Origin: Halanaerobium salsuginis
Lineage (GTDB): Bacteria > Bacillota > Halanaerobiia > Halanaerobiales > Halanaerobiaceae
Length of the DNA stretch: 64,000 nt
Reading direction: 5' to 3'
Assembly: GCF_900114545.1 (NCBI RefSeq)
Contig: NZ_FOTI01000007.1
Location: forward strand, 1 to 64,000
Below, in pieces: positions 1-64,000 of the stretch (position 1 is the first letter of the stretch; each line of letters starts with the position of its first letter). Below the pieces are notes generated by a model that saw only the letters and a list, made by a program, of their open reading frames with translations, was not told the DNA's origin and ran no database searches. The position numbers and the translations under genes are program-made.

Positions 1-222
1 TAAGTCTGCTCTGGTGGGAATCTTTTCAATCTGTTGGACCAGAAAAGCTCTTAAAATAGCTTCTGGATTATATCCAGTTGGTCCTTTATTAGACTTAGGT
101 TTTATCTTTTCAACTAAAGGTTTAAGATCGATAGGATCTAAAATACAAATTAATTTGTCTGTTTCCGATAAATTAAGTAATTCTTCAAAGGGAAAGAGAC
201 ACTCTTGTCGAATATTATTAAT
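1..222 (-). CDS. Transposase, N-terminal part (runs off window)
   Basis: The minus strand is open from about position 228 to the window edge and encodes a DUF772-like transposase N-terminus: after IRQECLFPFEELL there is an ILDPIDLKPLV stretch and then GPTGYNPEAILRAFLVQQI, the layout seen at the start of IS1182/IS5-type transposases. No ATG, GTG or TTG precedes the conserved part in frame. The best placed start is an ATT at 220-222, six bases after an AAGGTGA ribosome binding site. The C-terminal catalytic region lies outside the window, so integrity cannot be judged. The reading frame on the opposite strand at 14-283 is a shadow. Confidence 0.7.
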   Translation of the reverse strand, partial: MNNIRQECLFPFEELLNLSETDKLICILDPIDLKPLVEKIKPKSNKGPTGYNPEAILRAFLVQQIEKIPTRADL

Positions 223-289
223 AGGGCTTCACCTTCTTTCGTATTTTATGGGTGCTACTATTAAATTCGACAAGATGGGGTGAAGCCCT
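223..289. repeat. 11-bp inverted repeat at the IS end
   Basis: AGGGCTTCACC (223-233) is exactly complementary to GGTGAAGCCCT (279-289), with a 45-base loop. It lies at the outer end of the transposase gene, so it probably marks or lies close to the IS terminus. In a minus-strand transcript entering from outside, the arm at 223-233 would pair over the AAGGTGA ribosome binding site of the transposase. Confidence 0.6.
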
Positions 290-346
290 TTTTATATCAT
301 TAAAATCTTTGTTATATCAAGGCTTATTTTTATGAAATTCGCTTAC

Positions 347-1849
347 TTAATTATTTTCATTTATAATTTCCTTTCCTTTGCTAATTTTAATTAATTTAGA
401 TATTATTGGTCCTAATAAAGTTACTAGCGCAAAAATTAATAAAACTAATGTTATTGGTCGTGTATAAAAAACAGCTAAATTGCCTTGTGACATTAATAAA
501 GATCTTCTGAAATTACTCTCCATTATTGGCCCAAGAATTAATCCTAAAATCACTGGAGATACTGGAAATTCTAATTTGACCATAAAATAACCAATTACTC
601 CTGCTAAGAACATAACCATTACATCAAAATAATTGTTATTTAATGCATAAGAACCTACTACACATAATACCAAAATAAGCGGTGATAAAATGGCTTTTGG
701 AACAGACAAAATTTTAATAAAATATTTAATTCCTAACAAACCAATGATTAAAATAAATAAATTCGCCAACAACATGCCAATAAATAAAGTATAAACTATC
801 GGGCCATTATTAGTAAATAAAAGTGGACCAGGCTGTAAGCCTTGTACCATTAAGGCTCCCAATAAAACAGCTGTTACTGCATCACCTGGTATACCTAAAG
901 TCAATAATGGTATCATAGCTCCACCAGTAACACTATTATTGGCAGCTTCTGGAGCAGCAACTCCCTTCATTGCTCCCTTACCAAATTCTTCTTTATTTTT
1001 TGAAAATCTTTTTGCCTCATTATAAGCAATAAAAGAAGTAATATCTCCTCCTGCCCCAGGTATCATTCCAATAAAAGTTCCAATACCAGCTGATCTTATA
1101 ATAGTTACTATTAGTGTTTTAAATTCTGACCACTTAAGACGTACCTTTTCTACTTTTATTGCCAAATTTTGCTTAGCAAAAATATCTTCCATTGATTTAA
1201 AAGCTTCCGAAGCAGCAAATAATCCAATCATTACTGGAATTAAATTTACACCACTGGCAAGATTTATACTGCCAAAAGTAAATCTAGGAAAACCTCCCAT
1301 TGGATCAATACCTATAGTAGCAACCAGCAGTCCTAAAACACCAGCCATAAGTCCTTTAGTCATCGATTTACCAGCAATACTTGAGATAATTGAGATTCCA
1401 AAAACAGCCAGTGCAAAACTCTCAGGAGCACTAAATTTCAAAGCAAAATTGGCCAGCTGAGGAGCTACTAAAATCAAAACAATAACACTTAAGATACCTC
1501 CAATTGTTGATGACAAAGTGGAAATAGTTAATGCTTTATGAGCCAATCCTTTTTTTGACATTTCATAGCCATCCATCGCAGTAGCAGCTGAAGCTGGTGT
1601 TCCTGGAGTATTTATTAAAATAGCAGTTAATGATCCCCCATATACTGAACCAAAATAAACTCCAATTAATAATAGAATACCTGTTATAGGATTCATGCCA
1701 AAAGTTATTGGTAATACTAGAGCTACTCCCATAGTTGCAGTAAGTCCAGGCAATGATCCAATCGCTATTCCACTGATAATCCCAATTAATAAAACTAAAA
1801 TAACCTGCAAATCTAATATATTCATTAAGCCTTGAATTAATAAGTTCAA
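347..1849 (-). CDS. tctA: Tripartite tricarboxylate transporter, large permease TctA
   Basis: Large integral membrane subunit (500 aa, the usual TctA length) of a secondary, binding-protein-dependent transporter. The sequence is a run of about 11-12 hydrophobic segments with the family's glycine- and proline-rich signatures, such as GSLPGLTATMGVALVLP near the N-terminus, NTPGTPASAATAMDGY around residue 80, and IGMIPGAGGDITSFIAYNEA in the middle. Last gene of the five-gene operon that begins with the KDPG/KDPGal aldolase, 16 bases after tctB. The neighbouring genes suggest the substrate is a sugar acid rather than citrate; that is inference from context. No clear terminator is visible between its stop and the IS end. 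Confidence 0.93.
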   Translation of the reverse strand: MNLLIQGLMNILDLQVILVLLIGIISGIAIGSLPGLTATMGVALVLPITFGMNPITGILLLIGVYFGSVYGGSLTAILINTPGTPASAATAMDGYEMSKKGLAHKALTISTLSSTIGGILSVIVLILVAPQLANFALKFSAPESFALAVFGISIISSIAGKSMTKGLMAGVLGLLVATIGIDPMGGFPRFTFGSINLASGVNLIPVMIGLFAASEAFKSMEDIFAKQNLAIKVEKVRLKWSEFKTLIVTIIRSAGIGTFIGMIPGAGGDITSFIAYNEAKRFSKNKEEFGKGAMKGVAAPEAANNSVTGGAMIPLLTLGIPGDAVTAVLLGALMVQGLQPGPLLFTNNGPIVYTLFIGMLLANLFILIIGLLGIKYFIKILSVPKAILSPLILVLCVVGSYALNNNYFDVMVMFLAGVIGYFMVKLEFPVSPVILGLILGPIMESNFRRSLLMSQGNLAVFYTRPITLVLLIFALVTLLGPIISKLIKISKGKEIINENN

Positions 1850-1865
1850 TTATATCAGCTCCTAA

Positions 1866-2309
1866 TTAAAAAATTAAACCGGTTGGCATTATTACATTTA
1901 ACGCTAATTGAAAAAATAAAAAAATAAAAATACTTGTTCCAATCGGTATACTAACTAATAAAACTTTATTTTTTAATTTAGCAAAATATAATAAAGTAAA
2001 CACTAATAAAATAGTTGATGAATAAAAGCCAACAACTGGAATTATAATAAGATAAGTTAGTATAAATAACATTGTAATTATTGAATATCTAAAATATTTT
2101 TTAGAATTTTCAACTTTATTTTCACTACCACTTAAATTTTTAATTATTAAAATAATACTAAGTATAACTAAAAGTGTAGTATAGAATCTGGGCATAAAAC
2201 TAGCTCCAATGATTTGATTATCAAGTTTTTTAAAATTCATAGTATTAAAATAAAAAAATAAGGATGTAATGATTACAATAATACTTGCAATAATATTTCC
2301 TTTTTTCAT
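1866..2309 (-). CDS. tctB: Tripartite tricarboxylate transporter, small permease TctB
   Basis: Small membrane subunit (147 aa) with four hydrophobic segments and little sequence conservation, as is normal for TctB. Identification rests on size, topology and position between tctC and tctA. The GASFMPRFYTTLLVILSI stretch around residues 35-52 resembles the family's conserved 'G...FP...' region. A ribosome binding site (GGAGG) lies just upstream of the ATG. Confidence 0.88.
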   Translation of the reverse strand: MKKGNIIASIIVIITSLFFYFNTMNFKKLDNQIIGASFMPRFYTTLLVILSIILIIKNLSGSENKVENSKKYFRYSIITMLFILTYLIIIPVVGFYSSTILLVFTLLYFAKLKNKVLLVSIPIGTSIFIFLFFQLALNVIMPTGLIF

Positions 2310-2380
2310 ATTATCCTCCTTAATATGTAGATTGGGATTGGTAATACCAATCCCAATATTTAATTTTATATCGATTAAAC

Positions 2381-3373
2381 TTATTGACCTAAACCGAGCT
2401 CAGCTATCATTTCACCAAAAAATTCCTCATTTTTAGTAATAAACTTTTTAAATTCTTGTGAATTTTTAAGTTGTATTCCTAAGCCATTATTTTTCATAAA
2501 ATCTTGAAATTCTTTTTCTTTAGCTGCAGCCAAAAATGCTTCCTCTAAAATAGCAACCTTCTTATCAGGTGTAGCTTTAGGCACAACTATACCGCGCCAA
2601 GTACCTATACTTTCAGCCTTTATTCCAGATTCTTTAAAAGTAGGAACTTCAGGGATTAGAGCAGAACGTTGCTCAGCCATAACTGCTAATGTTTTTAAGT
2701 TGCCAGCATCTAATTGGGCTTTTACTTCAGCTGGACTTACAGTAACTGCATCAATGTGGCCTCCTACAAGAGCAGTTACAGCAGGGGCAGCTCCATCATA
2801 TGGAACATGATTTAATTTAATATTTGCGCTCTGGGCAAGATTTACTGCTGCTATATGCCAGATTGATCCAGTTCCAGCATTACCAACACTTATTTCTCCT
2901 GGATGTTCTCTGGCATAATCAATAAATTCTTCTAATGTATTATAAGGAGCATCTGATCGTACTGTAAGAGCCGCGGGATCAAAATTAATCATAGCAACTG
3001 GTTTAAATTCATCTGGTGTTAAAGGTGACAAACCTAAATGTTTATACATTGTTAATTCAACAAATACCATGGTCAAAGTGTAGCCATCTGGTTTTGCATT
3101 AGCCCCTTCTGTCATTCCAACTGAACCACTTGCACCAGGCTTGTTTAAAATACCAATTGATTGGCCAAGCTTTTTTTCAGCTTGTGCTGCTAAAGATCTG
3201 GTTGTAGAGTCAGTTCCCCCGCCAGCAGAAGATGGAACAATTATTTTAATGCTTTGATTAGGATAATTACTGGTATCACCGGAACTATCCTTTTCACTAT
3301 TACATCCTGCTACCAAAAACATAGTTAAAATTATGATTAATAAAAAAACTATTTTACCTTTAAATTTTTTCAC
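2381..3373 (-). CDS. tctC: TctC-family substrate-binding lipoprotein
   Basis: Extracytoplasmic solute receptor (330 aa) of the TctABC system. It has a lipoprotein signal peptide with lipobox LVAGC and acylated Cys24, then the family's start motif YPNQSIKIIVPSSAGGGTD, then KPGASGSVGM and HVPYDGAAPAVTALVGGHID, all typical of Bug/TctC receptors. The protein should be anchored on the outer face of the membrane and hand its ligand to TctA/TctB. Receptors of this family bind carboxylates of many kinds, so the ligand cannot be read from sequence; the adjacent dgoK and aldolase genes point to an aldonate or 2-keto-3-deoxy acid. Confidence 0.93.
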   Translation of the reverse strand: MKKFKGKIVFLLIIILTMFLVAGCNSEKDSSGDTSNYPNQSIKIIVPSSAGGGTDSTTRSLAAQAEKKLGQSIGILNKPGASGSVGMTEGANAKPDGYTLTMVFVELTMYKHLGLSPLTPDEFKPVAMINFDPAALTVRSDAPYNTLEEFIDYAREHPGEISVGNAGTGSIWHIAAVNLAQSANIKLNHVPYDGAAPAVTALVGGHIDAVTVSPAEVKAQLDAGNLKTLAVMAEQRSALIPEVPTFKESGIKAESIGTWRGIVVPKATPDKKVAILEEAFLAAAKEKEFQDFMKNNGLGIQLKNSQEFKKFITKNEEFFGEMIAELGLGQ

Positions 3374-3410
3374 TCTAATTACTCCCCTTTTTAAATAGAT
3401 TATGTAGATA

Positions 3411-4409
3411 TTATTCTATTAAATTTGCTGCTATAATTCTAGAACCAATAACAGTAGAATATTCGCCCTGTCGATCACTAGCCTCAATTAAACTTAAATC
3501 AATCTTTAAATATTTTAATAAACAAAAAAACACTTTTTTTAATGGATTAGCACCTCCAATCATTATCCACTCTAAGACATTTTCTTTAAGTATATTTTCC
3601 ACTAAAAATTTAATATCTTCATGCATTATAACTCCTGTATAATAGTTTGCTAATTTATTTTTATTCAAATCACTAAAAATTTCTAATAACCTTACCTGAT
3701 AAAGTCCTCGTGTCACCCCATATTTTTCTGCTGCTTGATAGCCCTTAATCAAATTTTCTAGATCAAGACTAGTTATCAATTCTTGTGACAAAGAATTAGA
3801 CAATATTGACTCTTTCTGAATTGCAAGCAGTGCTTCTCCACCTAAAGTTGAAAAACACTTAGTTAATCTTTTTTGTTCATCAACTAGAATATATTTTGTG
3901 TGTGAACCAGGTAAAATCAATATCCCTTTACCATTTCTTGGCAGTTGATCTAATAAACCAATTGCCTCTACTTCTTCCCCTCTCATTATGTCATAATTAT
4001 TAATTTGTGAAACAATATCATTATTTGCTTTTACTGAATTTTTCATACCTGGAATTAAAATACACTTAATATCAAAAAAATCAGATATTTTTTTCATAAC
4101 TGCTGCTTGAGAAAAATCCTCAACAGATGCTGGACTACTAATGTGAGGGACTTCATATATTCCTAAATTAGAAGTTATCATACCAGAGGCTATAAGATAA
4201 TCTATTTCTGAACTAGATAAATTATTTTTAGCTATAATTTTTAGAATAGCTTCTCTTAAAGCTGTTATCAATTTATAGTTGTTACCATCTATAGCAGTGT
4301 TTCTTACCCCAATATTAACTTTTATAGAATCTAAAATAACCTGTTCTTCTAATTTTCCCAATCTAATTCTCGAATTAGTAGTTCCAGAATCAATAAATAT
4401 TATATTCAT
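3411..4409 (-). CDS. dgoK: 2-dehydro-3-deoxygalactonokinase
   Basis: DgoK-family sugar-acid kinase (332 aa), which phosphorylates 2-keto-3-deoxygalactonate at O6. The N-terminus NIIFIDSGTTNSRIRL is the phosphate-binding loop of the family, RGEEVEAIGLL and LPGSHTKYILVD are the conserved central blocks, and MIGGANPL near the C-terminus is the nucleotide-binding glycine motif. Together with the adjacent aldolase (11-base gap) it forms a complete two-step route from KDGal to pyruvate and glyceraldehyde 3-phosphate. No dehydratase that would make KDGal is present beside it. Confidence 0.88.
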   Translation of the reverse strand: MNIIFIDSGTTNSRIRLGKLEEQVILDSIKVNIGVRNTAIDGNNYKLITALREAILKIIAKNNLSSSEIDYLIASGMITSNLGIYEVPHISSPASVEDFSQAAVMKKISDFFDIKCILIPGMKNSVKANNDIVSQINNYDIMRGEEVEAIGLLDQLPRNGKGILILPGSHTKYILVDEQKRLTKCFSTLGGEALLAIQKESILSNSLSQELITSLDLENLIKGYQAAEKYGVTRGLYQVRLLEIFSDLNKNKLANYYTGVIMHEDIKFLVENILKENVLEWIMIGGANPLKKVFFCLLKYLKIDLSLIEASDRQGEYSTVIGSRIIAANLIE

Positions 4410-4420
4410 TGTTTACCCCT

Positions 4421-5065
4421 CTAATTGCTTTTATTATTTACTTTTTTGGCTAATTCAACAAACTTTTTACTGCGATTTTTTATTTCTAAAAAATTTTCTG
4501 TTTTAACTAGTTTATCATCAACAAGCGAACTTCCTATGCCCAGACAACAGCTTCCTTTTTGTAAAAATTCAGCAGCATTTTCTAATGAAATTCCTCCTAC
4601 CGCCATAATTTCTAAATTGGGTAGAGGTGCTTTTAAGTCCGAAATATAGCTGGGATGTAAATTCCTTGCAGGAAATAATTTTATTATTTCAGCGCCTAAA
4701 TTATGTGCTTCCATTGCTTCGCTCGGACTAAATACTCCCGGAATTAGTACTATATCGTTCTCAATCGCATATTTAAGAGCAGTTTTATTTAAAATTGGTG
4801 ATAATAAAAAACTTGCTCCACAAAGAGATGCTTTTTTTACGCTATCTTTGTCTAAAACAGTCCCTGCTCCTATACTCATATTGGGGAATTTTTTTCTGAT
4901 ATCTTTAATTAGTTTATAGGCATTATTAGTAGTTAAACTAACTTCAACAATTTTAATCCCCCCCTGATAAAGACTATCCATAATCTGATCTATTTTCTCA
5001 GGATAATTAGTTCTAATTATTGCTATTACTTTTTCTTTTTTGATTTTTTTAGCTACATTCTCCAT
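4421..5065 (-). CDS. dgoA: 2-dehydro-3-deoxy-6-phosphogalactonate/gluconate aldolase
   Basis: Class I KDPG/KDPGal aldolase (214 aa, normal length), splitting the 6-phospho-2-keto-3-deoxy acid into pyruvate and glyceraldehyde 3-phosphate. Visible signatures: KVIAIIRT at the start, MSIGAGTVLD in the middle, the Schiff-base lysine in EIIKLFPARN, and MAVGGISLENAAEF near the end. Sequence alone does not separate KDPG from KDPGal activity, but the partner kinase is of the DgoK type, so the galacto epimer is favoured. First gene of the operon, with a GGAGG site at about 5072-5077. Confidence 0.88.
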   Translation of the reverse strand: MENVAKKIKKEKVIAIIRTNYPEKIDQIMDSLYQGGIKIVEVSLTTNNAYKLIKDIRKKFPNMSIGAGTVLDKDSVKKASLCGASFLLSPILNKTALKYAIENDIVLIPGVFSPSEAMEAHNLGAEIIKLFPARNLHPSYISDLKAPLPNLEIMAVGGISLENAAEFLQKGSCCLGIGSSLVDDKLVKTENFLEIKNRSKKFVELAKKVNNKSN

Positions 5066-5090
5066 TAACTTTCCTCCTTTTCCTTATTAC

Positions 5091-5103
5091 GGAACTACGT
5101 TCC
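5091..5103. promoter_or_regulatory. Palindromic operator GGAACTACGTTCC
   Basis: GGAAC-TAC-GTTCC is a perfect 5-3-5 inverted repeat, 25 bases upstream of the aldolase ATG and just downstream of the expected transcription start. Position and symmetry suit a repressor roadblock site. The IclR-type regulator encoded immediately upstream (5236-6009) is the obvious candidate; assignment is inference. Confidence 0.6.
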
Positions 5104-5117
5104 TTTTCTATATATTA

Positions 5118-5146
5118 ATTTTAATTTCTTTTTTTCTATATGTCAA
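5118..5146 (-). promoter_or_regulatory. Promoter of the sugar-acid operon
   Basis: On the minus strand TTGACA (complement of 5141-5146), 17-base spacer, TAAAAT (complement of 5118-5123). Near-consensus sigma-A promoter firing into the aldolase-dgoK-tctCBA operon; the palindromic operator at 5091-5103 begins about 15 bases downstream of the -10 box. Confidence 0.75.
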
Positions 5147-5156
5147 GTAAATTTTC

Positions 5157-5193
5157 AAAAAAAAAAGATAATTCCCATTTTATTGGGAATTAC
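5157..5193 (-). terminator. Intrinsic terminator after the IclR gene
   Basis: Minus-strand hairpin with arms GGGAATT/AATTCCC (about 5171-5192), extended by further pairs, followed by a run of ten T (5157-5166). It separates the regulator transcript from the sugar-acid operon. Confidence 0.85.
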
Positions 5194-5235
5194 CTTAACA
5201 AATTAAGTATTTATTTTGTTTATCTCAAAACGTAG

Positions 5236-6009
5236 TTATTCTGCGACATATCCTAGCTTTTCAGAAGCTTTTTTACTTGCTTTAAGAACTTCATTAATTA
5301 TTATTTTGAATTTTTCTTCATCTAATCGCATTACCGGACTGGCTACACTAATACCAGCAACTACTTCTTTCTTATAATTTAGAATTGGAGCTGCAGCACA
5401 TTTTATTTTTAACTCATGCTCTTCATTATCAATTGCATAACCTCTATCCCTAATTTCCTCTAATTCCTGTAAAATTTCTGCTTTAGTTGTTAAAGTATTA
5501 TCTGTATATTTTATCAATTCTGTTTCAGCTAATACTTGCTTAATTTCATTTTCAGGCAGAAAAGCTAATACAGCTTTTCCAATCCCTGTACAGTACATTG
5601 GAGCACGTTTTCCAATATTAGAGAACATCCTTATTGTTTTTGAACTCTCTATTTTATCAATATAAAATATTTGATTTCTATTTTTGATAGCTAAATGTGC
5701 TGTTTCATCAGTAACTTCACCAAGCTCCTGTAAAAATGGATGCACAAGCTCCTGAATGTCCAATTTTCTAGAAACAATCTCTCCCAATTCTATAAATCTT
5801 AATCCTAAAAAATATTTTTTGTTTTCTGAATTCTGCTGAATAAAATCTGCTTTATATAATGACATCAATAATCTATGAACTGTACTTTTAGAAACGTTTA
5901 ATATATCAGATAATTCTGTAACTCCTATTCCATTTGGTCTATCTTTTACTATTTCAATAATTTTTAAAGCTCTATCCACTGATTGAACTGATTTTTTATT
6001 TTCTTTCAT
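5236..6009 (-). CDS. IclR-family transcriptional regulator (KdgR-like)
   Basis: 257-aa regulator with the IclR layout: winged helix-turn-helix in about residues 8-70 (VDRALKIIEIV, then GVTELSDILNVSKSTVHRLL), and a C-terminal effector domain (IFYIDKIESSKTIRMFSNIG, GIGKAVLAFLP, GYAIDNEEHELKIKCAAAPI). It sits directly upstream of the KDPGal/TctABC operon in the same orientation but is separated by a terminator, the usual position of a local regulator. It probably responds to a sugar acid such as KDG; that is by analogy with KdgR proteins. A ribosome binding site (GGAGGAATAATTT) precedes the ATG. Confidence 0.88.
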   Translation of the reverse strand: MKENKKSVQSVDRALKIIEIVKDRPNGIGVTELSDILNVSKSTVHRLLMSLYKADFIQQNSENKKYFLGLRFIELGEIVSRKLDIQELVHPFLQELGEVTDETAHLAIKNRNQIFYIDKIESSKTIRMFSNIGKRAPMYCTGIGKAVLAFLPENEIKQVLAETELIKYTDNTLTTKAEILQELEEIRDRGYAIDNEEHELKIKCAAAPILNYKKEVVAGISVASPVMRLDEEKFKIIINEVLKASKKASEKLGYVAE

Positions 6010-6083
6010 AAATTATTCCTCCACAATATGCCATTTTAGTTAAAATATAAAATCAGTTTTTTAATAACTAATTTATTATATAT

Positions 6084-7487
6084 TTAAGCATGAATAGCTC
6101 CTAAACCAAGTTCAAGAGCTGCTTCATGGATTACTTCAGCAGTAGTTGGATGGGCATGAATTGTTGCTGCGATAGTCTGAAAAGTTAAACCTTCTTTAAC
6201 CGCCAGAGTTAGTTCAGCTATTAAATCACTGGCTGCAATTCCAATTATAGAAGCACCAATAATTTTGCCAGTACTTGCTTCAGCTAAAATCTTAATTTTA
6301 CCTTCGCGTGATCCCATTGCCATTACCTTACCACTGGCCGCAAAAGGAAAAGTTCCAACTTGATAAGCAATATTTCTGGCCTGGGCCTGGCTTTCAGTTA
6401 AGCCGACAGCAGCAACTTCCGGTTCAGTAAATACTGCTGCAGGAACAGCCTGATAATTCATAGTTTTTAGCTGATCATTGTTGCTAAGATTAGCTACAGC
6501 TACTAAAGCCTGCTCTGCAGCAACATGAGCCAACATATTTTTGCCAGTTACATCTCCAACTGCATAAATACCACTTATATTACTTTCCATTTTATTGTTT
6601 ACTTTAATTGCACCAGATTTTGTTAGCTCAATTCCTGCCTTCTCAGGAGCTAATCCAGCTAAATATGGTTTTCGTCCTACAGCAAGCAAAACTTGTTCAG
6701 CCTGTTTAGTCTGAACGCGCTCTTTTTTATCTTGATAACTAATTTGATAACCACTAGCTGATTTAACAATTTTAGTAACTAAAGCTCCAGTTTTAACTTT
6801 TATTTTTCTACGTCGGGCTGCTCTGTTCAGCTCGGTACTTATCTCAGAATCAAAATCAGGCAGAAGCTGATCAAGATACTCTAAAACTGTAACTTCAACT
6901 CCAAATTGGCTAAAAATGAAGGCAAATTCTAGCCCAATAACTCCCCCACCAATAATTAGCAAAGAATCTGGTAATTTAGTTAGGCTAAGTAATGATTTAC
7001 TATTTAATATACCAGGCAAATCTGAACCACATATGCTGGGAATAACAGGCTGAGAACCAGTAGCAATAATAATTTTATCTGCTCTAATTTGAACTGTTTC
7101 TGCAGCAGTTTTAACTTTTATTTTTTCTGCTGTAATAAAACTGGCTTCACCATTAATTCTCTCTACTTCAGCTTTCTTGAGTAAATAATCAATTCCTTTG
7201 ACTAACCTTTGCACAATTTTATCTTTGCGGGCTAGAACAGCAGGGAAATCAAGCTCTGCTGTTTTAACTTTAACTCCATAATCAGCAGCAGACTGGGCCT
7301 CAGTAAAAACTTGAGCTGACCGAACATAGGCCTTTGTTGGGATACAGCCCCAATTTAGGCAAGTACCTCCTAGAGAATCTTTCTCAATTAAAACTGTTTT
7401 AAGGCCATGCTTAGCAGCCTGGAGAGCGGCTGTATAGCCTCCAGGTCCACTACCTATAATAGCAAGCTGATAGCTTTTTTCTTCCAT
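6084..7487 (-). CDS. lpdA: Dihydrolipoyl dehydrogenase
   Basis: 467-aa FAD-dependent disulfide oxidoreductase that reoxidises dihydrolipoyl groups with NAD+. It carries the FAD motif GSGPGG (residues 12-17), the redox disulfide C43-x4-C48 in GGTCLNWGCIPTK, an NAD-binding GGGVIGLEFA, the second FAD contact AVGDVTG and the catalytic His/Glu in HAHPTTAEVIHEA. It has no fused lipoyl domain, and no 2-oxo acid dehydrogenase or glycine-cleavage gene is nearby. It is the last gene of the eight-gene operon, 33 bases after the CFA synthase gene, so its partner may be a process other than the classical complexes. Confidence 0.93.
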   Translation of the reverse strand: MEEKSYQLAIIGSGPGGYTAALQAAKHGLKTVLIEKDSLGGTCLNWGCIPTKAYVRSAQVFTEAQSAADYGVKVKTAELDFPAVLARKDKIVQRLVKGIDYLLKKAEVERINGEASFITAEKIKVKTAAETVQIRADKIIIATGSQPVIPSICGSDLPGILNSKSLLSLTKLPDSLLIIGGGVIGLEFAFIFSQFGVEVTVLEYLDQLLPDFDSEISTELNRAARRRKIKVKTGALVTKIVKSASGYQISYQDKKERVQTKQAEQVLLAVGRKPYLAGLAPEKAGIELTKSGAIKVNNKMESNISGIYAVGDVTGKNMLAHVAAEQALVAVANLSNNDQLKTMNYQAVPAAVFTEPEVAAVGLTESQAQARNIAYQVGTFPFAASGKVMAMGSREGKIKILAEASTGKIIGASIIGIAASDLIAELTLAVKEGLTFQTIAATIHAHPTTAEVIHEAALELGLGAIHA

Positions 7488-7520
7488 TTATAAACCCCTT
7501 TATATTATCCATTTATAAAT

Positions 7521-8720
7521 TTAGTCACGATAGATGTACTCTCTGGTTAAAGGAAATTCAACATTTTTACCTTTTGAAAATAATACTTGATGAACAGATG
7601 TTTCTGCATAACGAAAAGTAAACACTACTCCCATTAAAAATGTCCGCCACATCCTGACAAAGTGCTCATCAAATTTTTCTCTAACCTGATCAGTTACTTC
7701 CTCAAAATTCGCAAGCCATTTTTCAGCAGTTAATGAATAATGATATCCTATGTCTTCTGCATCTAAAAGATGAAAGGAATGTTCAGGTAATTCCCAGACT
7801 ATTTCTCGTAAAGAAGGAATATAACCCCAGGGGAAAATATACTTTTGCAGCCAGGGATGGGCAGGCTGTTCTTTTAAGTGAGTTATCGAATGAACTAAAG
7901 ACAAACCACCCTGCTTTAATAACAGATTAACATTCGCAAAATATTCAGGAATATTTTCTTTGCCAACATGTTCGAACATACCTACACTAACAATCTTGTC
8001 AAATTTAAGATCTTCCCGGGCCAATTCTCGATAATCCTGCCTTCTAATTTCAATTTTTGCTTTCAAGTCTCTAGCAGCTACTCTTTTTTTAGCTTCGATC
8101 TCCTGCTCCTTGCTCAAAGTAACTCCCATTACTTCTACTCCATACTGCTCTGCTGCTCTAATTGCCAGTGCTCCCCAGCCACAGCCAATGTCAAGTAGTT
8201 TTTCACCTGGCTGTAAATTCAATTTTTTTAATACATGATCAATCTTTTGCAGCTGTGCCTGTTTTAAAGTATCCTGCTTGGTTTTAAAATAAGCACAAGA
8301 ATAAGTCATTGTTTCATCCTGCCACAGTTTAAAAAAGTCATTACCAATATCATAGTGTTTACGAACTCCTGCTTCTTCTTCAGCAGGTGATGATGATTTT
8401 TGGAATGGTAAAATTTTAGCTATTTTATACTTACCAATTTCTTCTTTCAAAGCCAACATATTATTACCTGCTGTTTCAATTAAACTAGGCAAAGATCCCG
8501 CAAATTCTATTTGGCCATCCATATATGCTTCAGCCATTTTTAGCTGAGGACTTTTTCTAATCTCATTAAGATCAAGCTTTTCCTTAAAAGTTAACTTAAA
8601 AGCTACCTCATCTGACAAGTCTTTATTAAAAGTCTGCTCCTCTCCATCCCAATACTCGACTGCAAATTTCTCACCTTTTACCCTTTTAAAAATTGCATTT
8701 AAAATCTTCTTAGTTAACAT
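7521..8720 (-). CDS. cfa: Cyclopropane-fatty-acyl-phospholipid synthase
   Basis: 399-aa SAM-dependent enzyme of the CFA synthase family, which adds a methylene to double bonds of membrane phospholipid acyl chains. N-terminal lipid-binding region (residues 1-110), then HYDIGNDFF, the active-site DETMTYSCAYF block, the SAM-binding LLDIGCGWGALAIRAAE, VSVGMFEHVG and the C-terminal RMWRTFLMGVVFTFRY. All expected blocks are present, so it looks active. Neighbours are an ABC importer upstream and lpdA downstream in one transcription unit; that context is unusual for cfa. Confidence 0.92.
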   Translation of the reverse strand: MLTKKILNAIFKRVKGEKFAVEYWDGEEQTFNKDLSDEVAFKLTFKEKLDLNEIRKSPQLKMAEAYMDGQIEFAGSLPSLIETAGNNMLALKEEIGKYKIAKILPFQKSSSPAEEEAGVRKHYDIGNDFFKLWQDETMTYSCAYFKTKQDTLKQAQLQKIDHVLKKLNLQPGEKLLDIGCGWGALAIRAAEQYGVEVMGVTLSKEQEIEAKKRVAARDLKAKIEIRRQDYRELAREDLKFDKIVSVGMFEHVGKENIPEYFANVNLLLKQGGLSLVHSITHLKEQPAHPWLQKYIFPWGYIPSLREIVWELPEHSFHLLDAEDIGYHYSLTAEKWLANFEEVTDQVREKFDEHFVRMWRTFLMGVVFTFRYAETSVHQVLFSKGKNVEFPLTREYIYRD

Positions 8721-8741
8721 TTTTTACCTCCTTAATTGAAC

Positions 8742-9518
8742 TTAAAACAATTCTTTTAAATTATCTAATTGATAATTTGTTTGGTCAACAAGGTCTGTAA
8801 ATTCATCGATTATCTCTTCTAAGTAAGTAGAAATTTGGGGACTAGATATTTTGCGGCTAGAACGTGGTATGTTAATAACTATTTCTTTAGTAATACCCTG
8901 CTCTTTAGCTAAAAAATAAATTCTATCTGCCAGCAAAAGGGCAGCTTCTGGGTCGTGAGTAATTAAAAAGAGAGTGGTCTTACTCTGCTGCTGAATAACA
9001 TCTAATAGCTGTCGCAAATTAAATTTAGTTTGTAAATCAAGTGATTTAAAGGGCTCATCTAAAAAAACAAGATCTGGTTTAACTGCAAAAGCTCTAATCA
9101 ATTCCAGTCTTTGCTGCATCCCTCCTGATAATTGGGCAGGAAAAGCTTTTCTAAATCCTGCTAAATCAGCTATTTCAAAAAGTAAATCTCTTAACTTCTT
9201 TTCTTTGCTCAAACCATAATTTTTTTGTACAAAAAGCAAATTTTCTTCTGCAGTCTGCCAGGGCAGAAGTCTTGGTGATTGAAAAACATAAGCAAAACGG
9301 GGGTCACCATTTTTAATGACCTGGCCAAAATCAGGTCTTGCTAAGCTAGAAGCAATCCTCATTAAAGTTGTTTTTCCACTACCAGAATGTCCCAACAGAC
9401 AAGTTACTTCTCTCTGATAAATCTTAAGATCAACTTCTTTTAAAACAGCTAGTTTGCCATAACTTTTTGAAATACTCCTTAATTCAATTATTGGTTTAGA
9501 AATTTGATCTTTAAACAT
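8742..9518 (-). CDS. ABC transporter ATPase, NitT/TauT type
   Basis: 258-aa nucleotide-binding subunit. Walker A GHSGSGKT at residues 43-50, a Q-loop in YVFQSPRLLPWQTAEENL, signature LSGGMQQRLELIRAF and Walker B LVFLDEPFKSLD, all as in SsuB/TauB/NrtD proteins. I set the start at the ATG preceded by AGGTGG at about 9522; a TTG 15 bases further out is in frame but has no ribosome binding site. The 3' end of the permease gene is overlapped slightly, indicating translational coupling with the rest of the importer. Confidence 0.9.
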   Translation of the reverse strand: MFKDQISKPIIELRSISKSYGKLAVLKEVDLKIYQREVTCLLGHSGSGKTTLMRIASSLARPDFGQVIKNGDPRFAYVFQSPRLLPWQTAEENLLFVQKNYGLSKEKKLRDLLFEIADLAGFRKAFPAQLSGGMQQRLELIRAFAVKPDLVFLDEPFKSLDLQTKFNLRQLLDVIQQQSKTTLFLITHDPEAALLLADRIYFLAKEQGITKEIVINIPRSSRKISSPQISTYLEEIIDEFTDLVDQTNYQLDNLKELF

Positions 9519-10263
9519 TTTTCCACCTGCCAACTCTAGCTTTAAGTTTTTCTAATAAATAATATTCAACAAAAAGCATAAATAAAATCAAAATAATTGT
9601 CCAGGCAAATAAACGATCTGTAGCCAGCATTGAATTAGCAAGACTTAGCTGATAACCAATTCCGCTAGAAGAAGCAATAAATTCAGCAAAAACGGAGGCC
9701 TTCCAGGCAAAAGCAAAGGCTATACTTAAAGCAGATACAAGAGCTGGCAATAATGATGGTAAATAAATAGCTTTAATTATTCTAATTTCTGGAGTTGAAT
9801 AGGCCCGGGCCATCTCCACCAATTCTTCATCAATATCTGTTAATCCCTGATATAGATTTACAAAAATAACTGGCAAGGAAACTATAAAAATCAAAAAAAT
9901 TGGAGTCAAATTATCAGCTACACCAAACCAGACTACTGCCAGCGAGGCCCAGACAACTGGTGGAGTAGCCTGAATGATTGTTAAAAAGGGCCGCAAAGTT
10001 TGCTCTAGTAATTTGAATCTATAAAGTAATAAGGCAAGTATAATGCCAAAAAGAACAGCTAATAAATATGCAGCTAATGTCCTCTCAATAGTAATTAAAA
10101 AGCTCTGCCATAAAACTCCAGAGCTGGCTAGCTGCTTTAAAGCCTGAGCTACTTCCTGAACTGAAGGAAGAACAAGACTATTTACCCTGCTGGCTGCTTT
10201 AATCCAAATAAATATTAAAAAAGCTAACAACAGCCAGAAAGGCTTAATAATAAAATTCTTCAT
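9511..10263 (-). CDS. ABC transporter permease, NitT/TauT type
   Basis: 250-aa membrane subunit with about six transmembrane segments and the family's EAA loop (EMARAYSTPEIRIIKAIYLP). Blocks TIERTLAAYLLAVLFGI and AFAFAWKASVFAEFIA match SsuC/TauC permeases. Start taken at the ATG after GGGTGG; a GTG at 10276-10278 is a less likely alternative. The start overlaps the 3' end of the binding-protein gene and its own 3' end overlaps the ATPase start, so the three genes form a tight cassette. Confidence 0.9.
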   Translation of the reverse strand: MKNFIIKPFWLLLAFLIFIWIKAASRVNSLVLPSVQEVAQALKQLASSGVLWQSFLITIERTLAAYLLAVLFGIILALLLYRFKLLEQTLRPFLTIIQATPPVVWASLAVVWFGVADNLTPIFLIFIVSLPVIFVNLYQGLTDIDEELVEMARAYSTPEIRIIKAIYLPSLLPALVSALSIAFAFAWKASVFAEFIASSSGIGYQLSLANSMLATDRLFAWTIILILFMLFVEYYLLEKLKARVGRWKNV

Positions 10264-11191
10264 CCGGTAAACTGCCACCCAATAACTCAGGATTAAAGTT
10301 TAACATTTTGGAGAAATAAAAATCAGTTAAATTTTTACTTTCAGCGGCAGGATAAATATTTAAATTAACTCTAGTGAGAGATTTTTTTAAAATAGACTCC
10401 GGTAGAGAAAAGTTCTCTGCAGCCAGCTTTGCTGCTGCATCTGGATGCTGATTAACCCAGATAATTCCTTTTTTATAATAACTATTAATAATTGCAGTAA
10501 ATTGTGGATTTTCTGCTGCAAAATCACTATTAACAAAAAGTGCAACAAAAGGAATCCGCTCATCATTATTTAGCCTGGCCCATTCTTGCTGGATATCCAT
10601 AACCAGCTTCGCCTGTTTATTTTTAGCCAGACTAACAGTAACTAAAGGTTCCGGCAAAAATATAGCATCTAATTTACCAGCCATAAACAATTTAGCACTG
10701 CCAGGCAGAGCCCGATAAACAAAATTAACTTTTGTCAGATCAGCTCCATTATTTTTTAATAGATAACGAGCCAAAAAGTCTAATGGACCACCTTTTAAAG
10801 GTAAAGCAAGCGACTTACCTTCTAAATCCTGCCAGGTATTTATCTCAAGGCCATTACTAAGTAAGTAATCAATCCCCCAGGTGTTAACATTTAATAATTT
10901 AAGCTTAACTCCTCGATTATAAGCATTAGCGCCTACATTACTACCAGTAATTAAAAAATTAATTTCATTTTGGGCCAGCAGTGATATACCTCGTTGATGC
11001 TCAGACGAAAGCTGAACATCTAAATTCAAAGCAGCTGGTAAATTGTTCTCCTGCTGCATCCATAAAAAAGGCAGTGCTGCCGGAATAGAAGGAGTTTGTA
11101 TTTTAACATCAAGTGCAGCAGCAGTTTGCCCAAAACTAAATCCAATTAAAAAAATCAAAGTAATAATTATTATTTTGCGTGCTAGTTTCAA
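10244..11191 (-). CDS. ABC transporter substrate-binding protein, NitT/TauT (NMT1) type
   Basis: 315-aa extracytoplasmic receptor with a non-lipoprotein signal peptide (cleavage probably after the AAA near residue 26). The fold family shows in IPAALPFLWMQQEN, NVGANAYNRGVKLKLLNV, the LEGKSLALPLKGGPLDFLARY region and FMAGKLDAIFLPEPLV, as in SsuA, NrtA and ThiY receptors. These proteins bind sulfonates, nitrate, pyrimidines and other small ligands, so the substrate cannot be assigned. It lies between the SUF-like genes and its own permease and ATPase genes, and its C-terminus overlaps the permease start. Confidence 0.88.
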   Translation of the reverse strand: MKLARKIIIITLIFLIGFSFGQTAAALDVKIQTPSIPAALPFLWMQQENNLPAALNLDVQLSSEHQRGISLLAQNEINFLITGSNVGANAYNRGVKLKLLNVNTWGIDYLLSNGLEINTWQDLEGKSLALPLKGGPLDFLARYLLKNNGADLTKVNFVYRALPGSAKLFMAGKLDAIFLPEPLVTVSLAKNKQAKLVMDIQQEWARLNNDERIPFVALFVNSDFAAENPQFTAIINSYYKKGIIWVNQHPDAAAKLAAENFSLPESILKKSLTRVNLNIYPAAESKNLTDFYFSKMLNFNPELLGGSLPDEEFYY

Positions 11192-11221
11192 ACTTTTTTT
11201 CCTCCTTTAATTTAAAATTTA

Positions 11222-12160
11222 CTAATCATTTAATAAACCTTGAATAATTACATCAGCAGCAGCTTCTTCATCAAGCCCCCGGGCCATCAGAGTTTGCAGC
11301 TGTGTACTATCAACACTTCCAATAGCAGCTTCGTGAGTTATCTTTGCTTCTGGATGACGCACATCAACAATTGGAACTGCTCTAGCAATTGCCTGATCTT
11401 TAATGATTTCTGTACAGTCAACATGCCCCATTGCCCCAGCAGCGTCTGCTGTTAACTCATTATAAATATCTGCTCTTGCATTTTCTTTTAGAGCAATTTT
11501 AGAATCTAATATTCCTCTTGCATCTTTGCCCTGAAGATGAGCAGCTTCTCTAATTTTAACCTGATCATCTGCCTGGGCACTGATTCTAGCTAGCATTTCT
11601 ACAGTAGCAGCTTCTGCAATAACTGCTTCATAATCAAAATCAATCTTACCTACTCTACCTTTAAGTAGATCAAATTTAGTTACCAGCTGGCCCCGGGCAG
11701 CTAGATTAATATCAGATTTAGCAATCACTTCAACTCCACCATGATCACCATGAAAATGATGTTCTTTATAAATATAGCTGCCCCCTTCTTCTATTTCAAT
11801 TACTGCATCCATAATATGTTGAACCTGAACAGCATTTGGGAAAACACAATCTGCTCTTACTTCTACAGCAGCATTTTTTTCTATTTTAACTACCATGTCT
11901 ATCTGCTGACGCCCTTCTTTAGGTAAAACTCCAAAACACATATGGACTGGATTTTTAATTTTATAACCTGCTTTTACAGTAATTTTAACCTTTACAGCTC
12001 CAGGACTAATTTTGTCTGCCTCTACTTTCAGACCCTCTACACCATGTTTACCTAATACCTGATCTCTTTCTAAAACCAGATGAGCAACTTCACTATCAGC
12101 AAAAATATCTTCTCCTCCAGCTGACTTATAAGCATCTACCATCATTTGATAATCATTCAT
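11222..12160 (-). CDS. SufB/SufD-family Fe-S scaffold protein, short (SmsB-like)
   Basis: 312-aa single SufB/D beta-helix protein, much shorter than classical SufB (about 470 aa) and similar in size to the minimal SUF scaffold called SufB2 or SmsB. The C-terminal core carries a cysteine in GHVDCTEIIKD and a histidine in EAKITHEAAIGSVD, at the places where SufB/SufD residues bind the nascent cluster, so it may be functional. The start is the ATG that overlaps the sufC stop as TAATG; the GGAGG inside the end of sufC is its ribosome binding site. No sufS, sufU or classical sufB is adjacent. A role in Fe-S cluster handling is likely by family. Confidence 0.85.
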   Translation of the reverse strand: MNDYQMMVDAYKSAGGEDIFADSEVAHLVLERDQVLGKHGVEGLKVEADKISPGAVKVKITVKAGYKIKNPVHMCFGVLPKEGRQQIDMVVKIEKNAAVEVRADCVFPNAVQVQHIMDAVIEIEEGGSYIYKEHHFHGDHGGVEVIAKSDINLAARGQLVTKFDLLKGRVGKIDFDYEAVIAEAATVEMLARISAQADDQVKIREAAHLQGKDARGILDSKIALKENARADIYNELTADAAGAMGHVDCTEIIKDQAIARAVPIVDVRHPEAKITHEAAIGSVDSTQLQTLMARGLDEEAAADVIIQGLLND

Positions 12161-12909
12161 TAGCTGGCTGCCTCCTTTTCGCAATCTTCTGCTTTAGCAC
12201 AGGGAAAACAAAATGATTTAAAATAATCGCTAATTGCAGATGGCGCACCTTCTCTAATTATTTCACCAGCACAAACAAGTGCAGCCCGATCAGCATATTC
12301 TAACATTTCTTCTGAATGAGTGATCAATAAAATTCCACTACCTGATTTTTTGAAATAGTTAATTACATTAGCAATATTATTTAGAGCTACAATATCAACT
12401 CCAGAATCAGGTTCATCTAAAATAATGCATTCTGGTTCCATCAAGATTAAAGAAGCCAGTTCAATACGTTTCCTTTCGCCTCCGCTTAAACTGCGGTCAA
12501 CAAAACGATCTAAATACTGAGCTGGATTAATTGCAACCTGATCCAGTGCTTCTCTGAGTTTATTTTCTGTAACTTCTTTATCCCTGCTTTTAAGTCCCAA
12601 TGATAAAAATTCTCTTACAGTAACCCCCTGATAACGCGCTGGTTCCTGCCAGGCCAGAGTAATTCCCCGCTGAGCTCTTTGATTAATCTTTAAATCATTA
12701 ATTTTTTCACCTTTAAAGATCATCTCACCTGATTGAGGTTGATAATTATTAAGTCCCATTAAAGTATAGGCAAAAGTAGATTTGCCACAGCCATTCGGAC
12801 CTATTAAAGCAAAAACTTCCCCTTTGGCCAGAGAAAATTCCATTCCCCTTAAAATTTCTGCTTCATTTATCTTAAGATGTAGATCCTTAATTTCCAGTAG
12901 TTTTGACAT
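12160..12909 (-). CDS. sufC: SufC-like ATPase
   Basis: 249-aa cytosolic ABC-type ATPase of the SufC family: Walker A GPNGCGKS at residues 37-44, signature SGGERKRIELASL and Walker B CIILDEPDSGVD. It should pair with the downstream SufB/D-like protein to form a minimal scaffold complex. An oddity is the C-terminal tail FCFPCAKAEDCEKEAAS, with a C-x2-C-x5-C cluster I do not associate with classical SufC. The gene ends in a one-base overlap with the scaffold gene, so the pair is translationally coupled. Confidence 0.88.
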   Translation of the reverse strand: MSKLLEIKDLHLKINEAEILRGMEFSLAKGEVFALIGPNGCGKSTFAYTLMGLNNYQPQSGEMIFKGEKINDLKINQRAQRGITLAWQEPARYQGVTVREFLSLGLKSRDKEVTENKLREALDQVAINPAQYLDRFVDRSLSGGERKRIELASLILMEPECIILDEPDSGVDIVALNNIANVINYFKKSGSGILLITHSEEMLEYADRAALVCAGEIIREGAPSAISDYFKSFCFPCAKAEDCEKEAAS

Positions 12910-12939
12910 AAAAAATCCCCCAATTTAACTTAATATAAT

Positions 12940-14163
12940 TTATTCCTGTCCTAAAAATTCATTTATTTTAGCAGCATGATGGCCCGGAATAATTAGATGA
13001 TGATTCCCAATTGCCTCATTTAAAAAATATTCTTCACTTTGTGGTAAAGATACTTTTAACTGAGTACGACAAGCATTAGCAGAATCTTGATTAGCTAAAA
13101 TCATTCCTTCAGCTACAAAATACTGCTCCAGACCAGCTCCACCAATTTTAAAAACTGTAACTGGTCCTTCAGCTAAAATACCCTGAATTCCAATTCCCAG
13201 ACCAGTTTCAAAATGATCTCTAATTATATATTCCTGGCTTAAATCTGTAGCAATTGTACAATGAGCAAATAAAATTTCTGCTTTTTCACTATCAATTGCG
13301 GCTGGATTAGCCATAAAAGATAACTCACCAGTTAAATGATAAGCAAAAAGCATAGAAAATAGAGCTGGAACATCTCCTTCACAACCTGCCATAATCCCTT
13401 CATTATTAAGTAATGATAAGGCAAGGCAGCCAGTAGTCTTTATTTTTTCTACTAAATCAAAACAGCGAACTGTCAGAGCAGTTAGCTGATTATTTTTAAT
13501 TACTATTTTCAAAGCTAAATAAATTTTAGCTGCAGCAATTAAATCCTCAGAACTGCTATCCAGCTGTTTAACTGCCTGCTCTTTAAAATTGACTGCAATT
13601 TGCTCAGCCTTATTTAGCTCAACTTTTTCTAAAGCTTGATAAACTTCCGTCAGTTCGATTTCTATAAATTCTGTCCCCCAATGATGGGTTGCATGTTCAT
13701 AATCAACCTGACTACCAATTAACCAATCAGATGGCTGACCAATTATTCCAATTCGATCATTAGCTATTTTTTCTCTAGCTCTTTTATACTCGGCTAATTG
13801 TTTAATTTCTTTTATTACCTTTGGCATTGAGCCATGTAAAATTTTAGCTGGAACACCTTCACTATTTAAAAAGCTTAAAATCTCTAAAGCAGCTGGCAGT
13901 GAATTATGCAGTTCTGTAGCCAGCAAATAAACTGGACTAGGTAAATAGGCTAAATTATCAGCTAATATTTGTTCAGAACCACCTGACTTAATAAAATTAA
14001 TAGTCAGGTCAACTTGACTGAAATTATATTCTGGCAGTTCAGCTACTGTTACCTCTTCCACCTCAAACTCATCCTCAAGCTGCTGATATTTAGCAGCCAG
14101 AGTTTGGTTGAGCCTGGCTTCAGAATGAACAGCTGATTTAATTGATACTAACGCAATTTTCAT
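12940..14163 (-). CDS. L-fucose/L-arabinose isomerase-like protein (COG2407 type)
   Basis: 407-aa protein resembling the fucose isomerase-related family. Visible are an N-terminal Rossmann-like part (MKIALVSIKSAVHSEARLN), the middle IGIIGQPSDWLIGSQVDY, the characteristic GCEGDVPALFSMLFAYHLTG around residue 260, and a C-terminal beta domain with a GNHHLIIPGHHAAKINEF end. The acidic residues in the GCEGD block are at the place where isomerases bind metal. No sugar pathway genes accompany it; instead it heads the SUF-like/ABC/CFA/Lpd operon, so a sugar isomerase role is doubtful. Head gene of the operon, 30 bases before sufC. Confidence 0.75.
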   Translation of the reverse strand: MKIALVSIKSAVHSEARLNQTLAAKYQQLEDEFEVEEVTVAELPEYNFSQVDLTINFIKSGGSEQILADNLAYLPSPVYLLATELHNSLPAALEILSFLNSEGVPAKILHGSMPKVIKEIKQLAEYKRAREKIANDRIGIIGQPSDWLIGSQVDYEHATHHWGTEFIEIELTEVYQALEKVELNKAEQIAVNFKEQAVKQLDSSSEDLIAAAKIYLALKIVIKNNQLTALTVRCFDLVEKIKTTGCLALSLLNNEGIMAGCEGDVPALFSMLFAYHLTGELSFMANPAAIDSEKAEILFAHCTIATDLSQEYIIRDHFETGLGIGIQGILAEGPVTVFKIGGAGLEQYFVAEGMILANQDSANACRTQLKVSLPQSEEYFLNEAIGNHHLIIPGHHAAKINEFLGQE

Positions 14164-14340
14164 TTTTTACCTCCACTTAAAAATATTATTTCTTAAGAAC
14201 TTCTAATTAGCTAAATTATCAGGTTATTTTTCGATTTATTTTTTAATTAAAAAAATTATTTAACAAATAATTTAAGCTATTTATAATTTAATTTGTCAAC
14301 TTAAAATATATCCTAAACTATATTATAATTAATAAAAGTC

Positions 14341-14358
14341 AACTTAGCAAACTAAGTT
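14341..14358. promoter_or_regulatory. Inverted repeat upstream of the eight-gene operon
   Basis: AACTTAG-CAAA-CTAAGTT is a perfect 7-base inverted repeat, about 180 bases upstream of the operon's first ATG. On the minus strand it abuts a TTGACT that could act as a -35 element (second TTGACA about 45 bases further downstream). It may be an operator; no regulator gene is adjacent. Confidence 0.4.
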
Positions 14359-14405
14359 AATAAGAATAGTTTTAGCAAAGTAAATTATAAAAACAAACTA
14401 CAAAA

Positions 14406-14430
14406 GAAAAAAGCCACCAGAATGGGCGGC
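14406..14430 (-). terminator. Terminator of glgA
   Basis: Minus-strand GCCGCC/GGTGGC hairpin (one G-U pair, loop of six) followed by six T. Lies directly after the glgA stop and before the promoter region of the eight-gene operon. The remainder of 14164-14405 is very AT-rich and holds no gene. Confidence 0.8.
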
Positions 14431-14458
14431 CTTAAAGTTTATTTATTTAGTCGCCAAA

Positions 14459-16261
14459 TTAAAGAGTTATCAAATCAGAAATTTGCTTATATTTTTTCTT
14501 TCCAATTCCCTTAACCTTTTTTAAATCTGTTTTTTTATTAAAACCATTACTGCTAGCTGATCGATAAGCAACTATTCTTTCTGCATAAAAATCTCCAATC
14601 CCCGGCAGTAAAGCAAATTCCGCAGCTGTAGCTAAATTTATATTAACTAGCTGACCAGATTCTTTCTTCTTTTTAGTCCTCTTTAAATTAGTCTTCTCTG
14701 GTAGAGAATTTTTATTACTAAGAGGAGCTGGTTCCGGTTTAAAAACTTTAATTGCTGTTTTGTTTTTACTAAATCTACTAATTTTTTTTGAAACAGTAGA
14801 ACTTTTCTTTGCTGAAAGACTATCCATTAAATTTTTATATAAAGAAAGATACTTTTGGGCTGAGTTATGCCAACTATAATCAAGTTTCATTACTCGCTGT
14901 ACCAGATCATGCCAGAGGTCTTCATCCTGATAAAAATTAATTGCGCGTTCAATTGTGTGCAGCATATCATGAGCATTATAATTACTAAAGCTAAAACCTG
15001 TTCCAGCACCAGTTGCTTCATTATAAGAAAGCACAGTATCATTTAAGCCACCTGTTTCTCTTACAATTGGTAAAACTCCATAGCGAAAACTTATTAACTG
15101 ACTCAAACCACATGGCTCAAAACGAGAAGGCATTAAGAAAAGATCAATTCCTGCATAAATCTGACTAGCTAAATTTGAATTATAGTTAATGGTAACTGAT
15201 AGACTATCAGGATAATACTGCTGCTGATTTAAAAAGAATTTCTCATACTCAGGCTGACCAGTCCCTAAAACAACTAGCTGAGCTCCACTTTCCATAATCT
15301 GGGGAAAAACAGCTTTAATTAACTCAATTCCTTTTTGTTCAACCAGACGAGAAATAAATCCAATAATTGGTCTTTCCACATCTACTTCTAAACCCAATTT
15401 TTGCTGCAGATGAACTTTATTAGCTAATTTTTTGGTTACATCAGCTGCAGAATATGGCACAGCTATCTTTGAATCAGTTTCTGGATTAAATTTACTATAA
15501 CTAAGGCCATTAATAATTCCTGTTAAATCATCGCCTCTCATTCGCAGAGCATAATCAAGCCCTTCTCCAAAATAAGCAGTCTGGATCTCTTGGGCATAAG
15601 TTTCACTAACAGTAGTTAATTGATCTGCATACATGATAGCTGTTTTCATATAATTTAATAAGCCATTATGCCTTATTTTACCACTTGCCCAATGTTCCGG
15701 AGCAACTCCCAATACATCAGCTGCAATGTGACCGGAAAACTGACCCTGATAGCGAAGATTATGAATTGTAAATACTGTTTTAATATCACGATAAAAATTT
15801 TGCTGACGATAATGATCAGCCAACAAGAGTGGTAAAGGGCCTGTCTGCCAATCATTAAGATGAATAATATCAGGTTTAAAATTAAGCACTGGTAACATGT
15901 CAAGTACTGCCTGGCAAAAGAAAGCAAACTGTTCATGCCGATCTTCATTTTCATAGATAGAATCACGATCAAAATAATATTTATTATCAATAAAATAAAC
16001 TGGTACTCCCGATTCTGTCAGTTGATTAACCCCAAGATAAGTATCTCGCCAGGCTAACTGAGTTCTAAAATGACAGACAGACTGCATTTTTTCTTTATAA
16101 ACAGCTGGAATCTGGCTATACTGAGGAATTACAAGTCTTACGTCATGACCTGCTTCTCTTAAAGCCTGGGGTAACGAACCTGCTACATCAGCTAAGCCAC
16201 CAGTTTTTATAAAAGGATCAGCTTCTGAAGCAACAAATAGAATTTTCAATTTTTTTTGCAT
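14459..16261 (-). CDS. glgA: Glycogen synthase fused to a ComEA-like helix-hairpin-helix domain
   Basis: ADP-glucose-dependent starch/glycogen synthase, about 600 aa against the usual 475-480. Residues 1-480 are a complete GT5 enzyme: KTGGLADV near the N-terminus (ADP-glucose loop), NDWQTGPLPLLLADHY, TIHNLRYQGQFSG, GFISRLVEQKGIELI and SRFEPCGLSQLISFRYG. A lysine- and serine-rich linker follows, and the last 65 residues read VNINLATAAEFALLPGIGDF... then LKKVKGIGKKKYKQI, the paired helix-hairpin-helix motifs of ComEA-like DNA-binding proteins. I start at the ATG at 16261; the TTG six codons earlier lies on the GGAGG ribosome binding site itself. Divergent from glgBCD. Confidence 0.92.
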   Translation of the reverse strand: MQKKLKILFVASEADPFIKTGGLADVAGSLPQALREAGHDVRLVIPQYSQIPAVYKEKMQSVCHFRTQLAWRDTYLGVNQLTESGVPVYFIDNKYYFDRDSIYENEDRHEQFAFFCQAVLDMLPVLNFKPDIIHLNDWQTGPLPLLLADHYRQQNFYRDIKTVFTIHNLRYQGQFSGHIAADVLGVAPEHWASGKIRHNGLLNYMKTAIMYADQLTTVSETYAQEIQTAYFGEGLDYALRMRGDDLTGIINGLSYSKFNPETDSKIAVPYSAADVTKKLANKVHLQQKLGLEVDVERPIIGFISRLVEQKGIELIKAVFPQIMESGAQLVVLGTGQPEYEKFFLNQQQYYPDSLSVTINYNSNLASQIYAGIDLFLMPSRFEPCGLSQLISFRYGVLPIVRETGGLNDTVLSYNEATGAGTGFSFSNYNAHDMLHTIERAINFYQDEDLWHDLVQRVMKLDYSWHNSAQKYLSLYKNLMDSLSAKKSSTVSKKISRFSKNKTAIKVFKPEPAPLSNKNSLPEKTNLKRTKKKKESGQLVNINLATAAEFALLPGIGDFYAERIVAYRSASSNGFNKKTDLKKVKGIGKKKYKQISDLITL

Positions 16262-16310
16262 GGAGCCACCTCCTGGCAAACTTCAATTCAACTTTGATTC
16301 ACTTAACAAT

Positions 16311-16339
16311 AGTTTATTAAAACTGAACTCTGATGTCAA
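16311..16339 (-). promoter_or_regulatory. glgA promoter
   Basis: Minus strand TTGACA (complement of 16334-16339), 17-base spacer, TAAACT (complement of 16311-16316). Faces glgA. The rest of the 16280-16519 divergent region has a TATAAT near 16424 facing glgB, without a good -35. Confidence 0.65.
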
Positions 16340-16519
16340 CTAAGATATTTTTAAGCCAATTGGGGAAAACTACCAATATTAACCGATTTTTTAAAGGAAA
16401 ATCTAAGTAAATAGAGAATAAATATAATACAAGAATTTTTTAAATTATCACAAAATCAGTTCAATTTCTGACTTAATTTAAAGTAATAAACAATCAGCAA
16501 TTCAGGAGGGGTGAATTTA

Positions 16520-18436
16520 ATGAAAAAAAATAAATCAGCATCTAAATACCCCAGTGATTATGATCGTTATCTTTTTCATCAGGGAAGACATTATGAAAGT
16601 TATAATTTTTTAGGTTCCCATCTTGCCCAAATAGATGGTCAAACTGGAATTCGTTTTAACTTATGGGCTCCCGCAGCAGAAAAAGTTAGTGTAATTGGGG
16701 ACTTTAATAATTGGAATAAAAATAAAAATCCAATGACTAAAATTAAAGACTCTGGAATCTGGACTATCTTTATTCCAGAAGCAAAACCAGAAATGTATTA
16801 TAAATACTGGCTGTTAGGTCATCAGAAACAGGAAAGAATTAAAGCAGATCCTTATGCAAAAAGGCAAGAAAAAAGTCCTCACACTGCTTCTCAAATCTAT
16901 CAATTGCCTGATTTTAACTGGCAGGATAAAAATTGGTTGCAACAGAGAAAAAAAGATAATCAGCTCAAAAAACCAATCAGTATCTATGAAATTCATCTGG
17001 GCTCCTGGCGAAAAAAAGATGATAAACTGTTAAATTATCGTGAAATTGCTGATCAGCTAATTCCCTATCTAAAAAAACTTGCTTTTACTCATATAGAAGT
17101 AATGCCGTTAACTGAATATCCTTTTCCAGGTTCCTGGGGATATCAAACAACTGGTTATTTTGCGCTTACTTCCCGCTATGGAAATCCAGCAGATTTTATG
17201 TACCTAGTTAATAAATTACATCAAAATGGAATTGGAATTATTATGGATTGGGTACCAAGTCATTTCTGTAAAGACGATCATGGACTAAGGCTCTTTGATG
17301 GTACACCTCTTTTTGAAAGTAGTGATCCCCGTCGGGCAGAAAATATTCAGTGGGATACTCTAAACTTTGATTTTGCCCAAAACGAAGTCTGGAGCTTTTT
17401 GATTTCCAGTGCAAATTACTGGCTAGGTACTTTTCATATCGATGGACTTAGAGTCGATGCAGTCAGTAATATGCTTTATTTAAATTATGAAAAAGAGGAT
17501 GGTCAGTGGGCTGCTAATCAATTTGGTGGTTTTGAGAATTTGGAAGCAATAGCTTTTATTAAAGAACTTAACACAGAATTATTTGCTCGTTTTCCTGGAG
17601 TTTTGATGATTGCTGAGGAATCTAGTGCCTGGCCGCTTGTAACAGCTCCTGTCCATGAAGGTGGGCTTGGTTTTAATTTTAAATGGAATATGGGCTGGAT
17701 GAATGATACACTAGCCTATTTAGCTAATGACCCTATTTATAGAAAATGGGAACATAACAAACTCACTTTTTCTAGTATGTACAGCCTGAGTGAAAATTAT
17801 ATTTTACCACTTTCTCATGATGAAGTAGTGCATGGTAAAAAATCACTACTTGATAAAATGCCCGGTGACTATTGGCAAAAATTTGCTAATTTAAGGCTGC
17901 TTTATAGTTACATGTATGCTCATCCTGGTAAAAATTTAATTTTTATGGGAGGTGAATTTGGCCAATTTATAGAGTGGAATTACAAACAGGAATTGGACTG
18001 GCTGCTGCTTGACTATGAAAAGCATAGCTTAATCCAGGATTTTGTTAAAGAATTAAATCAGCTTTATCTAAAAGAAAAAGCGCTCTGGCAGCTTGATCAT
18101 TATCAGGATGGTTTTCAATGGATAGAAGCTGACGACTACCAACAAAGCGTAATAAGCTTTATTAGAAGTTCTGAAAACAAATTACAGCAAATAATAGTAA
18201 TTTTAAACTTTACACCTGTACCTAGAGATAATTATCGCATTGGTGTTCCTGGTCCTGGTGAATATGAATTAATTTTAAATAGTGATCAACCTATTTTTGG
18301 TGGTTCTGATTATCAGACATTTGCCCGCCTCAAGGCCGAAAAAACAGCCTGGCATGGTTTTGAATATTCAATTAGTACTAATCTGCCTCCTCTGGCAGGT
18401 ATTTATTTAAAATATAATCCTGATAATAAAAATTAA
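16520..18436 (+). CDS. glgB: 1,4-alpha-glucan branching enzyme
   Basis: 638-aa GH13 branching enzyme that creates alpha-1,6 branches in glycogen. N-terminal CBM48 (RFNLWAPAAEKVSVIGDFNNW), then the (beta/alpha)8 catalytic domain with the nucleophile Asp in DGLRVDAVSNMLY, the acid/base Glu in MIAEESSAWP and the third acid in LSHDEVVHGK, and a C-terminal beta domain. Length and motifs are normal. The start is the ATG eleven bases after AGGAGG; the GTG at 16511 is too close to that site. First gene of the plus-strand glgBCD operon, divergent from glgA. Confidence 0.95.
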   Translation: MKKNKSASKYPSDYDRYLFHQGRHYESYNFLGSHLAQIDGQTGIRFNLWAPAAEKVSVIGDFNNWNKNKNPMTKIKDSGIWTIFIPEAKPEMYYKYWLLGHQKQERIKADPYAKRQEKSPHTASQIYQLPDFNWQDKNWLQQRKKDNQLKKPISIYEIHLGSWRKKDDKLLNYREIADQLIPYLKKLAFTHIEVMPLTEYPFPGSWGYQTTGYFALTSRYGNPADFMYLVNKLHQNGIGIIMDWVPSHFCKDDHGLRLFDGTPLFESSDPRRAENIQWDTLNFDFAQNEVWSFLISSANYWLGTFHIDGLRVDAVSNMLYLNYEKEDGQWAANQFGGFENLEAIAFIKELNTELFARFPGVLMIAEESSAWPLVTAPVHEGGLGFNFKWNMGWMNDTLAYLANDPIYRKWEHNKLTFSSMYSLSENYILPLSHDEVVHGKKSLLDKMPGDYWQKFANLRLLYSYMYAHPGKNLIFMGGEFGQFIEWNYKQELDWLLLDYEKHSLIQDFVKELNQLYLKEKALWQLDHYQDGFQWIEADDYQQSVISFIRSSENKLQQIIVILNFTPVPRDNYRIGVPGPGEYELILNSDQPIFGGSDYQTFARLKAEKTAWHGFEYSISTNLPPLAGIYLKYNPDNKN

Positions 18437-18505
18437 AGGTTTTGCTTTAATCTGAATTATAAGATAAAAGTTATTATTCCACTATAAATAAAGGAGGTAA
18501 TCAAA

Positions 18506-19681
18506 ATGCCAAAAGAAGAAATAATGGCTATGTTACTGGCTGGTGGTAAAGGGACCCGTCTTGGAGTTCTAACCAAAAATATTGCTAAACCAGCAGTTCC
18601 CTTTGGTGGTGAATATAGATTAATTGATTTTCCCTTAAGTAATTGTTCAAATTCTGGCATTACAACAGTTGGAGTTTTGACTCAATACAAGCCTCTTATT
18701 TTAAATAGCTACATTGGCAGTGGAAGTTCCTGGGATCTTGATCGCAATGATGGTGGAGTTACTGTCCTTCCCCCTTATGTTAAGGAAGGTGGTGGCTCCT
18801 GGTATAAAGGAACAGCAGATGCTATTTATCAAAATATAGAATTTATTGATCTCAATGATCCCGAATATGTTTTAATCTTGTCTGGTGATCACATTTATCG
18901 CATGGACTACTCCGAAATGCTGGCCTATCATAAAAGCAAAAATTCTGAAGTTACTATTGGAGTACTGGAGGTTCCCTGGGCAGATACTAATCGTTTTGGT
19001 ATTATGAATACTAACGAAGACCAGAAAATAATCGAGTTTCAGGAAAAACCAGAGCAGGCTAAAAATAATCTTGCCTCAATGGGAATTTATATTTTTAATT
19101 GGGAACAACTTCGTAAATATTTAATTGCAGAAGCTGAGGCAAATAATGATTCTGCTGGTGATTTCGGTCATAATATAATACCTACTATGATGGATGATAA
19201 AATTAATTTTTATGCCTATAAATTTGAGGATTATTGGAAAGATGTTGGAACAATCGAGAGTTACTGGCAGGCTCATATGGATTTATTAGGTGAAAAACCT
19301 GAGTTAGAACTGCAAAGTCGAAACTGGATGATTTATAGTGTGAATCCTAATCGTCCTCCCCAATATCTTGCTGAATCTGCTCAAGTCAATAATTCTTTAA
19401 TTAACAAAGGAACTCAGGTTATGGGAAAGATCATAGATTCTGTTTTATTTTTTGGAGTTAAAATTGGTAGAGATGCAGTAGTTGAGAATTCAGTTATTCT
19501 ACCAAATACAAGAATTGCAAGTGGAGCCAAGATTAAAAATGCTATTATAGGCAGCAATGTAATTGTAGAAAAAGCTGCTCAAATTGGCCAGGAGGCTGCC
19601 AATAATGAAATTACAGTTATTGGTGATGACGAAATTATCCCGGCTAATTCAAATATTAAAGCAGGAATGGTGGTGGGCTAA
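18506..19681 (+). CDS. glgC: Glucose-1-phosphate adenylyltransferase
   Basis: 391-aa ADP-glucose pyrophosphorylase catalytic subunit. Nucleotide-binding [15 protein letters not shown] at the N-terminus, [15 protein letters not shown], the [12 protein letters not shown] block, [11 protein letters not shown] and the glucose-1-phosphate region FQEKPEQAK, followed by a left-handed beta-helix C-terminus. Starts at an ATG with AAAGGAGG upstream. Followed almost without gap by glgD, with which Firmicute GlgC forms a more active hetero-oligomer (family knowledge). Confidence 0.95.
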
Positions 19682-19721
19682 AATGATGATGACTCCTGTT
19701 TATCGCAAAGGTGGCAGAAAT

Positions 19722-20837
19722 ATGAATAATGTGATGGCTATAATTAATAATGCTCTCAATGAATCGTTTTTAGAACAGTTAACTTCACACAGATCATTAG
19801 CTTCAGTACCATTTGCAGCAAGATATCGCTTAATTGATTTCCCGCTCTCAAATCTGGTTAACTCCGGAGTAACAAATGTTGGGATTCTTCTGCAGACTAA
19901 ATATAGATCTTTAATGGATCATATTGGTTTTGGTAAAGCCTGGGATCTAGATCGTAAAAAAAATGGCCTTTTTCTACTACCTCCTTCGCATATTTATCAA
20001 GCTAATACTCCTTATAAAGGAGATTTACAAAATTTTTACAGTAATCTTGAATATATAGAGAAAAGTAATCAAGAATATGTCATTATAACTAGTCCCAATG
20101 TAGCTGCAAATATTGATTATAGAGATGCTTTTAATTATCATCTTGAAAACAATAATGATATTACAATTATGTATAAAAAAATTAATAATTTTCGTCCTAA
20201 TACTCAATACTCTGTAATCAATACTGATGATAATGATAGAGTAATTGATATGCAGGTTGATCCCCATCAAAAAGATTATAAAAAAGTTTCTTTACAGAGA
20301 TATATTATGAAAAAAGACCTGCTGCTTGCTATTATTGACAGCTGTGTTTCAAAAGGAAAATGGGATTTTGTTAAAAATGCGATTATTGGAAATTTAGATA
20401 GTCTAAAAGTATATGGCTATCCTTTCCACTCATATGCAACTATAATTAATTCAATCAATGGCTATTATAAAAGTAATCTTGAGATTTTAAAACCGAGTGT
20501 CTGGCAAGACATTTTTCTTAAAAATGGCCCTATTTATACTAAGCCAAAAGATGAAGCTCCAACAGCTTATAAGAATGGTGCCCGGGCCCAAAATATTTTA
20601 GCTGCAAATGGCTGTTTAATTGAAGGTGCTGTTGAGAACAGTGTGTTATTCCGGGGCGTCAAGGTTGCTAGAGGAGCAGTTGTTAAAAATTCAATTATTA
20701 TGCAAAAATCTGAATTAGGTAAAAATGCCCATCTAGAAAATGTCATTCTAGACAAAGATGTTAAAATAACCGCCAATAAATCACTGAAGGGAGATATTAA
20801 TTTACCGATGATAGTTGCTAAAAACACTAGTATCTAA
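19722..20837 (+). CDS. glgD: Glucose-1-phosphate adenylyltransferase, GlgD subunit
   Basis: 371-aa paralogue of GlgC. It keeps the fold ([42 protein letters not shown]) but lacks the GxGTRL-type catalytic loop: the corresponding N-terminus is MNNVMAIINNALNESFLEQL. It is therefore the regulatory, poorly catalytic partner. The start is probably the ATG at 19722 after AAAGGTGG; another in-frame ATG at 19683, just past the glgC stop, would add 13 residues. The gene ends before a strong terminator. Confidence 0.9.
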   Translation: MNNVMAIINNALNESFLEQLTSHRSLASVPFAARYRLIDFPLSNLVNSGVTNVGILLQTKYRSLMDHIGFGKAWDLDRKKNGLFLLPPSHIYQANTPYKGDLQNFYSNLEYIEKSNQEYVIITSPNVAANIDYRDAFNYHLENNNDITIMYKKINNFRPNTQYSVINTDDNDRVIDMQVDPHQKDYKKVSLQRYIMKKDLLLAIIDSCVSKGKWDFVKNAIIGNLDSLKVYGYPFHSYATIINSINGYYKSNLEILKPSVWQDIFLKNGPIYTKPKDEAPTAYKNGARAQNILAANGCLIEGAVENSVLFRGVKVARGAVVKNSIIMQKSELGKNAHLENVILDKDVKITANKSLKGDINLPMIVAKNTSI

Positions 20838-20899
20838 TCGCTTTACAGTTTATTACCCAATTTATAATTTAAAGTTAATAATTAAATTTTATTTTTAAA

Positions 20900-20931
20900 T
20901 AAAAAGAGAGCCTGAAAAGGCTCTCTTTTTA
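20900..20931. terminator. Bidirectional terminator between glgD and sucrose phosphorylase
   Basis: AAAAAGAGAGCCT-GAAA-AGGCTCTCTTTTT, a perfect stem with T runs on both strands, between two convergent genes. Confidence 0.9.
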
Positions 20932-20980
20932 AGATATTAATAATTTAATTAAATTTTAAATAAATAGCTAAAAAAATTAA

Positions 20981-22432
20981 TTAGATTTCTAATAGTTTCA
21001 TTTCTTCTTCAGCTAGATCAAAATACTCAATAGCAAAGCTATTATCTTTGAAGTCAACTGACAGAGTTGTTACAGCTGCTGCTTTTTGCCAGATAATCTT
21101 GAGCTGTGATTCTGCCTCTAAAGCAGCAATTTCATAATCTCCTGCAAAAGCTGGATAACTATTTCTAAATTCCATTAACCGCTTTAACTTTTGCACTACC
21201 GGTCGCTTAATTTCAGCTGCAACCTCAGCTTTTGAATAATAATGACGATTAATATTACGCCCCACTTTTGTTTTTTCTAGCAGTTCTATATCATTTTTAC
21301 CAGCCAACAGACCAACATAATAAACCTGAGGAATACCAGGAGCAAAAAATTGTACAGCCCGGGCCAGCAAATAAGCCTGGTCATTATTTCCAAGCGCGGA
21401 ATAATAAGTACAATTAATTTGATAAATATCAAGGTTATCATAAGCTGCACTGCTGTAAACTTTCTTAACATTAGATCCCTGCTGATAAAGCATTTCTCGA
21501 GTCTCTTCAATCTCAGCATCACTCATTAAATCTTTTACATCAACAACTCCAATCCCATCGTGAGTATCCAGAGTTGTAAATTGATGAGCTGGACATTTTC
21601 TTAACCAGGCTGTTAAATTTTTAGCTGTTGAGCTATAAATAGAATGTAAAAGCAGCATAGGTAAAGCAAAATCATAAACAAAATGATTCTGCTCAGCTAT
21701 CTTAAGCTGAATTGAATGATGTTCGTGAATTTCAGGCAAAATTTCAACATTATATTCTGCCAGTACAGCCTGACAATAATCTAATAATTGCCAGATTTCT
21801 GGTTCAATAAAAAAACAACTAGTACCAGCCTTTTTAATTGCATAGGCAAAAGCATCTAATCTAATTATAGAAGCACCATGTTCTGCCAGAAAACTTAAAC
21901 TGTTGCGAATAAATTCTTTAACTACCCGGGACTCCATATTTAAATCTACCTGTTCTTCTGCAAAAGTACACCAGACCTTTTCTGTACTACCATCAGCAAA
22001 TTCAACTTCAAGATAGGGAGCACGTGGTTTGCGCTTATAAATCAAATCAACTTCCTGCTCAGTTGGCTCACCATTTTCCCAAAAATCCTGATAACGGATA
22101 AAAAAATCAGCATACTTTGACTGATCTTTGTTTTGCTTGAAATCCTGAAAAAACTCAGATTGCTGTGAAATATGGTTAACCATAAAATCAAACATCAAGT
22201 AATAATTATCTGCCAGGGAACTAATATCTTCCCAGTTACCAAAATCAGAATCAACTTCTCGATAGGTCAAAGGAGCAAAACCACGATCAGCAGAAGAAGG
22301 AAAAAAAGGCAGAATATGAACTCCACCTACCGCCTCTGCAAAATATTGATCAATAATTTCTTTTAACTCTGCCAGATTACTGCCCAGACTATCTGCATAG
22401 GTAATCAGCATAACTTCATTTTTAACAGCCAA
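20981..22432 (-). CDS. Sucrose phosphorylase (GH13_18)
   Basis: 483-aa cytosolic enzyme, converting sucrose and phosphate to glucose 1-phosphate and fructose. Family blocks are all visible: VMLITYADSLG at the N-terminus, VGGVHILPFFPSSADRGF, the nucleophile Asp in IIRLDAFAYA, acid/base Glu in EILPEIHEHHS, TTLDTHDGIGVVDVKDL and PGIPQVYYVGLLAGKNDIELL. Related glucosylglycerol and glucosylglycerate phosphorylases share much of this, so specificity is probable rather than certain. The start is the TTG five bases after GGAGTGG; a GTG nine bases further out overlaps that site. Its product G1P feeds GlgC, fitting the neighbouring glg operon. Confidence 0.85.
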   Translation of the reverse strand: MAVKNEVMLITYADSLGSNLAELKEIIDQYFAEAVGGVHILPFFPSSADRGFAPLTYREVDSDFGNWEDISSLADNYYLMFDFMVNHISQQSEFFQDFKQNKDQSKYADFFIRYQDFWENGEPTEQEVDLIYKRKPRAPYLEVEFADGSTEKVWCTFAEEQVDLNMESRVVKEFIRNSLSFLAEHGASIIRLDAFAYAIKKAGTSCFFIEPEIWQLLDYCQAVLAEYNVEILPEIHEHHSIQLKIAEQNHFVYDFALPMLLLHSIYSSTAKNLTAWLRKCPAHQFTTLDTHDGIGVVDVKDLMSDAEIEETREMLYQQGSNVKKVYSSAAYDNLDIYQINCTYYSALGNNDQAYLLARAVQFFAPGIPQVYYVGLLAGKNDIELLEKTKVGRNINRHYYSKAEVAAEIKRPVVQKLKRLMEFRNSYPAFAGDYEIAALEAESQLKIIWQKAAAVTTLSVDFKDNSFAIEYFDLAEEEMKLLEI

Positions 22433-22457
22433 AGTAACCACTCCTTAAAATCTATAC

Positions 22458-24359
22458 TTAAATTTGTCTAATAATCGGATCTCCAGTAATTAAATCACAA
22501 TACTCAGTTAGATCCCCATCATTAAGACAGGTTTCAATAATCTTTCTCCCAACTGGATCAAGATCTGGTTCCAAATATTGTTCAATACATTTTTTGAAGA
22601 AATCAGTTAATATTTTAGCTCCTGCATCATAAGCAGCTTCTCCTACTTCTGGCTGTCTATGTACCTGGAGAAATTCTTTTTCAATATGCTGACCTTCAAC
22701 TAGTAATTCTTGCAAAGCATAGCCTAATAACGGCAGTCGGGCCGGTTTTAACTGTTCTTCTGTAAACCAGGCTCCTCCCCGTCTAGCTAAGTATTCTCTT
22801 GTAATCCATTCTGGCATAAAACTAACCTTCCAGGCTCCAATGTGCTGATTAGGTATTAATATATATTTTACTTTTGGAGTATCAACAATTTGCTGTAAAA
22901 GTAAATTAGCCTGATCAACTTTTTTACCAGTCGCAAACGGCCAGTAAGAACCGACTCCTTCCGAACTCATACTGTCATCAGTAATAATACTGGGATTACC
23001 ATAACCACGAGGGGCTACCAGACGCCAGAGCCAGGCCAGGGCAGGCGGTAAAACATGAAACAGTCCCAAAATACCATAGCTGGGATTTTCTTTTGTACAT
23101 GGTGGTACCCGGACACCAAAACTTCTGACATCAATTGAAAGCGGCTCTTTTAAAACATCTGAAATAATATCACGAGGAATAGTCACCCGGGGATTAGGAC
23201 AGGGTTTACCCGGTTCATCTTCAATATGTTCCCAGATCAAGGCGGTACTATTTGGTGCTGCATCAATATTTAAAAATAATAAAGGTTTTTCAGGCACAGC
23301 TGAAATAGATTCCAAATTGGGTTCTGTTCCATATTTATCAACATGATCAACTCTAACAAACCAGGAATTCTCTGCATCCATTAAAGTTAGTTTACCATTA
23401 TCTTTTTGTAAAGAATTATGACAAATAGCCATATCATCTGTCATTGGACGGAGACCACATCCCTGAGGCAAAGTTAACCTAAACTTCTCCTTGGTTAATA
23501 GATTCTGACCAAATAACAAGCGCCCACTTCTCTGTCTTGGCATATCTGCCAACATTTCACTTTTCCCACCACCACTGGCACCCTCATGAGAAATATTTAC
23601 TGTATTCCCATAGGGAGTTACTACTTGAACAGCAGAACAGTGTAGGGTTACCCACTCTTCTTTTTCACCCTGATTAATCAGCATTCCATAAACTCCCTTT
23701 TTAGCACTAGGACCTGGATAGAGATTATAGGCAAACATTTCATAACAATCATCTAATCTCCGGTGAACTACTACCTGCTTACCAGCAAAATGAGTATGAC
23801 GAAAAGGTGGTGCAATATAAATAAAAGAAGTAGGTTTAAATGTTTCCTTAAGCTCTCTTGTATCAATTATACCCTGTAATAAAGCGAGACCAAAAGCAAA
23901 AAAAGCAGCATTTAAAGGAACTATTGCCATAGCTTTAACACCAAGACCAGCTGGTCCAGTTTCAAAAAAGAACACTGCCAACTCTTGCTTTTTAAGCCAA
24001 TCTAAAGTCTCTCCTCTCATTTTATCAGTAAATTTTTCACCAAATCTTTCTTCATAACGCTGTTTATCAGTTGGCTTTTCATCTGCAATTAGCATACAGT
24101 CTGGATCCCTACGCCTCATATAGGCCTCAGGATAATTAGCAGAAATTCCATTTCTAACTTTACAGACAACTGCTTCTACAACCTGACCACGTTCTGGAAT
24201 ATTATACTTAACTTCCTGGCAGCCATTTTTAGCATCTTTAACTGATAAATCAACTAATTCGTTTTCATTATGAGCAATTACATAATTAGGACACTCAGCT
24301 AATAATTCCTCAACCTCAGCCGGCAAATCAACATTTTTTAAATTCGAGTCTTTAATCAT
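22458..24359 (-). CDS. PEPCK-like P-loop protein (DUF4914-type)
   Basis: 633-aa protein that I match, from memory, to the DUF4914 family, related to phosphoenolpyruvate carboxykinase folds. It has a P-loop GASGGGKSEM at about residues 260-269, preceded by AVQVVTPYGNTVNISHEG and followed by GCGLRPMTDDMAICHNS, and later FGVRVPPCTKENPSYGILGL. The canonical GTP-PEPCK loop and Mn-binding pattern are not evident, so it should not be called PEPCK. No signal peptide or membrane segment. It lies 16-25 bases upstream of sucrose phosphorylase in the same direction, so the two are co-transcribed and may be functionally linked. Function unknown. Confidence 0.7.
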   Translation of the reverse strand: MIKDSNLKNVDLPAEVEELLAECPNYVIAHNENELVDLSVKDAKNGCQEVKYNIPERGQVVEAVVCKVRNGISANYPEAYMRRRDPDCMLIADEKPTDKQRYEERFGEKFTDKMRGETLDWLKKQELAVFFFETGPAGLGVKAMAIVPLNAAFFAFGLALLQGIIDTRELKETFKPTSFIYIAPPFRHTHFAGKQVVVHRRLDDCYEMFAYNLYPGPSAKKGVYGMLINQGEKEEWVTLHCSAVQVVTPYGNTVNISHEGASGGGKSEMLADMPRQRSGRLLFGQNLLTKEKFRLTLPQGCGLRPMTDDMAICHNSLQKDNGKLTLMDAENSWFVRVDHVDKYGTEPNLESISAVPEKPLLFLNIDAAPNSTALIWEHIEDEPGKPCPNPRVTIPRDIISDVLKEPLSIDVRSFGVRVPPCTKENPSYGILGLFHVLPPALAWLWRLVAPRGYGNPSIITDDSMSSEGVGSYWPFATGKKVDQANLLLQQIVDTPKVKYILIPNQHIGAWKVSFMPEWITREYLARRGGAWFTEEQLKPARLPLLGYALQELLVEGQHIEKEFLQVHRQPEVGEAAYDAGAKILTDFFKKCIEQYLEPDLDPVGRKIIETCLNDGDLTEYCDLITGDPIIRQI

Positions 24360-24564
24360 CTTTTCCTAACTTGCTCCCTTCTCTCTACTAGATTAATATT
24401 TTGCAGCAGTTAATTAGAACTAATTTAAACTGCTTACCTTAATTATTTTATCACAATCTTTTCTGGGCTACAAGGTACAAAGAATAGACAATTAAGCTCT
24501 TAAGGGCTTTTCTAACAGTAATAAATTAAGGATTAAAGTGCACAATCAAAGCTATTAAAAGAAT

Positions 24565-26307
24565 TTATAAAGACCAATTTTGACTCTGCTTTTGTAGTTC
24601 AAGCAAATGACTATACATCCCGGACTGTTTAGATAATTCAGTTGGACTTCCCTGCTCAACAATTTGACCTTCAGCAAGTACGATAATCTGATCAGCACTT
24701 TCAATTGTTCTTAAACGATGTGCAACTACAAGCACAGTTTTGTTCTTAATTAATTCGGCAAGTGCAGTCTGAACTTTAGTTTCATTTTCAGCATCAAGTG
24801 AAGCGGTGGCTTCGTCCAACAATACAACTGGCGCATCTTTTAAAAATGCTCTCGCTATTGAAATCCGCTGTCTTTCACCTCCAGATAAAGTTGAGCCATT
24901 TTCTCCAATTATAGTCTGGTAACCCTCCGGTAGCCTACTAATAAAGTCATCACAATTAGCAATTTTAGCAGCTGCTATTACTTCTTCATTAGTAGCAGCA
25001 GAATTTCCCAATCTGATATTTTCTAAAATAGTATCATTAAATAAAGTTACATCCTGAAAAACAATTGTATAATTTGCTAATAAAGCTTCAGGGTCTAAAT
25101 GAGCTATATTCTCTCCCCCTAATAAAATCTTACCCTGATCTGGGTCCCAGAAGCGCGCAACAAGCTTGGCCATTGTACTCTTCCCACTTCCAGATGGGCC
25201 AATTAAGGCAGTCACTTCACCCTGTCTAGCTGTAAAAGAAACATCTTTTAAAACTGGCTGTTCAGACTGATAAGCAAAAGTTAAATTTTCAACTTTAATC
25301 TCATAATCAGCTAATTGATAATCTTTTTTTCCAGTTTGAACCGGCTGCTTCTCCAGCTCCTGCATCCGCTGAATTGGTATTTCAACATTAAAAATTTCGG
25401 CAATATTAGTCAAATTAGCAGCAAGCGGATCATATAAGCGAGCTGCAGTAATTAGAAAAATAAGATAAGTTAATAAATCTACCTGGTTACTAATAAGTAA
25501 TCTGCTTCCTACCAAGATAACAGTAGCCAATCCTAATCTTAATATAGCCTGAGAGCCAGTTACAAAAGCTCCCATTGTTAATTCTGACTTAATTTGTGCC
25601 TGTTCTGCTGCAGCCAATTTTTGGTCTAGATCTGCTAAATAATCAGCAGACAACGAATATGATTTTATATCCTGAATATTTTCCAGTCCTTCCTGAATTT
25701 TTTCTGCACAAATTCTTTTTTGCTGATAATGTTTTAATTCAGAGCTTTTTTGTAATTTTTTAGAAGCAAAAATCATTAGAAAAGCAATCGGAACAACCCA
25801 GAGTACTGATAAACCTAACTGCCAATTCATAATTAAAAGTGCAATTATTATAATTAAAGTAGAAATCAGTGAACCTAAAAATTGCGGAATTGCATGAGAA
25901 AAAGCGTGCTCTATAGTTGTACAATCTCCCATAATAGTATTGGTTAAGTCAGATAAATCCCGACTACCAAAAAAAGCCAGAGGCAGCTGTCTTAGTTTTT
26001 CAGCTAATTTAATTCTAATATTGGCACTTTCCTGATAGGTAGTTAAATAAACACAAGAATATTGCAGATAATGGACAAAATAAATGATTCCTCCAGCTAA
26101 AATAACTAATAAACTATATTTTAATAAAACAGGCGAATTACTTTTATCAGTCAGTAAAGGTTCTAATAAACGGCTTAATAATAAAATCGAAATACCTACT
26201 GGTAGCATTAAAGTTAAATTAATCAATGCACTGTAAATACTACCTTTAAGTAGCCCCTTCGCTCCTTGCTGACTTAAAGCAAACTTATTTTGCAGATAAT
26301 TAAGCAT
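24565..26307 (-). CDS. ABC exporter-type protein (permease-ATPase), second half of a heterodimer
   Basis: 580-aa half-transporter: six transmembrane helices (about residues 20-310) fused to an ATPase domain with Walker A GPSGSGKST, signature LSGGERQRISIARAF, Walker B VVLLDEATASLD and H-loop AHRLRT. The start is the ATG that overlaps the end of the upstream ABC gene by eight bases, preceded by GGAGAGGAG; a longer reading frame exists but would run inside the upstream gene. Together with its partner it resembles the IrtAB/YbtPQ group, exporter-fold proteins that import or process ferric siderophores. The Fur box ahead of the pair supports an iron role. Confidence 0.88.
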   Translation of the reverse strand: MLNYLQNKFALSQQGAKGLLKGSIYSALINLTLMLPVGISILLLSRLLEPLLTDKSNSPVLLKYSLLVILAGGIIYFVHYLQYSCVYLTTYQESANIRIKLAEKLRQLPLAFFGSRDLSDLTNTIMGDCTTIEHAFSHAIPQFLGSLISTLIIIIALLIMNWQLGLSVLWVVPIAFLMIFASKKLQKSSELKHYQQKRICAEKIQEGLENIQDIKSYSLSADYLADLDQKLAAAEQAQIKSELTMGAFVTGSQAILRLGLATVILVGSRLLISNQVDLLTYLIFLITAARLYDPLAANLTNIAEIFNVEIPIQRMQELEKQPVQTGKKDYQLADYEIKVENLTFAYQSEQPVLKDVSFTARQGEVTALIGPSGSGKSTMAKLVARFWDPDQGKILLGGENIAHLDPEALLANYTIVFQDVTLFNDTILENIRLGNSAATNEEVIAAAKIANCDDFISRLPEGYQTIIGENGSTLSGGERQRISIARAFLKDAPVVLLDEATASLDAENETKVQTALAELIKNKTVLVVAHRLRTIESADQIIVLAEGQIVEQGSPTELSKQSGMYSHLLELQKQSQNWSL

Positions 26308-28090
26308 ATTTTTTCTCCTCTCCAACTTGCCAGGCAATCGATGTCTGATACTCCTGCCACATAGTTTTATAAATACCATCTTTTTGTAATAATTCATTAT
26401 GAGTTCCTTGTTCAACAAGCTGACCTGCCTGAATAACTAAGATTGAATCTACATTTTTAATTGAAGATAAACGATGGGCAATCATTAAAACAGTCTTATC
26501 TTTAACTAAAGCTTCAAAAGCCTGCTGAATCTGATATTCATTTTCTGGATCGGCAAAAGCAGTTGCTTCATCCAGGATAACAATGGGAGCATCTTTCAAG
26601 ATGGCCCGGGCCAGAGTAATCCGCTGCTGTTCACCGCCAGAAAGATAAACACCAGCTGTTCCTAATATAGTATCTAGTCCAGCGGGCATTTTAGCAATAA
26701 TATCACTGCACTGAGCAAGCTGAATAGCTCGTTTGATTTCTTTATGAGTAGCTGTTGGTTTACCCATAGTTATATTTTCTTTAATACTACCTTTAAACAG
26801 CTTATTATCTTGAAACACAAAAGCAATCTTACTCATTAAGTCTTCTTCAGCAAATGATTTAACATTAATTCCACCAATTTTAATCTGTCCGGAATCTACA
26901 TCCCAGAATCTAGGAATTAAACTTGCTAAAGTACTTTTTCCTCCTCCCGAAGGTCCAACTAAAGCAAAAGTTTTACCAGCCGGAATGTTAAAACTTAATT
27001 TATTAATCACAGGTTTACTAGAATTTGGATATGAAAAAATAACATTTTCAAATTTAATATCATTTCGATTAGTTTGCTTTTTAGTCTTTTCTTCTAGTAA
27101 AGTATTAGTCTGCATAAGGTTTTCAATCCTATTAATTGCTTCCCGGGCCACCATAATATTTTCACTGGCAGACATTATTTTAGTCATCATAGTTACACAT
27201 ATTGGAGCAAATAAAAGATAAAAGATTAAATCAAGCAAAAAAGATTGATAATTAGAAGTATTAAGTATTAAAAGCAAACCAACTGGAATTAATAATAAAG
27301 AAGGTGCATTAATGGCCAGTGAAAAGTTAAGCATAGGTATCCGACAGCTTAAAGCAAATTCAGAAGCAAAATCTTGATAACGCTTAATTGAATTATGAAG
27401 ATCTTTAAAAGAGTAAACATTCTGTTGAAAAACCTTTACAATCGGAATTCCTCTTACATATTCAACTGCAGCTGAATTTAAATCTTCAAGTGCATCAAGA
27501 TATTTATTCATAAATTCAGCAGTATTCTCAGCCATCATCTGTTTTAAAAATAACAGGCTAACAACAAGTGGAATTAAACATACCATCCCTAAACGCCAAT
27601 CAACTAAAAAAAGCACTGCTACAATTGCCAGCGGCATAATAACTGCTCCGGCAAAATCTGATAACTGATGTGCCAGAAAACCATGAGTTAAGCTGGAATT
27701 ATCGTCAATTATTTTACGAAGTTTACCACTATTATTTTGTTTAAAAAAACTAAGTGGTAAACTAATTAGCTTATGCATTGCTTGCTGACGCATATTCTTT
27801 TCAACTCTAAAAGCAGCTAAATGAGAGCTTAGTAAAGAAATATAATAAAAAATTATACTCAAAACAGCTGATCCCATTGCTAACCAGCCGTATTTTAAAG
27901 TCCCTGCTGCCTGAGTTAAATTTGGTAAAACAGCAAAGATATCTCTAATTGCAAACCAGATTGCGATAAACGGAAAAAGCGATAAAATAGAACTAAGTGC
28001 TGAAAAAAAGCAGGCTATTATAATTAAGTATTTATAATTACCGGCAAATTTAAGCAGTTTTGCCAAAGTAGATTTTGCTTGTGAATACAT
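26300..28090 (-). CDS. ABC exporter-type protein (permease-ATPase), first half of a heterodimer
   Basis: 596-aa half-transporter with six transmembrane helices, FFKQNNSGKLRKIIDDN on a cytoplasmic loop, and an ATPase domain with Walker A GPSGGGKST, signature LSGGEQQRITLARAI, Walker B IVILDEATAFAD and H-loop AHRLSS. The alanine-phenylalanine replacement after the Walker B Glu (EATAFADPENE) is like that in YbtP/IrtA-type proteins. It is the first gene after the Fur box and the TATAAT promoter element at 28203-28208. The partner gene begins inside its stop region, so equal expression is expected. Confidence 0.88.
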   Translation of the reverse strand: MYSQAKSTLAKLLKFAGNYKYLIIIACFFSALSSILSLFPFIAIWFAIRDIFAVLPNLTQAAGTLKYGWLAMGSAVLSIIFYYISLLSSHLAAFRVEKNMRQQAMHKLISLPLSFFKQNNSGKLRKIIDDNSSLTHGFLAHQLSDFAGAVIMPLAIVAVLFLVDWRLGMVCLIPLVVSLLFLKQMMAENTAEFMNKYLDALEDLNSAAVEYVRGIPIVKVFQQNVYSFKDLHNSIKRYQDFASEFALSCRIPMLNFSLAINAPSLLLIPVGLLLILNTSNYQSFLLDLIFYLLFAPICVTMMTKIMSASENIMVAREAINRIENLMQTNTLLEEKTKKQTNRNDIKFENVIFSYPNSSKPVINKLSFNIPAGKTFALVGPSGGGKSTLASLIPRFWDVDSGQIKIGGINVKSFAEEDLMSKIAFVFQDNKLFKGSIKENITMGKPTATHKEIKRAIQLAQCSDIIAKMPAGLDTILGTAGVYLSGGEQQRITLARAILKDAPIVILDEATAFADPENEYQIQQAFEALVKDKTVLMIAHRLSSIKNVDSILVIQAGQLVEQGTHNELLQKDGIYKTMWQEYQTSIAWQVGEEKKYA

Positions 28091-28202
28091 TTCTCCACCA
28101 TCCTTATAAAATTTGAGTTAATCTAATAATTGAGTTATTTAACTATTTTAACTAAGCTGCAGCTAGATAATTATGATAGTTAAGTTATAAATATGTAAAT
28201 GT

Positions 28203-28208
28203 ATTATA
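28203..28208 (-). promoter_or_regulatory. -10 element of the ABC pair
   Basis: Minus-strand TATAAT about 110 bases upstream of the first ABC gene. The -35 region is poor (AGAAAA at 17 bases), and the whole spacer is taken up by the Fur box. Confidence 0.6.
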
Positions 28209-28211
28209 AGT

Positions 28212-28230
28212 GATAATGATTATCATTTTC
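28212..28230. promoter_or_regulatory. Fur box
   Basis: GATAATGATTATCATTTTC matches the classical 19-base Fur consensus (GATAATGATAATCATTATC) at 17 positions. It fills the -35 to -10 spacer of the ABC pair's promoter, so Fe(II)-Fur would block RNA polymerase directly. Confidence 0.85.
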
Positions 28231-28240
28231 TACTCCAAAA

Positions 28241-28300
28241 CAATAAAAAATGCTCCAAAAACTAAAAGCAGTTGCTACCTTTAGTCTTAATAGAGCATTT
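28241..28300 (-). terminator. Terminator of the AraC-family gene
   Basis: Minus-strand outer stem AAATGCTC (28293-28300) with GAGCATTT (28248-28255), an inner stem ACTAAA...TTTAGT, and then a T-rich end. Ends the pulA-araC transcript before the Fur-controlled promoter. Confidence 0.75.
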
Positions 28301-28357
28301 CAAAATAATATTTTAGCTTAATCAGCAATAATCTAATTATTATTTAGCAATCAATAT

Positions 28358-29335
28358 TTAATTCAAAACCAATTTACGATATTTTAAAGGTGTAAGCTGA
28401 TAATATTTTTTAAATAAACTGGCAAATTTACTGGGATTATGATAGCCAACTTGATGGGTAATCTCTAAGATAGACTTATCTGTATTTTTTAATAAATATT
28501 CTGCTTCTTTTACTCTAACCTGCTGCACATATTTATAAACTGTATCACCAGTTATTTGCTTAAAATTTTTCTGTAGAATATAATTGCTAACTTTTAGACT
28601 AGCTGCTAAATCATCAACTGAAGGCACATTCTCTAGATCAGCCTTAATTATTGCTTTAGCTTTAGCAACTTGTTTATAGTCTACCTCTTCAGTTTTATTG
28701 GCTTTCAATCTTAACTTTTCTTGCAAAAAATCAGTTATAAATTCAATTGTCTTTACTTTAAGTCGTAAATAATCGAGCATATTTTTAACAGAAATTTTAT
28801 CAATTTCTTCAGCTAGCTGCTGTAATTGATAAGTTGATTTATTAATTAATAAGATATCATTAGTGAAAATTTCTGCCATATTTTGCTGCCATTCGTTAAC
28901 TAACTGCTGGCTCCAGCTTTGATTAATATTCTCCTTAAGCAAAGCAAAATTTAAATGGATTGAAATTGCTTTTAAATTATTATACTCAAATTTAAAAGAA
29001 TTAACTTTATTAAGCATTTTATAAATAAAGCTATCCCCTGCTTTAAGTTTATATTGTTTTGAGCCAGGAGAAGTAGAAATAATGAGTTCACCACTATAGC
29101 AGTAACCAAGTTCCAAAATTCCTTGAGTAAGTTTTTTATTATTAAAATTGAATTCAATTCCATCAGCTTCACTGCGAGCAAGATCAATTCCCTCCTCGAT
29201 CTGCATCATAGTAAAATTACCCTTACCAAATGCTTCTGGAAGTGAATATTTTTTGCCTAATAATTCTTCTGATGTCTGGCAGTTATATTTTTCTTGAATA
29301 AATTTATAATAGCTTTCAGTTATACTGTTTTCCAT
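28358..29335 (-). CDS. AraC-family regulator (PchR/YbtA-like)
   Basis: 325-aa regulator: an N-terminal ligand-binding half (residues 1-190, GYCYSGELII and YKLKAGDSFIYK) and a C-terminal AraC double helix-turn-helix (SVDDLAASLKVSNYILQKNFKQ, then SILEITHQVGYHNPSKFASLFKK). The overall layout, including the short N-terminal barrel, recalls PchR and YbtA, which activate siderophore uptake genes when bound to ferri-siderophore. It is immediately upstream of the Fur-controlled ABC pair, fitting that role. It is 19 bases downstream of the pullulanase gene in the same direction, so it could also be read from that promoter. Confidence 0.82.
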   Translation of the reverse strand: MENSITESYYKFIQEKYNCQTSEELLGKKYSLPEAFGKGNFTMMQIEEGIDLARSEADGIEFNFNNKKLTQGILELGYCYSGELIISTSPGSKQYKLKAGDSFIYKMLNKVNSFKFEYNNLKAISIHLNFALLKENINQSWSQQLVNEWQQNMAEIFTNDILLINKSTYQLQQLAEEIDKISVKNMLDYLRLKVKTIEFITDFLQEKLRLKANKTEEVDYKQVAKAKAIIKADLENVPSVDDLAASLKVSNYILQKNFKQITGDTVYKYVQQVRVKEAEYLLKNTDKSILEITHQVGYHNPSKFASLFKKYYQLTPLKYRKLVLN

Positions 29336-29354
29336 TTATATCTCCCCGTTTAGA

Positions 29355-31274
29355 TTAATAACCTGTCACCATATCAGCAGAATAAAGAACCATAGCTGTT
29401 ACTGGTGGAACGACAACTTCATTAGCCTGAAAAAATCTAATTGGCTCTGCCCCAGCCTGCTTATCATCAACTACTATAGCCCAGGTTCTTTCTTCTGCTA
29501 AATAAAATTGTTTCCACTCTCGAGATGGATTTAACAAAACATGAATTTTTTCCCAGGCATCACCATTAGCGTAATTATAAATTCCATAACCAACAGTAGC
29601 TAAGGGTGAATTGATAAACTTAATATTGGCTTTTATCTGCTCAGCTGTTTTCATGCGAAAAGCTGGATGATGACTACGTAAATTGATTAAGCCCTTTACA
29701 TAATTAAAGTGGTCATAAAAAGTTGTTTTCCTTTTCCATTTTAAAGCATTAATCTCAGGACCTGAGTTAAAACTATTTTTATCACCAAATTTTGTTCTTA
29801 AAAATTCTGTTCCAGCCAGGAGAAAAGGAACTCCCTGTGAAGTTAACAAAATAACCATAGCTAGCTTCTGCATCTTTTTTCTTAAATCCTCATCAGCACC
29901 GGGACAGGACCGAGCTAACTTATCCCAGAGAGTGAGATTATCATGTGCTTCTACATAATTAATACTTTCAGCTGGCTGAACAGTAAAACCAGCCAGGCGT
30001 CGTTCCTGCAAGCCAAGCCCAGCAATTATATTTTCATCAATTTGCTGTTCTAGTCCAATCTTACCCTGGATAAACCCACGTCCTGTCCCATCATTATCGC
30101 CTTTAAGTGCATTACGAAAATTATCATTAAAAACTCCAATTCCAGTTCCTTTTTGATCTCCCTTCTGAATCTGCTGATGCCGATATAACTGAGGATTAAG
30201 TGCAGACCATGGTTCACCATATAAAAGAACTGAAGGATTTTGCTGCCGCAATTTTTCTTCAGCTAGCAATAAAGTTTTCCGATCAATAGCAGCCATTAAA
30301 TCAAAACGAAAACCATCTATATGATATTCTCTGCTCCAATAAAGTAATGAATCAATAATAAATTTACGCAGCATTGGCTTTTCAGTTGCTAATTCATTAC
30401 CACAACCAGAAGCATTAGCAAACTTACCATCTTCGGTAAAACGATAAAAGTAATCTGGATATAATTTTTGAAAAGGAGAATTTTGGGTATGGTAGGTGTG
30501 GTTATAAACAACATCCATTACCACTCCTATTCCATAACTATGCAGTGTTTTAACCATTTTTTTAAATTCATAAATTCGGCTTTCATTAGCTGGATTTGAA
30601 GAATAAGACCCTTCAGGTACCATATAATAGAGGGGATCATAGCCCCAATTATAATCTGCAGCATCACGATCATTAACTGAAGCAAAATCAAAAACTGGTA
30701 ATAAATGAACATGAGTAATACCTAGTTCTTTTAGATGAGCAAGCCCAGTCAGCATTCCTTCTTTATTGACAGTATGTCTTTCTGTAAAAGCATTATATTT
30801 TCCTTTATGTCGCATACCACTTTCTGGTGATATAGAAAAGTCTTTAACATGTAATTCATAAATAACTGCATCAACTGGATTATTTAATTCAACTTTTTGG
30901 TCAGTTGTCCAGCTGGGAGGATAAATTTCACCTGGATCAATTATATAACCATATTCGCTATCTGTTCCAACAGCTCTGGCCCAGGGATCAACAAAATCTA
31001 TTTCATAATTTGAAAATTGCAGCCGCAGACGATAATACTTACCAATTATACTTAACGGTAATTTAACCAACCAGGTATCAGCAGCTGCCCTTGTCATTTT
31101 ATATTCAGATAATTTTTTAGCCCCTCCTGGATCAGCATAAATTTCCAGCCAGGCTTTTTGAGCTGGCGGAGACCAGATACGATAATTGACTCCACTCTCA
31201 TAAAAAGTAAATCCCAGATCATGACCAGCATAAACTGATTCGGTTGTTTTAAAAGGAGCATTTTTAGTTAACAT
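29355..31274 (-). CDS. pulA: Type I pullulanase (glycogen debranching)
   Basis: 639-aa GH13_14 enzyme hydrolysing alpha-1,6 branches. N-terminal CBM48 (GVNYRIWSPPAQKAWLEIYA), the diagnostic YNWGYDPLYYMVPEGSYS, VVMDVVYNHTYHTQNSPF, nucleophile Asp in YHIDGFRFDLMAAID, acid/base Glu in VLLYGEPWSAL and the transition-state Asp in YVEAHDNLTLWDKL. No signal peptide, so it acts in the cytoplasm on glycogen or imported dextrins, upstream of GlgP. ATG start with GGAGAT nearby. Confidence 0.93.
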   Translation of the reverse strand: MLTKNAPFKTTESVYAGHDLGFTFYESGVNYRIWSPPAQKAWLEIYADPGGAKKLSEYKMTRAAADTWLVKLPLSIIGKYYRLRLQFSNYEIDFVDPWARAVGTDSEYGYIIDPGEIYPPSWTTDQKVELNNPVDAVIYELHVKDFSISPESGMRHKGKYNAFTERHTVNKEGMLTGLAHLKELGITHVHLLPVFDFASVNDRDAADYNWGYDPLYYMVPEGSYSSNPANESRIYEFKKMVKTLHSYGIGVVMDVVYNHTYHTQNSPFQKLYPDYFYRFTEDGKFANASGCGNELATEKPMLRKFIIDSLLYWSREYHIDGFRFDLMAAIDRKTLLLAEEKLRQQNPSVLLYGEPWSALNPQLYRHQQIQKGDQKGTGIGVFNDNFRNALKGDNDGTGRGFIQGKIGLEQQIDENIIAGLGLQERRLAGFTVQPAESINYVEAHDNLTLWDKLARSCPGADEDLRKKMQKLAMVILLTSQGVPFLLAGTEFLRTKFGDKNSFNSGPEINALKWKRKTTFYDHFNYVKGLINLRSHHPAFRMKTAEQIKANIKFINSPLATVGYGIYNYANGDAWEKIHVLLNPSREWKQFYLAEERTWAIVVDDKQAGAEPIRFFQANEVVVPPVTAMVLYSADMVTGY

Positions 31275-31595
31275 AAAATAATCATCTCCAGAAATTTATT
31301 CTGCTAAGATTAATTGGTTATTATCTAATTCTTTATTAAGCTTACTATTCCTGCTCCAGAGTAGGATTTAATTAGCTTAAAAAACAGGTTATTTTATTTC
31401 TATGTAGAACTATATAAAATGTAAGTAAACTTATAATAACTAAACTAATTATTACCAACTAATAATTAAATCTAGTATGTTTAAAGTTTAGCTATAATTT
31501 TCTTACTCTAAAACCTTAATAATTTTTACATTTTTGCAAAAGTATCGCCATAATTTAATTAGCTTTACTAATTAAATCAAAGGAGGCTTTTATTA
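31275..31595. other. Divergent intergenic region between pulA and the SPS-like gene
   Basis: 321 bases, very AT-rich, no open reading frame or RNA gene that I can support. It must hold the outward promoters of pulA (minus) and of the SPS-like/glgP genes (plus); only the latter is clear (31525-31554). Confidence 0.7.
31525..31554 (+). promoter_or_regulatory. Promoter of the SPS-like gene and glgP
   Basis: TTTACA (31525-31530), 18-base spacer, CATAAT (31549-31554), 41 bases before the ATG. Confidence 0.5.
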
Positions 31596-32447
31596 ATGAA
31601 AAATATTAAGCGACTTGCCGTTCTCTACCCTCAGAATAAGTTTAAGCAAAGCAAAACAGAAAATAATGAAAATCAAGATAAATCAATGGTTTTCCTGGAA
31701 AATTTAAGTAAAAGTTTAATTAAGTATGATCTAAAAATTGATCTGATAACTAGAGATCACAGTTTTCAGTCTGGGGCTGCTCCCAAAAAATTTGTCAGCA
31801 ATTATCCCGATTCTTTAAGGCTAAGGCAGATAAAACTACCTTTTGCGGGAGATAATTATTTAACTGAAAAAAATCTCTGGCCTCATCTTAAAGAATATGC
31901 TGCTGCTATTGCAGAATTTTATGATGAAGAAGGTGAATTTCCTGATCTCTTCTTAACTTACTCAGCTGCAGCAGGATTAGCAGGGGTGCTGTTAAGGGAA
32001 AAGCTAGCAATTTCATTCTGCTTTTTAGCTTTAACTCCAGCTGACAATAAATTGGCTGAATTAGAATTAAATAATAAAAATTGTCAGCAGATAAGCCAAA
32101 ATAGTAAATTAGCTAAAAAAATAATTGCTAAAAGGTTGGCTTTAAATTACAGCAGTCAAGTAATTAGTTTAAACAAAGAACAGCTTAATTCTTACCAACA
32201 TGAATGTTATCAGGATGTAATCAAGAATAATAAACTATTTAATTTACAGCTTACTCCCCCAGAAATAACTTCGGGTAATTTAACTGATTCAAAAGCTAAA
32301 TTGCTTATTACAGCTTTAACAGATGGACTAAATCATCCCCTGAATCCAACTGTAAATTTATCAATTCCTGATTATTATTTATTACCTGATAGTGATAATG
32401 AGCATCAGTTAAAAGAAACATTTAGAACTCTGCTGCTTAAAAAATAG
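31596..32447 (+). CDS. Truncated sucrose-phosphate-synthase-like protein (N-terminal GT-B half only)
   Basis: 283-aa protein that corresponds, as I recall the Halothermothrix orenii enzyme, to the first half of sucrose-phosphate synthase: LAVLYPQNKF at the start, KIDLITRDHSF, the run RLRQIKLPFAGDNYLTEKN, LWPHLKEYAAAIAEFYDEEG and GLAGVLLREKLAISFCF. The whole C-terminal nucleotide-sugar-binding domain is absent and the protein ends soon after the domain boundary. Residues expected to bind sugar are replaced: THYGDGG becomes TYSAAAG and the GHSLG-like loop becomes ALTPADN. It has a good ribosome binding site (AAAGGAGG) and no internal stop, so it is maintained, but it cannot be an active synthase. 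It precedes glgP in one transcription unit. Confidence 0.8.
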   Translation: MKNIKRLAVLYPQNKFKQSKTENNENQDKSMVFLENLSKSLIKYDLKIDLITRDHSFQSGAAPKKFVSNYPDSLRLRQIKLPFAGDNYLTEKNLWPHLKEYAAAIAEFYDEEGEFPDLFLTYSAAAGLAGVLLREKLAISFCFLALTPADNKLAELELNNKNCQQISQNSKLAKKIIAKRLALNYSSQVISLNKEQLNSYQHECYQDVIKNNKLFNLQLTPPEITSGNLTDSKAKLLITALTDGLNHPLNPTVNLSIPDYYLLPDSDNEHQLKETFRTLLLKK

Positions 32448-32555
32448 ACATTTTTTTAAAATTTGATATAATTAATTTAAAGAAGTTGCTAAAATTTGTA
32501 TCCAGAGTAAATAACCAGACATAAGTAACTAAAATTATAATAAGGAGTGGTTTTA

Positions 32556-34169
32556 ATGAATAATCAGAAGCCCCATACAGCCTATTTTTGTATGGAATAT
32601 GGATTAAATGAGAAGCTGAGAATTTATGCAGGTGGGCTCGGAATTCTAGCCGGGGATATTCTCAAAGCAGCCAAAGAATATTCTTATCCCGTAACTGGTA
32701 TTGGTTTACTCTGGCGGAGAGGATACTCCAAACAGGTTATCAATACAGAAGGCAGACCTGAAAGCCAACATCCGGTTAATGAAGATATTTACCAACATGC
32801 AGTTGATACGGGTGAAACTATAAAAGTTATTATTCAAAATCAAGAAGTAAAACTAAAAATTTGGAAAGTGGATAAATTTGCTAATGCAACTCTATATCTA
32901 CTAGATGCTAATTTAGCTGAAAATGGTGAGCTTAAAACAATTACTGATGGTCTTTATGACGGTTTTAATGAAAAAAGAATTGCTCAAGAAATTGTTCTTG
33001 GAATTGGTGGAGTGAAGGCAATTCGTAAATTAGGACTTAAAATTGATATCTATCATTTTAATGAAGGTCATGCTGCTTTAGCTGGGACAGAATTAATTAA
33101 AGAAAAAATGACAGCAGGCAGTAATTTTGAAACAGCCTGGGAAAAAGTTAAAGAAAATATTGTTTTTACAACCCATACACCAGTCAAAGAAGGTAATGAA
33201 TCCCATAGTCTAGATAGTCTGGAAAAGATGAGTGCTTTTAATGGTTTAAGCAGAGAACAAATGGAAGCTATTGGTGACAGTCCTTTTAGTATGACTGTAG
33301 CCGGGCTACGACTGGCTAGAATATCAAATGGAGTTGCTAAATTGCACGGTCAGACAGCTCGTGAAATGTGGAGCAGTGTCAAGGGGAAATCTCCTATTAT
33401 TTCAATTACTAATGGGGTTCATCGAGGTACCTGGGTGGATGAAAGAATTAAATCAAATCAAAATGACAAATCAGCAATCTATGCCGCTCACCAAGAAATG
33501 AAAAAAGAATTAGTCAATTATATAGCAGAAAAAAATGGAGCTCAATTAAATCCGGAAAAACTAATTATTGGTTTTGCTAGAAGAGCAACAGCTTATAAGC
33601 GACCTAATTTAATCTTCCAGAAAAGTGATATTATCGATTCTTATCTCGCCTCTGGAGAAATTCAGCTCGTTTTTTCTGGTAAAGCACATCCTACAGACGA
33701 TAACGGCAAAAATATAGTTGCTGATCTGGTTGCTAAAGCAAAACAATTTCCCAATAGTGTAGTCTTTCTGGCAGATTATAATATGGAAATTGCCCGTTAT
33801 ATGACCAGAGGAGTTGATATCTGGTTAAATAATCCACGTAAACCACTGGAAGCCAGTGGAACATCAGGCATGAAAGCTGCTATGAATGGTGGCTTAAATT
33901 TAAGTATACTCGATGGCTGGTGGGTGGAAGGTTGTGAACATGGTATTAATGGCTGGCAGTTTGGTGATGGCTACGTTGGCGAAGGTCAGGATGAAAGTGA
34001 TCTTTATGCTCTTTATCGGGTTCTATTTAATGAAGTAGTACCCACTTTCTATGGTAATCAAGACCGCTGGCAGGATATGATGCTGGAAAGTATTAAAACA
34101 ACAGCTGAAAGATTTTCTGCTCATAGAATGTTAAGCCGCTATTATGATGAAATGTATAATAAAAGTTAA
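32556..34169 (+). CDS. glgP: Alpha-glucan (glycogen) phosphorylase, short type
   Basis: 537-aa GT35 phosphorylase of the short type found in archaea and thermophiles (TIGR02094-like), releasing glucose 1-phosphate from alpha-1,4-glucans. Signatures: YFCMEYGLNEKLRIYAGGLG at the N-terminus, HFNEGHAAL, FTTHTPVKEGNE, GFARRATAYKRPNLI and the PLP-lysine block EASGTSGMKAAMNGGLNLS. Start at the ATG ten bases after AAGGAG; an in-frame GTG nine bases earlier is adjacent to that site. With pullulanase across the divergent region it completes glycogen breakdown. Confidence 0.94.
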   Translation: MNNQKPHTAYFCMEYGLNEKLRIYAGGLGILAGDILKAAKEYSYPVTGIGLLWRRGYSKQVINTEGRPESQHPVNEDIYQHAVDTGETIKVIIQNQEVKLKIWKVDKFANATLYLLDANLAENGELKTITDGLYDGFNEKRIAQEIVLGIGGVKAIRKLGLKIDIYHFNEGHAALAGTELIKEKMTAGSNFETAWEKVKENIVFTTHTPVKEGNESHSLDSLEKMSAFNGLSREQMEAIGDSPFSMTVAGLRLARISNGVAKLHGQTAREMWSSVKGKSPIISITNGVHRGTWVDERIKSNQNDKSAIYAAHQEMKKELVNYIAEKNGAQLNPEKLIIGFARRATAYKRPNLIFQKSDIIDSYLASGEIQLVFSGKAHPTDDNGKNIVADLVAKAKQFPNSVVFLADYNMEIARYMTRGVDIWLNNPRKPLEASGTSGMKAAMNGGLNLSILDGWWVEGCEHGINGWQFGDGYVGEGQDESDLYALYRVLFNEVVPTFYGNQDRWQDMMLESIKTTAERFSAHRMLSRYYDEMYNKS

Positions 34170-34177
34170 AAAAAATT

Positions 34178-34217
34178 CAAAAAACCGGCTTCCCTTATCA
34201 AGGAGGCCGGCTTTTTT
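34178..34217. terminator. Bidirectional terminator between glgP and the DJ-1 gene
   Basis: CCGGCTTCC (34185-34193) pairs with GGAGGCCGG (34202-34210), with one G-U pair, flanked by A and T runs. Serves both convergent genes. Confidence 0.9.
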
Positions 34218-34218
34218 A

Positions 34219-34767
34219 TTAATTTTTAATCAACATTGCTGCTTCTAAATCATGCCGCTGTTCTTTATCTAAAAGATACTCAACTACAGTTAAAGCAAAC
34301 TCAAAAGAAACTCCTGGACCGCGACCTGTAATCAAATTACCATCCACAACAACACGATCTTCCTGATAATTAGCAGAAGGCATCTGTTCACCAAAGCCTG
34401 GATAACTAGTAGCCTGCTTGCCTTCTAAAACTCCAGCTGCTTCTAAAACTATTGGGGCTGCACAAATTGCAGCACAAAGCCCACCATTTTCAGCTATTGT
34501 TCGAATAACAGACAGCAATTTACTGCTATCACGTAAGTTATTGGCTCCCGGAACTCCTCCCGGTAAAACTACAGCCGAAAAATCAGCAGCATCAACTTCG
34601 CTTAATTTAGTATCTGTCTCAAGTCTAATCCCATGATCACCAGTAATTACTTTATCTCCTACTCCAGCTGTAACTACCTTTAAACCAGCTCTTCTGAAAA
34701 TATCAATATTAGCAACAGCTTCTGTTTCTTCAAAACCTGCTGCTATTGGAATCAAAATAGTATCCAT
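34219..34767 (-). CDS. DJ-1/PfpI family protein (YajL-like)
   Basis: 182-aa protein of the DJ-1/YajL branch: ILIPIAAGFEETEAVANIDI at the N-terminus with the conserved glutamate, VLPGGVPGANNLRDS, and the nucleophile cysteine in GLCAAICAAPIVLEAAG. DJ-1 proteins have been reported as glyoxalase- or deglycase-like or redox-sensing; the exact role is not readable here. Single gene with its own ribosome binding site (GGAGG), convergent with glgP. Confidence 0.9.
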   Translation of the reverse strand: MDTILIPIAAGFEETEAVANIDIFRRAGLKVVTAGVGDKVITGDHGIRLETDTKLSEVDAADFSAVVLPGGVPGANNLRDSSKLLSVIRTIAENGGLCAAICAAPIVLEAAGVLEGKQATSYPGFGEQMPSANYQEDRVVVDGNLITGRGPGVSFEFALTVVEYLLDKEQRHDLEAAMLIKN

Positions 34768-34845
34768 AGTTTAACTCCTCCTTCATAAATAATTTCTGAT
34801 AAGTAAATTTTATTAAATTAATCTAAATTAAATTTAAAACATTTT

Positions 34846-36183
34846 TTAATCCTCTGCAGTAGAATTAGAATTTGAATTGCTGCTCAAAGTAATTTTATCT
34901 TTTAATTGAGCTGGCAGTGACTTTAAGTGATAATCTCGCTGTGGAAAAGGAATTTCAATTTGATTTTCTTTAAAATTATCCCAAATTGAAAATAAAACTT
35001 CACTGCGGATATTTTTAATTCCATTCCGCGGATCATTAATCCAGAATCGCAGTTCAAAATTAACTGCACTATCTCCAAAATCAGTTAGTAAACAAGCTGG
35101 CTCAGGATTATCTAGAATTCGTGTTTTATCTTCAACAGCCTGCATGATTAGTTTTTGAACCTGTCTTAAATCACTATTATAAGCAACACCTACCTGGGCA
35201 TCTACTCTGACAAGCTCATCACTATATGACCAATTAATTACTTCCTTAGTAATAAAATATTCATTTGGAATAAGATACTCTTTACCAGATCTAGTTACAA
35301 TAGAGACAAAACGAGTATCTAATTTTTTAACCCAGCCATAAACTCCTGCAATTTCAACAACATCCCCAGGTTTAATCGATTTATCTGCTAAAATTATTAC
35401 CCCACTAATAAAATTTGAAACTATCTTCTGCAGACCAAAACCCAAACCAACTCCAATTGCACCACCAAGAAAAGCAAAAGCACTTAAGTCAATTCCAACT
35501 GAACTTAAAGTAAATAATGCTGCTGAAATAAAAAATAATATTTTAGTTATTTTGGTCAGTAAAACTTTAACTGAAGGGGTTAAGTTTTCACTATTATCAA
35601 TTCTAGCAGTCACAAGCCGGCTTAATTTGCCAGCTAGCCAGAATAAAATACTAAAAATAATGACAGTTTTACTGATTAACAAAAGAGAAATTCTTAATTT
35701 TCCACTCTGAAAAGCCAGACTATCAAGAAAATTAATGGTAGCCTGATAAATCCCCAAAATTCGTAAAGCAGCAATTACCCAAATTAAGGCGGATAAAAAT
35801 CTAAACATACGATTACGGGGAAAAAATAAAGCAATTACTTTGACAACAAGCCAGGCAGTAACCAGATTACCAAAAATACTAATAATTACATTGGGTAAAT
35901 TAAAAGTGACAGCCAAAATATGATAAAAAGCAATCAAAATTATTAATAATAAAGGAAATAACAGCTGATCAAGAATTCTTTTTCGTTTTAAGAAATTAAT
36001 AGATTTTATTTTTTCAAGTAAAGAATCCAAATTTTTGTAAAGAAATTTACTTAAAAAATAAGCTGCCGCTCCCATTAAAATAAAAATAATTATTTCAATT
36101 AGGTTTGTCAGTACAAGCAGCTGATTATTTATTATATCTAAAAAAATCTGATAGTACTCTGCCAGACTAATTGATTCAAACAT
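34846..36183 (-). CDS. MscS-family mechanosensitive channel
   Basis: 445-aa membrane protein: about five transmembrane segments, then the pore-lining helix AFAFLGGAIGVGLGFGLQKI and the beta domain start SNFISGVIILADKSIKPGDVVEI, both diagnostic for MscS. The cytoplasmic vestibule domain follows (residues 285-430) and ends with FPQRDYHLKSL. Longer at the N-terminus than E. coli MscS (286 aa), like YnaI-type channels. Such channels release solutes on osmotic downshift, an expected need for a halophile using compatible solutes. Confidence 0.92.
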   Translation of the reverse strand: MFESISLAEYYQIFLDIINNQLLVLTNLIEIIIFILMGAAAYFLSKFLYKNLDSLLEKIKSINFLKRKRILDQLLFPLLLIILIAFYHILAVTFNLPNVIISIFGNLVTAWLVVKVIALFFPRNRMFRFLSALIWVIAALRILGIYQATINFLDSLAFQSGKLRISLLLISKTVIIFSILFWLAGKLSRLVTARIDNSENLTPSVKVLLTKITKILFFISAALFTLSSVGIDLSAFAFLGGAIGVGLGFGLQKIVSNFISGVIILADKSIKPGDVVEIAGVYGWVKKLDTRFVSIVTRSGKEYLIPNEYFITKEVINWSYSDELVRVDAQVGVAYNSDLRQVQKLIMQAVEDKTRILDNPEPACLLTDFGDSAVNFELRFWINDPRNGIKNIRSEVLFSIWDNFKENQIEIPFPQRDYHLKSLPAQLKDKITLSSNSNSNSTAED

Positions 36184-36344
36184 AACTCCACCTCAGTCTA
36201 ATATTTTAAACAATTAAATTTAATTATCTTTAATATAATTATAGTACTTTGAGTTTTTTTTGCAAATTATTAAATCTAAATATACTTTTCTATTATTATA
36301 TTTATCTAGGAAATTATTTTAGCTAATTCAATTTCATTTTTTTG

Positions 36345-36953
36345 CTATTTTTTCAAATATAAATTAAGGGCTGTTCGCAAAGCAGCAGCATTAGTAAATT
36401 GAATGGCTTTAATTCCCACTTCTTCTGCTGCAGCAATATTTTGCGCTGAATCATCTATAAAAATACATTCAGCTGGATTTAAATTATAAGTAGCAAGTAA
36501 ATATTGATAAATTTCCAATTCAGGTTTAATTGAATTTATTTCTGCTGAAATAACTATGCCATCAAAATTAGTAAAAAAATCATGCTTCTCTTTAAGATAG
36601 TGATAAGCTTTCAAATGAAAATTAGAAATTACAAAAAGCTGATAATCAGCTGCTAATTCTTCAACTAAATTAAGTGTGTCTGTTTTAATAGTCAAAATTG
36701 ATTCCCAATTATCCATAACCTGTTCAATATCAGCTTTTAGGTCAGGATTACGCTGCTTCCAGATTCTAATTGCTTCTGGCTCAGTAATTGTACCGCGATC
36801 AAGCAGCAGCCATTCTTTAGTTTTAAATACTGCAGATAATAACTTTTGCCGCTGCTCCTCAGTATAACCTAAGTCAATCAAATACTGGTCTGGATTATAT
36901 TCTAACAGAACTCTCCCTAAATCAAATATTATGTTTTTAATCACTAAACTCAC
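36345..36953 (-). CDS. HAD-superfamily hydrolase, YihX-like
   Basis: 202-aa HAD-IA hydrolase. Motif I is IIFDLGRVLLEY, with nucleophile Asp and Gly in place of the second Asp, as in YihX and related proteins; motif II in LFVISNFHLKAYHY; motif III lysine in EINSIKPELEIYQ; motif IV ECIFIDDSAQNI. YihX itself hydrolyses alpha-glucose 1-phosphate, which would fit a glycogen-rich region, but substrate cannot be assigned from sequence. Monocistronic. Confidence 0.87.
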   Translation of the reverse strand: MSLVIKNIIFDLGRVLLEYNPDQYLIDLGYTEEQRQKLLSAVFKTKEWLLLDRGTITEPEAIRIWKQRNPDLKADIEQVMDNWESILTIKTDTLNLVEELAADYQLFVISNFHLKAYHYLKEKHDFFTNFDGIVISAEINSIKPELEIYQYLLATYNLNPAECIFIDDSAQNIAAAEEVGIKAIQFTNAAALRTALNLYLKK

Positions 36954-37088
36954 CTCAATTTTTATTTTATTAACTCGAAAACATTAGATTTATTTAATAG
37001 TTATTCTAAGTTTAACTACTTACTTAATAAAATTCTAGTTTAAATAAAATTATCCTGTTTTAATAAAAAATAATTAGTTATAATTTAC

Positions 37089-37128
37089 TAAAAAAACAAA
37101 AATCCGATCTTATAAATAAGATCGGATT
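37089..37128 (-). terminator. Terminator of the two-gene unit 37147-38468
   Basis: AATCCGATCTTA (37101-37112) pairs with TAAGATCGGATT (37117-37128); on the minus strand it is followed by TTTTTGTTTTTTT. Confidence 0.9.
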
Positions 37129-37146
37129 ACAAGCAATTATGTTAAC

Positions 37147-37725
37147 TTAAGCATTTAATTCAGTTTTCATATCCTCAATCAGCTGATTAAATCTTTCTGT
37201 ATAACTCTGTTGAAATTCAGAAATTTGTTGAGCCAGCTGCTGTTTCAGCTGAGCATTCATCTGCCCCTGCCCAGCGGCCTGACCCTGACCTCGACTAGCT
37301 CCTAATTGATTCTGATTCTGAGCATTTTCCAGATGTTGTTTTACCTGTTGGTCCAGCTGTTCTTTTTGACTTTGATACTGCTGCTGTAAACTCTGTGCCT
37401 GAGTAAATGATTGTTCAAAAAAGCTACTACGAGAGTCTTCTTTTAATGACTCAATTGCTACAACAGCCTGCTGACGGCGTTTAATCTGCTCTGTAGAATT
37501 ACGAAGTCCAATTGACTCAATTAACATTAGCTGAGCTTCTCTCAAGACAGCTGGACGTTCATCTTTTAATTTATGCCAGATATCTTCTGCATCAATTTCA
37601 GCTTTAAAAAAAGATGCCATTGTTTCCTTCAGCTGATCTCTTATTTCCAGCGAATTTTCTTTACCTGATTCACCGGCATATACTTTATCAGCTCTTTCCA
37701 TTGCAATTTCATAAGCACTTTTCAT
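37147..37725 (-). CDS. Unrecognised Gln-rich coiled-coil protein
   Basis: 192-aa soluble protein that I do not recognise. The first 100 residues are charged and helical (AYEIAMERADKVYAGES, then a DIWHKLKDERPAVLREA block). Residues 105-175 are dominated by glutamine (SLQQQYQSQKEQLDQQVKQH, with a GQGQAAGQGQ segment), suggesting a coiled coil with a flexible, low-complexity insert. No signal peptide or membrane segment. It starts 5 bases after the stop of the 37731 gene with its own ribosome binding site inside that gene's end, so the two are co-expressed and may form a complex. Confidence 0.75.
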   Translation of the reverse strand: MKSAYEIAMERADKVYAGESGKENSLEIRDQLKETMASFFKAEIDAEDIWHKLKDERPAVLREAQLMLIESIGLRNSTEQIKRRQQAVVAIESLKEDSRSSFFEQSFTQAQSLQQQYQSQKEQLDQQVKQHLENAQNQNQLGASRGQGQAAGQGQMNAQLKQQLAQQISEFQQSYTERFNQLIEDMKTELNA

Positions 37726-37730
37726 AAATA

Positions 37731-38468
37731 TCAGTCCTCCCTAAACAAATCAAAAAATCTATCCTGATAAATATTAAAAACTCCCCAACGGTCAAGTTCC
37801 TGCTTTAATTTAGCTGGATCTTCTGTCCCGGAGCTCACCCGGGCAAACATCTTTTCTATTTCTTCACTAGCAGCAATCGGTAAACCTTCGAGGTTTCTGG
37901 TTACTACTGAATATCCTTTTTCATCAGTACTTAAATAGCCTTTATCTTCATAATAAGGCAGTTGAGATTTATAAGCACTTTTTAGCATTAAACTCTGAAT
38001 AAATTTCATTAAGGAAACATCCCAGAGCTCATCTATACCTTTAATAATAACAGTCAGACTCTGTTCATCATCACTAATATTATCTCTTATCTGAGCTTCA
38101 GCTGCTGCTATCTCTCTAGCAATAGTAAAAGTACTAATCGATTGTTTACGATAATTCATTTTGTATAATAAACCAGCCAGATCAGGATTTTCTCGAGCAA
38201 TCATTTGCATAGCCTTTCTGGCTTCACCACTAAATCCACTCATATTTATCATATAATCCGGAGTTAAAAGCTTGGGCTTTTCCCAGGTGATTTTTCCTTC
38301 TCGTACCTTGGTTTCTGGACCTTCTTCCGGAAATTCTTCCAGATAATATGGCTCGCTGAGTACAAAATAGTGGAGAGTTGTAGCATGATCAGTAGAAATT
38401 AAATCATCAGGTTCCAATAAAATTTCTGTGTTTTTAAGTACTTCTTTAATTCTCTGCTTATCACTCAT
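37731..38468 (-). CDS. Unrecognised conserved-looking protein
   Basis: 245-aa soluble, acidic protein that I cannot place in a family. Notable segments are EILLEPDDLISTDHATTLHY near the N-terminus, MINMSGFSGEARKAMQMIA in the middle and the aromatic C-terminus WGVFNIYQDRFFDLFRED. No nucleotide-binding loop, transmembrane helix or secretion signal is visible. The start is the ATG after GAGGAGGAG; a TTG six codons upstream lies on this site. First gene of a two-gene unit with the Gln-rich protein and a shared terminator. Confidence 0.75.
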   Translation of the reverse strand: MSDKQRIKEVLKNTEILLEPDDLISTDHATTLHYFVLSEPYYLEEFPEEGPETKVREGKITWEKPKLLTPDYMINMSGFSGEARKAMQMIARENPDLAGLLYKMNYRKQSISTFTIAREIAAAEAQIRDNISDDEQSLTVIIKGIDELWDVSLMKFIQSLMLKSAYKSQLPYYEDKGYLSTDEKGYSVVTRNLEGLPIAASEEIEKMFARVSSGTEDPAKLKQELDRWGVFNIYQDRFFDLFRED

Positions 38469-38557
38469 TTTAACTCCTCCTCTCAAGCCTTGCTAAAAAC
38501 AAAATCAAAGTTCAAACTTTATATACTATATTATACATTAAGATGAGGAATTAAGTC

Positions 38558-38587
38558 AAAAAAGAAGACCTGCAGGCCTTCTTTTTA
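38558..38587 (-). terminator. Terminator of the ECF S-component gene
   Basis: Hairpin AAGAAG-A-CCTGCAGG-C-CTTCTT with T runs on both sides, 7 bases past the stop codon. Confidence 0.8.
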
Positions 38588-38594
38588 TTTAGAT

Positions 38595-39113
38595 TTATTT
38601 TTTTTTGTAATTAAGTAATGCCTTCCCTAAAATAAGTGTAAAAACTGCTGCTACTATTGCTTCTGGAATACCATGTGTAAGCGCAACTGCTAAAGCAGCC
38701 TTAGCAGGTAAATATCCTCTTAAAACTGCCAGACCTAAAACACCTGCTGTATTAACGATTGTTCCGATAAGTCCAGCCATTATTAAAGAAAAACTGCGAT
38801 TTATCCTGTTACTAGAATGATAAACAAAATAAGCAGCAATTCCAATTAATAAACGTGGTAAAATAGCAATTAGAGGATCTGCAAAAAGAGGATTAGTTGC
38901 TCTTAAAAAGCTAAAAACTCCAAAAATCAAACCAATTAACAAAGCAACTGCAGGACCTTCAATAACTCCCCCTAAAATAGCTGGCAGATGTAAAATAGTT
39001 ACATGTCCAGCCGGAGTTGGAACTGGAATTAAGCCAAGTCCAGTGGCCCCCAGAATAATAGAAATAGCACCTAACATACCAGCAATTACAATTTGTCTTG
39101 TTTTAAGTTTTAT
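38595..39113 (-). CDS. ECF transporter S component
   Basis: 172-aa vitamin-type substrate-binding membrane subunit with about five to six transmembrane segments. Family features are ATGLGLIPVPTPAGHVTILH, LPAILGGVIEGPAVALLIGL, FGVFSFLRATNPLFADPLIA and ILPRLLIGIAAYFVYH. The first ATG in frame (39075-39077) cuts the first helix and has no ribosome binding site. Extending to an ATA at 39111-39113 gives MKLKTRQIVIAGMLGA, a natural N-terminus, with GGGAGG eight bases upstream; I take this as the start. ECF energising subunits are not encoded nearby. The ligand is unknown; the structured leader may answer to it. Confidence 0.82.
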   Translation of the reverse strand: MKLKTRQIVIAGMLGAISIILGATGLGLIPVPTPAGHVTILHLPAILGGVIEGPAVALLIGLIFGVFSFLRATNPLFADPLIAILPRLLIGIAAYFVYHSSNRINRSFSLIMAGLIGTIVNTAGVLGLAVLRGYLPAKAALAVALTHGIPEAIVAAVFTLILGKALLNYKKK

Positions 39114-39119
39114 TTTATT

Positions 39120-39218
39120 TTCCTCCCATCCCGGTCATTTGATCCAGGTGGATCACCCAATTATATTTAACAGTCTAATGGGTACAGCTCTCAATTAAGG
39201 TTCCGTCCCAACTGTTAT
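39120..39218 (-). ncRNA. Structured 5' leader of the ECF gene (possible riboswitch)
   Basis: The transcript from the promoter at 39225-39253 should begin right before AACAGTTGGG, which pairs with CCCA...ACTGTT 35 bases later. A second hairpin TGATCC-ACCT-GGATCA follows, then ATGGGAGG, the ribosome binding site. The CCCAT of the first stem could instead pair with ATGGG of that site, giving two exclusive states. I could not match it to TPP, THF, preQ1, cobalamin or FMN consensus motifs. Confidence 0.5.
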
Positions 39219-39224
39219 ATAATT

Positions 39225-39253
39225 ATTATAATAATTATCTTATTGTAGAGCAA
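39225..39253 (-). promoter_or_regulatory. Promoter of the ECF gene
   Basis: Minus strand TTGCTC (complement of 39248-39253), 17-base spacer, TATAAT (complement of 39225-39230). An overlapping 15-base stretch at 39217-39231 matches the PerR consensus TTATAATNATTATAA at 14 positions, though in so AT-rich a sequence this can arise by chance. Confidence 0.7.
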
Positions 39254-39322
39254 GTATTTAAAGCAAAAAAATTATTTTTAACTAAAAAAATTGATTATAG
39301 CTCAATTATTTAACTAAATTTT

Positions 39323-41224
39323 TTAGTCTCGATTAGTATTTAAATTGCGCAGATAATTTATAATGACCTCATTAACCTGCATTTTTCTTAAATGTTCTTC
39401 CAAATTTTCAGCTGTAAAATAACGTAATAGTCTAACTAAAAAACTGATTACTTTATTTTGTTTGCTTTCTCGTAATAACTGACGATGAAATAATTCAGTT
39501 CCTATTTCGTAATATTTAAGTTTTAAAGCTGCTACCAGGCGATAAAAGTCAAGATATTCATCATCTAAATATTTACCATGGGGAATCTCAGTTAAAATTG
39601 GGGCTGGATCTCCAAAGCGCAGTATTGCTTCATAATAAGCTACTGTATCAAAATAGCTAGTTATTTCAGCTTGCTTAATCTGGCCTAACAAATCAGCTTT
39701 AACGGCTGGATCAAGTTCTGCTTGATATTTTAATAAACGCAGTTTAGCATACTCAACCGCTGGGGTTTCAACAGCTGCTGCCTCAACTTCATCAATAATC
39801 CCGGCTAAAGTTGCTGTTGTTATTTGATTACCGTTTTCATAAATTGTTTCCTCACCATCTAATGCAGCTAGACTGATAAATAGTAAGTTATTATAAATAT
39901 CTTTTAAGGTTATTTTAGCCAATAATTGTTCTTCTTTTAAGCTGATTAATTTTCTTAACAAATGCTTCTGATAATCTCTTCCTTCAGCATTTTCAACCAG
40001 CATCATTAAATTAGCAAGCAGATTATCCTGATCTTCAATTAAGGAAGCCAACTCTGTTATAAATTCTGCAATTTCTTTTTCTGGGCCATGCTCAAGCAAA
40101 AAGCGTAAATAATCTGCTGCTATCTGCCAGTCATGAAAATGATCAGCTTCTTGCTGTTGTGCTAATTTGAAAGCAGCTTTAATCTTGGTCTCTGCAGACT
40201 CGAGCTTACCCTGCTGTAGATCAGCCAGAAATAAAAGTCGTAAATATGAAGGATTTTTCATCTGAACTGTTTCTAATTCAGCAGCATAATCTGCAAAACC
40301 ATTATATAATTCTGCAGCCAGATAGCGGGCTAAAATATCAAGAGCCAATTTAGAATTAGCCGGGGCAAGATTTTTAATTTCAGCTAATAGTTTTTCAGCT
40401 GTTTCAGCATTAGATTTTACTTTTAAATTATCTAACTGTTGAAAAACATTAAATACTTCTGCTGCTTGTGCCAGTGCTTGCTGTTGAGTAATTTTTTGAT
40501 TAACATCCAGATTAAATCTTTCATTAACAAAATCAATTAAAAATGAGATTACCCGCATATTTTTATATTCTTTTAATTTGTCATAATGTTTTTTAAATAA
40601 ACTCAGAGCACTAACTACATCATCAAAATCCATTAGTGTTTCCAATCTAAAGACTAATAACTGGGCATTATCTGCCTCAATCTGCATTGCCCTCTCAATA
40701 GTATCATTTAAGCGCTGCAGCTGATTTTTTTGCTTATAAACTTCCGCCAGAGCAATTAGCAGCGGAATACTTTCGCCTTTAGCTGTTAGAGCTTCTCTCA
40801 CAATTTGTTCCGCCTTTTCTGCCTCTTCTTTTTCTAATAAAATGTTAACTAAAGGAGAAATAAAGGCCTCATCAAGATCTGTTCCCATTAACTGCCAGGC
40901 ATGACTTAAATATTTAACAGCTTCCTGGTACTGATTATTCTGGAGAGTATAAACAATTAGCGGCAGCAAAAATCTATGTTCAACTGGATATGACTTAACT
41001 GCTTCTTTTAAAATTGCAATAACTTCTTCTTCACTATTAGCAGTTTTAATTGCAGTAAAATAATCTTCAATACTCTGTTTCGGATTATTAAGTCCACAGC
41101 ATTTTTTGAATTTTTTACCACTTCCACAGGGACAGATTTCATTTCTACCAATACTATAGCTTTTAAGCTGCTCAGCATCCTGACGTCTGCTGATACTGGC
41201 TTTGAGTCTTTTTAAGCTATCCAT
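39323..41224 (-). CDS. SEC-C motif and TPR-repeat protein
   Basis: 633-aa protein with an N-terminal SEC-C zinc motif, GRNEICPCGSGKKFKKCCG at about residues 26-44, followed by a long all-helical region with TPR-like repeats (ALAEVYKQKNQLQRLNDTIE, for example) up to the C-terminus. SEC-C modules bind zinc and occur at the C-terminus of SecA and in many uncharacterised proteins; TPR repeats mediate protein contacts. No signal peptide or catalytic domain, so function is unknown. A leader with a -10 element and hairpin lies upstream (41274-41340). Confidence 0.82.
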   Translation of the reverse strand: MDSLKRLKASISRRQDAEQLKSYSIGRNEICPCGSGKKFKKCCGLNNPKQSIEDYFTAIKTANSEEEVIAILKEAVKSYPVEHRFLLPLIVYTLQNNQYQEAVKYLSHAWQLMGTDLDEAFISPLVNILLEKEEAEKAEQIVREALTAKGESIPLLIALAEVYKQKNQLQRLNDTIERAMQIEADNAQLLVFRLETLMDFDDVVSALSLFKKHYDKLKEYKNMRVISFLIDFVNERFNLDVNQKITQQQALAQAAEVFNVFQQLDNLKVKSNAETAEKLLAEIKNLAPANSKLALDILARYLAAELYNGFADYAAELETVQMKNPSYLRLLFLADLQQGKLESAETKIKAAFKLAQQQEADHFHDWQIAADYLRFLLEHGPEKEIAEFITELASLIEDQDNLLANLMMLVENAEGRDYQKHLLRKLISLKEEQLLAKITLKDIYNNLLFISLAALDGEETIYENGNQITTATLAGIIDEVEAAAVETPAVEYAKLRLLKYQAELDPAVKADLLGQIKQAEITSYFDTVAYYEAILRFGDPAPILTEIPHGKYLDDEYLDFYRLVAALKLKYYEIGTELFHRQLLRESKQNKVISFLVRLLRYFTAENLEEHLRKMQVNEVIINYLRNLNTNRD

Positions 41225-41585
41225 TTTATCAACCTTCCTCGTTCAAATTTATTAATAATATTGCCAATAAGAAAGCCCCATCAGACAAAATTTCTGCTGG
41301 AGCTTATTATATCTTGGATCAATACGCATCTATTATTATAGCAGACTAGAGATTGAAATTAAAGTTAAAAAATAATGCCTGCAAATAGAAAGCCAGGTTA
41401 TCTAGTTCTAACTTAGCCAGCAAAAATTGAATTCCCAAACTGAGTAAAATAACTGAAATAAAATAATTATTTAAATACTCTAATGCTGGTCAGAGAAAAG
41501 ATTAGTAAAATTATAAAAAAATGATGCTATATTATTGGTCAAAATAAAAAAGAAAATTTGACAATTACTAATGCTAAGTTAATAT
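41225..41585. other. Intergenic region with promoter, leader hairpin and a possible gene remnant
   Basis: 361 bases between argD and the SEC-C gene. Minus-strand TATAAT at 41335-41340, without a good -35, probably starts the SEC-C transcript. It is followed by a 12-base hairpin (41274-41285 with 41292-41303, one mismatch) ending in few T, possibly an attenuator or the argD terminator. Around 41360-41490 the minus strand has an open frame with a membrane-like LNNYFISVILLSLGIQFLL but no start codon, perhaps a decayed gene. Confidence 0.45.
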
Positions 41586-42779
41586 TTAGGCAATTATTAA
41601 ATCACTAAGATTTTCTAACAATAAATCTATTTCTGACTTTTTAATTATATAAGGTGGCAAAAAGCGCAGAGTATGTTCCTTAACAGCATTAATCAGAAAG
41701 CCACGTTCAAAAAGCTGATTAGTAATTTCTTGAGCAGAAAGATCAGCTGTCATTTCAAGGGCAAGCATTAAACCAAGTCCCCGGCTTTCAATTAATTTAT
41801 CACTCTGAGCAACTAATTTATCAAGCTCTGTCTTAAAATAAGCTCCTTTAGATTTAACTTCAGCTAAAAAACCATCTTCCAGCATAATGTCCATTACTTC
41901 CGAACCAGCTCTTGTAGCTAAAGGATTACCACCAAAAGTTGTCCCATGATCACCCGGATCAAAAGCAGCTGCTACTTCTTTACGAGCTAAAAAGGCACCA
42001 ATAGGTACTCCTCCACCTAAAGCTTTAGCAATTGTAATAATATCTGGTTGTACTCCATAATTTTGATAAGCAAATAATTCACCAGTTCTTCCCATTCCAC
42101 ACTGTACTTCGTCAAAAATAAGCAAAATATCTTCTTGATCACAAATTTCTCTTACTCCAGAAAGATAAGCCTGAGTCGCAGGATAAACTCCACCTTCTCC
42201 CTGAACAGGCTCAAGCATAATAGCAGCAGTACTTTCACTGATAATACTTTTTAATGCAGTTAAGTCATTAAATGCTGCTGTTTTAAAGCCAGGTGGTAAG
42301 GGACTAAATGGTTTTTTATATTTTTCCTGGCCTGTTGCAGTCACAGCTGCCAGAGTTCTACCATGAAATGATTTATCAGCTGTAATTATTTCAAACTTAT
42401 TACTTCCCTTTTTTTTGAAATATTTACGAGCTAATTTAAAAGCACCTTCATTTGCCTCTGAACCACTATTAGCAAAAAACACCTGATCACAGCAAGAATT
42501 CTCACAGAGTTTTTGCTCTAATTCTGCCTGTGGTTCAATATAATAATTATTAGAACAATGAATAATTTTATCTATTTGATCTTTAAGTGCTTGATTAAAA
42601 CGTTTATTATCATAGCCTAAAAAGTTAACTCCAATTCCAGCTAAAAAATCGTAATAACTTTTACCATCTTTACTATAAAGTTTACTTCCCCTACCATAAT
42701 CTACATAAAGTGGAAATCTACCATTATAAACTGGCATAAAGTATTTATTATCAGCTGCTAAAATCTCCTCAACTTTCAT
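41586..42779 (-). CDS. argD: Acetylornithine aminotransferase
   Basis: 397-aa class III PLP aminotransferase, normal length. KLYSKDGKSYYDFLAGIGVN at the N-terminus, FFANSGSEANEGAFKLAR, FHGRTLAAVTATGQ, the PLP Asp in LLIFDEVQCGMGRTG and the PLP Lys in TIAKALGGGVPIGAFLA. Related enzymes act on other omega-amino acids, but the place in an argC-argB-argD operon makes N-acetylornithine transamination the likely reaction. Third gene of the operon. Confidence 0.92.
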   Translation of the reverse strand: MKVEEILAADNKYFMPVYNGRFPLYVDYGRGSKLYSKDGKSYYDFLAGIGVNFLGYDNKRFNQALKDQIDKIIHCSNNYYIEPQAELEQKLCENSCCDQVFFANSGSEANEGAFKLARKYFKKKGSNKFEIITADKSFHGRTLAAVTATGQEKYKKPFSPLPPGFKTAAFNDLTALKSIISESTAAIMLEPVQGEGGVYPATQAYLSGVREICDQEDILLIFDEVQCGMGRTGELFAYQNYGVQPDIITIAKALGGGVPIGAFLARKEVAAAFDPGDHGTTFGGNPLATRAGSEVMDIMLEDGFLAEVKSKGAYFKTELDKLVAQSDKLIESRGLGLMLALEMTADLSAQEITNQLFERGFLINAVKEHTLRFLPPYIIKKSEIDLLLENLSDLIIA

Positions 42780-42843
42780 TTTACCACTTCTCCCTTCTTA
42801 AACTTCTCACTAATTAAATAATATTCAAACTGCTAAATTAAAG

Positions 42844-43713
42844 CTATTCCTGCACAATCATTGTACCAATACCCTGATCTGTAAATATTTCCAGTAAAAT
42901 CGGATGAGAAATAAGTCCATTTAATATATGAGTTCTCGCTACACCATTGCTGACAGCCCTAATACAGCCCTCAACTTTAGGCAGCATCCCCCCAACAATC
43001 TTGCCATTTTCAATCAACTGTTTAATTTCCTGAAAATTAAGCTGAGATACTCGACTGCTTTTGTCTGCTGGATCTGCTAAAATTCCATTTACATCTGTTA
43101 AATAAATTAATTTTTCTGCTGCCAGAGCAGCAGCAATCTGTCCAGCAACATCATCAGCATTAATATTAACACTATCTCCAGTTTCATTTACTCCAACAGG
43201 CGCAATGACTGGTATGTAATCATCGGCTATTAACTTTTTAATCAATTCTGGATTAATCTCTTTAACTTCACCAACTAAACCTAAATCTTTAGCTGGATCA
43301 TCATATTTTTTTAGACGAGCTTTAATTAAATTACCATCTTTACCAGAAATTCCAACTGCCCTTGCCTCCATCTGATTAATTGAGGCTACAATTTCTTTAT
43401 TAATTTTGGCTGAAAGAACCATTTCAACAATTTCCATTGTCTCCTGATCTGTTACTCTTAAACCATCAATAAAATTAGCTTTAATATTAAGTCTGGCTAG
43501 AGTCTGATTAATTGCCGGACCTCCTCCATGAACAATCACCGGATTTATCCCGACATATTTAAGCAAAGTTATATCTTCAATTAATTTCTTTTTCAGCTCA
43601 GCATTTGCCATAATACTGCCACCATATTTTATGACAAAAGTTTTACCAAAAAAGTCTTTAAAATATGGTAAGGCTTCAATTAGAACATTTGCTTTCTTAA
43701 TTAATTCTTCTAT
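42844..43713 (-). CDS. argB: Acetylglutamate kinase
   Basis: 289-aa amino acid kinase phosphorylating N-acetylglutamate, second step of arginine synthesis. VLIEALPYFKDFFGKTFVIK, VIVHGGGPAINQTLARL, TDVNGILAD and GGMLPKVEGCIRAVSNGV are all diagnostic. The start is unclear: the AAGGGGGTGA ribosome binding site is followed five bases later by an in-frame ATA (43711-43713). GTG (43720-43722) lies inside the site and TTG (43729-43731) precedes it. By spacing I chose ATA; with GTG the protein would be three residues longer. Confidence 0.93.
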   Translation of the reverse strand: MEELIKKANVLIEALPYFKDFFGKTFVIKYGGSIMANAELKKKLIEDITLLKYVGINPVIVHGGGPAINQTLARLNIKANFIDGLRVTDQETMEIVEMVLSAKINKEIVASINQMEARAVGISGKDGNLIKARLKKYDDPAKDLGLVGEVKEINPELIKKLIADDYIPVIAPVGVNETGDSVNINADDVAGQIAAALAAEKLIYLTDVNGILADPADKSSRVSQLNFQEIKQLIENGKIVGGMLPKVEGCIRAVSNGVARTHILNGLISHPILLEIFTDQGIGTMIVQE

Positions 43714-43763
43714 TTTTTTCACCCCCTTCAAACTAAAATTTATAGCTGCTTTTTAAGTCTAAT

Positions 43764-44873
43764 TTAAGGAAATAAAGCTGTTGCTTCGAGGCCAGTTTCC
43801 TCTGCCAGATTAAACATAATATTCATATTCTGTACAGCTTGACCTGCCGCTCCTTTAAGCATATTATCGAGAGCAGAAAGTATTATTACCTGATCCGTCC
43901 GTTTGTTATATCTAAATCCAAGTTGAACATAATTAGAACCTGCTACATACTTTAGCTCCGGTAATGAATCTGGTATAAGCTGAATAAATTTTTCTGTCTC
44001 ATAAAAACTATTATAAAGCTCAGTTAATTCTTCTTTTGAGCTTTCTGCATTAAGCTTAAGATAAATTGTAGCGAAAATCCCCCGTTTAACAGGTACCAAA
44101 TGAGGGGTAAATAATACTGTTGCTTTTTGATTATTAGCTGAATTAAAATTATGTAAAGCTAAAAATTCACTGCCAAATTCAGACTGGAAGTAACTTTGTT
44201 CTAAAAATCTATTTAAAATATATTCAATCTCTGAGCTGTGGCGATGTGTTCCTGGACTATAGGCCTTCATAGTATTATAGCTTTCTGTAAAAAGCAGATC
44301 TTGTTTTAAACTTTTACCAGCTCCACTAACCCCTGATTTAGCATCAATAATAATTGAACTTAAATCAGCTTTACTAAAATTAACTAAGGGCAGCAAGGCC
44401 AATAAAGAAGCAGTTACATAACAACCTGGATTAGCAACTAGACTTGCTTTTTTAATTGCACTACGATTAAATTCACTTAAACCATAGACTGCTTTACAGG
44501 CTAATTCAGAAAAGTTATGTTCAATACCATACCACTCTGTATAAAGATCAGTATCATGGTAGCGAAAATCCCCACTTAAATCAATAATTTTAACCCCCTG
44601 GTCAAACAGTTCAGCTACAATATTTTGTGAAACACCATGAGGCAAAGCTGTAAAAATAATATCATTATCTTTTACTTCAAATTCTGACAAATCTTTTAAA
44701 TAATAATCTGCAACTTGTGAACCTCTAAATTGAGGATAAACATCAATTAATTTACTACCTGCTCTGCTATTAGAAACTAATTCATTTAATTCAACCCGCG
44801 GATGTTTCTGTAATAATCTAATTAATTCAATCCCTACATAACCAGTAGCTCCAATAATACTTGCTTTTATCAT
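43764..44873 (-). CDS. argC: N-acetyl-gamma-glutamyl-phosphate reductase
   Basis: 369-aa NADPH-dependent reductase, third step of arginine synthesis. N-terminal GATGYVGIELIRLLQKHPRV, catalytic cysteine in VANPGCYVTASLLALLPL, and the sugar-like YSPGTHRHSSEIEYIL block. Slightly longer than the usual 345 residues. First gene of argC-argB-argD; argJ, argF and the later steps are not in the window. Confidence 0.93.
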   Translation of the reverse strand: MIKASIIGATGYVGIELIRLLQKHPRVELNELVSNSRAGSKLIDVYPQFRGSQVADYYLKDLSEFEVKDNDIIFTALPHGVSQNIVAELFDQGVKIIDLSGDFRYHDTDLYTEWYGIEHNFSELACKAVYGLSEFNRSAIKKASLVANPGCYVTASLLALLPLVNFSKADLSSIIIDAKSGVSGAGKSLKQDLLFTESYNTMKAYSPGTHRHSSEIEYILNRFLEQSYFQSEFGSEFLALHNFNSANNQKATVLFTPHLVPVKRGIFATIYLKLNAESSKEELTELYNSFYETEKFIQLIPDSLPELKYVAGSNYVQLGFRYNKRTDQVIILSALDNMLKGAAGQAVQNMNIMFNLAEETGLEATALFP

Positions 44874-44948
44874 CTACTCATCTCCTCAAAACTAAGCTGC
44901 TTTAAATATTTAATAAGCTCTCTTATATTTAGTTACAAGCTTTTGCTT

Positions 44949-44977
44949 ATTTTACCGTATTAAAGTAATCTATTCAA
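44949..44977 (-). promoter_or_regulatory. Promoter of argCBD
   Basis: Minus strand TTGAAT (complement of 44972-44977), 17-base spacer, TAAAAT (complement of 44949-44954). Confidence 0.65.
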
Positions 44978-45011
44978 GCTTTTTTTAAAATAAAAGTCAA
45001 GTTTTTACTAA

Positions 45012-45044
45012 TAAATATTTATAATTGTTAAATATTTAATTGTT
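45012..45044. repeat. Tandem AT-rich repeat upstream of argC
   Basis: TAAATATTTATAATTGTT (45012-45029) is followed by TAAATATTTAATTGTT (45029-45044), two nearly identical units with a two-base length difference. About 35 bases upstream of the argC -35 box; it may be an ArgR or other activator site, without a direct consensus match. Confidence 0.4.
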
Positions 45045-45118
45045 AAGTTAATTTTAACTGTATTATGCTTAAGTTAATTGAATTTATCAATAATAAAGTA
45101 AATAGAAAGGGTGTTTGT

Positions 45119-45940
45119 TTGCTAATGAAGAATTTAAAATTAAAAAATGGCTCTGAAATACCTGCTCTTGGTCTTGGAACTTCTGGACTTAAGTCTGATC
45201 AGTGTACTGAAACTGTTAAAACTGCTCTAGAATTAGGTTATCGTCATCTTGATACAGCAGCTGCTTATGGAAATCAAACTGCTATTGCCCGGGCAATTAA
45301 AGAAAGTACTATTCCCCGGCAAGAACTTTTTATTACTTCCAAAGTCTGGTGGACTGATCTAGCTTATAACGATTTTAAGCAGGCGGTTGAGAAAATTTTA
45401 AGTGAACTTGAACTTGACTACCTGGATATGCTTTTAATTCACTGGCCCAACAGTGATATCCCTTTAACTGAAACTCTTAAAGCACTCCAGGAAGTTAAAG
45501 CAGCTGGTCAGGCAAAAAATACTGGTGTTAGTAATTTTACTATTAATCATCTTAAAAAAGCACTTAGTATTGCTCCTGAACTAATTACTGATAATCAGGT
45601 TGAATTTCATCCTACTTTATATCAAAAGGAATTACTTAAATTTTGTTTTAAAAATGATATTATTTTAACGGCTTATAGTCCACTGGCCCGGGGAGAAGCA
45701 CTGCATAACAGTGTAATTAAAAATTTAGCTGATAAATATGACAAAAGTCCTGCTCAACTAACTTTAAAATGGCTTTTAGAAAAAGACATTGTAGTAATTC
45801 CAAAAGCAAGCTCTCAAAAACACTTAGCTAATAATTTAGAAGTTTTTGATTGGGACCTTCCTCTCGAAGCAGCCCGTGAAATGGAACTAATCAATAATAA
45901 TAATCGGGTTATTAATCCTGACTTTGCAGAATTTAATTAA
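45119..45940 (+). CDS. Aldo/keto reductase
   Basis: 273-aa NADPH-dependent reductase of the 2,5-diketo-gluconate reductase (AKR5) type. KLKNGSEIPALGLGTSGL at the start, YRHLDTAAAYGNQTAIARAI with catalytic Asp and Tyr, the Lys in LFITSKVWWTDL, His in MLLIHWPNSD and the cofactor region PKASSQKHLANNLEVF. Start set at TTG 45119, five bases after the AAAGGGTG site; the ATG at 45125 is the alternative. An upstream extension to 45065 has no ribosome binding site. Single gene divergent from argCBD, substrate unknown. Confidence 0.88.
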   Translation: MLMKNLKLKNGSEIPALGLGTSGLKSDQCTETVKTALELGYRHLDTAAAYGNQTAIARAIKESTIPRQELFITSKVWWTDLAYNDFKQAVEKILSELELDYLDMLLIHWPNSDIPLTETLKALQEVKAAGQAKNTGVSNFTINHLKKALSIAPELITDNQVEFHPTLYQKELLKFCFKNDIILTAYSPLARGEALHNSVIKNLADKYDKSPAQLTLKWLLEKDIVVIPKASSQKHLANNLEVFDWDLPLEAAREMELINNNNRVINPDFAEFN

Positions 45941-45942
45941 CC

Positions 45943-45981
45943 AAAAAAAGCAGTTCAGCTAATTAGCTGAACTGCCTTTTA
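45943..45981. terminator. Bidirectional terminator between the reductase and GH4 genes
   Basis: GCAGTTCAGCT (45950-45960) pairs perfectly with AGCTGAACTGC (45965-45975), with A and T runs on either side. Confidence 0.9.
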
Positions 45982-46051
45982 ATTATTACTAAATTAATAA
46001 AGTTATTATTTAACTATTTACTTTTATTCTAATATTATAAATTGTAAAAGT

Positions 46052-47395
46052 TTAAAAATTAGGCAGCCATTTCTGTTGAGCACTAAACATTTCAGCAACC
46101 ATAGCTCTAATTTTATCCATTGTCAGAACTGCTCCGGTTAAAGGATCCATCATAATAGCTTGATAAATTTTTTCTTTATCTCCTGTCAAAGCTCCTTCAA
46201 CAGCAAGCTGCTGCACATTAATATTACTTCTATTTAAAGCAGCTAATTGAGTAGGTAACTTACCAACAGATGTAGGCTGAATTCCATTTTTATTAACTAG
46301 ACAGGGGACTTCGACAATAGAATCAGCTGGCAAATTGCTAATCTGATAATCATTATTGCTTACATTGCCATGAATAACAGTTTCTCTACCAGTTTCGATT
46401 GCTTCAATTATCCTGGAACCATATTCATTACTTCGTTTTATTTCAATTTTAGAATTAATTAGTTTTTCCATATCTGCCTGATAAGTTTTATTTCTAACCT
46501 GACATACATGTAAATATGCTCCAGACTCATCCTCAGTTGTCCAGCCAATATCTCCTCCATAACTATTTGCTGGATCTTCCCGCTGCATTTTATGAATTTT
46601 GCTAATCCAGCTTTTTGATTTTCTAAAGTAAGGTACATATTCTGACATGTGAATAGTTGATTCTGTAACAAAGTAACCAAAATGCTTTAAAAATTCAAAT
46701 TTTGTTACATCTTGTTGATAAATATCGGGATCATCATATTTCTTTTTCAATTCTGGATAAAGGTCTTTTCCCTGATGCTCAAATTTTAAATACCAGGCCA
46801 TATGATTAATACCAGCTGAAATATAATTAATTTCTTGATAAGGAAGATTTAGATATTGAGACATTTCGTAAGCAGTTCCCTGAACACTATGACAGAGCCC
46901 AACATTTTTAAGTGAAGTTGCCTTAGTTAAAGCTAAACAATTAATGGCCATTGGATTTACATAGTTTAAAAATAAAGCTTCTGGACATAATTCTTCCATC
47001 TCCCGGGCAATATTTAAGTAAACAGGAATAGTTCTTAATCCTCTAAATACACCTCCTGGACCAAGAGTATCACCTACTGCCTGATTAACTCCATAACGAT
47101 TTGGTATCTCTATATCAAGTTTATAGGCTTCTAGGCCACCTACCTGAATCATAGCAATTACATAATTAGCATCTTTTAAAGCTTTTTTACGATTAGTAGT
47201 TGTTTCAATTTTAGTTGGGAAGTCGTTTTCTGTAATAAGGCGTTTCGCAATCTTTTCTATCATAGCCAGCCGTTCAGAGTTAATATCCATCAATGAAATT
47301 GTACTGTCTCTTAATTCTGGCACAGCCAGAATATCTACCAATAAATTTTTAGCAAAAACAATGCTGCCTGCTCCAATGAATGTTATTTTACGCAT
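46052..47395 (-). CDS. melA: GH4 alpha-galactosidase (MelA-like)
   Basis: 447-aa NAD+- and metal-dependent glycosidase. GAGS NAD motif at residues 8-11, NYVNPMA at 144-150, the metal-binding cysteine in CHSVQGT (C168) and histidine in INHMAW (H198). The CHSVQGT form is that of MelA alpha-galactosidases; other GH4 subfamilies differ here, so the substrate is likely an alpha-galactoside such as melibiose or raffinose-type sugar. No signal peptide, so it acts on imported sugar. Last gene of the LacI-linked transport operon, 40 bases after the permease gene. Confidence 0.87.
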   Translation of the reverse strand: MRKITFIGAGSIVFAKNLLVDILAVPELRDSTISLMDINSERLAMIEKIAKRLITENDFPTKIETTTNRKKALKDANYVIAMIQVGGLEAYKLDIEIPNRYGVNQAVGDTLGPGGVFRGLRTIPVYLNIAREMEELCPEALFLNYVNPMAINCLALTKATSLKNVGLCHSVQGTAYEMSQYLNLPYQEINYISAGINHMAWYLKFEHQGKDLYPELKKKYDDPDIYQQDVTKFEFLKHFGYFVTESTIHMSEYVPYFRKSKSWISKIHKMQREDPANSYGGDIGWTTEDESGAYLHVCQVRNKTYQADMEKLINSKIEIKRSNEYGSRIIEAIETGRETVIHGNVSNNDYQISNLPADSIVEVPCLVNKNGIQPTSVGKLPTQLAALNRSNINVQQLAVEGALTGDKEKIYQAIMMDPLTGAVLTMDKIRAMVAEMFSAQQKWLPNF

Positions 47396-47435
47396 TTTAT
47401 CATACTCCTTTTTATTTTTATTTAATTAAAATAAT

Positions 47436-48539
47436 TTATCTACCATAAGGATCTGCGGCGTCTCTTAAACCATCTCCCAAGAAATTAAAAGCTAAAATAG
47501 TTAATAAAATAACTACTCCAGGTGTCATAATCCAGGGATATTGTCCAATAGTTTGGAGATTAGTTGCTTTACTTAATAAAACTCCCCAACTAACCATGGG
47601 AGGTTGAATACCCAATCCTAAAAAACTAAGTGAACTTTCAGCCAGAATAAGTTGTGGGATTGCTAGAGTTGTTACCACAATTATATGACTAGTACAATTA
47701 CTTAATACATGTTTAATAATAATATACAAATCATTTGCACCAGCAGCCCGGGCAGCATCAACATATTCCTGTTCTCGATAGGAAAGTACTTTTCCTCTAA
47801 TTTGACGAGCCATATCAGTCCAACGCACCATGATCATGATAAACATAACGGCTATTAAAACAAGGACTGGGGACCAGGTAACAGGAATAGCAGCACTTAA
47901 AGCCATCATTAATGGTAAAGTAGGAAACATCCGAATCAGTTCTATTAAACGCTGTAAAATATTATCAACCTTTCCGGCAAAATAACCAGATATTCCTCCC
48001 ACAATAGAACCAATTAGAGCTGTTAGCATTGAGCCAATAATCGCAATAGCAATTGAGACTCTCCCCCCAAAAATAATCCTGCTTAAAAGATCTCGCCCAA
48101 GTTCATCTGTACCAAAAAAATGAATCTCCGCTGGTTTATCTACCCCAAATAGGTGCAAATCGCTTTTAATTAACCCAAAAAGTTTATATTCCCAGCCGCG
48201 ATAAAATAATTTAATTGGATAAATTTTTGTTCGATCTGGTATATAAACTCTTTCCCAGGTCTGTTCATCAAATTCTTGTTTCATACTATAAACAAAAGGC
48301 TGTAAATGGAATTTGCCATTTTGTTCAAAAAAATGAACTGCTTGATAACTGCGATAAGCAGCTTCACTGTCTGTTGCTGTATAGTTATAGGGGCTAAAAA
48401 AAGGGGCAAAAATGCTTATTACGGTTAATATGATTACTATTATTGCTCCAATTAGCCCCAACTTATTACGTTTGAATTTTCTCCAGATCAACTGCCTATG
48501 TGATAGTATTTTGGGTTTTTTAAAATTATCGTTTTGCAT
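47436..48539 (-). CDS. Peptide/oligosaccharide ABC transporter permease (DppC-like)
   Basis: 367-aa permease, larger than typical DppC because of a roughly 70-residue insert after the first helix (residues 60-130) which should face the outside. RKFKRNKLGLIGAIIVIILT at the N-terminus, GTDELGRDLLSRIIFGGRVS, the EAA loop YVDAARAAGANDLYIIIKH and ESSLSFLGLGIQPPMVSWG identify it. Permeases with this layout import both peptides and beta- or alpha-linked oligosaccharides in Thermotoga and relatives; neighbouring GH4 points to sugars. Pairs with the 48566 permease. Confidence 0.88.
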   Translation of the reverse strand: MQNDNFKKPKILSHRQLIWRKFKRNKLGLIGAIIVIILTVISIFAPFFSPYNYTATDSEAAYRSYQAVHFFEQNGKFHLQPFVYSMKQEFDEQTWERVYIPDRTKIYPIKLFYRGWEYKLFGLIKSDLHLFGVDKPAEIHFFGTDELGRDLLSRIIFGGRVSIAIAIIGSMLTALIGSIVGGISGYFAGKVDNILQRLIELIRMFPTLPLMMALSAAIPVTWSPVLVLIAVMFIMIMVRWTDMARQIRGKVLSYREQEYVDAARAAGANDLYIIIKHVLSNCTSHIIVVTTLAIPQLILAESSLSFLGLGIQPPMVSWGVLLSKATNLQTIGQYPWIMTPGVVILLTILAFNFLGDGLRDAADPYGR

Positions 48540-48565
48540 TTCTTTCCTCCTTAATTAGCAGTTTT

Positions 48566-49561
48566 TCAATCATAGCGAACTCTGGGATCAACCTGTGCTA
48601 ATAAAACATCTGCCAGTAAATTACCAATTACCAGAGTTACCGCTAACATTAGTAAAAAAGAACCAGCTAGATACATATCCTGACTTAAGAGAGCATTGTA
48701 AAATGCTGGGCCAGTAGTAGGCAACTGCAATACAATACTGGAAACAATTGCTCCCTGGATTAAAAAAGGAAGCGACATGCCAAGATACATAACTAAAGGT
48801 TGAATGGCATTTCTAACCGCATGTTTATAAATAACAACTTTATCTGTTAAGCCTTTGGCCCGGGCTGTTTTAACATATTGTTTTTGTAGTTCATCTAGCA
48901 AATTACCCCGCATAATTCTCATATTCTGTGCTGTACCAGCAATACCCACTACAAAAACTGGTACCCAAAAATGCTGTAAAAAATTAATTAATTTTGCTAA
49001 ACTCCAGGGAGCAAAAACAAATTCAGAGGAAAATAATCCACCAACATGCATATTTAATTTAAAAGATAAAAGATACATTATCACAATAGCAAAAAAGAAA
49101 TTGGGAATAGAAAGACCAATAAAAGCAAATACAGTAGCTATATTATCACTTAAACTATATTGATGAGTTGCAGAATAAATTCCAACTACAACCCCAACTA
49201 AAACTGAAATTAAGTGTGCCGAAAGGGCTATTAAAAATGTATAGCCAAGTCTGCTCCAAATAACTTCGCTAACTGGCCTATTATACTGAAAAGAATACCC
49301 AAAGTCTCCTTTAAAAACTATATTTTTAATCCAATTTAAGTATTGAAATAAAAATGGTTGATCAAGCCCATACTGGCTCCTCATTCTTTCCGCCATTGCC
49401 CTGGCCTGGTCCTGTGACATACCAGACTGATTTGCAAGTCTATTTTGAACTGTTGTCATATAATCTCCAGGTGGCAAATTTATAACAACAAAACTTACAA
49501 AACTAACTATAATTAACATTGGAATTAAATAAAATAAACGTCTGATAATATATTGAAACAA
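48566..49561 (-). CDS. Peptide/oligosaccharide ABC transporter permease (DppB-like)
   Basis: 331-aa permease with six transmembrane helices. MFQYIIRRLFYLIPMLIIVS, the SQYGLDQPFLFQYLNWIKNI block after the first helix, and the EAA loop YVKTARAKGLTDKVVIYKHA are typical of DppB. Forms the membrane channel with the DppC-like protein downstream (26-base gap). No oppD/oppF-type ATPase is encoded in this operon or elsewhere in the window. Confidence 0.89.
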   Translation of the reverse strand: MFQYIIRRLFYLIPMLIIVSFVSFVVINLPPGDYMTTVQNRLANQSGMSQDQARAMAERMRSQYGLDQPFLFQYLNWIKNIVFKGDFGYSFQYNRPVSEVIWSRLGYTFLIALSAHLISVLVGVVVGIYSATHQYSLSDNIATVFAFIGLSIPNFFFAIVIMYLLSFKLNMHVGGLFSSEFVFAPWSLAKLINFLQHFWVPVFVVGIAGTAQNMRIMRGNLLDELQKQYVKTARAKGLTDKVVIYKHAVRNAIQPLVMYLGMSLPFLIQGAIVSSIVLQLPTTGPAFYNALLSQDMYLAGSFLLMLAVTLVIGNLLADVLLAQVDPRVRYD

Positions 49562-49661
49562 TTTTAACCCTCCTTTTAATTAAGAGTTAAAGAGAGGTTT
49601 AAATAAATCTACTCTCTTTAACTCAATTTTAAATTTTAATCTTTTAAGAACTCCAGAACGT

Positions 49662-51717
49662 TTATTTATTAAACCACTCAGTCTGACTATAGGAATCTGC
49701 CAGTGGAATATCATCTAAGAATAAATTATCATACTGCTGGTCTTCGGGAACCCAGACAATCTGTAAAGGCATGCCATTTACCATATAATCATATAAATAA
49801 GGTGGTAAATCACTGGGGATATTTTTGAACCTCTTATTAATTGCCAGGCCCTGTCTTAGCTGATAAAGACCAATTGTATAGATGTTTTCTGTATATATTT
49901 TTTCAATTTGATAAAGTAAATCTGCTTTTTCATCTGCAGTCCTGCTTAATCTCAGCTTTTGTAATAGATCAGCAATTTCTTTTTCAAAAGGTAGTAGTTC
50001 TCGGGGAGATTGAGCTCCTTTTTGGTGAAATCCAGGTGTAATATCAGAAACTGAACCAACTAGATCCATAAAATAATAAGGAGTTCCTACCTGGTCAATT
50101 CTGGCAACATTTAAATCAAATTCTCCAGAATTAGTCTTGGCTGTATTATTAGTACCACTTAATACCTTTAATCTCAGATTAATTCCTACTTTTCTTAACA
50201 TTGGAATAAGGGCTTCCGCAGCTTGAACTGATGCTGCTGAGTCTTCATTTGTTTTGACCTCAATAATTAACTCATCACCAGCTATTTTACTATCTTCCGG
50301 CCAGTTTAAAATCCCATCATCATTAGTATCGATAAAGCCTAATTCTTTTAATAGCTGTTTAGCCTTTGCTAAATCATAATTATAGACAACAGTATTTTCT
50401 TCTCGATGATAAATTGAGCCATCCGGATAAGCTCCATGATAAACTTTCGTTAAAGGACCCGGAAATGCTCCATTAGCAAGTGCTTCTTTATCAATTGCAT
50501 AACTTAAAGCCTGCCTGAACTTCTTATTTCTAAATAATTCTCGCAGCTCTGCCTGACGTTTAGTACTAACACCAAATTGTCTGGCTAAGTTCATTTCAAG
50601 ACGATAAATTGCTGTAAAAGGCCCAAAACTCATTGCAAAATTCGAATCTTCTTTAACAGATTCCTGTCTTACCATGGCAAAAGTACTTGGATTTTCTAGA
50701 TTAGTTCTGTCACCTTGACCACTAACCAAATTATTAGTTCTAATAGCTCCACTTTCTGCTTCCATAAATCTAATTTCACTAATATATGGCAGCTGATTAC
50801 CTGCTTCATCAACCTGCCAGTAATAAGGATTTCTGACCATTACCAGCTGCTCTCCAGGACTATATTTAATTGGTACCCAGGGCCCCATGGTAACAATAGG
50901 AAGATCATGAGCTGGTATTACTGAAGGATAGTTTTCATATCTGGCATCAGAATTATAAGCTGGATGAAATTTACTATAAACATGTTTTGGACTAACAGGA
51001 AAATTATTACGATCAAAATTGCTTAATACACTCATTGGATAAGCTGCTCCAAAATGCCACTTAACTGTATCTGCATCAACTACTTCTAACTTAGTAACTT
51101 CTCCTCCATATGTCCAATCTGCAGCTGTAGCAGTACTTGTTATTTGTTCATCTAAAATAAGATTATTATAAGTAAAGGCTATATCTTCAGTTGTAAATGC
51201 TTCTCCATCCGACCACTTAGCCCCTGTAATAAAATTCATCACTAAAGTTTGACCAGCATCTTGCCATTCCCAGTCAGTGGCTAAATTTGGAATTGGTTCT
51301 GGTTTATTAAGTTTCCACATTTCTCCTCTAAGGAGCGGTGACTCATGTAAAATTTGATGAATTCCAAAATATCCCTGAATATTGCCAGCTCCCCAATTCC
51401 AACCATCAATTGGCACAGCAAAAGTATCACGCCAGACCCCACCATACTGACCTGGGCCCATCAAGCATTGTTGCTGCCTGTCTAATCAGCGGTTTAGTAG
51501 GAATCCTTTCTGCTATTGGTGGTAGTTTACCAGCTTTAACTAATTTTTCTAGTTCAGGTGCTTCCTGATAGCCCTCTAATTCTGCAAACTTTAAAACCTG
51601 TCCGAGCTCTAGTTTACCCAGCAAATCTCTTTCACCTTCAGCAAATACTGTTAAAGAAAAGACACAAAACAGCAAACAACTTAGCAAAACAACTATTCTC
51701 TTACTTAATAATTTCAT
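49662..51717 (-). pseudogene. Oligosaccharide/peptide-binding protein gene, frameshifted
   Basis: ABC extracellular solute-binding protein (SBP_bac_5 family), total about 685 residues, in two frames. The first frame (51427-51717) has the signal peptide (MKLLSKRIVVLLSCLL, cleavage after VFA) and the segment LPPIAERIPTKPLI, then runs to a TGA at 51427. The second frame (open from about 51486 to 49662) continues with GPGQYGGVWRDTF, as homologues do after that segment, and has MNLARQFGVSTKRQ, AYPDGSIYHREE and NEDSAASVQAAEALIPML. A single-base insertion near 51450-51465 explains the break. Either a true mutation or a sequencing error; the rest of the protein is intact. Confidence 0.85.
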
Positions 51718-51789
51718 TTTTCTCCTCCTTATAATAAGCTTTATTATAAATCAACTAATTAAATTAAAGACCTCACCTCCTAAACTATA

Positions 51790-51805
51790 AATTTAAACGT
51801 TCTTT
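51790..51805. promoter_or_regulatory. Possible LacI-family operator
   Basis: TTTAAACGTTCTTT centred on the palindrome AACGTT (51796-51801), directly between the lacI-type stop codon and the binding-protein gene. LacI-family operators usually have a central CG flanked by such AT-rich arms; only the core is symmetric here. Confidence 0.4.
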
Positions 51806-52846
51806 TCAGTCAGATAAGTTTTTTACACTATCCCGTTCGATAATCTCAACTGGTAAAAAAGTCTGAACCGGTAACTTAATTTTATTTTCAATTCTTAAAA
51901 TAAGTAAATTGACTGCCATTAAAGCTAAATCTTGCTTTGGCACAGCTATAGTTGTTAAAGGCGGGTTAGCATAAGCAGCCATTTTTATATCATCGTGAGA
52001 TATAATTGAAATATCATCAGGAACAGTAATATTCTTTTCGTGCAGAGCTTTTAAGGCCCCAATTGCCAGCTGATCACTAGCAATAAAAAAAGCTGTTACT
52101 TCACTATGGATATTTTTAGAATTAAGATTATTATTTTTAATTATTTCCATCATTTTAAGATAACCACTCTCTACCTGCCAATTAGCTTTCTTTATGAATT
52201 GTTTTTTTATAGTTAAGTTAAACTTATTTAAAGCCTGCTGATATCCAAGATAACGATCAGTTTTTTTCATACTATAAGGAAAAATATCGCCTCCGATAAA
52301 GCCAATTTTTTGATGGCCTTTCTGAACTAAAAATTTAATAGCTTGGAAAGCAGCTTTTTTACGATCAGTTAAAACAGTGTCTCGAGAATATGAATTAAAT
52401 CTATTCCCAATAAAAACTAAATTAGGAGTCTGCTGAGTTAATTTTAAAAATAACTTTTCATCTAAATGATCTGAAATACTGATTACTCCATCAAGTTTAC
52501 TCTGCAATAGATAATCAAGACGTTTATTTTTTAATAAATCTTCTTCAATTTCAGCAAAAACTATTTTATGACCTTTTAATTTTAATAATCGTTCTATTTC
52601 TTCAATTATTTCTAAAAAATAAGGATGATTAAACTTAGAGGTAACTTCACTTAAAATATAAGCAATTCTATATTGATCTGGATTAGGATTATTGTTATTT
52701 TGATAATTCAATTTATCTGCCCAAGCTAGTACTTTTTTAGCAGTTGCTGATTTAACTAAATTTTTAGTGGCTGGATTCATTACTCGAGAAACAGTTGCAA
52801 CAGAAACATCTGCTTTCTCTGCTATATCTTTTAATGTTATTCCCAT
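51806..52846 (-). CDS. LacI-family transcriptional regulator
   Basis: 346-aa repressor: N-terminal helix-turn-helix MGITLKDIAEKADVSVATVS and SRVMNPAT, hinge helix region near residue 50, and a periplasmic-binding-protein-like effector domain (GHQKIGFIGGD, SDQLAIGALKALHE, DDISIISHDDIKMA, PPLTTIAVPKQDL). It is directly upstream of the alpha-galactoside operon in the same direction and most likely controls it. Its own stop is about 90 bases before the binding-protein start. Confidence 0.9.
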   Translation of the reverse strand: MGITLKDIAEKADVSVATVSRVMNPATKNLVKSATAKKVLAWADKLNYQNNNNPNPDQYRIAYILSEVTSKFNHPYFLEIIEEIERLLKLKGHKIVFAEIEEDLLKNKRLDYLLQSKLDGVISISDHLDEKLFLKLTQQTPNLVFIGNRFNSYSRDTVLTDRKKAAFQAIKFLVQKGHQKIGFIGGDIFPYSMKKTDRYLGYQQALNKFNLTIKKQFIKKANWQVESGYLKMMEIIKNNNLNSKNIHSEVTAFFIASDQLAIGALKALHEKNITVPDDISIISHDDIKMAAYANPPLTTIAVPKQDLALMAVNLLILRIENKIKLPVQTFLPVEIIERDSVKNLSD

Positions 52847-52995
52847 TTAATTCACCAATCCATTTAATATATTTTGATAATTATTTATTTTCATTATATT
52901 TTAACTATTCTCTATTGTTCTGCAAATACCTGCAAATAAATTAATATTATTTCATTTTATTACATTTGTTTTTCATAAAAATTATTATTTATTCA

Positions 52996-53028
52996 AATAA
53001 AAAAGCTCCCTCTTTAAAGAGGGAGCTT
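52996..53028 (-). terminator. Terminator of the larA-type gene
   Basis: Palindromic AAGCTCCCTCTTTAAAGAGG plus GAGCTT (53003-53028), with a T run on the minus strand. Confidence 0.9.
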
Positions 53029-53041
53029 ACTTAACTAAATA

Positions 53042-54331
53042 TTATTTTTTATAACGCGGAAAAGTATTAGCACCATGGGGCATTAAATAAGTAGATAAGT
53101 TATCTCCTTTTAATTCTTTAGCTAAAGCAAATGCTTTTTCAATTGAATCAACTACTCTAATATTTGCCATGGCAACACTTGCCGGATCAAGCGAAGAAAC
53201 AAGAATAAAATTATATTTTTGGGCTACTTCGCTTACATAATAACCAACATATTTAGCAATTGTATAATCCCGCCGCAGCTCTTCTTCTCGCTCTAACACA
53301 GTATCATAATCTTGAATTATCTTCTGAATGGCTTCATTACCAAAACCTTCATTACAATAACTTAAAATAATCATAACTCCATTTTTCTTTAAAGCTGCTT
53401 CTGCATTAATAACAGTTTTAATAGTCTGATAAAAATTTATATCTTTAGGATAACCACCGGCAGTTGCAACCACGAGATCTGCCTGTTCTGCAATTGGAAC
53501 TGAATCAAGTTGATCAACAATTTGACAGCCTTTTTCATGGGCTTGATAAAAATCCCCTGCAACTGCTGCTGCAAATTCACCTTCTGAACCCATAATTACA
53601 TTTAATAAAAAAGATGGTTCAGCCATTCTGGCTGCTTCTAACATATCTGCATAAATTGGATTTCCTTTAATTTTACCACTTCTAATTTCGGGGTTAGAAC
53701 CACTGCCGGGTTCTGCTCCTAATGACATAGCATGATTGGCCATAATACTTTCATAACCTGCTATACCAGGTAAAACAGATTTTTTACCTCCTCCCCAGCC
53801 AGCTAAGAGGTGGAAAACTATTGCTCCTGTTAAAATAATATGATCAGCTTCAGCTGCTAGTTTATTTATTTTAACTGGGGTTCCATAACTAGTCTCCCCC
53901 AGATAAACTAGACTTGCTTCATCTTTAGCAACATGATCAATTACTTTAAACTTACCAGCTAATTTTTCTCCCAATAAAGTATTATGTTCAGCCTGTGTCT
54001 GTTTACGATGAGAGCCAGTTGCGGATAAAAACATAATATCTTCTGCTTTAACTCCTGCCTGCTGCAATTCTTCAACTAAATAAGGTAAATAATCTCCCAT
54101 GCGCTGCCATGATCTTGTAATATCAGAAATGACTATGCAGATTTGTTCTCCTGGTTTTACGATCTCAGCTAAACGTCGGCTTCCAATTGGATTTGCTAAA
54201 GCTGTTTTAATAATCTCTGCCTCTGTCTGCTCATTTTGAGGAGCATCGCTTGTTAAAACTCCTAATAAGTTTTCTTCAGGAATAGTAAAATGTAATTTGT
54301 CTTTTCCATACTTCATACTAAATTTTTTCAT
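53042..54331 (-). CDS. larA: Nickel-dependent lactate racemase family protein (LarA-like)
   Basis: 429-aa LarA/DUF2088 enzyme. The catalytic and cofactor residues known from Lactobacillus LarA are found at the same numbering: His108 in ATGSHRKQT, His174 in GAIVFHLLAGWGGGKK, Lys184 (covalent attachment of the nickel pincer nucleotide) and His200 in MANHAMSLGAEPG. It should be active if the cell makes the cofactor. The larB, larC and larE cofactor genes are not in the window. LarA homologues also racemise or epimerise other 2-hydroxy acids, so lactate is likely but not certain. Monocistronic. Confidence 0.9.
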   Translation of the reverse strand: MKKFSMKYGKDKLHFTIPEENLLGVLTSDAPQNEQTEAEIIKTALANPIGSRRLAEIVKPGEQICIVISDITRSWQRMGDYLPYLVEELQQAGVKAEDIMFLSATGSHRKQTQAEHNTLLGEKLAGKFKVIDHVAKDEASLVYLGETSYGTPVKINKLAAEADHIILTGAIVFHLLAGWGGGKKSVLPGIAGYESIMANHAMSLGAEPGSGSNPEIRSGKIKGNPIYADMLEAARMAEPSFLLNVIMGSEGEFAAAVAGDFYQAHEKGCQIVDQLDSVPIAEQADLVVATAGGYPKDINFYQTIKTVINAEAALKKNGVMIILSYCNEGFGNEAIQKIIQDYDTVLEREEELRRDYTIAKYVGYYVSEVAQKYNFILVSSLDPASVAMANIRVVDSIEKAFALAKELKGDNLSTYLMPHGANTFPRYKK

Positions 54332-54443
54332 GATATTATTCCTCTCCTAAATTTTTTTTAAATAAGTTTTGAATTAAGCTTAAAAAATTTTAAGCTATAA
54401 GTAAAAAATCAACTTAAAATAATTGTTAACTAGTATTATATAG

Positions 54444-54474
54444 CAAAAAAGCTTCTGTGTTAACCACAGAAGCT
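54444..54474 (-). terminator. Terminator of the flavodiiron gene
   Basis: AGCTTCTGTG (54450-54459) with CACAGAAGCT (54465-54474), T run on the minus strand. Confidence 0.88.
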
Positions 54475-54516
54475 AGAAAATTTAATTTCTTAATTTTATA
54501 TTTTATTAAAAATATT

Positions 54517-55689
54517 CTATAAATTATCTAAATCAGATTTAATTTGCTCAACTAAAACATCAATCTGCTGATAATCTTCTGCCTGACCATGTCCTTTAGC
54601 AATTATTGGCTCATAAAGATCTACTTTTAAATTTGGCATTAAATCAAGCAACTTATCTGTCATTCTTCCTGCCCAACCATAAGAACCAATAATACCAGCA
54701 AATCTAGTTTTAGGTTTTAAAACATTAGCCAGATAAGCAGCATAAACTGCCGAAGGATGTGGCCCTGTTAAAACTGTTGGAGATCCAAAAATAACAGTCG
54801 CTGCATCCACTAAAGCAATGGCTAAATCTCCTAAGTCAACTTCAGCTAGATTAAAAGGCTTAACTTTTATGTCAGCTTCAATCAAACTGCTGATTAAATA
54901 TTTAATTAAATCATCTGTACTGCCATGCATTGATACATAAGGAATTACAACCTCTGCTTTCACCTGATCACTAGTCCAGCTTTGATAGAGATCAATTATC
55001 ATTTCTGGCTGATCATAAATCGGACCGTGGCTGGGAGCTATCATTTCAATTTGATAATCTGCCAGCTTGGCTAAATTTTTCTTAATTATCATCCGGAAAG
55101 GCATCATTATTTCTGCATAATATCTTTTAGCTGCCTCGAAAACTTGTGCTTTATCTTCAACAAAAAGATTACTAGTTGCTAGATGTGAACCAAAGAAATC
55201 ACAGGGGAATAATATTTTTTCCTCTTGTAGATAGGTAGACATTGTTTCTGGCCAGTGTACCCAGGGAGTATAAATAAACTCTAATGTTTTACCACCTAAA
55301 CTCACAGTATCACCATCAGCTACTACTGTTAAATCTGCAGGCTCTATTGTTAATAAATCAAGCAGCATTGGCTTAGCCTTCTCACTGCAGAGAATTTTTG
55401 CTTCTGGAAACTCTGCCAGCAAATCAGGAATAGAACCAGAATGATCCTGTTCTGCATGATTAGAAATTATGTAATCAATCTTTTCTATACCAAGATCTGC
55501 TAAATTAGCTAGAAAATCATCAACAAAGTCTGGTTCAACTGTATCAATAATTGCATTTTTATCTTCTCCCTGAATAAAATAAGAATTGTAACTTGTTCCA
55601 TCAGGTAAAGGAATTAGCTCATCAAATAATTTGCGATGCCAGTCAATAATACCAACACTATAGATAGCTTCGTTAATTTTTCTATACAT
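54517..55689 (-). CDS. fprA: Flavodiiron protein (FprA)
   Basis: 390-aa soluble enzyme reducing O2 (or NO) to water with electrons from rubredoxin or similar, protecting anaerobes. N-terminal metallo-beta-lactamase-like diiron domain with ligands H78-x-E80-x-D82 in NHAEQDHSGS, His in VHWPETMSTYL, Asp in FPCDFFGSHL and His in PSHGPIYDQP. C-terminal flavodoxin domain (SMHGSTDDLIKYLI, FGSPTVLTGPHPS, GSYGWAGRM). All diiron ligands are present. No fused rubredoxin. Single gene with a consensus promoter. Confidence 0.93.
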   Translation of the reverse strand: MYRKINEAIYSVGIIDWHRKLFDELIPLPDGTSYNSYFIQGEDKNAIIDTVEPDFVDDFLANLADLGIEKIDYIISNHAEQDHSGSIPDLLAEFPEAKILCSEKAKPMLLDLLTIEPADLTVVADGDTVSLGGKTLEFIYTPWVHWPETMSTYLQEEKILFPCDFFGSHLATSNLFVEDKAQVFEAAKRYYAEIMMPFRMIIKKNLAKLADYQIEMIAPSHGPIYDQPEMIIDLYQSWTSDQVKAEVVIPYVSMHGSTDDLIKYLISSLIEADIKVKPFNLAEVDLGDLAIALVDAATVIFGSPTVLTGPHPSAVYAAYLANVLKPKTRFAGIIGSYGWAGRMTDKLLDLMPNLKVDLYEPIIAKGHGQAEDYQQIDVLVEQIKSDLDNL

Positions 55690-55730
55690 TGATAAATCCT
55701 CCTTTAAATTAATAACTAATTACTAAACTA

Positions 55731-55759
55731 ATTATATTAATTCATAGTAATTTTGTCAA
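55731..55759 (-). promoter_or_regulatory. Promoter of fprA
   Basis: Minus strand TTGACA (complement of 55754-55759), 17-base spacer, TATAAT (complement of 55731-55736): perfect consensus. The -35 box is part of TTGTGAAAACTTGACAA (55754-55770), which resembles a Rex site (TTGTGAA-N4-TTCACAA) with a one-base-shorter spacer and one changed base. Confidence 0.8.
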
Positions 55760-55763
55760 GTTT

Positions 55764-55803
55764 TCACAAAAAGAAAATCCTCTCTTTTTATAAAGAAAGG
55801 ATT
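55764..55803 (-). terminator. Terminator of the peptide/HD-GYP operon
   Basis: AATCCTCTCTTT pairs with AAAGAAAGGATT (55776-55803, one mismatch), then T-rich on the minus strand. Confidence 0.75.
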
Positions 55804-55844
55804 AGCGATTAACTATTAATTTATTTAGCTAAATAGGTCTATAA

Positions 55845-56462
55845 TTAAATAGTAAATTTTCTATTAATAGCTTTTAGACACGCTTTGGCTATAGCAGTAG
55901 TTTTATCAGTAGATAAATAAACTGCTCCAACTAGTTTCTCTAACAGCTGATTATTAGCATCATAATTATTTACTTGAGCAATTACCAAATCTTCTTTCCC
56001 ATTAATTGTAAAAACATCTTCTGCAATTAAATAACCCTCAAAGCTAAGATAATTATTAATTGTTTCCAGAACAGAGCGGGCGATTAACTTTTCCTGTGGT
56101 TCACCCCGATTAGCAGTATAACTTGCAACAAATTCCTGCTGATTAAATAACATTTTAATATTACAGCAAGAGCGGTTATTTTCCAGATAAATAGAGATAA
56201 GTTCAATCCTGGTTTCCTGTAAATTAGAAAAATCTGCTGTAGTCTGCTGCTCAATCTGTGCAATACTAATTTTTTTATGATCAATTTTAAAATTACTATT
56301 AACAAGACAAACTGTTTCTACATCGCGTACAATTCTTTTAGGATCACGTTTTTTATCAGCAATAATATGTACTTCTTCAATTCCTTTTGTGCCAGTATCA
56401 ATTAAATTACAGGAAATAACTCCTTCAAGTTCCTCAATTAACTCTTTGATCTCCATTTTCAT
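55845..56462 (-). CDS. Conserved hypothetical protein
   Basis: 205-aa soluble protein. The first 75 residues contain GIEEVHIIADKKRDPKRIVR followed by IDHKKISIAQI, a pattern I recall from uncharacterised Firmicute and cyanobacterial proteins (EIHVLA...KQVVRDI...), but I cannot name the family. The rest is an alpha/beta domain with ARSVLETINNYLSFEG and AIAKACLKAINR. No catalytic motif or membrane segment. It is the last gene in the unit with the HD-GYP protein (46-base gap), so a role in the same signalling process is possible. Confidence 0.7.
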   Translation of the reverse strand: MKMEIKELIEELEGVISCNLIDTGTKGIEEVHIIADKKRDPKRIVRDVETVCLVNSNFKIDHKKISIAQIEQQTTADFSNLQETRIELISIYLENNRSCCNIKMLFNQQEFVASYTANRGEPQEKLIARSVLETINNYLSFEGYLIAEDVFTINGKEDLVIAQVNNYDANNQLLEKLVGAVYLSTDKTTAIAKACLKAINRKFTI

Positions 56463-56508
56463 TAATACTTCCTTTCTTTCCTGCTAGATAATTATCAGCT
56501 TACTAAGT

Positions 56509-57798
56509 TTAATACTCAAAAGATAATGCTAATTCTTTAATTACTTCTTTACTTTTAAATTTATCATCAAAATAACCATCATTAATTAATTTAATCATTT
56601 TACTGGCAATCTCAGGATCAAATTGTGAACCGGAACACTCTTCCAGCTCAGTAATAATTTCTAATTTAGTCATAGGCGGTTTATAACTGCGCCCAGTCAG
56701 CATAACATCAAAAGAATCACATACATTTAAAATTCTTGCCCCAATCGGTATTGCCTCAGCTTTAATTCCTTCAGGATAACCTTTACCATCATAGCGCTCA
56801 TGATGGTATAAAATTATCTTTAATTCATCTTTTAAAATATCAATATCTTTTAAAAGCCGATAGCCATATTCAGAATGCCTTTTTATTTCTTCATACTCAC
56901 TATCAGTTAAATTTTCAGAACTAGTTAAAATATTATCATCAACATAAATTTTCCCAATATCATGTATTTTAGCAATACTAACAATTTTTTCTGCTCTAGC
57001 TCGAGAAAGCTCCATTTCTCGACAGAGATGATAAGCACAGCCAGCAACTCTTTCACAATGACCTTCAGTATAATGATCTTTCGAATCTATTACTTTTAAA
57101 AAGCTTTCAATAATCTGAGTATAAAAATTAAGCTGCTGCAGCCTGGAATAAAAAAAATCTTTAATTACAAACAGCAGTAAAATTACTAACAAAAATAATA
57201 TTTTCCCAAAATAAATATAAGCACTTAATAAAGCTAGACCTAAAAAATAAGAAGTAATTAAGTTCTTCGGCAGCTCTTTAAAATAACTCAACAGAGAAAT
57301 ATTATTGACATCTCTTTCTGAAACTCTAATTACTAAATAAACCAAAAAATTATTAACTATAAAATAGACTAGACTTGCCAAAGCAACTGAAACAAATGGA
57401 AATTTAGGATAGTTAAATTTAGCATAAGAAAAATTGAAGACCAGAGAACCTGCTGCCGCAGCTAGAAAAAATATTGAACGATTAAATAAAAATTTATACC
57501 AGACAAAACCATATTTTTTAAATTTAAACTCAACAGAACCAACAGCTGATATAACAGCTGCCCAAAAAGGGTTTAAAATAAAAAAAGCCACAATTATTAC
57601 TGGCAAATTCATAGAAGTGTTAATTTCAGTCATAGAATTAAAAAACATACTCATATTATTAATTACCAATAAAGAAAATAACAAAAAAGTTATTTCAATG
57701 AATTTAAAATCAAATAAATTTTTATAGCTTAGTATTATAAAAACTGTTAAAGTAAAAAAATAAATAAAAGCCAAATAAGCTTTAAGCGTTCTTCTCAT
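56509..57798 (-). CDS. Membrane-anchored HD-GYP domain protein
   Basis: 429-aa protein with six hydrophobic segments (residues 8-225) resembling the MASE/MHYT-like sensor regions, then an HD-GYP domain: DHYTEGHCERVAGCAYHL, IAKIHDIGKIYV (HD), LYHHERYDGKGYPEGI (GYP) and LNVCDSFDVMLTGRSYK. All metal-binding histidines and aspartates are present, so it should hydrolyse cyclic di-GMP or a related dinucleotide, in the cytoplasm. It is preceded by the small secreted-peptide gene (61-base gap) without a terminator between them, so they share a transcript. Confidence 0.88.
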   Translation of the reverse strand: MRRTLKAYLAFIYFFTLTVFIILSYKNLFDFKFIEITFLLFSLLVINNMSMFFNSMTEINTSMNLPVIIVAFFILNPFWAAVISAVGSVEFKFKKYGFVWYKFLFNRSIFFLAAAAGSLVFNFSYAKFNYPKFPFVSVALASLVYFIVNNFLVYLVIRVSERDVNNISLLSYFKELPKNLITSYFLGLALLSAYIYFGKILFLLVILLLFVIKDFFYSRLQQLNFYTQIIESFLKVIDSKDHYTEGHCERVAGCAYHLCREMELSRARAEKIVSIAKIHDIGKIYVDDNILTSSENLTDSEYEEIKRHSEYGYRLLKDIDILKDELKIILYHHERYDGKGYPEGIKAEAIPIGARILNVCDSFDVMLTGRSYKPPMTKLEIITELEECSGSQFDPEIASKMIKLINDGYFDDKFKSKEVIKELALSFEY

Positions 57799-57859
57799 TA
57801 CTTAAACTCCTCAAAAAGTCTATTAATATAATCTGACAGCAGCTTTTATAAATTTAATC

Positions 57860-57949
57860 TTATCTCCAGTGACTTGATTCAGCCAGAACAGAGATAGCTG
57901 TTCCAAAAGTAATTAAAGCTGTGATAACAGCTACATAAATCTTTTTCAT
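57860..57949 (-). CDS. Small secreted pre-peptide (29 aa)
   Basis: A 29-codon gene missed by length-limited gene finders. It starts MKKIYVAVI, has a hydrophobic core of about 18 residues, and ends SVLAESSHWR, i.e. a complete Sec signal peptide with an AxA-like VLA site leaving a six-residue ESSHWR mature part. AAGGGGG precedes the ATG by 9 bases. A promoter element TATAAT lies at 58049-58054 and the leader can hide the ribosome binding site. The pattern is that of Phr-type signalling peptides or short export pheromones; a type I toxin is the main alternative. No homologue known to me. Confidence 0.6.
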   Translation of the reverse strand: MKKIYVAVITALITFGTAISVLAESSHWR

Positions 57950-57953
57950 TTTA

Positions 57954-58042
57954 TTTAGCCCCCTTCGCTTTACTACTACTAAGCTCAAGTACGAAGGTAA
58001 GCTAGGCTCATTTTTAAGCTAAACTTTTCTACTGCCAGATTA
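57954..58042 (-). promoter_or_regulatory. Structured leader hiding the peptide gene's ribosome binding site
   Basis: In the transcript CCTTCG (complement of 57992-57997) pairs with CGAAGG (complement of 57962-57967), which overlaps the AAGGGGG site, and TTTAGC (58018-58023) pairs with GCTAAA (57954-57959) around it. AGCTTA occurs three times in the leader. It did not match cyclic di-GMP-I or -II riboswitch consensus. Confidence 0.5.
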
Positions 58043-58048
58043 CTATTT

Positions 58049-58054
58049 ATTATA
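58049..58054 (-). promoter_or_regulatory. -10 element of the peptide/HD-GYP operon
   Basis: Minus-strand TATAAT about 100 bases upstream of the peptide ATG. No good -35 is present at 17 bases, so expression may need an activator or another sigma factor. Confidence 0.5.
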
Positions 58055-58152
58055 ATTCAATATAATCCGACAAAATCCTCTTTTTAATAACAAAAAATAC
58101 AATTATTATCAGATTTAAACTTTTAAGATAGATTTTTATTTAATAAAGATAA

Positions 58153-58185
58153 AATAAAAACGAAATCTTAATTAAGATTTCGTTT
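58153..58185 (-). terminator. Terminator of fumC
   Basis: AAACGAAATCTT (58158-58169) pairs with AAGATTTCGTTT (58174-58185), followed on the minus strand by TTTTTATTTT. Confidence 0.9.
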
Positions 58186-58198
58186 AGAGTACAATATT

Positions 58199-59593
58199 TT
58201 ATTCAAGATTAGGCTGGGTCATTTTTTGAGGCTCAACATACTTTTCAAATTCAGCCGCTGTTAAATATCCTAATTCAACTGCTGCTTCTTTTAGAGAAGT
58301 ATTTTCTTGATAGGCAAACTGAGCTATTTTAGCAGCCTTATCATAACCAGTTATAGGATTTAAAGCTGTAACCAACATTAAGTTTTTTTCTAGATAAGCT
58401 GCCAGACGTTCTTGATTGACTTCTATTCCTGTTAAGCATCTTTTCCGATAAGAATCTGCAGCATCACCCAGCAAAGAAATTGATTGCAAAATATTATAAA
58501 TTATAAGTGGTTTAGCTACATTAAGCTGGAAATTGCCACTGCCACCACCTATATTAACTGCTGTATCATTTGCCATTACTTGAGCAGCTACTTGAAACAA
58601 GGCTTCTGCTTGCGTTGGATTAACTTTACCTGGCATAATAGAACTACCTGGCTCATTTTTAGGTAAATTTAATTCCCCAATACCACACCGGGGACCAGAA
58701 GCTAACCAGCGTGTATCATTAGCCAATTTCATAAAAAAAGCAGCAGCTGTTTTTAAAACTCCACTAAAATTGACAAAACTATCATGAGCAGCAATTGCAG
58801 CCGATTTATTAACTGCAGGCTGATAATTATTTTCAGTTTCCAAATTAATATATTTAACAACTAATTTGTCAAACCCAGCCTTAGTGTTTAGACCACTACC
58901 AACTGCTGTACCGCCAAGCGGCAGTTGCTTTAAATATTTAAGACTATCGTTGACCATTGCAATAATCTGCTCTAATTGAGCAGCAAAAGCAGCAAATTCT
59001 TGGCCCAGAGTTATTGGAGTAGCATCCATTAAATGAGTTCTACCAACTTTAAGTAACTCAGCATATTGCTCACTTTTAGAAATTAATTCCAGCTTAAGTT
59101 CCTGCATAACTGGCAGTAAAAACTCTTCTGTTTTCTTTACTGCTGAGATAGCCATTGCAGCAGGAAAAGTATCATTACTTGATTGTGACATGTTAACATC
59201 ATCATTAGGATGAACTGGCTTTTTACTACCTGGATTTTCTCCAGCCAGCTGTGAAATTCGATTGGCCAGTACTTCATTAACGTTCATATTTGTTTGAGTA
59301 CCTGAACCAGTCTGCCAGAGTGAAATTGGAAAATGTTGATCTAATTTGCCGGTGATTAATTCATCAGCTGCCTGTAAGATATAATCTCGCTTATTTTCAT
59401 TTAGTAAGTTCTGATCACAATTAGCTAGTGCTGCTGCTTTTTTAATAATTCCATATGCTCTAATCACTTCTACAGGCATCTTTTCCTTCCCAATTGGAAA
59501 GTTGGCAACAGCTCGAGCCGTTTGAGCCCCATAAAGGCTCTCAAAAGGTACTTTTACCTCGCCCAGACTATCTTTTTCAATCCGATAACTCAT
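58199..59593 (-). CDS. fumC: Fumarate hydratase, class II
   Basis: 464-aa fumarase, interconverting fumarate and malate. YRIEKDSLGEVKVPFESLYG at the N-terminus, TGSGTQTNMNVNEVLANR, HPNDDVNMSQSSNDTFP, VGRTHLMDATPITLGQEF and the signature GSSIMPGKVNPTQAEA. These features favour fumarase over aspartate ammonia-lyase, a close relative. The start is the ATG after GAGGTGG; a TTG four codons earlier lies on that site. Monocistronic with its own terminator. Confidence 0.92.
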   Translation of the reverse strand: MSYRIEKDSLGEVKVPFESLYGAQTARAVANFPIGKEKMPVEVIRAYGIIKKAAALANCDQNLLNENKRDYILQAADELITGKLDQHFPISLWQTGSGTQTNMNVNEVLANRISQLAGENPGSKKPVHPNDDVNMSQSSNDTFPAAMAISAVKKTEEFLLPVMQELKLELISKSEQYAELLKVGRTHLMDATPITLGQEFAAFAAQLEQIIAMVNDSLKYLKQLPLGGTAVGSGLNTKAGFDKLVVKYINLETENNYQPAVNKSAAIAAHDSFVNFSGVLKTAAAFFMKLANDTRWLASGPRCGIGELNLPKNEPGSSIMPGKVNPTQAEALFQVAAQVMANDTAVNIGGGSGNFQLNVAKPLIIYNILQSISLLGDAADSYRKRCLTGIEVNQERLAAYLEKNLMLVTALNPITGYDKAAKIAQFAYQENTSLKEAAVELGYLTAAEFEKYVEPQKMTQPNLE

Positions 59594-59649
59594 CTTCCAC
59601 CTCAATCTTTAGGTCTAATTATACTAATTAATTATTGATTAAATTCATT

Positions 59650-60807
59650 TTAAACAAGAATATTATCTTCTTTTTCAGTTTGATCATCTTTTTCTAGTTC
59701 TTCTAATTCCTGCATAACTTGCTTTTCTGCTTCAGGATCTGTTTTATAAAGATCTAATTTTTCTTCAGCAGCAGCCTGATCTTTAACCACTGTTTGAGTT
59801 GTTTCACTTTTGGAAGAATTAGCAGTAATACTGCTATCAGTAATTAAAGAAGCTGTCCACTTACCACAACGATCACCTGTAACAGCAATTGTTCTACCAT
59901 CTGCAATAACTTTAATTACTTCACAATTGTTAGCACAATCATCACACTCAAAACTTTTAGTAGCAAACTCTTCTTCTGTTAAATCAAACCCTCTAAAATT
60001 ACTTTCCTGACCGCTGCGCTTCACATCACGTTTGGCCAGCATAGCAATTCCAATTGCTCCCATTACATCATGATACTGAGGAACAATTACTTCTGAACCA
60101 ATCTCAGCTTCAAAAGCAGCTTTAATTCCAATATTAGCAGCTACTCCACCCTGAAAAATATATTCTCCTTTTAAAACTCTATTTCTAACCAGATTATTCA
60201 TATAATTTCTAACTAAAGCCACTGATAAGCCTTTAATTATTTCAGGTTTGGTAAAACCATATTGTTGTTTGGATATCATATCTGATTCAGCAAAAACCGT
60301 ACAGCGACCAGCAATCCTGACATCTCTTTCAGCTTCTAAAGCCATTCCGCCAAAATCTTCAATTTTAATGCCAAGCCGCTCAGCTTGATGGTCAAGAAAT
60401 GAGCCAGTACCAGCTGCACAGACAGTGTTCATAGCAAAATCAACAGCAATTCCATCCTCAACTATAATTAACTTCGAATCCTGACCACCTATTTCAAAAA
60501 TAGTTCCTGCTTCTGGATGGTAAAATGTAGAAGCTCTTGCATGGGCAGTAATTTCATTTTTGATTGTATCTGCTCCAAGCACATAAGCAATTAATTGTCT
60601 ACCACTTCCAGTGACACCAACTCCGGCAACTTTATATTGATCAATTTCAACTTCCTGTTTAAATTTTGCAAGACCTTTCTTTACCAGCTGAATTGGATTT
60701 CCTGAATTACGGGTATATAATTTAAAAACTAACTCATTTTGCTCATCAATAGCTACAATATTAATACTAACTGAACCTATATCTACTCCCAGATAGAGAT
60801 TTTCCAT
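59650..60807 (-). CDS. CoA-dehydratase activase ATPase (HgdC/BadF family)
   Basis: 385-aa ASKHA-fold ATPase that injects high-energy electrons into 2-hydroxyacyl-CoA dehydratases or benzoyl-CoA-type reductases. N-terminal phosphate loop LGVDIGSVSINIVAID, GIGGQDSK-like block IFEIGGQDSKLI, Fe-S cysteine contexts NTVCAAGTGSFLD and GRCTVFAESDMI. The C-terminal 120 residues, with ECDDCANNCEVI (extra cysteine cluster) and an acidic tail, extend beyond HgdC (about 260 aa). Overlaps or adjoins the 60808 gene by zero bases. The cognate dehydratase is not in the window. Confidence 0.88.
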   Translation of the reverse strand: MENLYLGVDIGSVSINIVAIDEQNELVFKLYTRNSGNPIQLVKKGLAKFKQEVEIDQYKVAGVGVTGSGRQLIAYVLGADTIKNEITAHARASTFYHPEAGTIFEIGGQDSKLIIVEDGIAVDFAMNTVCAAGTGSFLDHQAERLGIKIEDFGGMALEAERDVRIAGRCTVFAESDMISKQQYGFTKPEIIKGLSVALVRNYMNNLVRNRVLKGEYIFQGGVAANIGIKAAFEAEIGSEVIVPQYHDVMGAIGIAMLAKRDVKRSGQESNFRGFDLTEEEFATKSFECDDCANNCEVIKVIADGRTIAVTGDRCGKWTASLITDSSITANSSKSETTQTVVKDQAAAEEKLDLYKTDPEAEKQVMQELEELEKDDQTEKEDNILV

Positions 60808-61890
60808 CTACATAACCTCCCTGTAGTTTTTTTCCTTGATCATATCTAAAAAAGCTTCTACTCTTGTTAAAACATTAGCATCTGCAGTTTGTTCATCAAT
60901 TGAAATTGTCAAAACTGGTATGTCATACTTATTGGATAAATCATCCATTACACTTTGAGAAATGAGTTCTGGTAGACAGGCAAATGGTTTTAAATGGATA
61001 ATTCCATCAAATCCTCTTTCTTTAAAATCAATTGCATGACCAATATTTTCTTTGGCATGACCACCGATGTTTATTTCAATAAATTCTTCGCCTTTATGCT
61101 CTATTTCTTTTAAATCATTTGCTGTAAAAGGTAAAATATTTTCTCTTATCCAGTCAGAAAGATACTGTGATCTTTCAACTTCAAAGCCAAAGCGATTAAC
61201 TTTTTCTTCAATTTGATTATTAATTGACTGCTCTAAAACAACAAAAATTTCTCCAATAATACCAATTTTAAGTCTATCCTCTGCTGCTGGAATCTGATCA
61301 CTGTAAGCAGCAAGTTTTTTTAAATAGCGCTGTTTATATTTTTTAATATCACTGTTATCCTTCACTGTATAAAAATCTTCCTGAGCCTGCAGCCAGATTT
61401 TATTTATTACAGTATTATCATAATAAGCACGCAAAATTTCTACTTTCTTTTCAACTTCATCAAGAGCTTTTGTCAACTCATAAACTATCTTTAATACCTG
61501 AACTACCTTTAGCCAGGAATTATTGCCTTTTAAACGTTTGGCAATTTGATAAAAATATTTATAATCATCACGAACAGAGTCAATAACTATAATTTCCACA
61601 TCATAACCGAGCTCATGTAAAATCTTTTTATGAACCTCACCATAATAACCTGCCCGACATGGTCCATGACCACCACTGGTAACCAGGGTATCAACTCCCT
61701 GTTCCATCAATTTTAAGTAGGTTCCAGTTATAACTTTAAAAGGGAAACAAGCAAATTCTGGACTATATTTAACTCCCAGGTCAATAATTTCTTTATTCGG
61801 CCTGGGGGGCATTACAACATCATGTCCTAAAAGTTCAAGCAATTTTGCATAGACAATAGTTGGACCCATATAAGGGAAAGACAATCTCAT
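60808..61890 (-). CDS. DUF2229/HgdB-related protein of the activase complex
   Basis: 360-aa protein of the DUF2229-type acyl-CoA dehydratase activase-related family. RLSFPYMGPTIVYAKLLELL at the start, YSPEFACFPFKVITGTYLKL, TSGGHGPCRAGYYGEVHKKI and GIIHLKPFACLPE contain cysteines placed as in HgdB-like iron-sulfur proteins. In many Firmicutes this is part of one very large activase polypeptide; here it is a separate gene, one base from the activase ATPase gene and from the 61892 gene. The substrate and electron acceptor are unknown. Confidence 0.82.
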   Translation of the reverse strand: MRLSFPYMGPTIVYAKLLELLGHDVVMPPRPNKEIIDLGVKYSPEFACFPFKVITGTYLKLMEQGVDTLVTSGGHGPCRAGYYGEVHKKILHELGYDVEIIVIDSVRDDYKYFYQIAKRLKGNNSWLKVVQVLKIVYELTKALDEVEKKVEILRAYYDNTVINKIWLQAQEDFYTVKDNSDIKKYKQRYLKKLAAYSDQIPAAEDRLKIGIIGEIFVVLEQSINNQIEEKVNRFGFEVERSQYLSDWIRENILPFTANDLKEIEHKGEEFIEINIGGHAKENIGHAIDFKERGFDGIIHLKPFACLPELISQSVMDDLSNKYDIPVLTISIDEQTADANVLTRVEAFLDMIKEKNYREVM

Positions 61891-61891
61891 T

Positions 61892-62938
61892 TTAATTTCT
61901 CTCCTTTTTTAATCTTAGCAAATCAATAAATGCTTCTATTCTAGTTATAATATGACTTTCACCAGTCTGTTCATCAATTCTTAAAGTCATAAAAGCTTTT
62001 TCATAGTCTTTTGACTCAATTTCTAAAATCTGACCAAGAATCGAATCTGGACCACAGCCAAAGGCAGTAAGATGAATAACTCCATCAATATTCTTACTGG
62101 CAAAATAATGGCGCGCTGCTCCATATAATTTATTAGTAAATTCCCAGAACATTGGTTTACGTAACCTTGCCAGTTCTTGCTCAATTATTTCCTGAGCTAC
62201 CATTTCAAATGTATGAACTCTGACTCCCATTTCTTTCAGCTTATTAATTATATCCATATTTATATATTTATCATAAACATTATAAACATAACCAATTAAA
62301 GCAATATCTACAACTTCCTCGTTTCCAGCTGTTTTTAGTTCTGAGCGTTTGCTCTGCGGAAGCTGTTTGCTATTTTCAAATTTAGTAATTAATTTCTCTA
62401 AAACTTCAATTTTTTCTACACCTAAAAAGTCATCAATCGAATATCCAGCAAAGAGAAGCTGACGATACCGCCACCAAAATTTAGCTGCTTTTCTTAAAGC
62501 AGCTTTCATTTCACTTTTTTTAATTTTAAGTTTTTTAGCTAACTTTTTATGATTAACATATGCAGAAATATCATCATTTTTTGACTCGATTTGATCAGCA
62601 ATTAATTCTGCTTTTAGATCAGGTAAAGAGTGACTAATCATATCCGGCAGCCCTAAAAATTTAGGACATAAAACTACACCTTTGCGAATTGATTTAAAAC
62701 GTGGTAAAAATATATAATCACAATTTTTTTCATCTAGATTTAAAACATGTGCTACTAAAATCTTCATAGGCACACAAATTTCTGAAAGTGATTTTTTTAC
62801 CCCTTTATCAAGTAAATCTCTGGCTGTATTATCAGAAATAATTACTTCAACTCCCAGCTCTGCAAAAAGCTTAAGCCAGAAAGGAAAATAATAATAATAT
62901 AATAAAGCGCGTGGTATTCCTATTTTTTTCTTGACCAT
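61892..62938 (-). CDS. DUF2229/HgdB-related protein of the activase complex
   Basis: 348-aa paralogous partner of the 60808 protein. IGIPRALLYYYYFPFWLKLF at the start, VKKSLSEICVPMKILVAHVL, FLPRFKSIRKGVVLCPKFLG and IHLTAFGCGPDSILGQ with a conserved cysteine pattern; the C-terminal TLRIDEQTGESHIITRIEAF parallels the neighbour's end (SIDEQTADANVLTRVEAF). It begins the three-gene unit. A partial Fur-like sequence lies upstream at 62962-62984. The three proteins together match a single large activase of other clostridia split into pieces. Confidence 0.82.
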   Translation of the reverse strand: MVKKKIGIPRALLYYYYFPFWLKLFAELGVEVIISDNTARDLLDKGVKKSLSEICVPMKILVAHVLNLDEKNCDYIFLPRFKSIRKGVVLCPKFLGLPDMISHSLPDLKAELIADQIESKNDDISAYVNHKKLAKKLKIKKSEMKAALRKAAKFWWRYRQLLFAGYSIDDFLGVEKIEVLEKLITKFENSKQLPQSKRSELKTAGNEEVVDIALIGYVYNVYDKYINMDIINKLKEMGVRVHTFEMVAQEIIEQELARLRKPMFWEFTNKLYGAARHYFASKNIDGVIHLTAFGCGPDSILGQILEIESKDYEKAFMTLRIDEQTGESHIITRIEAFIDLLRLKKERN

Positions 62939-63098
62939 AAAAAATCCTCCAAAATCAACTATTTATCAAAAATCATTATCAATTTACAAGTATTTTATAT
63001 GAAAAGTAATTATAAATCAAATCAATGTAAATCCTGTCAGCAGAGTTAAATAACCCTAATTGACAATCTCAAGCCTTGAGGAAAGATCAAGGTAAGGA

Positions 63099-63875
63099 TT
63101 AACCGTTAAATCCCAAAGAACGCGACATTTTCTGAGAGTATTTAACCACTAATTCTTCTAGTTTAACCATCCTCTGCTCTGTCATTCTGGTTATCGGAGC
63201 CGAAACACTAAAAGCAGCAATCACTTCTCCTCGATGATTAAAAATTGGACCAGCAAGACAGCGAATATCAGCTTCTAATTCTTCATCATCAATTGCATAT
63301 CCCTGTTTTTTGACTTTATTTAAATGCTCAATAAACTGCTCAAGATCAGTTATTGTATTTTTAGTTTTAGCTGGCATTCCTTTTTCCTGCAGTAAATTAA
63401 TAACTTTTTCAACTGGTAAATAGGCCAAAATAGCTTTACCAAGGCTAGTAGAATGTGCTGGGACACGTTTCCCAACTTGAGAATACATTCTAATTGTAGC
63501 ATTACTTTCAACTTTATCTAAATAAATAATTTCTCCTTCATCAAGTATTCCCAGATGAATTGTTTCCTGAGTTTCCTGCATCAATTCCTCTAAATATGGT
63601 CGGAGTCTCATTCTATTATCAATATCATTTAAAACAAGACTGCTTAATTCAAATAACTTAATGCCGGCAAAATATTTATGATTTTCTTCATTTTTCTCTA
63701 AATAACCTCTAAATTTAAGCGTATCAAGCAGTCTATAAACTGTACTTTTATGAAGATCAAGTTCTCGACTAATCTCAGTAACACCCATTCCATTTTCCTG
63801 CTGCAAAATAATTTCTAAAATATCAATTGCTCTATCAAGAGATTTGATAAGCTGATTCGGTTCTTTAGCTGCCAT
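63099..63875 (-). CDS. IclR-family transcriptional regulator
   Basis: 258-aa IclR protein, similar in layout to the 5236-6009 regulator: winged helix (SLDRAIDILEIILQQ, MGVTEISRELDLHKSTVYRL) and effector domain (IYLDKVESNATIRMYSQVG, LGKAILAYLPVEK, GYAIDDEELEADIRCLAGP, SAPITRMTEQ). It is directly upstream of the activase genes and may control them, or genes beyond the window. A CTCAAG-C-CTTGAG palindrome lies at 63068-63080 just past its stop. ATG start with a weak site (AAAGGAT). Confidence 0.85.
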   Translation of the reverse strand: MAAKEPNQLIKSLDRAIDILEIILQQENGMGVTEISRELDLHKSTVYRLLDTLKFRGYLEKNEENHKYFAGIKLFELSSLVLNDIDNRMRLRPYLEELMQETQETIHLGILDEGEIIYLDKVESNATIRMYSQVGKRVPAHSTSLGKAILAYLPVEKVINLLQEKGMPAKTKNTITDLEQFIEHLNKVKKQGYAIDDEELEADIRCLAGPIFNHRGEVIAAFSVSAPITRMTEQRMVKLEELVVKYSQKMSRSLGFNG

Positions 63876-64000
63876 TTTTCTAAATCCTTTCTCCTACTTA
63901 ACAGATAATCTGCAAATATTATTTTAAATCTTTTCTGTTTTTTTAATTAAAAAATCTTTTGTTTTTTTCCAATATATCATTCAAAGATTCTTGAAATCTG
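63876..64000. other. Upstream region of the second IclR gene
   Basis: 125 AT-rich bases to the window edge, probably holding the iclR promoter; I see no reading frame or structured element that I can support. Confidence 0.5.

Follow-up and report, generated by a model that had tools for sequence, protein, structure and literature searches.

A conserved Halanaerobium operon joins an SMS iron-sulfur assembly pair to an ABC importer and dihydrolipoyl dehydrogenase and may serve lipoate acquisition

Gene content and transcription signals

The window, a 64,000-nucleotide stretch of DNA from the salt-loving, fermenting bacterium Halanaerobium salsuginis, carries eight minus-strand genes running from 14163 to 6084, all assigned to families with Pfam and NCBIfam models (Table 1). 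Their order and close packing, no gap exceeding 33 bases and several genes overlapping, had been described in the original prediction and are confirmed from the sequence; in operon order the intergenic distances are 30, -25, 30, -35, -23, 21, and 33 bases. The large overlap between the smsC and smsB genes is the product of a TTG start, while the relatives start at the ATG at 12160. This ATG is likely the true start of SmsB, which would leave a 1-base overlap and a protein of 312 residues.

Table 1. Features of the operon and its upstream region
Feature	Position	Strand	Basis
Terminator of the preceding glgA gene, setting it apart from the operon	14410..14433	-	Hairpin and T run, equivalent in relatives
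Promoter TTGCTA-17-TATAAT ahead of the operon	14322..14350	-	Promoter-like site; arrangement also in same-genus relatives
G1, FucI/AraA-fold protein, 407 aa	12940..14163	-	Pfam/NCBIfam, structure model, alignment
SmsC, ATPase component of SMS, the SUF-like minimal Fe-S system, C213/C234/C237	12160..12909	-	Family and PDB matches; PMC12192291
SmsB, scaffold partner of SmsC	11222..12184	-	SUFBD core family; PDB match
Importer substrate-binding protein, periplasmic, NMT1-type	10244..11191	-	Pfam/NCBIfam, structure model, tree
Importer permease	9511..10278	-	Pfam/NCBIfam
Importer ATPase; ATG start near 9518 probable	8742..9533	-	Pfam/NCBIfam
Cyclopropane-fatty-acid (CFA) synthase	7521..8720	-	CMAS model, 321 bits
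Lpd, dihydrolipoyl dehydrogenase, CLNWGC disulfide and HPT..E pair	6084..7487	-	TIGR01350, 532 bits

The -35 and -10 elements of the promoter-like site (GTTTGCT...TATAAT) are kept upstream of G1 in the same-genus relatives examined. The terminator scan of the region, which predicts 8 terminators versus 8.3 in shuffled sequence, yields no strong one between the eight genes. The scan also finds no terminator between Lpd and the gene of the IclR-type regulator that lies 3' of the operon in this genome, followed by sugar-acid genes, and read-through is therefore possible. A 7-base inverted repeat in the window upstream of the operon (AACTTAG-TTTG-CTAAGTT) was considered as a palindromic operator and rejected, as it is absent in relatives. 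Neither ahead of the operon nor in the loci of eight relatives does any vitamin riboswitch, whether for TPP, FMN, or another, exceed the Rfam thresholds. The window holds a pan motif at another position, and a c-di-AMP riboswitch lies near one relative; no others are seen.

The iron-sulfur pair and the isomerase-like protein

The best PDB match for SmsC is MJ0035, the SmsC of Methanocaldococcus jannaschii (1.4e-83), followed by classical SufC (1.8e-42), and that for SmsB is the M. jannaschii SmsB MJ0034 (1.4e-61), which is of about the same length. Like the SMS (SmsC2B2) of M. jannaschii, the pair is encoded by two adjacent genes with a short SmsB, no SufD, and a C-x20-C-x2-C arrangement. This cysteine triad, kept in all cluster copies, has the same spacing as C218, C239, and C242, the [4Fe-4S] ligands of M. 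jannaschii SmsC (PMC12192291). The score of SmsB against the NCBIfam SmsB model NF052511 stays below its cut-off (72 of 650 bits), this being a narrow “exception” model with a length of 445. Judged by these matches, the “minimal SUF” that had been put forward as new is SMS, a known system. The M. jannaschii SMS uses sulfide as its sulfur source and rescued anoxic Escherichia coli without ISC and SUF (PMC12192291).

SufD, SufS, and SufU are absent from the operon. The lack of sufS, of a classical sufB, and of any lipoyl-using complex, on which the original prediction had built, holds within the window but not for the genome, where a complete SufCBDSU operon is found on contig C51, the lipoyl protein GcvH on C4 (160 bits), and the lipoate-attaching enzyme LplA on C81 (338 bits; cut-off, 280), unlinked to the operon. 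SMS is thus an additional system in this genome and, unlike its M. jannaschii counterpart, accessory to a full SufCBDSU and placed inside a lipoate-linked operon.

G1 matches the AraA_central (1e-4) and SftI-like (1e-20) families, and its structure model (pLDDT 92) is most similar in Foldseek to L-arabinose isomerase AraA (4.6e-22) and L-fucose isomerase FucI (3.8e-16). Residues E262, H301, and H388 are kept in 76 of 76 aligned G1 sequences, as is Asn286, where eight COG2407-type paralogues carry Asp. In FucI and AraA these are positions of metal ligands, and the presence of Asn286 in place of an acidic residue at the second metal-ligand position suggests that G1 is probably not an ordinary sugar isomerase. 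G1 relatives are encoded in at least 566 stretches of the genome collection. In Bacteroides, as in many further groups, they stand alone, and the 80 loci inspected outside Halanaerobiales (Bacteroides, Prevotella, Caldanaerobacter, Atribacteria, and others) reveal no common partner.

Conservation in Halanaerobiales and linkage to LplA

Among 38 genomes of the order Halanaerobiales, G1 is present in 23 and clusters with SmsC-SmsB in 12 relatives, 11 of the same genus and one of another genus. All 12 keep the order G1-SmsC-SmsB-binding protein-permease-ATPase, more than chance would give, which bears out the view of a single conserved gene unit; the lack of a conserved neighbourhood that would have refuted the original prediction is not seen. 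Lpd follows in 10 of the 12, a patatin-like hydrolase is found in 8, and a lysyl-phosphatidylglycerol-synthase-like gene in 2. The CFA synthase, which the original prediction had treated as a core part, is present in only 6 of the 12, indicating a lineage-specific insert in one Halanaerobium sub-lineage that probably lies outside the core function. An encapsulin shell gene lies downstream in 12 of 12 and also in three further genomes (G021, G026, and G001). In most relatives both genes of an encapsulated ferritin (EncFtn and a family 1 encapsulin) follow directly downstream, whereas they are missing at this position in the window genome. The fullest form, with families confirmed by models, is found in G020 (G1-SmsC-SmsB-SBP-permease-ATPase-Lpd-LplA-EncFtn-encapsulin).

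Lpd scores well above the TIGR01350 cut-off of 409 bits and retains the redox CxxxxC and C-terminal HPTxxE motifs of a family that re-oxidises the lipoyl arm. LplA (TIGR00545) is above its cut-off in 22 of the 38 genomes. Within the 17 genomes that have both LplA and the importer, the two lie at most 10 kb apart in nine (G020, G021, G005, G006, G007, G008, G032, G033, and G037), belonging to four families and usually with Lpd as well, where we estimate the chance of such proximity at about 1% per genome for genomes of 2 to 3 Mb; in a fifth family, LplA is located about 20 kb from the importer on one contig. The arrangement varies, LplA being upstream of the binding protein in family f3 and downstream of Lpd in f1, f6, and f7. 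Examples are SmsC-SmsB-SBP-permease-ATPase-Lpd-LplA in G033, SBP-permease-ATPase-Lpd-LplA-EncFtn-encapsulin in G021, and SmsC-SmsB-Lpd-LplA in G001.

The glgA gene upstream of the operon is likewise conserved within the genus, so the conservation at this level is partly general synteny. It could accordingly be argued that neighbouring housekeeping genes are held together by descent and share no process, all the more since glgA also precedes Lpd-LplA in G026, G1 is so often solitary elsewhere, and the CFA synthase, patatin, and lysyl-phosphatidylglycerol-synthase-like genes vary among relatives. We regard this as quite unlikely, as LplA, Lpd, SMS, and the importer occur together across families in differing orders, pointing to repeated rearrangement with the linkage retained. 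The cross-family LplA linkage carries more weight as evidence than the synteny within the genus.

The window genome has no match at all to the lipoate synthase LipA, and 9 of the 17 genomes with both LplA and the importer lack it. With LplA and a lipoyl protein present and LipA absent, the genome shows the pattern of a lipoate scavenger, suggesting that the species obtains its lipoate from outside, unless another route exists, such as LipS1/S2 (described in PMC10332631). Literature searches on Halanaerobium lipoate and on LipT gave nothing relevant, LipT there being an oxidoreductase of that route. The three proteins of known LplA-based lipoate scavenging, LplA, Lpd, and GcvH, are all encoded here; the difference is that Lpd shares its operon with an ABC importer and SMS, with LplA unlinked.

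The importer is not confined to genomes with lipoate-using proteins, which speaks against lipoate as its cargo. It occurs without LplA in seven relatives, two of which also have no convincing GcvH or LipA. The first of these, G009 (98% complete), keeps the permease, the ATPase, and two binding proteins, with LplA, GcvH, and LipA not found, and in the second, G004, the importer likewise comes with no LplA, no LipA, and no convincing GcvH, although the contig is short. The cargo in these two is either used in some other way or is not lipoate. The same-genus genomes G012 and G016-G019 keep the importer even though they make lipoate with LipM-LipA, LplA not being above the cut-off, and the family f4 has LplA and GcvH and no importer.

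The importer clade and its possible cargo

The fold neighbours of the binding-protein model (pLDDT 88) are SsuA, TauA, receptors for PQQ and for thiamine or its pyrimidine precursor, and Thi5; a fold common to sulfonate, PQQ, and thiamine-related receptors leaves the cargo undecided. Among named families, the binding protein and permease come nearest to the sulfonate or SaoX/SaoP types, and their scores stay below the curated cut-offs for SsuA, TauA, SsuC, and TauC (SsuA_fam, 72 of 163 bits; SsuC, 97 of 347). The three-component architecture and the fold are thus shared with SsuABC, TauABC, SaoXPA, and the NMT1-type thiamine-pyrimidine importers, whereas the operon importer forms its own clade outside these cut-offs and has other partners.

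An organosulfonate importer of the SsuA/TauA kind, whose cargo would yield sulfide for SMS and make a cysteine desulfurase unnecessary, would agree with these nearest families and fold neighbours and with the sulfide use of SMS (PMC12192291). Besides the missed cut-offs, this reading faces the fact that no desulfonating enzyme was recognised in the clusters examined, and it leaves LplA and Lpd unexplained, making it very unlikely. Import of a vitamin precursor, either thiamine pyrimidine or riboflavin, with Lpd and hydrogenase as flavin users, appears highly improbable: fold relatives do bind thiamine or its pyrimidine precursor, and the flavoenzymes Lpd and a NuoF-like hydrogenase subunit adjoin the importer, but the window and the eight related loci are devoid of TPP or FMN riboswitches above threshold, and no thiamine or riboflavin gene was recognised in the clusters seen.

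The hydrogenase subunit comes from a second bacterial class. Its binding proteins group with those of Halanaerobiales in a 69-protein tree, as one clade on a long stem (43 rows; support, 100/100). In this class the importer genes directly follow hydrogenase genes in 13 genomes from two families, so that their link is to [FeFe]-hydrogenase and LplA is not involved; at one such locus, the family models identify NuoE-like and NuoF-like proteins and a group A6 [FeFe]-hydrogenase that is NADH-dependent. GcvH and LplA/BirA-family genes are found in 25 of 25 genomes of this class checked, with or without the importer, so this comparison does not discriminate. The dithiomethylamine bridge of the H-cluster derives from aminomethyl-lipoyl-H-protein, which [FeFe]-hydrogenase maturation requires together with the [4Fe-4S] cluster of HydF (PMC12752695). 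A need for lipoyl-H-protein in hydrogenase maturation may hence give both importer contexts one chemical reason.

The same hydrogenase operons are rich in Fe-S proteins, and the genes might instead serve iron or Fe-S supply, the importer taking up chelated iron, or iron or sulfur from some other source, for SMS, the encapsulated ferritin storing iron, Lpd acting as an NADH-linked reductase, and the nearness of LplA being incidental. The position of SMS inside the operon and the recurrent encapsulin gene are in line with this proposal. We consider it unlikely, given that LplA, a dedicated lipoate enzyme, is repeatedly found next to the importer, in four families, and that many importer copies have no adjoining SMS. 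Nor are binding proteins of the NMT1 type known as classic importers of iron.

We place at close to an even chance the reading that the operon is an acquisition-and-use module for lipoate, or a lipoyl precursor, coupled to Fe-S assembly machinery of ancient origin. The original prediction's suggestions of small-ligand import and of ties to Fe-S chemistry and lipoyl modification are supported, and relatives have LplA within their clusters. Going by the gene neighbourhood, the binding protein, permease, and ATPase would bring lipoate, or a lipoyl precursor close to it, into the cell, and LplA, encoded on another contig here, would attach lipoate to GcvH, as their families imply, with Lpd re-oxidising the lipoyl arm. 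By analogy to the M. jannaschii SMS, SmsC2B2 would build [4Fe-4S] clusters for Fe-S-rich fermentative and hydrogen metabolism. G1 is a divergent isomerase-fold protein, and the CFA synthase is probably a lineage-specific passenger. A further-reaching version, in which a dedicated importer of lipoate or a lipoyl precursor feeds lipoyl-H-protein for hydrogen metabolism, making uptake, [4Fe-4S] assembly, and hydrogenase maturation one genetic unit, is rather unlikely.

The operon is real and conserved, and SMS, Lpd, and the importer type are each of a known kind. A full-text literature search turned up no bacterial ABC transporter characterised as importing lipoate; the gene combination and the putative lipoate importer would therefore be new relative to the literature searched. 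The importer clade, with its conserved genetic link to LplA, is a concrete candidate for a bacterial lipoate ABC importer and, if this is true, would be the first named dedicated one relative to that literature. The operon presents the ancient SMS in an accessory role in a bacterium with a full SUF, and it provides a genetic link, open to testing, of lipoate supply to Fe-S assembly and to the maturation of [FeFe]-hydrogenase.

Importer and patatin-like genes in other genomes

Importers of the same clade as that of the operon (an NMT1-type binding protein, a permease and an ATPase) are also found in a second bacterial class, where they lie immediately 3' of an [FeFe]-hydrogenase operon (loci L333, L334, L336, L338-L341, and L344). 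At locus L300, from the Halanaerobiales genome G009, one permease-ATPase pair is flanked by two binding proteins. A search of the G009 genome for LplA (lipoate-protein ligase), GcvH (the lipoyl-bearing H-protein), and LipA (lipoate synthase) found none of them.

In family f3, a different patatin-like protein is encoded close to LplA or the importer at L222, L231, L055, and L300; it is distinct from the patatin-like gene product of the Halanaerobium operons, to which it is about 30% identical.

G1 homologues and flanking genes

Homologues of G1, the FucI/AraA-fold protein encoded first in the operon, are found in Atribacteria (L084 and L127) between an apparent selA and a large ygfK-like gene.

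Relatives carry an encapsulated ferritin and an encapsulin in place of the IclR/KdgR-like and sugar-acid genes of the window. Pan motif RNAs, one of which is found elsewhere in the window, usually lie 5' of pantothenate genes.

Features flanking the operon and elsewhere in the window
Feature	Position	Strand	Details
IclR/KdgR-like regulator, KDPG-aldolase-like, and sugar-acid-kinase-like genes (after operon)	3411-6009	-	
Glycogen synthase GlgA with C-terminal ComEA-like helix-hairpin-helix domain	14459-16279	-	Domain, residues 542-605
Pan motif RNA (RF01749)	39122-39209	-	45.6 bits

The GlgA protein encoded upstream of the operon is an unusual fusion, and the DNA 5' of G1 in the relatives suggests that they have kept it.
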